From a virus, in IMG/VR virus record IMGVR_UViG_3300020169_000116, positions 1-23,769 of that record: a stretch of 23,769 bases of DNA; one strand, 5' to 3'. This document shows, piece after piece, positions 1 to 23,769 of this stretch (its first letter is position 1; every line of letters begins with the position of its first letter). The notes under the pieces are model-generated. The model was not told the origin of the DNA. It worked only from the letters and a program-made list of their open reading frames with translations, and did no database searches. The translations under genes were made by a program, and so were the position numbers.

Positions 1-71
1 TTTTAACACTTTGTTCTATTCCTAACTTCCAGACCAATTTTGACACTATAAAAATGCGGCTTCACGCGTCG

Positions 72-115
72 ATGTACAGCAGAAAAGCTGTTACATTTAG
101 ATACCCCCTGGGTAT
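72..115 (-). other. Two adjacent hairpins after the HNH gene
   Basis: ATACCC-CCT-GGGTAT (101-115) lies directly next to the HNH stop codon. ATGTACAGC (72-80) pairs with GCTGT-T-ACAT (87-96) around a six-base loop with one bulge. They may be a weak terminator or part of a packaging (cos) region. The rest of bases 1-116 shows no gene start that I can support. Confidence 0.4.
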
Positions 116-116
116 A

Positions 117-407
117 CTATTGCCCGCGCTCGCTTCGGCTCTTTTTATTGTGGCAGCTTGTGCACATAGGTTGTAAATTCTCGTGGCTCCACCTGCTACC
201 GCCTAATCTAATAGGCGTAATGTGATCTACTACAGTAGCTACAGCTGTGCACTCTCTGCAAAGTGGCTCACCTGCTAACACATAAGCCCGAAGCTTACGC
301 CAATCTCTACTATTATAAAAGTCGGCGTCTTCTCCTTTGTTACCTGCAAAGGTCTTACGCTTAGCCATCCAAGGCTTAGGCGTTCCTTTCTTTGGTATGT
401 AAGGCAT
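117..407 (-). CDS. HNH endonuclease
   Basis: The 96-residue protein has a zinc-binding C50-x2-C53 pair, the catalytic VDHITPIRLGG (D61, H62), NLQPMCTSCH with N77 and the second pair C82/C85 followed by H86. These are all HNH elements in order. Small phage HNH proteins of this kind usually lie just before the terminase genes and the cos site and stimulate terminase cleavage in cos phages. Here transcription heads out of the window toward base 1, where terminase would be expected. Confidence 0.9.
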   Translation of the reverse strand: MPYIPKKGTPKPWMAKRKTFAGNKGEDADFYNSRDWRKLRAYVLAGEPLCRECTAVATVVDHITPIRLGGSRWSHENLQPMCTSCHNKKSRSERGQ

Positions 408-409
408 TA

Positions 410-592
410 CTATTTATCTCCGTCGTTAAGCAGTCTACCTACTAGCTCCGGGTTCTCTGCCCGTACAGCGCGTAGGTTCTTACGCTCTTGTACCTTAGCT
501 GCTTGTACCTCTGCCTTTGTGCTGTCGGTACCTAGCTGCTGGAATAGCTTGGCGTTCTCCTCTAGTACCTTGTCTATTACTTTGTTTCTCAT
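410..592 (-). CDS. Small helical protein between methyltransferase and HNH gene (60 aa)
   Basis: The product MRNKVIDKVLEENAKLFQQL... is predicted all-helical and highly charged, ending PELVGRLLNDGDK. It starts two bases after the methyltransferase stop and its stop lies close to the HNH start. No family is recognised. A packaging or terminase-accessory role is conceivable from position. Confidence 0.55.
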   Translation of the reverse strand: MRNKVIDKVLEENAKLFQQLGTDSTKAEVQAAKVQERKNLRAVRAENPELVGRLLNDGDK

Positions 593-594
593 AA

Positions 595-1224
595 TTAAAA
601 TATAGTTAGCTGGCTTTGGTGTACGCGTAAGCGCTCCGTAGCAGCGTTATAGTATTCTTTATCTATCTCGTAAGCATCTAGGCTATAGCCTCGGTTATGG
701 CAGGCTAAAGCTATAGAGCCGCTGCCTAAGTGCGTATCTAGTATACGGTCGCCTTCTTTAGCGTAGTTATCTAGTAACCACTCGTAGAGCTTTACGGGCT
801 TTTGGGTTGGGTGTATCTTGTCAGTATGGTTATGCTTCATTATAGAATAATTAAAAACCTTAGCGGGTTTTTTTAAACCCATACTTACATAAGCATATTC
901 CGCACCCGCGAAATTAGGTACGGGCTGCTGCTTATTCCATACGCAAAAGTATTCCGAAGGGGGCATCTCAAAATTATTAGCACCCCAAACTATTTGGTTT
1001 TTACTTATTCTAAAAAGTTCTGCCCAATAATCTTTATTAGGCTTATTGTCCCAAGTTAAGCCCTCTTCTTGCATTAGCTTACTAGTCTTAAACCTTGTTT
1101 TTCCAGCTGGTTTTTTAAATCTTTCTATCCCATAAGGCGGATCTACTATAGCCAGCTCGTAAGCATTATCGGGCATAGCTCGCATAGCCTCTAAACAGTC
1201 TCCTAAATGCAGGTTAATACTCAT
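595..1224 (-). CDS. Beta-class DNA N6-adenine/N4-cytosine methyltransferase
   Basis: The 209-residue enzyme has the catalytic DPPY at 28-31 near the N-terminus. HPTQKP lies at 138-143 and the AdoMet-binding motif DTHLGSGS at 163-170 near the C-terminus, followed by the acidic residue E186. Motif order IV before I defines the beta class (CcrM, HinfIM-like). It lies in the early block and is probably used to mask phage DNA. Target sequence cannot be read from the protein. The gene is compact with no separate specificity domain. Confidence 0.9.
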   Translation of the reverse strand: MSINLHLGDCLEAMRAMPDNAYELAIVDPPYGIERFKKPAGKTRFKTSKLMQEEGLTWDNKPNKDYWAELFRISKNQIVWGANNFEMPPSEYFCVWNKQQPVPNFAGAEYAYVSMGLKKPAKVFNYSIMKHNHTDKIHPTQKPVKLYEWLLDNYAKEGDRILDTHLGSGSIALACHNRGYSLDAYEIDKEYYNAATERLRVHQSQLTIF

Positions 1225-1616
1225 AGATTTATTTTATTTAAGTAGCTCCCTTCGTCTAGGTCTAGGTAGCTTATAGTCTTCGTTACTATCTCTTTATTAT
1301 TAAAGTCCGTTTGCCTAGGTAGTTCCTTCTTAAACCAGCTTAGGTCTATGTGGGTAAGATCCCAGGCCCAAACCCCTAAAGGCGTAGAGCAAACGTAGAT
1401 AGGTCTATAGCCTCGGTCTGCTGCTCTATTAAGTAGAGCGCTATACTTCGGCCACTCTATAAGCATTTCGTTATAATGTGCCCGCCTGCATTTAAACTCT
1501 ACCACTACTTGCGCCTCGTGGCAGATAGCATCGAAGACGCTGTAGCTATCTATAGCTATCTTTAGGTTAGGCAGGTAAGCCTCTTTAAACTTATAGAAAA
1601 GGTCGCCTTCAGTCAT
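1221..1616 (-). CDS. PD-(D/E)XK nuclease-like protein next to the adenine/cytosine methyltransferase
   Basis: The 131-residue product has a nuclease-type core: FDAICHEAQVVVEFKCRRAHYNE with D29 and the E-x-K pair E40/K42, followed by a helix (MLIEWPKYSALLNRAADRG) and a strand (RPIYVCS). This D...E-x-K pattern is that of PD-(D/E)XK enzymes. Its TGA overlaps the ATG of the methyltransferase (ATGA), so the two are translated together. That raises the possibility of a functional pair, but a recombination or packaging role is equally possible. Confidence 0.6.
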   Translation of the reverse strand: MTEGDLFYKFKEAYLPNLKIAIDSYSVFDAICHEAQVVVEFKCRRAHYNEMLIEWPKYSALLNRAADRGYRPIYVCSTPLGVWAWDLTHIDLSWFKKELPRQTDFNNKEIVTKTISYLDLDEGSYLNKINL

Positions 1617-1818
1617 CGGTATACTGGTTCATAAAACTAACAGCGCTATAAAGTTTCTCGTCTTTAGCTTCTACTCTTATCTCGTTAGCTAGGTTATACT
1701 CTCTAGCGTCCCATAACCTGCTAAACTCCTCGAAGCTATCTAAACTAATCCCCTTAAGTCTTCTTCGAGCTGTGAGGCGCGTAGCTTCTCTATATAAGTA
1801 TTCGTTATTTTTAAGCAT
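1609..1818 (-). CDS. Hypothetical protein (69 aa)
   Basis: The product begins MLKNNEYLYREATRLTARRRLKG and continues LDSFEEFSRLWDAREYNLANEIRVEAKDEKLYSAVSFMNQYTDD, helical throughout with a basic N-terminus. It overlaps the nuclease gene below by eight bases and the upstream 69-aa frame by 79 bases. No family is recognised. Confidence 0.5.
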   Translation of the reverse strand: MLKNNEYLYREATRLTARRRLKGISLDSFEEFSRLWDAREYNLANEIRVEAKDEKLYSAVSFMNQYTDD

Positions 1819-1949
1819 CCTTTTAGGTATTTAGTGTTATTAGCTTCGTGTAGTGTCGGTATAGCGGTTAAGTCTCTTACGGGTAGCCTGCTGCCTATTG
1901 GCATTCCTACTGCTACCTCTATTATTTTATTTCGCCTTGTAGTACTCAT
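1740..1949 (-). CDS. Hypothetical protein (69 aa)
   Basis: The product begins MSTTRRNKIIEVAVGMPIGSRLPVRDLTAIPTLHEANNTKYL and ends IEKLRASQLEEDLRGLV. It overlaps the peptidase stop by 23 bases and the next gene by 79 bases, an unusually long overlap. The region from VAVGMPIGSRLPVRDLTAIPT reads like a small winged or beta domain. No family is recognised. One of the two overlapping frames may begin later than given. Confidence 0.45.
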   Translation of the reverse strand: MSTTRRNKIIEVAVGMPIGSRLPVRDLTAIPTLHEANNTKYLKGCLKITNTYIEKLRASQLEEDLRGLV

Positions 1950-2412
1950 ATACTGTACGGCGTCCTTCTCTCTTAGCTAGTAGTACCTCTCTCTTATTTA
2001 GTGTAGGGTCAGTACTATAGCTTACGTGTACCCAGTCCGGGTTATTCTCATCTCCAAACTCCCATATAAGCTGCTTAAAGTCTCTAGTAGTTCTTATGTA
2101 GTTAAAGAGCTGGGCGTTGGTCTTTCTGTTAAATACGTCGCAGTCTAGATCTAAAGCGGCTGTCTTGTCATCACTTATACAGTGATCGCTCGTTAAACTA
2201 CCTCCTATAAGCTTATTAAGTTCCGGGCCTCGGTAGCCGCTGGTAACTGCTAAAGGGCCTCCTACATATTGGCGGCAGGGCTCGAAGATATTTACAGCGA
2301 TAGCCTTTAATACTTCTAGCTGGTTTATTGTGGGCTGGTTATCTATACCGTTCTTAATAGCGGTAGCGCTCTTAGTCGCTTCTTTTAGTGTTAGGTGTTT
2401 ACTTAGGTTCAT
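1927..2412 (-). CDS. Peptidase M15-like (D-Ala-D-Ala / L-Ala-D-Glu type) peptidoglycan hydrolase
   Basis: The 161-residue protein shows the M15 plan: AVTSGYRGPELNKLIGG (55-71), a metal-ligand region SDH (H77) followed by TAALDLD (D88/D90), a conserved IWEF (E118) and the last ligand in WVHVSY (H129). The usual S-x-H-x-x-G-x-A-x-D stretch here carries about four extra residues (CISDDKT). Such zinc peptidases cut peptide stems of the wall and often serve as endolysins or virion lysins. It lacks a signal peptide and lies in the early block, about 10 kb from the amidase. Confidence 0.83.
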   Translation of the reverse strand: MNLSKHLTLKEATKSATAIKNGIDNQPTINQLEVLKAIAVNIFEPCRQYVGGPLAVTSGYRGPELNKLIGGSLTSDHCISDDKTAALDLDCDVFNRKTNAQLFNYIRTTRDFKQLIWEFGDENNPDWVHVSYSTDPTLNKREVLLAKREGRRTVYEYYKAK

Positions 2413-2570
2413 TTTATAAAATTTGTTTCTTCTATATAATTTACTATAAAGTGGCGGCTCGTTTGGTCGCCTTGCTTCTTCTTGTAGTCTTTATACTTCG
2501 CTCTAATACGCTCGGCGTCTTGCTCGTCTTTGGCGTAAGCCCAGGTATTTTTAGCTATCTCTATATACAT
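2409..2570 (-). CDS. Small charged helical protein (53 aa)
   Basis: The frame starts two bases after the replication gene and its stop overlaps the peptidase start (ATGA). The product begins MYIEIAKNTWAYAKDEQDAE and is rich in lysine and acidic residues, mostly helical. No family is recognised. The packing on both sides is the main support. Confidence 0.6.
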   Translation of the reverse strand: MYIEIAKNTWAYAKDEQDAERIRAKYKDYKKKQGDQTSRHFIVNYIEETNFIK

Positions 2571-2572
2571 TT

Positions 2573-4537
2573 TTAAAAAGGCGGCTCCTCACTTATATAA
2601 GTACTTTCTAAAGCTAAGGAAATTTTAGGGTATTTTTCTTGCGTAAAGGTAATTATTTTAGCGGCTTCCATTAAACTAACTGCTTTAGAAGCTTCCCCTT
2701 TTTTACAGCGCTCTACATCTCGTACGTATTCTATAGCTGTGTTCCTCGTCTTTCCTACGATACTTCTAGCTATCCTTTCTAGGTCGCTAGGGCTAAACTC
2801 TTTACCCGCTGGGCCTTCCATCTCTTTAACGCTTATATCTACGTCTCTACCTTGTACGCTAAGCTCTAAGTCCGGAAAGCTTTCGTTTCTAGTATACAGC
2901 CCTTCTATGTAGGTAGTAAAGCCGTCCTCGCTTCTGCTTACACCGTAGACGGTTTCGCTCTTCTGCGTGAGGTAGCTTCCTAAATGCCCCTTAGCGGATT
3001 TATCGTGTTTATTTTCGTGCAGTATAGTTACTAGGTGAAGGTTTAGGTCGGCGCTTATTTTCATAAGGCGACTAACTAAAGCTATGCTTTCCGCTTCTTC
3101 GTTTACTCCGTTAGCTACGTCTACGATACCGTCTATAATAACTAGGCTTACTCCCTCTATTCTTTTAAGTACGTACTCTATAATAGCTAGGCGGTCGGCG
3201 TTGGTATCTGCTCTACGTAGTGCGAAGTACTTTAAGTACTCCTGGCCCTGCTCTACGGGTATTCCGGCTAAATGTAGCGTCCTTTGGTTTACCCGTTGGG
3301 CGTGAAAGTCGCCCTGCTCAGTATCGAAAAAAATTACTTTCCCTTTTACTATACCGGCCTTGAGTAAATTCTCGTTAAAGCCTTGGCGTATTGCTGCGGC
3401 AGCGAGTGCACTAACAAAGTAACTCTTTCTACTCTTTGCTTTCCCTTGTATTAGGCTTATGTTTCCTGCGGTGCCTAGTGTATAAGTCTCTAGGCCTAAA
3501 CGTAACTCTAATACGCTAGGGGGGTTACTTATATGCTCGGTAGGATCTAGTAGGTATTTAGTTAGTAGGTCGTCCTCGGTAGGCTCTTCGCTCTCTTTGG
3601 GTTCGCTTAGTGCCTCCTCGTACTGCTCTACCTCGTTTAATTTCTTAGGCTCTTGGTAGCCGTAGCCCTCAGCTTTTAAAGCTCTGCCTGCTGCCTTAAA
3701 GTCGTTACTATGCTCTAGAGCTGTATAGAGTGCGAAGGGGTTATAAAGTACTTCTGCCTCTAGCTCGGTGCTGGTGCTCCATACCCAAAGCTTACCCGTA
3801 TCTTTAAAGATCTTACCGCTATCTCTAGCGTCAGTAGTTCCCGGTCTCTTTACATAGACGTACTTACTATCCTCTCTTACTATCGTCCATCCGTAGCTTT
3901 GTAAGAGCGTTAAGCAGTCTATCTTTTCGTTATAGTCGGCCCAGGGCGTAAGCTCCTCGTTATTGGCTAGAGCTTGCTTAGGTGCTTCGTATCTTATCTC
4001 TACTTTAGGCGTCTTATCTACTTCTCTAGCGCAGCTTAGTAGTATATCGCGCTCCTCCGGCGTAATCCATTGTATAGCGCTTGCCTTAGTCTCTAGCTTA
4101 TAGCCCGGAGTAGGCCAGGCTGCTACTTGGCCTCCTATTCCTCTAGTCTCGTAGGTAACCTCTTTAGCTTCATTCTTTGCTAGCTTTTGGTTGCCTTCTA
4201 TTACCTCGCATCTATATAGGAAGTGAAAGCCTCCGCTAGGGGTTTGCTGTATTACCATTTTAGCTAAGAGGCCGGGGCCGTTTGCCTCTAGTAGTTCTAT
4301 GTACTCTTTAAACTCATTCCCGGTAAAGTGCTTAGCGTCTATATCTAAAACCTCTAGACCGTTATACCCACATACTAGGCCTAAGCTGTCCGTAGTGAAT
4401 AGGTTAAGATCTTCTATAGGTGTTTCTTTGTACTTAGTCCAATCCTTTAAAAGGGGGCGCTTCTGCCCACTTACTAAAGGTATAGGGCTGTACCCGTGTT
4501 CTAAGTATTTGCTGGCGGCTTGTTGTGTTGTTGTCAT
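2573..4537 (-). CDS. Replication protein: PrimPol primase fused to RepA-like helicase
   Basis: The 654-residue protein has an N-terminal PrimPol-type domain: GYSPIPLVSGQKRPLLKDW near residue 15, the metal-binding DID at 65-67 and SGGFHFLY with H105. A middle segment (about 200-290, ending NPFALYTALEHSNDFKAAGRAL) is typical of phage primases. The C-terminal RecA-like domain (about 350-550) has a Walker A variant GKAKSRKS (365-372), an FFDTEQGD motif (403-410) and Walker B LVIIDG (465-470). Together these make primers and unwind DNA at the fork. No separate helicase or polymerase gene is visible in the window. Confidence 0.87.
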   Translation of the reverse strand: MTTTQQAASKYLEHGYSPIPLVSGQKRPLLKDWTKYKETPIEDLNLFTTDSLGLVCGYNGLEVLDIDAKHFTGNEFKEYIELLEANGPGLLAKMVIQQTPSGGFHFLYRCEVIEGNQKLAKNEAKEVTYETRGIGGQVAAWPTPGYKLETKASAIQWITPEERDILLSCAREVDKTPKVEIRYEAPKQALANNEELTPWADYNEKIDCLTLLQSYGWTIVREDSKYVYVKRPGTTDARDSGKIFKDTGKLWVWSTSTELEAEVLYNPFALYTALEHSNDFKAAGRALKAEGYGYQEPKKLNEVEQYEEALSEPKESEEPTEDDLLTKYLLDPTEHISNPPSVLELRLGLETYTLGTAGNISLIQGKAKSRKSYFVSALAAAAIRQGFNENLLKAGIVKGKVIFFDTEQGDFHAQRVNQRTLHLAGIPVEQGQEYLKYFALRRADTNADRLAIIEYVLKRIEGVSLVIIDGIVDVANGVNEEAESIALVSRLMKISADLNLHLVTILHENKHDKSAKGHLGSYLTQKSETVYGVSRSEDGFTTYIEGLYTRNESFPDLELSVQGRDVDISVKEMEGPAGKEFSPSDLERIARSIVGKTRNTAIEYVRDVERCKKGEASKAVSLMEAAKIITFTQEKYPKISLALESTYISEEPPF

Positions 4538-4539
4538 TA

Positions 4540-4947
4540 TTAGCGTAGTAGTTGCTTCCAGTTATTCTTATACTGTGTAAACTTGTTTTTATCGTTACCT
4601 AGGTTTAGGTGGACGCTATTTCCTTCTATAGCATCGAATGGAATAATAAAAAAGGTATCTATATACCAAATGTAAAGAGCGAAGTAGTCCACTTCTTTAG
4701 CGGTGTAATTCTTAAATACAGAATTTGGCCCGCTTACCTTTCGCTGAAGCATAGAGCTAAACGTTTTTTTAGCCCTCTTATCTTTGGAGGCATACTTAAC
4801 CTGGATCTTATAGAAGCTTTTACCGTTATCTATAACGCAGTCGTAAGGGTAACCCTCTACAGCTGGCGTAAGTACTCTTAAGTCTAAGCTTATAGCGTAA
4901 CTTATAAAGCGGTATTCTGCTAAAGCTCCTTTATTCCGGGTGTTCAT
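4540..4947 (-). CDS. PD-(D/E)XK family endonuclease-like protein
   Basis: The 135-residue product begins MNTRNKGALAEYRFISYAIS and shows the nuclease core E11, D36 in EGYPYDCVID and QVK (49-51). This is the pattern of small PD-(D/E)XK proteins related to archaeal-type resolvases and intron-associated nucleases. It sits between RusA and the replication protein, so a role in DNA repair or junction processing is likely. The Q-x-K variant of the catalytic motif is known in the superfamily. Exact substrate unknown. Confidence 0.7.
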   Translation of the reverse strand: MNTRNKGALAEYRFISYAISLDLRVLTPAVEGYPYDCVIDNGKSFYKIQVKYASKDKRAKKTFSSMLQRKVSGPNSVFKNYTAKEVDYFALYIWYIDTFFIIPFDAIEGNSVHLNLGNDKNKFTQYKNNWKQLLR

Positions 4948-5302
4948 CCGATAGCTCTATAGTTATTTCCGCTTTATCTTTTGGTATTTGCTCCGTCCAT
5001 ACCATAAGCAAGCGTCGAAAGTATTTAGGGCTGTCGTCCTTAATCCAGCCCAAGGTCTTAAGAGCATCGCTAGTAAATTTAGTAGCGATAATACTATTAT
5101 CAAGATCGTAACGGTAACGCACATAAGCAGTAACTCTAAAACTATTGTAAGGAGCTCCCGTATTGTAACCCAGTTGCTCTTTAATCGTTTCGAGTGCAGC
5201 GTCTTTAGCTTTCTTTCTTTTTGTCCAATGTGAGCCGGCATAAAAACTATTTAAGCTAGGTACCTTTCCTAGCGTTAGTACTATCTCTTTATTCTTCCTC
5301 AT
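4931..5302 (-). CDS. rusA: RusA-family Holliday junction resolvase
   Basis: The 123-residue enzyme cuts four-way DNA junctions during phage recombination and before packaging. RusA signatures are clear: VPSLNSFYAG near residue 14, the acidic motif YDLDNSIIATK with D66, D68 and K75, then SDALKTLGWIKDDS with D89/D90. These correspond to E. coli RusA D70, D72, K76 and D91. Length is as in the family (about 120). It overlaps the next gene by 17 bases, and the zinc-ribbon gene overlaps its start. Confidence 0.93.
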   Translation of the reverse strand: MRKNKEIVLTLGKVPSLNSFYAGSHWTKRKKAKDAALETIKEQLGYNTGAPYNSFRVTAYVRYRYDLDNSIIATKFTSDALKTLGWIKDDSPKYFRRLLMVWTEQIPKDKAEITIELSDEHPE

Positions 5303-5411
5303 CGCTGCAGTTACAGTCGTAGTAATCGGGGTCGGTAGACTCTCCGCACTTCTCGCAGGTCGTATCTATTCTATACTGGTATTCCTCCAGCTCTCTACTT
5401 AGGTAGTCCAT
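5289..5411 (-). CDS. Small zinc-ribbon-like protein (40 aa)
   Basis: The product has a helical N-terminus (MDYLSRELEEYQYRID), then TTCEKCGES and DCNCSDEEE. The CxxC and CxC pairs about 14 residues apart suggest a metal-binding ribbon. It overlaps the RusA start by 14 bases, consistent with translational coupling. No family is recognised. Confidence 0.5.
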   Translation of the reverse strand: MDYLSRELEEYQYRIDTTCEKCGESTDPDYYDCNCSDEEE

Positions 5412-5416
5412 AAGCT

Positions 5417-5497
5417 CTATTTATCTTTTTGCCAGTTGTATACTAGGTAGGCATTCCAGGCTATTAGTATAACTGCTATTACTATATTCTCAATCAT
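5417..5497 (-). CDS. Putative single-helix membrane micro-protein (26 aa)
   Basis: The product MIENIVIAVILIAWNAYLVY... is one hydrophobic helix with a short basic tail (NWQKDK). It overlaps the 29-aa frame and ends five bases before the 40-aa frame. Tiny membrane peptides are common in phages, but a chance frame cannot be excluded. Confidence 0.4.
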   Translation of the reverse strand: MIENIVIAVILIAWNAYLVYNWQKDK

Positions 5498-5579
5498 TCT
5501 CTAGACCGTTATCTTTAAGATCTCTTAAGCAAAGCTCTATAATTCCGTAGCTGCTCGTAGTACAGTTACACTCTTTCAT
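5490..5579 (-). CDS. Putative micro-protein with CNC motif (29 aa)
   Basis: The frame starts directly after leader copy 1 and reads MKECNCTTSSYGIIELCLRD..., with three cysteines. Its end overlaps the next small frame by eight bases. The leader is the main support. Function unknown. Confidence 0.45.
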   Translation of the reverse strand: MKECNCTTSSYGIIELCLRDLKDNGLEND

Positions 5580-5602
5580 CTCTCTTTTGTGTTAAAGGTT
5601 TC
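5580..5602 (-). promoter_or_regulatory. Repeated translation leader, copy 1
   Basis: GAAACCTTTAACACAAAA, then GAGAG and ATG 5579. This is the third member of the leader family. It lies in non-coding sequence, 24 bases beyond the stop of the 63-aa gene. Confidence 0.65.
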
Positions 5603-5626
5603 AGTTGTCAAGTAATTCTTTACAAC

Positions 5627-5818
5627 TCATTTTTTGAGATATTCATCCCATTGATTTTGAGCATCGCAGATTGCACCCATCCTTGTTTTTCCCCTACCTT
5701 GTATGGTAAACTTTGCATCCATACACTGCCAAGTGTCTGACCTCTGAAAGTAGTCTACTATCATTACTGCTCCATTGTATTTAAATGTGCTATAAGCACC
5801 CTCTGTTACATCATTCAT
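5627..5818 (-). CDS. Hypothetical small protein (63 aa)
   Basis: The product begins MNDVTEGAYSTFKYNGAVMIV and continues DYFQRSDTWQCMDAKFTIQGRGKTRMGAICDAQNQWDEYLKK: two or three beta strands followed by a helix. It starts at the conserved leader. Composition resembles the 66-aa gene before it rather than the rest of the genome. No family is recognised. Confidence 0.55.
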   Translation of the reverse strand: MNDVTEGAYSTFKYNGAVMIVDYFQRSDTWQCMDAKFTIQGRGKTRMGAICDAQNQWDEYLKK

Positions 5819-5841
5819 TTCTATTTTGTTTTAAAGGTTTC
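5819..5841 (-). promoter_or_regulatory. Repeated translation leader, copy 2
   Basis: GAAACCTTTAAAACAAAA, then TAGAA and ATG 5818. Here the leader also encodes the last residues and the stop codon of the upstream gene, in a reading frame different from that of copy 3. The conservation is therefore at nucleotide rather than protein level. Confidence 0.65.
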
Positions 5842-6021
5842 TACTACTGGTGCATAACTTTGTACTACTTCCCCTTTCAGCCAAACTGAACCATTAAACT
5901 CTTGGTGCATTACTTTGGGTTTCCAAAACTGCCACCAGCGAGGTGATGATTCAACTACAAAGGTTGTTTCTAATCTGCTCCATCCGTTTAAGGATTCTGT
6001 TACTTTGAATTGTGTTTTCAT
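5821..6021 (-). CDS. Hypothetical tryptophan-rich small protein (66 aa)
   Basis: The start at 6021 is chosen because the conserved leader ends directly before it. An in-frame ATG at 6057 would add 12 residues whose codons are the leader itself. The product begins MKTQFKVTESLNGWSRLET, has a striking SSPRWWQFWKPKVM segment and ends in VVETFKTK, whose codons form the leader of the next gene. Predicted mostly beta. Composition is unlike the NTA-rich neighbours. No family is recognised. Confidence 0.55.
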   Translation of the reverse strand: MKTQFKVTESLNGWSRLETTFVVESSPRWWQFWKPKVMHQEFNGSVWLKGEVVQSYAPVVETFKTK

Positions 6022-6043
6022 TTCTCTTTTTTTTAAAGGTTTC
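6022..6043 (-). promoter_or_regulatory. Repeated translation leader, copy 3
   Basis: The minus strand begins GAAACCTTTAA, continues with an A-rich stretch and ends AGAGAA directly before ATG 6021. It is nearly the same as leaders 5819-5841 and 5580-5602. Confidence 0.65.
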
Positions 6044-6059
6044 TTATTTGCGCCCATTA

Positions 6060-6161
6060 TTATAGGTGTGCTCCTATTTTTAATGGCTTGAACTTTTTCC
6101 CGAACTTTTCCCCGAACTTTTTAGTGGTCTGGGTTGCGCCTATTTTTATACGCTTCTGCAT
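6060..6161 (-). CDS. Possible small basic repeat peptide (33 aa)
   Basis: An ATG-initiated frame reads through the tandem 12-mers, giving the internal repeat KKFGEKFGKKFK flanked by RIKIGA and LKIGA. It ends two bases before the next ATG. The in-frame repeat and packing are suggestive, but short frames arise by chance in lysine-rich DNA. No family is recognised. Confidence 0.3.
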   Translation of the reverse strand: MQKRIKIGATQTTKKFGEKFGKKFKPLKIGAHL

Positions 6162-6195
6162 ACAAATTGGTGGATAAACCCATCTTTATATGCTT
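6073..6195. repeat. 17-bp and 12-bp repeats
   Basis: On the minus strand three related 17-mers of the form AAGCNNNTAAANATNGG lie at 6195-6179, 6155-6139 and 6089-6073. Directly before the third come tandem 12-mers: GGGGAAAAGTTC (6113-6102) and GGGAAAAAGTTC (6101-6090), after a partial AAAAAGTTC (6122-6114). Copies two and three of the 17-mer share a reading frame, so part of the repetition may be protein-coding. Confidence 0.65.
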
Positions 6196-6240
6196 AAACT
6201 CTTGTTAGTGGTGTAAATAAGCACCATTCAATCTACTTAT

Positions 6241-6291
6241 TGTAAGGTTATAGCCTTACATTGTTTATTTAAAAGTAAGGTTATAGCCTTA
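6241..6291. repeat. Two palindromic operator-like sites
   Basis: TGTAAGG-TTATAG-CCTTACA (6241-6260) is a 20-bp dyad with 7-bp arms. A second copy of the core GTAAGGTTATAGCCTTA lies at 6275-6291. The two cores start 33 bp apart, close to three helical turns, as expected for cooperative binding of a dimeric regulator. They sit in the only sizeable gap (6184-6338) of this small-gene cluster, in which I see no gene. Confidence 0.65.
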
Positions 6292-6317
6292 TTTGTATCA
6301 TTTAAGGCTTTTTGCTG

Positions 6318-6357
6318 TGAGGATTTGCAATTCGCGAATTAAGAAGCGTTATCCTCA
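6318..6357. repeat. Nested dyad symmetry at the end of the 105-aa gene
   Basis: TGAGGAT (6318-6324) and ATCCTCA (6351-6357) form the outer arms, and the perfect 12-bp palindrome AATTCGCGAATT (6329-6340) lies inside, covering the stop codon. On the minus strand there is no U-run after it, so a protein-binding site is as likely as a terminator. Confidence 0.55.
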
Positions 6358-6656
6358 TCTTTCCCGGCTCTATACTCGTCTACCTCAGCGCGGAGCATTG
6401 CAAGCTCTTCTAAGTCCATACCCAGGATAAGCTCTATATTACTTTGGATCTTAGTAAGCAGCTCCGGGTCTTCTTTGTCTAAGCTGTTTAGCGGGTTTCT
6501 TAGCGTGCGCTCTAGTAAGTCTTCTAGCTTGTTCATTAAGTACTTAAGCTGCAGCTTATATAAGCTCGTTCCTCTTAAGTTATCCATCTGCTCTAGCGTT
6601 GCCTGCATTAAAGCTACAAGCTTTACGCCTTCTTTGAATTTGTTGTATCTAACCAT
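6339..6656 (-). CDS. Hypothetical helical protein (105 aa)
   Basis: The product begins MVRYNKFKEGVKLVALMQATLEQMDNLRG and is predicted all-helical, with leucine-rich segments (LYKLQLKYLMNKLEDLLERTL, ELLTKIQSNIELILGMDLEELAML) and an acidic end (GKDEDNAS). The stop codon lies inside a 12-bp palindrome. No family is recognised. Confidence 0.6.
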   Translation of the reverse strand: MVRYNKFKEGVKLVALMQATLEQMDNLRGTSLYKLQLKYLMNKLEDLLERTLRNPLNSLDKEDPELLTKIQSNIELILGMDLEELAMLRAEVDEYRAGKDEDNAS

Positions 6657-6668
6657 TTTTTTTTACTG

Positions 6669-6875
6669 TTAAAAACGAAGCCAGCGGCTTCTGCGTTCAT
6701 ATTTTCTCACTAGCTGCCCTAGGTTCTCTAGGTGCTTATTCACCGGGTAGGTAAACTCGGTAGCGCTAGCTGCTACGACCGTGTTAATGATCTCCCAACG
6801 TATATCCGATAGGTAGCAGTTTACATACCTTAAATGGCGCCTTTTTCTTAGGTACTTCTTTATAGCTTTTTTCAT
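6669..6875 (-). CDS. Small basic hypothetical protein (68 aa)
   Basis: The product is rich in lysine and arginine at both ends (MKKAIKKYLRKRRHLRYV...RKYERRSRWLRF) around a central amphipathic helix. Its start overlaps the stop of the upstream gene (ATGA). The charge suggests nucleic-acid binding. No family is recognised. Confidence 0.55.
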   Translation of the reverse strand: MKKAIKKYLRKRRHLRYVNCYLSDIRWEIINTVVAASATEFTYPVNKHLENLGQLVRKYERRSRWLRF

Positions 6876-7375
6876 TGCTCTACTTTTGTTATGTGATCCC
6901 AGGCAATTAGCGCATTTGTTCCGTTTATATTTATTACCGGCCAGCCGTGAGTAACTTTAGTTACAATACCTTTAGCATTTTTATGATTGTAGCACGCTGT
7001 AACTGGAGCGTCCCAAATACATCCATTTACAATTACCTCGTCTCCTTTTTGTAATGTCATTTTATCTAATTTTCTAGGTTCTCTCTTGTTATACCTTTTA
7101 ATTATCTCCTCAATTAGCGGTAAGTACTCTTCTTTAGTTACGTTTTTAATCTTTATAAATAAGTCAATAGTGGAGGCCTCTTTAACATATGCAGATAAAT
7201 ACCTTTTAAACCATCCCTCGCTATGAGGACATAGCTGGCTGTTTTCTGATTGCTTAAGCTCCTTTTCTACTAAAGAAATAATCTTTTCCTCAATCATTCT
7301 AGGAGTGTCTAAATCCATTGGCAGGGTTGATCTAATCCATTCTAAAAGCTCTTGTAGTGGTGCTTTATTTTTCAC
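6872..7375 (-). CDS. Hypothetical protein with SH3/KOW-like C-terminus (167 aa)
   Basis: The start codon is GTG, overlapping the upstream stop. The N-terminal two thirds are helical (PLQELLEWIRSTLPMDL...EEKIISLVEKEL). The last ~60 residues read as small beta strands (MTLQKGDEVIVNG, AKGIVTKVTHGWPVININGTNALIAWDHITKVEQ), the pattern of an SH3- or KOW-like barrel. Codon use is more A/T-rich than in neighbouring genes, as in transferred genes. Function unknown. Confidence 0.6.
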   Translation of the reverse strand: MKNKAPLQELLEWIRSTLPMDLDTPRMIEEKIISLVEKELKQSENSQLCPHSEGWFKRYLSAYVKEASTIDLFIKIKNVTKEEYLPLIEEIIKRYNKREPRKLDKMTLQKGDEVIVNGCIWDAPVTACYNHKNAKGIVTKVTHGWPVININGTNALIAWDHITKVEQ

Positions 7376-7509
7376 AATTTTAGTCTTTTAATTTTACGCT
7401 TTTTCGGCTTACGCTTTCCGGGTCGGAGCGTCGCCTCTAAAAGCTTATAGTCCTTAGCTAGTTTTTTAGTCCTGCTTTCTATAAGCTGTAACAGTTTTTT
7501 TTCTTCCAT
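7372..7509 (-). CDS. Small very basic protein (45 aa)
   Basis: The product begins MEEKKLLQLIESRTKKLAKDY and ends in a lysine/arginine-rich tail (GKRKPKKRKIKRLKL), suggesting nucleic-acid binding. Its TGA overlaps the GTG start of the next gene (GTGA), which supports both. No family is recognised. Confidence 0.5.
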   Translation of the reverse strand: MEEKKLLQLIESRTKKLAKDYKLLEATLRPGKRKPKKRKIKRLKL

Positions 7510-7522
7510 AAAAATTAAAGAA

Positions 7523-7588
7523 GGGGGCCGGGCTTAACAACAACAAAAAACTACTACTAGCCGTAAAGGCCATAGAATACCGGCCCCC
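7523..7588 (-). terminator. GC-stem, long-loop element after the RecE-like gene
   Basis: GGGGGCCGG (7523-7531) pairs with CCGGCCCCC (7580-7588), nine perfect pairs around a 48-base loop that itself holds a small GCC-GTAAA-GGC hairpin (7560-7570). On the minus strand TTCTTTAATTTTT follows, then the next ATG at 7509. Stem plus T-rich tail suits a terminator or attenuator, though the loop is far longer than usual. Confidence 0.55.
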
Positions 7589-7593
7589 TATTT

Positions 7594-8373
7594 TTATAGT
7601 TCTCCCCGTATAATATAAGAGCTTAACGGTCTTCCCTCTATAAAGTACTCGCGGTAGATCTCGATAGCTCTAGCTACCTTCTCCTTTCCACTCTTTATAA
7701 ATTCCGGTGTAGTTGTAAATACTCCGACGTCGTAGCTGCTCTTATCTACTACAAGAAAAGTAAACTCTTCTAGACCGAAGAGATGCGTATAGATAGCCGC
7801 CTGGGCATCGTAGCCAAAAGAGTAAGCATTCCACTTAAACTTATGAATATCGGCTGTAGTCTTTAAGTCTACAATACGCGTTCCTTTATGTAGTATATCC
7901 GCTTTAGCTCTAAAGGGTAGGCCCATTATAGAACCTGCTACGGGTACCTCAGTAGCTGCTCCGTAGATCATCTCCCAAGCTTCGGGGCAGTCCTTTACCG
8001 CTCGCGCTACCTTCTTCGCTGTAGCGATCTCTATAGAGGTAAAGGTATTCTCTCCGCCAAACTCTAGCGCAGCGTCCTTATACGCTTTCGCTGTTCTGCT
8101 CTTTACGTCTATTACGTTGAGGGTCTCCTCCTTATGAGGCTCCAATAAAAGCAGGTGTATAAGCTTACCCTCTCTTAAGGCCTTGGTCTCTTGCTGCTGA
8201 TCCTTTAAGCTGGCTTCGTAAGCCTTGGGGCTCTGCAGTAGCTTCTTAAGGCTGGAGCTGCTTAGTGCTGCCTTACCTAGGTAGCCGTAGTAAAACTCGT
8301 CCTTAAGCATCTCGTCCAGGAGCTCGTTATAGTCCCAGCTTTGCCCGTCTAAGAGCTTTATTGTACGTGCCAT
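7594..8373 (-). CDS. RecE-like PD-(D/E)XK exonuclease
   Basis: The 259-residue protein matches the RecE/exodeoxyribonuclease VIII-like nuclease pattern: LSSSSLKKLLQSPKAYE (37-53), a GKLIH motif (69-73), E142, the catalytic D159, then VDLKTT with D169 and K171, and YDAQAAIY (188-195) near the end of the nuclease core. Such enzymes degrade one strand from double-strand ends to give 3' single strands for annealing. An SSB-like gene lies nearby, but no RecT/Erf/Rad52 annealase is seen in the window. The GC-stem element follows its stop. Confidence 0.88.
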   Translation of the reverse strand: MARTIKLLDGQSWDYNELLDEMLKDEFYYGYLGKAALSSSSLKKLLQSPKAYEASLKDQQQETKALREGKLIHLLLLEPHKEETLNVIDVKSRTAKAYKDAALEFGGENTFTSIEIATAKKVARAVKDCPEAWEMIYGAATEVPVAGSIMGLPFRAKADILHKGTRIVDLKTTADIHKFKWNAYSFGYDAQAAIYTHLFGLEEFTFLVVDKSSYDVGVFTTTPEFIKSGKEKVARAIEIYREYFIEGRPLSSYIIRGEL

Positions 8374-8560
8374 CGCTTTTTATTTTATCTATTCTACTTT
8401 CGTACTTCTCCTCTATAATGCGTACGTCTAATAACCCGGTAATCTCCTTTAGCAGCTCGTCCTTCTTACTGTCCGAGAGCACGCGCCAGTTATGGCGCAA
8501 GTGCTCTGCGAACGTGTAAGCTAACTTAACGCGGTCTGCCGTGTAGTTAGTTAAATACAT
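8327..8560 (-). CDS. Hypothetical helical protein (77 aa)
   Basis: The product begins MYLTNYTADRVKLAYTFAEHLRHNW and is helical and charged, ending NKALRRAKLGL. It starts three bases after the SSB-like stop and overlaps the RecE-like gene by 47 bases. The overlap is long but the frame is intact and the RecE start is well supported. No family is recognised; an accessory to the recombination pair is possible. Confidence 0.6.
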   Translation of the reverse strand: MYLTNYTADRVKLAYTFAEHLRHNWRVLSDSKKDELLKEITGLLDVRIIEEKYESRIDKIKSDGTYNKALRRAKLGL

Positions 8561-8563
8561 CGC

Positions 8564-9058
8564 TTAAAAAGGCAAGTCATCTTCAAATACTGGCGCTGGC
8601 GCCGGTACGTTTTGCGGTGCAGGTGCAGGAGCTGGTACCTCAGCCGGTACGGTTTGCTGTACTTGAGCTGGTGCACTTTCCCCCTTTAACCACGTAGTAA
8701 AGTACTCTGCTAAGTGTACGATCTGCTCCTTAGTGGCCTTAGATCCGTTTAAGTACGTACAAGCTGCGTTAAGGGCGTGCTGCTTACTGTAGTCCGGCTT
8801 ACTTGAGCCTCCGCTGTAGCTAGTGCTAGCGCCGCCGCTGTTATTACTGTAGCTACCTCCATTAGGGTTAGGACGGTTAAGCTTTAAGCGTCCCTCCTTT
8901 GGTACCTCGTATTCTACTTCCTCACCTACCGCAAAGCGGAGCTGTGGAGTCTTACCAAATACTAAGCCGCTCGCGCCGTCGCTTAGTGTTACCTCAAATT
9001 TATAGAGGTCGTTCCATTGGCCCGTAGGCTGGGCTGCCGTTACTGTTGCCTTTTGCAT
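8564..9058 (-). CDS. Single-stranded DNA-binding protein-like, OB fold plus SSB acidic tip
   Basis: The 164-residue product has a short beta-rich N-terminal part (1-62; YKFEVTLSDGASGLVFGK...VGEEVEYEVPKEGRLKL) that looks like a compact OB fold. A glycine/serine linker follows (about 65-90), then a helical segment (HALNAACTYLNG...HLAEYFTTWL), an alanine-proline linker and the ending FEDDLPF. The acidic DDLPF-type tip is the SSB C-terminal peptide through which SSBs recruit partner proteins. Placement beside the RecE-like nuclease supports a role in recombination or replication. It is not a canonical SSB; the OB-fold call is from pattern only. Confidence 0.7.
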   Translation of the reverse strand: MQKATVTAAQPTGQWNDLYKFEVTLSDGASGLVFGKTPQLRFAVGEEVEYEVPKEGRLKLNRPNPNGGSYSNNSGGASTSYSGGSSKPDYSKQHALNAACTYLNGSKATKEQIVHLAEYFTTWLKGESAPAQVQQTVPAEVPAPAPAPQNVPAPAPVFEDDLPF

Positions 9059-9083
9059 TTTATATATATTTAGTTAAACAGTT

Positions 9084-10571
9084 CTATTTAATTAGAGGTT
9101 TTACTGCCTCAGCTACTAAAGCTACGATATCTACCGTAACTGCGTTACCGCATTGCTTATAGCGTTGCGTGTTACTCATCTTCTTTACTTCACCGTCGTA
9201 GATCCCGTACTCGGTATGATTATCGGGGAAGCCTTGCAGGCGTTCGCACTCTATAGGGGTAAGGCGGCGGATGCGGTAGTTAGGAGTGTCTTTAATCTTA
9301 ACCTCTTGAGCAAGTGTTAAAGTAGGTGATAACCCTTTGGTATTATAAACCCGTTCTGCTTGGTCATACTTACCATCTTGTTCTAAAAACTCCGTTACTT
9401 GAGCATCATATTCTATAGAGGTAATTCTAAGCAATGTTTTTAAGTCGTTCCAAACCTCTGCCTCTGGAATACTAAAACCTGCCTTATCTTTTCTAAACCA
9501 ATGCTCTACTTTAGTTATTGGTTGGTTTAAGGCTTCAGCTATTTCTTTATTTGTTTTGTTCTTATGAGATCTTAACAAATCTTGTAGTCCTTCTATATCT
9601 ACCTCGTGCTTACGCACCCAAACCTTTTGCTTTACTATCTCGTAGTTAGGCTGCACTACCCCCTGGTTCGCTCCGGTGTCTAGTGTTTGAGCTTTACCTT
9701 TACCTACTCTACCCCTTCTCGTTTTACTATCGGGGTTAGATAGGTTTATACTGTCTCCTTCCGTAGCTTCTTCGTAGCCTTGTTTAGTAGCGCTTTTTAC
9801 TTTTAAGCAGGCCATCTCGCTATGATTACCACCACTATTACCACCTGCTCCGGGAAGCGTAGGTGCTATATCATTACGCAAAGGCTTACCGTCTCCTTTA
9901 CGGTATAACTTTACCGGCTCTTTTATAAGTTGAAGTCCGCTATGGAGCTGCTCTTGGCCTCTCGCGGTAAGGCATTTGCTAAAGGTTTTTCTTGAGCTTT
10001 CCACTGTAGTATTCTCTCCTGCACTTTCTCCGATAGGAAAAACTCCTCTCCAATTTCTTCTGGGCTTTGTAGAATATCCGACAAGGTAAACCCGCTCTCT
10101 ATTTTGGGGTAGTACCCAGCTTGTATTAAGCAGTTGCCATTCAAGTCTATAGCCCCCAATGTTGGCAAACGCTTGCAGGATTGCCGCAAAGTCGGCCCCA
10201 TTGTTTGAGGAGAAAGTACCTTTAACATTTTCCCAGATAAATACACCTGGTCGGCATTCATCGATAAGCCTAATGGCTTCAAGGACAAGGGAGCTTCGCT
10301 CTCCTCCCATACCTTTACGTTTTCCAGCAAGGCTAAAATCTTGACAAGGGCTTCCGAAAGTGATAAGGTCGATTTTTGGGAGCTGCTCTCCTCGAATATC
10401 CGTAACTGATCCGACATACTGTGCGTCTTTAAATTGATGTTTATATACTGCGATAGCGTGCTTATCTATCTCGCTAAAGTAACTCTTAACTTTAAAGCCT
10501 GCTTTCTCAAAGCCCAGGTGGAAACCACCGATACCGCTAAATAAGTCGAGCTGTGTTATGTGCTTAGCCAT
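9084..10571 (-). CDS. C5-cytosine DNA methyltransferase (Dcm family)
   Basis: The 495-residue enzyme carries the C5-methyltransferase motifs in order: motif I FSGIGG (11-16), catalytic PCQ (C76), ENV (114-116), QNRER (156-160) and a C-terminal motif IX/X block with RRLTPIECERLQGFPD and GNAV (474-477). Between them, the target-recognition part contains an unusual helix-turn-helix-like segment at about 335-360 (NKEIAEALNQPITKVEHWF), a feature of some phage C5 methyltransferases. No restriction partner is adjacent, so it looks like an orphan enzyme that would protect phage DNA from host nucleases. Target sequence cannot be read from the motifs. Confidence 0.92.
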   Translation of the reverse strand: MAKHITQLDLFSGIGGFHLGFEKAGFKVKSYFSEIDKHAIAVYKHQFKDAQYVGSVTDIRGEQLPKIDLITFGSPCQDFSLAGKRKGMGGERSSLVLEAIRLIDECRPGVFIWENVKGTFSSNNGADFAAILQAFANIGGYRLEWQLLNTSWVLPQNRERVYLVGYSTKPRRNWRGVFPIGESAGENTTVESSRKTFSKCLTARGQEQLHSGLQLIKEPVKLYRKGDGKPLRNDIAPTLPGAGGNSGGNHSEMACLKVKSATKQGYEEATEGDSINLSNPDSKTRRGRVGKGKAQTLDTGANQGVVQPNYEIVKQKVWVRKHEVDIEGLQDLLRSHKNKTNKEIAEALNQPITKVEHWFRKDKAGFSIPEAEVWNDLKTLLRITSIEYDAQVTEFLEQDGKYDQAERVYNTKGLSPTLTLAQEVKIKDTPNYRIRRLTPIECERLQGFPDNHTEYGIYDGEVKKMSNTQRYKQCGNAVTVDIVALVAEAVKPLIK

Positions 10572-10590
10572 TTGTGTAGTGTTTAAGAAA

Positions 10591-10647
10591 CCCCCGCCCT
10601 AGCATTGTAAAACCAAACCAAAAGAACCTAAGTACTAGAGGCGGGGG
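10591..10647 (-). promoter_or_regulatory. GC-stem, long-loop RNA element before the C5-methyltransferase gene
   Basis: CCCCCGCC (10591-10598) pairs with GGCGGGGG (10640-10647). After a one-base bulge, CTAG (10599-10602) pairs with CTAG (10635-10638), giving 12 pairs around a 32-base A/T-rich loop. On the minus strand the stem is followed by TTTCTTAAAC and then, about 20 bases from the stem, the methyltransferase ATG. It resembles the element at 7523-7588. An attenuator or an mRNA-stabilising structure is possible. Confidence 0.55.
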
Positions 10648-10663
10648 CTGTGAGTGTAAGCTA

Positions 10664-10864
10664 TTATTTAATACCTCTTATTTGCTTTACTACTTTGTTT
10701 ACTTGAGAGTAAAGGCTTGCTATTTGTGCGTTTAGATCTTTCTCTTCTTTACTCATTGGCTGCTCGATATCCATATTAGAGTAAAGTCTTTTTTTGATAG
10801 CTACTAATTCGTTTACTGTGTTTAGTAGTGTAGCTTTTTCCGTTTGTAGTTTTGAAAGTGTCAT
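10664..10864 (-). CDS. Small coiled-coil protein at the head of the early block (66 aa)
   Basis: The first gene after the predicted promoter. The product (MTLSKLQTEKATLLNTVNELVAIKKRL...) is almost entirely helical with leucine/valine heptads in two segments (about 5-30 and 42-63) split by a proline-containing loop, suggesting an antiparallel helical hairpin. No family is recognised. As an immediate-early product it could act on the host or on phage regulation, which is inference from position only. Confidence 0.65.
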   Translation of the reverse strand: MTLSKLQTEKATLLNTVNELVAIKKRLYSNMDIEQPMSKEEKDLNAQIASLYSQVNKVVKQIRGIK

Positions 10865-10887
10865 AGTAGTAGTGTTGTTTGTTGAGA

Positions 10888-10895
10888 CAAATATA
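10888..10895 (-). promoter_or_regulatory. Bacteroidota-type -7 promoter element of the early block
   Basis: The minus strand reads TATATTTG, a full match to the Bacteroidota -7 consensus TAnnTTTG. Transcription would start about 17 bases before the ATG at 10864. The nearest upstream TTG (10925-10923) is 27 bases away, longer than the usual 19-21, so the -33 element is weak or absent. It is the only full TAnnTTTG match I found in the non-coding regions. Confidence 0.55.
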
Positions 10896-11110
10896 AGGGC
10901 TTTCTTTTCATATATCCTAATGCAACAGTAAAAAAAGTGTATTTATTTTCGGCTCACGCCGTGCAGCCCCTATAAACACTAGAGTTTAAGCACTAACTTT
11001 TTTTATGTAATTCCTGCGCTCCGCTTCTCTCTACCCTAAAAAGCTTTAACGGTTAAATTGAGTATTTAAACCTATTGCACAATAAAACCCTTTGTTGCTT
11101 TTTACCCTAG

Positions 11111-11134
11111 TTAGTATTAGTATTAGTATTAGTA
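11111..11134. repeat. TTAGTA hexanucleotide repeat x 4
   Basis: Four perfect tandem TTAGTA units, followed by a fifth partial unit and the CTAG-containing inverted repeat AACTAGTTACTAGTT read on the minus strand. Confidence 0.9.
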
Positions 11135-11143
11135 TTAACTAGT

Positions 11144-11208
11144 AACTAGTTAGTAGTAGCTCTGCTACCTTTAGCTAAAGCTACGGTAGCGTGAGCTACT
11201 ACCTAGTT
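11144..11208 (-). terminator. Long imperfect hairpin, possible late-operon terminator or processing site
   Basis: On the plus strand AACTAG (11144-11149) pairs with CTAGTT (11203-11208), GTAGTAGCTC (11153-11162) with GAGCTACTAC (11193-11202), and GCTACC (11164-11169) with GGTAGC (11185-11190). The loop contains the palindrome TTTAGCTAAA. That is 22 paired positions with three small bulges. No clean U-run follows on the minus strand, so rho-independent termination is not certain. Confidence 0.55.
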
Positions 11209-11210
11209 AA

Positions 11211-11226
11211 GTTAGTTAGTTAGTTA
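11211..11226. repeat. GTTA tetranucleotide repeat x 4
   Basis: Four perfect GTTA units lie between the right arm of the long hairpin and the polypurine tract and run into GTTAAC. Confidence 0.8.
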
Positions 11227-11234
11227 ACTCAGCT

Positions 11235-11269
11235 AAAGAAAAAAAGAAAGTAGAAAGAAAAAAAGAAAG
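11235..11269. repeat. Polypurine direct repeat, 16 bp x 2
   Basis: AAAGAAAAAAAGAAAG occurs exactly at 11235-11250 and again at 11254-11269 on the plus strand, separated by TAG (19-bp period). The minus-strand transcript would carry a pyrimidine-rich tract directly after the spanin stop codon. Confidence 0.85.
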
Positions 11270-11276
11270 GGAGAGG

Positions 11277-11690
11277 CTAAGGGCGAAATAAAGCGCGGCT
11301 AACAGCCAGCGCGAATATAAGCCCCACAATAACTAGAGCTGGTTTAAACCACCAAGGCACCCTAGTAACTGTCCTGGTCTTAGTAGGGAGCTCTACCGTA
11401 TTGGTTACTACTACCGTGTCTGCTTTACATTCCACGTCTAGAGTAATGGTGTCGTAAGATCTTATAACCCTCGCGCTTACGCGCTCGGTCTCGATAACTA
11501 GGGTATCTACCGGTAAGGTTACTAGTACTGTGTCTACTCTTACAGCTTCTACTACGATAGTGTCGTGTAGGGTTACTTGCGTTTTAAGAGGTGTTAGAGC
11601 GTTTCTAATGACGTTACACCCCGTCAGTAAGGGTAATATATAGAACGCTAAGAGAAAGGCCCTTAAACGGGCTGTATTTAATTTACGCAT
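11277..11690 (-). CDS. Probable unimolecular spanin (lipoprotein with C-terminal membrane helix)
   Basis: The 137-residue product has a basic n-region (MRKLNTARLR), a hydrophobic core and a lipobox LLTGC with the acylated cysteine at 25. A long threonine- and valine-rich, beta-type periplasmic part follows (HDTIVVEAVRVDTVLVTLPVDTLVI...). The C-terminal membrane helix is at about 117-131 (PALVIVGLIFALAVS), followed by a basic tip. Lipid anchor in the outer membrane plus helix in the inner membrane, with a beta-rich linker, is the plan of phage T1 gp11, which fuses the two membranes in the last step of lysis. Length is close to T1 gp11 (134). Position at the end of the lysis cluster agrees. The role is inferred from architecture. 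Confidence 0.7.
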   Translation of the reverse strand: MRKLNTARLRAFLLAFYILPLLTGCNVIRNALTPLKTQVTLHDTIVVEAVRVDTVLVTLPVDTLVIETERVSARVIRSYDTITLDVECKADTVVVTNTVELPTKTRTVTRVPWWFKPALVIVGLIFALAVSRALFRP

Positions 11691-11886
11691 CTTCTACAGT
11701 TCCTTTTAGCTCGATGTCTCGGTAGAGCACATAGAGGGCCTTAAGCTCTTCGGTTGTGAGGCTCATAAATATTTTACCGTCCTTCATAGCATAGATAGGG
11801 CCGCCCTGCTCTAAGTCCCAAACTACTGGAGCCTCGACTTCGATACCCTTATGCTCTAAATGAAGTACGCCGGCCTCTACCTGCAT
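11683..11886 (-). CDS. Hypothetical lysis-region protein (67 aa)
   Basis: The product begins MQVEAGVLHLEHKGIEVEAPVVWDLEQGGPIYAM, continues with a beta segment (KDGKIFMSLT) and a C-terminal helix (TEELKALYVLYRDIEL). It is acidic and soluble. It is joined to both neighbours by short overlaps (1 base upstream, 8 bases downstream), which supports translation. No family is recognised; a regulator of lysis such as an antiholin is conceivable but unsupported. Confidence 0.6.
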   Translation of the reverse strand: MQVEAGVLHLEHKGIEVEAPVVWDLEQGGPIYAMKDGKIFMSLTTEELKALYVLYRDIELKGTVEDA

Positions 11887-12056
11887 TACGCTTTAGGCTT
11901 AGGATCCTTCGTAAAGAATAGGGCGAAAGCTACACCTAAGAAAGCTCCCGCCTCCGTTAGTGTAGCCTTCTCCCATAACACAAAAGCAAAGCTAGCGCAC
12001 ATAAGCAAAGCGCCCAGTACGCTAGTCTTCCAGTTGTCAAAAATTCTATTAAACAT
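11886..12056 (-). CDS. Small two-helix membrane protein, holin candidate (56 aa)
   Basis: The frame starts two bases after the amidase stop and ends TAATG-overlapped with the next gene. The product reads MFNRIFDNWKTSVLGALLMC..., with two hydrophobic helices (about 12-28 and 34-49) joined by a short charged turn (WEKATLTEAG) and a basic tail (TKDPKPKA). A short hairpin membrane protein next to the endolysin fits a class II-like holin. Function is inferred from topology and position. Confidence 0.6.
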   Translation of the reverse strand: MFNRIFDNWKTSVLGALLMCASFAFVLWEKATLTEAGAFLGVAFALFFTKDPKPKA

Positions 12057-12058
12057 AT

Positions 12059-12478
12059 TTACTTTTTATTTAAAAATCCGTAAACCTCTTGCACATCAAA
12101 AGAAGGGCAAGCTTTAGCCGCAAATTCATTATGCCCGTGTAGCGTAGCTCCGGGGTATTGCTCTAACAAAGCGCTTAAAAAGTTTACTAGAGCTGTATCT
12201 TGCTCCGGTGTTCTAGTGTCCTTCGGAGTCTTTCCGTCAGTCTCTACACCCCCGATATAGCAAACGCCAATACTCGTACTGTTATAACCCTTTGTATGCG
12301 CTCCGCTTCTTTCTATTGGCCTAGCGTCGTTAATAGAACCGTCTAAGTATATAACATAATGGTAACCTATATCGCTCCAGCCTCTCTTTAAATGCCATTT
12401 ACGTATAGTTTCTACGCTAATATCTTGACCCTCTCTAGTAGCTGAACAATGCAATATAATTTTTTTTATTTCTCTCAT
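12059..12478 (-). CDS. Endolysin: N-acetylmuramoyl-L-alanine amidase, T7-lysozyme type (Amidase_2)
   Basis: The enzyme cleaves the bond between N-acetylmuramic acid and L-alanine in peptidoglycan. With the start at 12478 it has 139 residues beginning MREIKKIILHCSAT. Key residues line up with T7 lysozyme: zinc ligands H10, H116 and C124, catalytic Y39 and K122. Spacings equal those of T7 (H17, Y46, H122, K128, C130). An upstream in-frame ATG at 12517 would add 13 residues of non-domain sequence and would overlap the 37-aa gene, so 12478 is preferred. No signal peptide is present, so a holin should release it. Confidence 0.93.
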   Translation of the reverse strand: MREIKKIILHCSATREGQDISVETIRKWHLKRGWSDIGYHYVIYLDGSINDARPIERSGAHTKGYNSTSIGVCYIGGVETDGKTPKDTRTPEQDTALVNFLSALLEQYPGATLHGHNEFAAKACPSFDVQEVYGFLNKK

Positions 12479-12482
12479 ATCT

Positions 12483-12596
12483 TTAACTCCCGCAGGCTTC
12501 GCAGTCGGGGTTATCAATAGTGCAAGCTTCCGGCTGCTCGGCTTCTTCCATTTCTTTAATAAAATCGTTAAAGCTGTCTTCCCAGTTATCGCTCAT
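12483..12596 (-). CDS. Small acidic cysteine-containing protein (37 aa)
   Basis: The frame starts at ATG 12596, directly after the coiled-coil gene, and ends five bases before the preferred amidase start. The product is strongly acidic (MSDNWEDSFNDFIKEMEEAE) with a cysteine-containing end (ACTIDNPDCEACGS). No family is recognised. Support comes from tight packing between two real genes. Confidence 0.45.
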   Translation of the reverse strand: MSDNWEDSFNDFIKEMEEAEQPEACTIDNPDCEACGS

Positions 12597-12887
12597 TTAT
12601 TTACTTTTTAATATATCTATTTCTCTACGTAAAAAACTGTTCTCCGTTTCCAGCTTCGCTACCTTTTGCGTGAGCTCTAAGAGCTCTTTATGGGCTTCCT
12701 TTAAAGCGTTATCCATATCCTCTACGCGCCTCCTTAAGTCGTCGCGGTAGAGTATTGTATCGCTCTCGCTCTTCTCTTCCTTCTTTAGCTCGGCCTTTAC
12801 TCTTAGCCTGGCCTCTGCGTATTTCCAAATACCGGCGGAGCCTAAAAGGGTTACTATAGCTAGTACTATTTGCGTGCTGTTATCCAT
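12597..12887 (-). CDS. Single-helix membrane protein with C-terminal coiled coil
   Basis: The 96-residue product has one hydrophobic segment at about 7-23 (IVLAIVTLLGSAGIWKYA), a basic juxtamembrane stretch (EARLRVKAELKKEEK) and a heptad-rich coiled coil from about 50 to 92 (VEDMDNALKEAHKELLELTQKV...). The shape recalls an inner-membrane spanin (Rz), but the positive charges follow the helix. By the positive-inside rule the coiled coil would then be cytoplasmic, the wrong side for a spanin. It is best described as a lysis-region membrane protein of unknown role. Confidence 0.6.
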   Translation of the reverse strand: MDNSTQIVLAIVTLLGSAGIWKYAEARLRVKAELKKEEKSESDTILYRDDLRRRVEDMDNALKEAHKELLELTQKVAKLETENSFLRREIDILKSK

Positions 12888-13302
12888 TCTTTCTATGTAG
12901 CTCTTCCTTCTTAATTCTCTTTAGGCTCCCGAAGCTACTTACAGCTAATAAGATCCAGCCCCAATAACTAGGCCCCTGGAATAAGAGACCACAGTATAAA
13001 TACATTACCCCCGCCAAAAGATAAAAGCTAAAGGTTACAAAGCTGGCCCGTACTCTACAGCTTAAACATTTTCCACTTACGCAGTACAGTTGGTACAGCC
13101 CCGCTATTGGAGCCATCAGCTGCATTATAGGCGAGTAGCCGAGCTCTAGGTAAGTGGCAATAGGATAGAGTGTAACAAGCGCAGCGGCTAACGTTATCTC
13201 TGTCGGCTGGCTGTCGCTGTACTGCCAAATCTTACGTAAAGAGTCGTAGCGGAGGGTTAGCTCCGCTACGATCGTCTCTATCTTTTTTTTGAGGGTTAGC
13301 AT
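12880..13302 (-). CDS. Multi-pass membrane protein at the head of the lysis region
   Basis: The 140-residue product has about four hydrophobic segments: 36-53, 58-74, 87-106 and 111-127. Three cysteines in a C-x4-C-x2-C pattern (74, 79, 82) lie between the second and third helices, and the C-terminus is basic (LKRIKKEELHRKNG). The gene opens the lysis cluster and overlaps the next gene by eight bases. A holin or lysis-timing role is possible, but it is larger than most holins, and the 56-aa protein downstream is a competing candidate. No family is recognised with certainty. Confidence 0.6.
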   Translation of the reverse strand: MLTLKKKIETIVAELTLRYDSLRKIWQYSDSQPTEITLAAALVTLYPIATYLELGYSPIMQLMAPIAGLYQLYCVSGKCLSCRVRASFVTFSFYLLAGVMYLYCGLLFQGPSYWGWILLAVSSFGSLKRIKKEELHRKNG

Positions 13303-13305
13303 AGC

Positions 13306-13686
13306 TTACAGTACTTCCTCCGGCGCAGGAGGTTTACAGTAAAGGCTATCCGGGTAGAGCTCGCAGTAAGTGCTAGCGTATTCGTCCCTGGAGCTAGAGC
13401 TTCCGTAGTTATGAATCCCCAACGGCGTAGGCCATACTAACTGCGCATCCCAAGACGCTAACGGCTCACCAAACCACCAAACATCTACGGCGTAAACATC
13501 CGATACAACGGCGGCTTTGGTTTCGTTTCCGTCCTCATCATATACGGCGGGTTCTATTGTTAGATAGCCCAATTTAACCACATTGTGCCCGTGCGTTGGG
13601 TTGCCCTCTTCATCGTGAGGAAGTGCGGCAATGGCGGCATCTGCTGCCGCTTCGTTGGTGAATTCGTATTTTCTTGTGTACTTCAT
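13306..13686 (-). CDS. Hypothetical protein downstream of the fibre gene (126 aa)
   Basis: The product begins MKYTRKYEFTNEAAADAAIAALPHDEEG, then has a beta-type stretch (VVKLGYLTIEPAVYDEDGNETKAAVVSDVYAVDVWW) and a C-terminal part with two cysteines (STYCELYPDSLYCKPPAPEEVL). The start lies one base after the fibre stop, so the two are co-translated. No family is recognised. Its place between fibre and lysis genes suits a fibre accessory protein, but that is inference. Confidence 0.65.
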   Translation of the reverse strand: MKYTRKYEFTNEAAADAAIAALPHDEEGNPTHGHNVVKLGYLTIEPAVYDEDGNETKAAVVSDVYAVDVWWFGEPLASWDAQLVWPTPLGIHNYGSSSSRDEYASTYCELYPDSLYCKPPAPEEVL

Positions 13687-13687
13687 C

Positions 13688-15469
13688 TTAAAGCGTTGTT
13701 AATGTGATTGCGTCAGCGTCCGACATTGTAGAATTTCCCCAAAGTAATTGCTCTATAAATGCTGGTTTATTTCCTAAATTCCCGTTAAAATTACTAGTAC
13801 CATTTACAGCAATAGATGTGGTTATCGGAATTTCACCGACCTTTGAGCCGTCAGCAAATAGTGAGAATTTTGAAGCGTTCCAAGAAATACAAATCTTTTT
13901 ACTTCCATCGGGAATAATTAAAGAATTTGGACTTGCTCCGAGATTTACTACTTGCAGCGATATACTGGATTCGTACCCTCTGAATCTAAAATATCCATTT
14001 GCTGAACCATCAATGTCAAAATATTGAAAGCGGTCTTTTGAATTAGAGGAACTCCACCCAATAAATAAATCGTCAAAATCTTTAAATTCATAGAATATAA
14101 AACCGCTATCCGTGCCAAATAAATTATTTGATTGGAGGTTTGACAAATTTAAATCATCTTCCCCCCGCGTAACACTCCCGCCCGAATGGTTCGGGATGTA
14201 GGAAGTTGGGTAGGAGCCGCTTTCCAATTGTAGCCCGTAAAAATCAAGGCCGCTTGTGCCATCTCCCGTGAAGATACCAGAATTGTCTGAATCGCCAATA
14301 GCGTAAAAAACCTTTCCGAGCGCCGTTCCAACAGCTTGATTTGTTGCACTTATTCTATACCATCCGTCCGTTCCTACCGCTTCAATAGTAGCGTCAAGGT
14401 TGTCGCTATTTGTTGCGACTTGCCCCGTTGATAGATTAAAAAAAACATCTTCATCTCCAAATACTCCGCCAGTTCCCGCAAACTTTATAATCGCAAAATT
14501 ATACCCATTCGCCTTAACAAAACAACTTGCTGTATAATCTAAACCGCTTGTATAACTTAAAAAGTTAGGGCAAAATTCGTGCTTCCCACTAACAGCATCT
14601 GCAACAATAGTAGTTGCATTTTGTAATCCTTCGGGTGATACCTCGCTATTGGTGTTGATTGTTACATTTGTAAGCTGTTCAAAATCATCGGAATACTCGC
14701 TATACGGCCACAAATTAGTCCTACTCCCCTCCAACAAAAGAGACGGACAAGTTGCCCCGCCCGAATAATCAAAACGCGGTTCGTCCTCTAACAATCCCGC
14801 TTTGCCCGTTGTCGCTCCCGATTCTATTACATCCGTTGCGGCGAGACCGATTTCTACTTGAGGTTTTGAAAGTGTGATATCGCCTGTGGTTGGACCACTT
14901 GTCCCAACACCAAATCTCCATTGCACCGCAGAAGCAACACTTAATGTAAGAGAATAAGTTTTTCCTGCACTTACCAAGTCAGTGGCATTGACAACAATAC
15001 CATCCTCCATAAATGCAATAACACTTGAAGAACCTCCCGACCTTGATATAACATCAGCTAGCGAGATAGTACCCGAATGAATTTCCTCTACATAAACGCT
15101 TGAGGTAACAATACCCGTAACCGACGGGCCTTGTGTTATCATTATCCTATCGGCAGAAGTTGGAGCAGTAAATCTAATACTATTTGCTTGTGAACCAGCA
15201 TCAAATGTACCCGAAGCAAAACTCGTAATACCAAAACTTGTTGGAGCAACATTTGAACCTACTCCATTCCAAATACTATTTAAAAGCAAATTCTCCCGCC
15301 CTTTCTCAATCAATCCATCCGCCCCTACACGGGTAGCCGCAAGGTTTGAACCTCGTGAAAATGTAAAGTCCCCCGTGCCGTCCGTGGGTTTAATGCTATA
15401 CGCTTTGCCGTCCTTGCCAGCCGCGCCGCTTGGTAAAAATGCTAAAGATGCATCGTCAAAAAAACTCAT
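13688..15469 (-). CDS. Tail fibre / appendage protein with two carbohydrate-binding-like modules
   Basis: The product has 593 residues. The N-terminus (MSFFDDASLAFLPSGAAGKDGKAYSIKP, then DFTFSRGSNLAATRVGADGLIE) is a recurrent phage-appendage start. Two related modules follow, each opening with an ENLLLNS or TNLWPYSEYSDDFEQ type segment and closing with an ITLSKPQVEIGLAATDVI or LDFYGLQLESGSYPTSYIP type segment plus a tR-x-E/D-D-like end. These match jelly-roll carbohydrate-binding modules of phage fibres. Residues ~450-593 form a third, LamG-like part (GFIFYEFKDFDDLFIGW...KKICISWNASKFSLFADG). Isoleucine codons are mostly ATT, unlike the ATA-rich genes around it, which points to recent module exchange. 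It likely binds host surface glycans. Confidence 0.75.
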   Translation of the reverse strand: MSFFDDASLAFLPSGAAGKDGKAYSIKPTDGTGDFTFSRGSNLAATRVGADGLIEKGRENLLLNSIWNGVGSNVAPTSFGITSFASGTFDAGSQANSIRFTAPTSADRIMITQGPSVTGIVTSSVYVEEIHSGTISLADVISRSGGSSSVIAFMEDGIVVNATDLVSAGKTYSLTLSVASAVQWRFGVGTSGPTTGDITLSKPQVEIGLAATDVIESGATTGKAGLLEDEPRFDYSGGATCPSLLLEGSRTNLWPYSEYSDDFEQLTNVTINTNSEVSPEGLQNATTIVADAVSGKHEFCPNFLSYTSGLDYTASCFVKANGYNFAIIKFAGTGGVFGDEDVFFNLSTGQVATNSDNLDATIEAVGTDGWYRISATNQAVGTALGKVFYAIGDSDNSGIFTGDGTSGLDFYGLQLESGSYPTSYIPNHSGGSVTRGEDDLNLSNLQSNNLFGTDSGFIFYEFKDFDDLFIGWSSSNSKDRFQYFDIDGSANGYFRFRGYESSISLQVVNLGASPNSLIIPDGSKKICISWNASKFSLFADGSKVGEIPITTSIAVNGTSNFNGNLGNKPAFIEQLLWGNSTMSDADAITLTTL

Positions 15470-15693
15470 TATTCAATATCGTTTTGCGGGAACCATTCGC
15501 TCCCCAATGTTTCTTCTTCCGTAAGTTCAGCCGTATAGCTATCGTGTTTTAAGATAGCGTAGTCGCTCCCGTTTGGATGTTCTATAATAGTAGCCCAATC
15601 CGTAGTGTAAACGCCATCATAGCCCTCGCCATTAACTACTAAAGTATTGTAGGCTTCTAATTCGCTTCTTGTTGTGCTTGTGTAGTATGCCAT
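15469..15693 (-). CDS. Small fibre-module protein, unknown (74 aa)
   Basis: The product begins MAYYTSTTRSELEAYNTLVV and contains YDGVYTTDWATIIEHPNGSDYAILKHDSYTAEL with an acidic end (EWFPQNDIE). It is joined to both neighbours by one-base TAATG overlaps, so it is translated with the two adsorption proteins. No family is recognised. A chaperone or small cap for the adjacent fibre is possible but is inference from position. Confidence 0.7.
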   Translation of the reverse strand: MAYYTSTTRSELEAYNTLVVNGEGYDGVYTTDWATIIEHPNGSDYAILKHDSYTAELTEEETLGSEWFPQNDIE

Positions 15694-16598
15694 TAGAATC
15701 CGTAGTGTGTAATTATGTTATTCTCAACTCCCGTTCTGCTTATGGTTTGGTTATCGTAGATGATGTACTCTTTCATTCTTATAAAATTGTATTCCGCGGA
15801 GCTATATCCAAGCCGCATTCCACTTGTGGAATCTGGAGTTGCTAAAGTTGTTAGTTCAGCAAATGAAGATGTTGCAGTGTAAATGTCACCTCTTGTTGTA
15901 CCAATAGAAGAACCATTGTTGTAATAAGAAATACTTGAAAAATTACTAAATGAATTTGCGCTCCCCGATTCAGCTACTGCGTAATAAGGACCTACTTCCG
16001 TTCCTCCAAATACTGCCTTACCAAAGTTTTGAACTACCATAAATGCAGAAAAGGCCGAACCAGAAGTGTAAGAAAATGAAGATTGCAAAATTTGATTACT
16101 CGCACTTGTTAGGTTTTCAATATAGCCAAGAGATGTTCCCCCACTCACAATCTTCGGTTGACTTGCCGCATCCACTTGAGCCGCATCATTCCCGCTACCA
16201 CTTTGGTCGTACCAAGTCGCAACGAACCCATCCGTACCGCTACAGAAACTTTCAAGGCTTGTTGTATCTAACTCGTTGTTTACGAATCCGATTGATTGCG
16301 TTGTGTTATCCGATGCTCTACGAACTACGATTGCATCGCCCGTGTAGGTGTTATCCAATAAGCGTAAAGAGTAAGCCGCAGCCGCTCCCGAATAATCGTT
16401 GAGCAGTCCCGTGAATGCTACGGGTTCGGGGTTTTGGATCAAGTACTTAACGTCGTCCCTTATACAGCTCTCGCTTTCTAAGGTTCCGCCGTCAGCTATT
16501 ACCCGCGTCTTAAAAGCATTTACAAGGGTTGACCATTCGCCGCCCCCTCCTGCAAAAAAGCCTCTGCGTAGCAGGTAAAAGAATTGAGCTTTTTTCAT
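15693..16598 (-). CDS. Tail appendage protein with GH54/LamG-like carbohydrate-binding domain
   Basis: The product has 301 residues. Residues 1-55 (MKKAQFFYLLRRGFFAGGGGEWSTLV...) look like a conserved tail-docking segment. From about 60 on, the sequence AAYSLRLLDNTYTGDAIVVRRASD, then SFCSGTDGFVATWYDQSGSGNDAAQ, matches the pattern of the alpha-L-arabinofuranosidase B (GH54) catalytic-domain family, a concanavalin-like fold. Phages often use this fold as a glycan receptor binder. Whether it cleaves sugar cannot be told. Codon use changes after the first ~50 codons, from phage-typical to mixed, as expected for a swapped receptor module. Its stop overlaps the next ATG (TAATG). Confidence 0.7.
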   Translation of the reverse strand: MKKAQFFYLLRRGFFAGGGGEWSTLVNAFKTRVIADGGTLESESCIRDDVKYLIQNPEPVAFTGLLNDYSGAAAAYSLRLLDNTYTGDAIVVRRASDNTTQSIGFVNNELDTTSLESFCSGTDGFVATWYDQSGSGNDAAQVDAASQPKIVSGGTSLGYIENLTSASNQILQSSFSYTSGSAFSAFMVVQNFGKAVFGGTEVGPYYAVAESGSANSFSNFSSISYYNNGSSIGTTRGDIYTATSSFAELTTLATPDSTSGMRLGYSSAEYNFIRMKEYIIYDNQTISRTGVENNIITHYGF

Positions 16599-16631
16599 TA
16601 TTTTATTTTTATTAAAGTTGGACTATTTTTT

Positions 16632-19004
16632 TTACTTCTCTTTCTTTTGTATTATATACCAGTTACTGTCCTTACCTAGTAAGGTAATACCGTCGTAGCT
16701 GCGATCCATAGAGTAAGTGCTCTCGGCGTCTATACGCTCCCCAGCTTGAGGCTGGAGCGTTATAGTCTTGTTCGCTACTATAGTGTCGTCGGTCTTAAAG
16801 CGCATTATTACGCCGGTCTCCGCTGAAGGTAGATTTATAGTATAGTTACCGGTACCCCCGCTGTAGCTTATAAAATTAAAATGATCCCTAGCGCTTATGC
16901 TTTCGCTGCCTCCTGGGTTACCCGTAACCTCGTTTATAGTTACGTTCACTCTATCGGTAGTAGTAAATTCCCCTACGCTCGTAGTAGCTAAAGTACTGTT
17001 ACCCGTAACCCCTAGCGTACCGCCTATCGTTTGGTTACCGGTTACCGCGCTAGTAGTTGTATTAACCGTTACAGCGTTTATAATTTCGTCGGTGCCTTGC
17101 TGGCTGCTTACCCTAGCTACAAAGTCAGCACCTCCTCCAGTACCGACCGGGTTATCTACCGTAATATCGGTAGCGTCTTTTGCTATTTTAAACCATTCGC
17201 TACTCCACTCGTCTAAGTTAGCGTTATAGCTGCCCTGCATAGGAAGCCAGTAGCTGCCATCAAATTCGTAGCGTATACCAAAAGAGTAAGGGCCTACAAT
17301 AGTACCGCTATAGCGTTCTATAGGCTTCTTATGTAAGCTTAGCACTTCATTAGTTAAAAGCTTCAGTAAGCTCGTATAGCTACCGGTATTACCTCTACGC
17401 CATTGCGTAGAAGCTACCCAGTTACTGCCGTCGTATACATAAAAGCTACCCTGCAAGCCGGTAGAGTCGCTTACCCTTAGCTCGCCTAAATCTAGAATAA
17501 GGTTACTGTTTATATTAGCGTCCGTATTCGTAGCGCTGTAAACTGTAACCTCGCTAGTAGATCCATTGTCGTTTAAGAATAAAGCTCTAAAGTTTTTGCT
17601 TTGTACTATCTCGGTAAAATAAGCTGGCACCGTTTGAACTGAGCCGGTGCTATCGTATACGTTTTGGAAATTAACGTCTAGCGTAGCGTCTCCTGCCACC
17701 GGTAGCGGAGGGGTTACAATAGCTACGGCAGTAGATAGGTATAAACCGCTCGCCTCATTAATTCCTATATCGCCGTCTATATGGTAAAAGCTAGGTGTAG
17801 TTGTCCAAGTTGTAGGGCCGTATAGTTGGGCACCCGTTAAACCCGGCTGCCAGTCTCTCTTTAAATAGTAAAAGGTTCCGGGATTAAGTACATCTTCTAC
17901 CCTTACCTCTACTTCCCAAATAGGCCGCCAAAATTCTAGGGCTATAGTTCCCGGTGTACCGTTGTGCGTAAGCTGGTAAATTAGGTCTCCTATTATTTGA
18001 AGCCTTCCGTTATTGTCGTCGTTTATAAAGCCTAAATCCTGCCTACCGGTAGAAGGTAAAAAAGTTAAATTTGTGGCTAGTAAATTATTTATCCTCTCTT
18101 GGTTAAAAGAAACCTGCACTTTTTTTAATGCTGGTAAGAAGTTAAACTGGTTACCCGCTAGACGTGCCCCTCCTCCGGTTGTACCGTCGAGGGTTACGTC
18201 GTCGTTTACTGTAGCTGTAGAGTCTAGGCTTCCGTCAAATAAGTAGGTGTATACTATGCGTTCATCTTCTGCCCTTTCTAGGTATTGCTCGAAAGTAAAT
18301 ACGCCGTCCTTTTGGTAGAACCTAGCGCCAAAAGCTATACAAAGCTCTTTTAAGATCTCTAAATAATTAGAGTAAGTTACTGTACCGTCTTCCTGCTTTT
18401 CGGAATACACCAAGGCGCTAAAGCGCGTTAATGTGGTTACGTCAGTAGTAGCGCTATAGGTTTGCTGAGTGTCCCAAATATTTACTACGGTTGAGTAAAA
18501 ATTATCGTTACTTAAATATAATTCATCTAAGCCTATAGCTCCTACAGCACTCTCTATAAAGCTTTCTATAGTTACGTTATCTACGCTTTCGTAAGGTATA
18601 TTAGCTAAGCTACCTATACCGTCTACTGCTGTAATACTAAAGACGTAGGGCTTATGCGTATCTTCTACCGTTACTAAGTCCTGCATTATAACGCCTGCCC
18701 AGTAGTGCGCGTAGTTGGTGCCGTTGTGAAGTAATACGCGAAGCGTAAAGCGCTTCTCCTGGTATTGCTTAAGATCGGTTATAAAGTTGTCAAAAAAAGC
18801 ATCTTCGTTATAAGCGCTTACCGTACAGTTAGAGCTTATAATAGGGCTTACTATATCGTCGGTTTCTCCGCTGTAATTTAAGTTAAAACCGTCGCTAGCT
18901 ACTACGAAGTCCTGCGCTGTACCCCCGTAGCTACTGTCGTAAATCTCTACCTTAAAAAGCTTATTTGTTGAGCTGTGAAATTCACTATATAACCGTAACC
19001 CCAT
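16632..19004 (-). CDS. Large tail-tip / baseplate structural protein
   Basis: The 790-residue protein follows the tape measure after a two-base gap, the position of distal tail and tail-tip (Tal-like) proteins. The N-terminal ~350 residues begin MGLRLYSEFHSSTNKLFKVEIY, describe a beta-rich fold (YWAGVIMQDLVTVEDTHKPYVFSITAVDGIGSLANI) and contain a helical segment LEILKELCIAFGARFYQKDGVFTFEQY, as in baseplate hub proteins. The C-terminus after ~640 changes to fibre-like repeats (TVNTTTSAVTGNQTIGGTLG, VTGNSTLATTSVGEF) and ends with a beta domain (FISYSGGTGNYTINLPSAETG). This suggests a hub domain joined to a short fibre. No peptidase motif is seen. The structural role is well supported, the exact identity is not. 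Confidence 0.75.
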   Translation of the reverse strand: MGLRLYSEFHSSTNKLFKVEIYDSSYGGTAQDFVVASDGFNLNYSGETDDIVSPIISSNCTVSAYNEDAFFDNFITDLKQYQEKRFTLRVLLHNGTNYAHYWAGVIMQDLVTVEDTHKPYVFSITAVDGIGSLANIPYESVDNVTIESFIESAVGAIGLDELYLSNDNFYSTVVNIWDTQQTYSATTDVTTLTRFSALVYSEKQEDGTVTYSNYLEILKELCIAFGARFYQKDGVFTFEQYLERAEDERIVYTYLFDGSLDSTATVNDDVTLDGTTGGGARLAGNQFNFLPALKKVQVSFNQERINNLLATNLTFLPSTGRQDLGFINDDNNGRLQIIGDLIYQLTHNGTPGTIALEFWRPIWEVEVRVEDVLNPGTFYYLKRDWQPGLTGAQLYGPTTWTTTPSFYHIDGDIGINEASGLYLSTAVAIVTPPLPVAGDATLDVNFQNVYDSTGSVQTVPAYFTEIVQSKNFRALFLNDNGSTSEVTVYSATNTDANINSNLILDLGELRVSDSTGLQGSFYVYDGSNWVASTQWRRGNTGSYTSLLKLLTNEVLSLHKKPIERYSGTIVGPYSFGIRYEFDGSYWLPMQGSYNANLDEWSSEWFKIAKDATDITVDNPVGTGGGADFVARVSSQQGTDEIINAVTVNTTTSAVTGNQTIGGTLGVTGNSTLATTSVGEFTTTDRVNVTINEVTGNPGGSESISARDHFNFISYSGGTGNYTINLPSAETGVIMRFKTDDTIVANKTITLQPQAGERIDAESTYSMDRSYDGITLLGKDSNWYIIQKKEK

Positions 19005-19006
19005 AT

Positions 19007-21421
19007 TTAAAAACCTCTATATCTGCTTCGTGTTCTTCCTGCTTTCTCGGTGCTTAAGAGGATGTCCTGGCCGGATAGCTTACCTACTACCGTTACGGTA
19101 CCGCCACCGGCGCCGCCTATCATATTCTTAAGCTTAGATAGTGGGGCTATTACTTCCGGATCCATTCTAGCGTTAGGGTTATCCCCTACTACTGCTAAAG
19201 TTTCGCCGTAAGCTAGACCTCCTTTAGCTAGTTTTACCTGCTCTTTACCTGCTGCTATTTGCTTCATTCTACCGCGAGCGGCTCCTGCTAAAGCTAAGAG
19301 ACCAATACCCGCAGCTATAGCTACTCCAGGATTTAAAGTTTCTAGGGCTTTCTTAATACCCTCTACAGCAAAACCTACGCTTATAGCGAGCTTACCGAGC
19401 TGCTCCGCAGTGCTAGCAAAGGTTGATAATAAGAATAAGCCAAAATCTTCAAAGGAAGCTTTACCCGTTACTAGGCCTTCTCCTAGTCTCATTATACCCT
19501 CAGCTAGTACGTTGTCTACCATACCGGTAATAGCTTGCGCCATTGCCTCGCTTTGCGCTTTTACTTGAGTGCTGTATTGTCCCCAAGCTAAACCTAATTT
19601 ACTTAGCTTCTTCTCGGTTTCTCCGTTAGGGTCGGGGTCGCTATTACCGCCAGTACCATTACCGGTACCGTCGTCGTTACCCGTGCTAGGCGGGGTAAAT
19701 CCTTTGAAAGTAAAAAAAGATTTAGCTACTTCCCAGGCTTTCATCATAGGGGCTATCATATCATCGATACCCTGCTGCAGTCCTTCCTCGGTTACTAGCT
19801 CTATTTTGTCTTTAGGGGTAAATGCTTCCTCGAAGCCCTCGTTAAAGTCCTCTTTTATTCCTTTTACTATATCTTGTACAGCGTCAAGGGAAACCTCTTT
19901 AATATCGTTTAAACCTTCTTCTACTAGAGACCTATTAAAGGTAAACGCTCCTATAAGTATTTTACCTATAGCTTTTAGCTGTGTAGTAAACGCTCCGAAT
20001 ATAGCAGAGCCAATAGTCCAAAGCGCTTTAAAGGCGAAAATAACGCCTTGTATAGCTACCCTAAAAATAGTGCTCTCGTTATAGAGGTCTATAAAGTAGT
20101 TTATTACTCCTACTAAAATGGGCCTTACTTGATCCCAAAATTTATACATAGCAAAACCAGCCCCGGCGATACCTACTATAATTAACCCTACCGGGCTAAG
20201 TAGTGCGCCTATAGCTGTAGCTATAAAACCTATACCGCTCATAATAGGGCCGCTTGCCGCTACTATTGCAGTTAGGGTTAGTATAGTCGTTTTTGTCTCG
20301 GTGCTAAGATCTCTAAAGCTGTTTATAGCTTTCGTTATAAACTCGGCTATTTTTGTAACCATTGGAAGTAAAGCAGCTCCTAGCTCTATACCTGCGTTAC
20401 GTAAACTGTTTAAGGTTTGCTGGAATTTAAAGCCCGACGTTTGGCTTACATTCTCGAAGCCCTCGTCTACTATACCAGTACTGTTACTAATGTTATCCAG
20501 TACAGCGGCGTAGGTCTCGCCCTGCGCTCCAGCTGTACCGAGTACAGCAGATAGCGCGCGGACGTTCCCGAAGACGCTAGTAAGTGCCTCGTCGTTACCC
20601 TCAAAGGCTGTCATTAAATTAGCTAGGGTAGCTTGTAAGCCTTCCTCGCTTACTTGGTTACGGAGGTCTTCCGCAGTCATTCCTAGAGTAGCTAAAGCGT
20701 TTTTAGCGTCAGCTGTAGGCTTTAAGAAGCTAGCCATAATACCCCGTAGACCTACTACGGCTTCTTCTGCCGGTACACCTAAACGGGTAAAGGTTGCGAT
20801 ATTAGCGCCTACCTCTTCAAAGCTTACGCCAAGCTGGGAAGCTATACCTACTACCCTACCAAGGGTAGGAGCTAAAGCTTCCGCCTCTAGGTTACCTTCT
20901 CTTACGATAGCGGTTAAAGTGTCGGTCGCTTGCGCTGCCGTCATTCCGCTAGCGCTGTAAGCTTGCATAACCCCGGTAAGGGCTTGCGCTATTTGTTGCG
21001 TATCTCCTAAGCCAATAGCTGAGGCTTTCGCGGATCGCTCTAAAACTTCCGTAGCTTCAGCGCCGCGAAGACCTGCGGAGGCTACCGTAAAGAGTGCCTC
21101 GCTTAGCTCCTGCTGGCTCTTACCAGTTTGAGCGCTTACGCCTTTTACTGAGCTTTTAAAATCGTCTAAAGCTTTACCCGTAATACCTACGAGGTTCTCT
21201 ATTTTGCTAAAGCTGCCTTCTAGGTCGGTAGCCATCTTAACACCAGCTGCGCCCGCAGCAGCGAAAGGTAGAGTAACACTACTAGTAATATTACTACCTA
21301 TACGCTTAGCCTGCCCTCCGAACTTACGGAGGCTACGCTGTGCAATTTTAAGGCCTCGCTGGAGGCCGCTAAGGTTTGCACCTATGCTAATGTTAGTACT
21401 TGCTATTGTCCTTTTTGCCAT
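19007..21421 (-). CDS. Tail tape measure protein (TP901 core family)
   Basis: The 804-residue protein has the usual tape measure plan. An N-terminal basic segment carries the family-type region around 60-330 (KMATDLEGSFSKIENLVGI...QQELSEALFTVASAGLRG...QALTGVMQAYS). Strongly hydrophobic, glycine-rich stretches follow at about 375-430 (TAIVAASGPIMSGIGFIATAIGALL), then an amphipathic region. A low-complexity linker with GNDDGTGNGTGG lies near 590, followed by a second helical part and a short C-terminal domain. Tape measure length sets tail length: 804 residues at about 1.5 angstrom per residue predicts a tail near 120 nm. It directly follows the chaperone genes and overlaps the GT extension. 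Confidence 0.93.
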   Translation of the reverse strand: MAKRTIASTNISIGANLSGLQRGLKIAQRSLRKFGGQAKRIGSNITSSVTLPFAAAGAAGVKMATDLEGSFSKIENLVGITGKALDDFKSSVKGVSAQTGKSQQELSEALFTVASAGLRGAEATEVLERSAKASAIGLGDTQQIAQALTGVMQAYSASGMTAAQATDTLTAIVREGNLEAEALAPTLGRVVGIASQLGVSFEEVGANIATFTRLGVPAEEAVVGLRGIMASFLKPTADAKNALATLGMTAEDLRNQVSEEGLQATLANLMTAFEGNDEALTSVFGNVRALSAVLGTAGAQGETYAAVLDNISNSTGIVDEGFENVSQTSGFKFQQTLNSLRNAGIELGAALLPMVTKIAEFITKAINSFRDLSTETKTTILTLTAIVAASGPIMSGIGFIATAIGALLSPVGLIIVGIAGAGFAMYKFWDQVRPILVGVINYFIDLYNESTIFRVAIQGVIFAFKALWTIGSAIFGAFTTQLKAIGKILIGAFTFNRSLVEEGLNDIKEVSLDAVQDIVKGIKEDFNEGFEEAFTPKDKIELVTEEGLQQGIDDMIAPMMKAWEVAKSFFTFKGFTPPSTGNDDGTGNGTGGNSDPDPNGETEKKLSKLGLAWGQYSTQVKAQSEAMAQAITGMVDNVLAEGIMRLGEGLVTGKASFEDFGLFLLSTFASTAEQLGKLAISVGFAVEGIKKALETLNPGVAIAAGIGLLALAGAARGRMKQIAAGKEQVKLAKGGLAYGETLAVVGDNPNARMDPEVIAPLSKLKNMIGGAGGGTVTVVGKLSGQDILLSTEKAGRTRSRYRGF

Positions 21422-22061
21422 CTGCTTAGAATTGCTTTAGCTTCTTGTTTGTTTAGCTTTGCGGCTTTGTGTTTATTTTCCCAAGGGAAGCGGACTAAGT
21501 CCGTAGCTTTTACCTTTTTGTTTTTTGGTAGCTGTAGGTTTACTAGTACCGTAGTACTCCACCTCTCACGCTCCCAGCTTTGCTGCTGGCCTACTTCGTA
21601 TAAATTAAAGAAGCCCTTAAGGGCGTTCTCTAACTCTCTAGGCGTCGCTTCGTAGAAGGTCGCCGGCGTCCAGCTAAGCTGCCCTAAAGCTAGCTCCTGG
21701 TAATAGTCAAAAGTTAAAGGGGCTGCCGGGCCTTCACCCGGCGCCCCGTTTACTTTTTTTCCTCTTCCGAGGAATTAAAGCTAGAGCTAAACACATTTAA
21801 TACCTGCTCCATAGCTTCGGGCTTTTCGTCTAGCCAGTCCGCTATATCTTCGATCGTATGTTTATAAGGTTGCTTTTCTACTCTAGCGCCGTGCTTCAAT
21901 CCGCACCACACTAAAAAGAGCGCGTCCTTAAGTTTCATATTCTCGCCTAGTTTATCTAAGTCGGCCATAGTATAGCCGTTCTCTTCGGTAAATTCCATAA
22001 GCGCAGCGAAACCGAATTTAACCGGCCTGCTTACTCCTCCTATTTCTACGTGTTTAACCAT
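21403..22061 (-). CDS. Tail assembly chaperone, -1 frameshifted (GT-like) long form
   Basis: A shift to the -1 frame at A AAA AAG (21753-21759) lets translation bypass the TAA at 21750 and continue through 116 codons to TAG at 21403-21405. The product is 219 residues. The extension begins VNGAPGEGPAAPLTFDYYQ and includes a helix-rich stretch (EATPRELENALKGFFNLYEVG), a tryptophan-containing segment and a lysine-rich end (KHKAAKLNKQEAKAILSRWQKGQ). I read every codon of the extension and found no ATG, GTG or TTG, so independent initiation is unlikely. It overlaps the tape measure start by 19 bases. The arrangement matches lambda G/GT, where the T part recruits the tail tube protein. Confidence 0.85.
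21719..21759 (-). promoter_or_regulatory. Programmed -1 ribosomal frameshift signal (slippery site plus stem-loop)
   Basis: The heptamer A AAA AAG lies in the correct phase at 21759-21753. After five bases comes a strong hairpin: GGGGC GCCGGG (21747-21737), a six-base loop TGAAGG, then CCCGGC (21730-21725), one bulged A (21724) and GCCCC (21723-21719). This gives eleven G-C pairs. Slippery heptamer, short spacer and stable downstream stem are the three elements of known bacterial -1 frameshift signals such as dnaX. Confidence 0.85.
21750..22061 (-). CDS. Tail assembly chaperone, short (G-like) form
   Basis: This is the zero-frame product of 103 residues. It begins MVKHVEIGGVSRPVKFGFAA, has helical segments (LMEFTEENGYTMADLDKL, DALFLVWCGLKHGA, IEDIADWLDEKPEAMEQVLNVF) and ends in an acidic tail SSEEEKK. 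Helical chaperones of this kind precede the tape measure gene in nearly all siphoviruses and bind the tape measure before tube polymerisation (lambda gpG). The last sense codons are GAA AAA AAG before TAA, which form the slippery heptamer A AAA AAG that gives the longer GT form. Confidence 0.85.
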   Translation of the reverse strand: MVKHVEIGGVSRPVKFGFAALMEFTEENGYTMADLDKLGENMKLKDALFLVWCGLKHGARVEKQPYKHTIEDIADWLDEKPEAMEQVLNVFSSSFNSSEEEKK

Positions 22062-22089
22062 TTGCTTTAAGTGTTTGTGTTAGTGTTTA

Positions 22090-22500
22090 TTACGCTACTG
22101 TAGAGTAGGTAATAGCTCCCGTAAGCTCGAATGTAGCCGAGTACGTTACGTTATCCTCCATACCGCTAGAAACCTCTAAAGAAGTTACGTAAGCTGAAGC
22201 TTCCCAGTAGTGGTCGCCCGATACTTCGGTAGAAAATTTTACTGTGAGCTGTGAGCGTCCGCTCCAAGCTGTCATAAGATCATCTACGCCGTAAGCCGCA
22301 TCTTCAGCGTAAAGTGCAGATACTGAAATAGTACCCGATTTAGTAGCCTCTAATAAATCGCGAGTAGCGCTAGAGTCTTTAGTTGTTGCGTCTCTCGTGT
22401 CCATAGAGAGAGAAATAGAGCCCTCAGTAGCGTGAGCTATTAGAGTAGCGCCTGCATAAACCCCTAAAAGGGTTCCGTTCATAATTCCGGTAGTTGCCAT
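22090..22500 (-). CDS. Major tail (tube) protein, TP901-1-like
   Basis: The 136-residue protein starts MATTGIMNGTLLGVYAGATLIAHATEGSISLS. This reads as the N-terminal strands of a siphovirus tail tube protein, followed by DTRDATTKDS, a motif typical of TP901-1-type tube subunits, and paired C-terminal strands (AYVTSLEVSSG, TYSATFELTGAI). Subunits would stack as hexameric rings around the tape measure. Short length, beta-rich composition and position directly before the chaperone and tape measure genes make this the most likely tube protein. Confidence 0.85.
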   Translation of the reverse strand: MATTGIMNGTLLGVYAGATLIAHATEGSISLSMDTRDATTKDSSATRDLLEATKSGTISVSALYAEDAAYGVDDLMTAWSGRSQLTVKFSTEVSGDHYWEASAYVTSLEVSSGMEDNVTYSATFELTGAITYSTVA

Positions 22501-22502
22501 TT

Positions 22503-22679
22503 TTAATCTAGATTATTTAGTTGTTCTTCAATTATTACGGGGGCCTCAGCCCCAAATTCTACAGCCTTACCAGCTTCTATAAGCTCTAGGCCGTATTCGT
22601 TTACTACGCTTAAAGTTAGACCTTTCGATAGCTTCTTACCGCTTGGCAGGGTTACTTTTTTCGTTAGTGTTATTTTCAT
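22503..22679 (-). CDS. Small tail-operon protein of unknown function (58 aa)
   Basis: This short frame lies between the tail terminator and tail tube genes. Its ATG overlaps the upstream stop as ATGA, which strongly supports translation. The product has a basic, beta-type N-terminus (MKITLTKKVTLPSGKKLSKG) and an acidic, hydrophobic C-terminus ending EEQLNNLD. No family is recognised. Its fixed position in the operon suggests a structural or assembly accessory role, which is inference only. Confidence 0.65.
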   Translation of the reverse strand: MKITLTKKVTLPSGKKLSKGLTLSVVNEYGLELIEAGKAVEFGAEAPVIIEEQLNNLD

Positions 22680-23065
22680 CGCTTAACTCTTATTATATAC
22701 TCCGAGCTCGTTAAGTAGGTCTCCGTTCCTGGGTCGTTATTTACGTCTAAGTCTATAAACTGTATAGAGTCAATAACTACCCCTGCTACGGTACCGGTGT
22801 AACGATCTAGAGCGGTTCGTATTTTATTAGTTAAATCGCTAGCCTCTGCGTAAGCTTCACTAGCTACTATAATATCGTAGCGTACCTCGTCTAAAGTACT
22901 TACCCCGCTCTTCGTGTCGCTAGGGTCTACGTTTTGTAATACATATACAACAAAAGGAAAGGCGGCCTCTTGGGCTGCTATTTGCGGGTAAACGCGAGTA
23001 CCTACGATAGCGCTTACGTCGCTGTCGCTGGTTAGGATGGAGTAAATAGCTTTTCCTTCGTTCAT
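22676..23065 (-). CDS. Tail terminator / tail completion protein (DUF3168, gp17-like)
   Basis: The product has 129 residues. It begins with a short helix (EGKAIYSILTSDSDVSAIVG), then RVYPQIAAQEAAFPFVVYVL, a central strand DEVRYDIIVASEAY and a C-terminal strand TSSEYIIRVKR. That order and length fit the DUF3168 family, which caps the tail tube and joins it to the neck (SPP1 gp17 / lambda gpU-like fold). The gene sits exactly where siphoviruses carry it, between the gp10-like gene and the tail tube gene. Its stop overlaps the ATG of the following 58-codon gene (ATGA). Confidence 0.85.
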   Translation of the reverse strand: MNEGKAIYSILTSDSDVSAIVGTRVYPQIAAQEAAFPFVVYVLQNVDPSDTKSGVSTLDEVRYDIIVASEAYAEASDLTNKIRTALDRYTGTVAGVVIDSIQFIDLDVNNDPGTETYLTSSEYIIRVKR

Positions 23066-23658
23066 TATCTACTGAGCTCGTATAAGCTCTTATTTATAAT
23101 GTTTTGTACTTCTTTATATAAAAGCTGCTGCGTTACCGCTTTCGCTTTTTGGTGGCCTTTTAGCGCGTAGTCCACGTTACGCGTATTTTTTGTAGGTGCC
23201 TTAGCACGTCCTCTTTTTAGTCCGTAGTTTACTATAGCTGCGTAATACCCGTCGAAGGTCTTACCTGCTTTACTACCAAAGCGAGCACCTACGTAACCTA
23301 CTAGTGCTCCCTTCATTCTTGAAGGTACAAAACCTATAGACCTGCGAAGGTTACCCGGTTTATAGTTTACTTCTTTTACCTTCTTCTTTACTGTTATTTC
23401 TCCAGTATCGTTATAACCCTTACGCACCTTTTTACCTTCGTCGTTACGGTTACTATCCTTAATACTAGCCTTAACACTTTTTACTAAAGGCCCAGCAGCT
23501 CTTTTTATACCCGCCTTAAACTGTCTAGCTTTCTTACGGTCTATCTCTTTGAGCTTCTCTAGTTTCTTTAGCGCCTTCTCTAAGCCGTCTACTTCAAAGT
23601 AGATACCTTCTTTACCAGCGTTTAAAAAGCCTCCGCTTTTAGTGCCCGTTATAGCCAT
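23065..23658 (-). CDS. HK97 gp10-like tail component
   Basis: The product has 197 residues. Near the N-terminus a segment of the form FEVDGLEKALKKLEKL opens the protein. It is followed by a long basic helix (about 38-70), a central basic block (about 75-100) and the region LRRSIGF...GYVGARFG...YYAAIVNYG typical of HK97 gp10 family proteins, which act at the neck-tail junction during tail completion. The usual gp10 length is about 110-170 residues, so this one is somewhat long. It overlaps its upstream neighbour by one base and abuts the DUF3168 gene. Family and synteny agree; the exact structural role is inferred. Confidence 0.8.
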   Translation of the reverse strand: MAITGTKSGGFLNAGKEGIYFEVDGLEKALKKLEKLKEIDRKKARQFKAGIKRAAGPLVKSVKASIKDSNRNDEGKKVRKGYNDTGEITVKKKVKEVNYKPGNLRRSIGFVPSRMKGALVGYVGARFGSKAGKTFDGYYAAIVNYGLKRGRAKAPTKNTRNVDYALKGHQKAKAVTQQLLYKEVQNIINKSLYELSR

Positions 23659-23769
23659 CAGTCCCTTAGTACAGTATCTATAATAAGGTAGCGCTCTCTA
23701 CCCTCTAAGCTTACGCCTTCAATTTCGTAAGTCTTACCGCCCCAGCTTATCTTTACTGTGGCGTCTACG
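23658..23769 (-). CDS. Head-closure / head-tail adaptor protein, C-terminal part (partial)
   Basis: An open frame enters from the right edge and ends after 36 visible residues, finishing in YLIIDTVLRD. The stop TGA shares its last base with the ATG of the next gene, as expected inside a tail operon. In siphoviruses the gene just before the gp10-like protein is normally the head-closure or adaptor protein (SPP1 gp16 / HK97 gp9 type), and the small beta-rich end seen here is compatible. The assignment rests on position, because too little sequence is visible for a family call. Confidence 0.55.
   Translation of the reverse strand, partial: VDATVKISWGGKTYEIEGVSLEGRERYLIIDTVLRD

Follow-up and report, generated by a model that had tools for sequence, protein, structure and literature searches.

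Replication of pRN1 requires a stem-loop of about 100 nt, the structure of which is conserved while its sequence is conserved very poorly between conserved flanks, and its protein ORF904 primes at GTG, although in the same account the GTG motifs can be mutated without loss of replication (PMC4234260). Similar stem-loops are proposed there as origins in Bordetella phages and in some phages with a Prim-Pol (PMC4234260). In RSF1010, ssiA is described as a hairpin followed by GTG, and RepB' uses hairpin sites with GTG (PMC4434180). For the PrimPol of NrS-1, GTGA is reported to be an efficient priming motif (PMC8718748).

The locus compared here with these systems comes from an uncultured phage, the host of which is probably a member of the Bacteroidota, and is the junction at which its late genes give way to its early ones. 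The virus record holding it (IMG/VR IMGVR_UViG_3300020169_000116, 23,769 bases) was analysed over its whole length and is called the window. As in pRN1, the phage has a replication protein that joins an AEP prim-pol to a helicase, and a noncoding stem-loop is kept in shape at low sequence conservation between better-kept flanks, together with a putative GTG priming motif; as described in PMC4234260, however, pRN1 has an SF3 helicase and a winged helix instead of an AAA_25 helicase domain, and its stem-loop follows the rep gene immediately on the 3' side, whereas the element described here lies 4.7-8.2 kb upstream of the Prim-Pol gene in all six contigs holding both, before the early promoter. 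With the oriV of RSF1010 (ssiA/ssiB, RepA, RepB' and RepC) the junction would share hairpin-directed priming with a GTG motif and a RecA-fold helicase, but RSF1010 needs iterons bound by RepC and keeps primase and helicase separate (PMC4434180, PMC4234260), whereas conserved iterons are absent here and the two parts are fused. The RSF1010 ssi sites have a hairpin of about 40 nt with GTG shortly 3', one per strand; here a small hairpin on one of the strands carries GTGA as its loop, and in the junction alignment the large hairpin is not seen to be followed immediately by a conserved GTG on its 3' side. NrS-1 likewise pairs a phage Prim-Pol with a GTGA priming motif (PMC8718748, PMC7102993), but its 8-nt site TTTGGTTA occurs in none of the 11 junctions, and its two occurrences elsewhere in the window are at chance level. 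The SCCmec and SaPI origins resemble the locus in having an initiator helicase and primase at a nearby noncoding repeat region, but are defined by sequence-conserved iterons (PMC7581432), which were not found at this junction. The junction is taken to work like these systems, but since location, helicase type and iterons differ, we do not assign it to any of them. No description of the element was found in the literature searched on such phage origins, which excludes most subscription papers and all preprints.

Genomic setting and relatives

Nearly all genes of the window lie on the - strand, and the junction is read below along that strand, in the direction of transcription. Tail genes, an amidase gene (12059-12517) and a small lipoprotein-like ORF (11277-11690), the last gene at the lysis end of the late operon, precede the junction, and early genes for a DNA methyltransferase, a protein that we take to be SSB-like, an exonuclease VIII-like protein and the Prim-Pol follow it. 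The lipoprotein-like ORF has no PHROG or Pfam match and is presumably spanin-like. The original prediction had placed a dense repeat cluster at 11103-11276. The stretch of interest should be widened to about 10888-11267, because the conserved element runs on downstream, taking in an AAAAA-N21-CAATAGGT block, a GTGA hairpin and the early promoter.

The replication protein (2573-4537, - strand) matches PF09250 at residues 8-161 (E 3e-14) and PF13481 at residues 357-511, both above cut-off, and its nearest solved chains are those of pRN1 ORF904 (E 0.001-0.007). Its helicase region is of the PF13481 (AAA_25) type, without an SF3 match; we assume that RSF1010 RepA is PF13481 as well. An AlphaFold model of the protein was too poor to inform (mean pLDDT 40.5). 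The Prim-Pol has half-matches in 48 named-phage records, some of them from Cellulophaga, Flavobacterium and Olleya phages, all below 60% identity. A DNA comparison with the junction found nothing in the named phages, and the SSB-like protein and a 790-aa tail protein had no match there either. One locus, L020, encodes a Prim-Pol that is 96% identical, yet its upstream genes differ for 5.9 kb and the junction block is missing there, so the replicase module may be swapped between phage backgrounds.

Relatives were gathered from viral contigs by protein and pattern searches, and the same junction was found in 12 records representing 11 distinct sequences, namely the window (with its near twin L003), L022, L006, L017, L019, L011, L023, L015, L191, L201 and L204. 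The pattern AAAAA-N21-CAATAGGT-WWWWAWAC retrieved 20 stretches of viral_contigs, 11 of which carry the element; the pattern of the paired T7 tracts is unspecific alone, matching at least 120 stretches. A covariance model of T tracts and hairpin (R1) scored 91-128 bits on element carriers. All its further matches among 190 sources had E values of 0.46 or worse, and the 73 new loci from the T7-tract search yielded no new member (best E 0.17). Neither Prim-Pol alignment nor the junction pattern retrieved a relative from genome_contigs. One related contig (G001; 30,878 bases) has an exact terminal repeat of 141 bases, so that the genome, of about 30.7 kb, is probably complete.

Further features were observed elsewhere in the phage. 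A strong G+C hairpin lies within coding sequence at ~8465-8520 (- strand), in a small ORF (8327-8560) after the SSB-like gene. It is kept with differing stem letters in eight distinct copies that were folded (L106/window, L006, L015, L017, L019, L191, L204 and L211) as well as in the L011 contig, and may be an operator acting as RNA or a further site of priming. At 21753-21760 (- strand), at the end of ORF 21750-22061, the run AAAAAAAG is accompanied by a strong stem-loop and, behind it, an open -1 frame of 110 codons. The run is likely to direct a programmed -1 frameshift, presumably of the tail assembly chaperone type.

Conserved and variable parts of the element

In 5' to 3' order the element consists of a pair of T7 tracts, the large hairpin, a variable spacer, the AAAAA-N21-CAATAGGT block with a AGCTTTTT box, the GTGA hairpin and the promoter. 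The T7 tracts lie in a polypyrimidine stretch (CTTTTTTTCTTT.../TTTCTTTTTTTCTTT; 11232-11265, - strand) and are the other strand of an exact polypurine 16-mer repeat, AAAGAAAAAAAGAAAG, which had been noted earlier and is indeed present at 11235 and 11254 (+ strand) with a period of 19. The pair occurs in all 11 sequences, with starts 19-22 bp apart (19, 20, 20 or 22).

The short units noted along with it are also real, comprising four consecutive GTTA units (11211-11226), four TTAGTA units (11111-11134) and CTAG dyads at 11107, 11139, 11146 and 11203. Among 300 first-order Markov windows, a 15-mer repeated within 60 bases arose in two and a fourfold tandem hexamer in none. On the - strand, however, neither the AACT/GTTA array (11199-11227) nor the TACTAA/TTAGTA array (11111-11135) is conserved, each having four copies in the window and 0-3 in the other 10 sequences. 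Because copy number varies from 0 to 4 over the 11 sequences, the tandem units are not iterons, and the iteron-like repeats that had been offered as an origin mark lose that meaning. An iteron origin was accordingly rejected: repeats conserved in both sequence and spacing are absent in the relatives, where the T7-tract pair alone is kept. Alignment of the same junction in relatives had been suggested as a check, with a lack of repeats there counting against an origin; the T7 (polypurine) pair, the hairpin, the blocks and the GTGA stem are kept in 11 of 11, but the short tandem units are not. In the spacer between hairpin and AAAAA, short second dyads replace the TACTAA units in L015, L019, L023, L191 and L204, for example TTACTACTACGTAGTAGTAA in L015 and TACTCACTACGTGAGTA in L023.

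The large imperfect hairpin (11143-11209, core 11153-11202, - strand) is built of an outer stem, asymmetric internal loops, a 4-bp apical stem and a tetraloop. It had been described with 22 pairs and a loop palindrome; the hairpin is present but has 27 pairs (7 in the lower stem, 10 in the outer, 6 in the middle and 4 in the apical stem), and the palindrome TTTAGCTAAA is the apical TAGC/GCTA stem with its TTTA (or TAAA) tetraloop. The window hairpin folds with a z score of -5.8 as RNA and of -4.9 and -5.3 as DNA on the two strands, none of 200 shuffles being as good, and z scores range from -3.9 to -6.1 in the seven sequences folded. When folds were ranked genome-wide in three records, the junction hairpin came first in G001, fourth and seventh in the window, and outside the top eight in G002.

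A hairpin of 48-55 nt is common to all 11 sequences, with the same topology and differing stem sequences. Each has an outer stem, a middle stem, an asymmetric internal loop with G or GN facing AA, TAA or GTAA, a 4-bp apical stem and a loop of 3-4 nt. In L006 the flanks match those of the window at 93-100% identity and the hairpin at 68%, and the fold is still of the same kind. A census over the 11 sequences gave 224 pairs, comprising 220 Watson-Crick pairs, three G-T pairs, no A-C pair and one other, with a structure-guided pairing in which the alignment follows the fold and hence leans towards it. When MAFFT aligned the sequences with no regard to structure, 89.7% of the cells paired and 9 of 16 aligned pairs carried two-sided changes. 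The covariation score beats 500 of 500 shuffles and all slid controls, which are 17-47% paired; the structure scored was the RNAalifold consensus of the unslid alignment, so that the comparison with the slid controls is tilted towards that alignment. As judged from these alignments, all eleven related sequences found keep the shape of the hairpin, and not its letters.

The block AAAAA-N21-CAATAGGT-WWWWAWAC (11062-11103, - strand) has exact spacing in all 11 sequences, its boxes lying about two helical turns apart, and the AGCTTTTT box (11035-11047, - strand) is invariant in the alignment of the 11. The small G+C stem with a GTGA loop (cggc-GTGA-gccg; 10950-10961, - strand) has at least one counterpart in every member, with cggc/gccg, cgc/gcg, gcgc/gcgc and gggc/gccc as stems. 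When the complete records are searched on both strands, the window, G002 and G003 each contain this hairpin at the junction only; G001 holds four, two of them within the junction. The -7 element of the early promoter, TATATTTG, lies at 10888-10895 (- strand), and TAT[ACT]TT[TA]G is found at the same place in all 10 members whose contig reaches the promoter. In most members the early promoters fit the Bacteroidota consensus TTTG/TANNTTTG given in PMC6847099. Upstream of the element no conserved promoter was found, TANNTTTG occurring close upstream in L015 only. In L015 the early-promoter module is present twice (2698-2776 and 1919-2034), the second copy behind two small ORFs.

Proposed replication initiation and competing readings

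We see about an even chance that the junction is a hairpin-type replication origin or priming region, set within the early control region of a phage of about 30 kb with its own Prim-Pol/AAA_25 (RepA-like) protein. Replication initiation is put first because of the shape-kept hairpin with GTGA on a second hairpin, the Prim-Pol/AAA_25 protein and the precedents of pRN1, NrS-1 and RSF1010. The idea of an origin or regulatory hub thus remains the best reading, but the reasons originally given for it fail. Strand asymmetry says little, since nearly all genes lie on one strand, and the sequence is no more than moderately A+T-rich (57-72% per 100-base window). The proposed GC-skew check gave no support: the whole-window skew is monotone because of the same gene orientation, and an apparent break at the junction in the skew of all third positions was, for GC, not upheld at four-fold sites, where four genomes give no consistent contrast across the junction (-0.036, 0.026, 0.111 and -0.092; gene permutation p 0.75, 0.35, 0.10 and 0.77). 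The AT-skew contrast across the junction is positive in four of four (p 0.009, 0.0045, 0.14 and 0.04) but confounded with gene class, and in the three contigs that are complete or nearly so the best break falls 2.5-5 kb upstream of the junction. Further points against an origin are the distance from the Prim-Pol gene, which sets the phage apart from pRN1, the missing NrS-1 site, the dispensable GTG motifs of pRN1, the frequency of GTGA-type loops in RNA and the lack of the block upstream of the 96% identical Prim-Pol of L020.

In such an origin the fixed DNA boxes, that is the T7-tract pair and AAAAA-N21-CAATAGGT, would be bound by proteins, and the large inverted repeat would be opened, or extruded, as a hairpin recognised by shape and not by letters. 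The helicase part of the Prim-Pol would load on the opened DNA, and the primase part would start a primer at the GTGA shown on the adjoining small G+C hairpin. Early transcription would begin at the promoter on the far edge, and origin opening and first gene expression could be coupled. We infer each of these steps, and the replication assignment itself, from parts, conservation and covariation that were observed.

The main rival, ranked second, is that the element acts as RNA, as a leader, a 3' end or a small RNA whose hairpins control termination, stability or early expression, which we consider rather unlikely. The sense strand folds strongly in all seven sequences folded, the hairpin covaries, the three wobble pairs are all GT on the sense strand with none AC, and the orientation is fixed before the early promoter; GTGA loops also count as GNRA-type tetraloops, which are common in RNA. 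Wobble pairs make up only 3 of the 224, however, and such scarcity is expected if the pairing matters in DNA. The seven less related sequences contribute 144 pairs, and three or fewer wobbles among these would arise with a chance of 0.0025 at a wobble rate of 8%, as in many RNAs, of 0.07 at 5% and of 0.37 at 3%. The near-pure Watson-Crick pairing may therefore fit selection on DNA better than on RNA, but is suggestive only. DNA folds about equally strongly on both strands in the window, though less so in L006, and Rfam gave no match in the window at the gathering threshold. The conserved early promoter, moreover, lies downstream of the element with no counterpart upstream, and in 6 of 11 sequences a terminator and a convergent gene cut the element off from late transcription. 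The same arrangement bears on a late-operon terminator or insulator, the alternative named in the original prediction, which relatives largely refute and which we regard as next to negligible. The element does sit at the end of the lysis genes and starts directly behind the lipoprotein gene in 4 of 11, but its stem is A+T-rich without a T-run on either strand, and a terminator scan gives no site at the hairpin. In 6 of 11 relatives, the window not among them, a convergent small gene (L011 3793-4056, L015 1066-1428 and L019 85-339, for example, on the - strand of the loci) and a bidirectional terminator of its own, a separate G+C stem with T-run, lie between the lipoprotein gene and the element, which is thus not simply a late terminator.

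Ranked third, and decidedly unlikely, is a double-stranded operator, with regulators from host or phage switching the early promoter through binding sites in the T7 tracts, in the AAAAA-N21-CAATAGGT boxes and in the inverted repeat. The two boxes keep their distance of two helical turns exactly in 11 of 11, the promoter stands at a similar distance in 10 of 10, and the flanking genes are divergent in 6 of 11; an operator dyad should, however, keep its letters, whereas here the stem letters change while pairing stays, and the GTGA hairpin is left unexplained. Template-switch (quasipalindrome) repair, keeping the arms in step in place of selection, with the tandem units as slippage products, would account for nearly perfect pairing, for freely varying flanking units and for pair-keeping changes that are mostly two-sided (23 cells against three one-sided). 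It is nevertheless highly unlikely, as the asymmetric internal loop and the loop size survive differing stems, and correction of one arm by the other would erase the asymmetry.

Other candidates were rejected. In the stretch 6058-6338, perhaps an operator, a 33-bp repeat containing a TAAGGCTATAACCTTA dyad is found twice, and a 12-bp repeat of the AAAAGTTCGGG type three times. As a rival origin, with its two dyads and its three AAAAGTTC repeats, it was dismissed, both repeats being shared only with the near-identical L003; elsewhere among relatives there are partial matches. A packaging site at the junction was dismissed since the HNH-TerS-TerL-portal order in G002, where these gene names are our assumption, puts the likely packaging end elsewhere.

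Should the junction initiate replication, it might even represent a distinct class of phage origin, a possibility that we raise tentatively. Such a class would combine a fused Prim-Pol/AAA_25 protein, paired T-tracts with a fast re-lettered cruciform, and GTGA on a separate hairpin, and would lie in the early promoter region and not beside the replicase gene. Origins are known for very few of the phages that copy their DNA with primase-polymerase fusions. The region is a compact candidate that makes a testable prediction of the strand, the hairpin and the four bases at which priming would occur, and the comparison of relatives separates a conserved shape from decorative tandem repeats that resemble iterons by eye.
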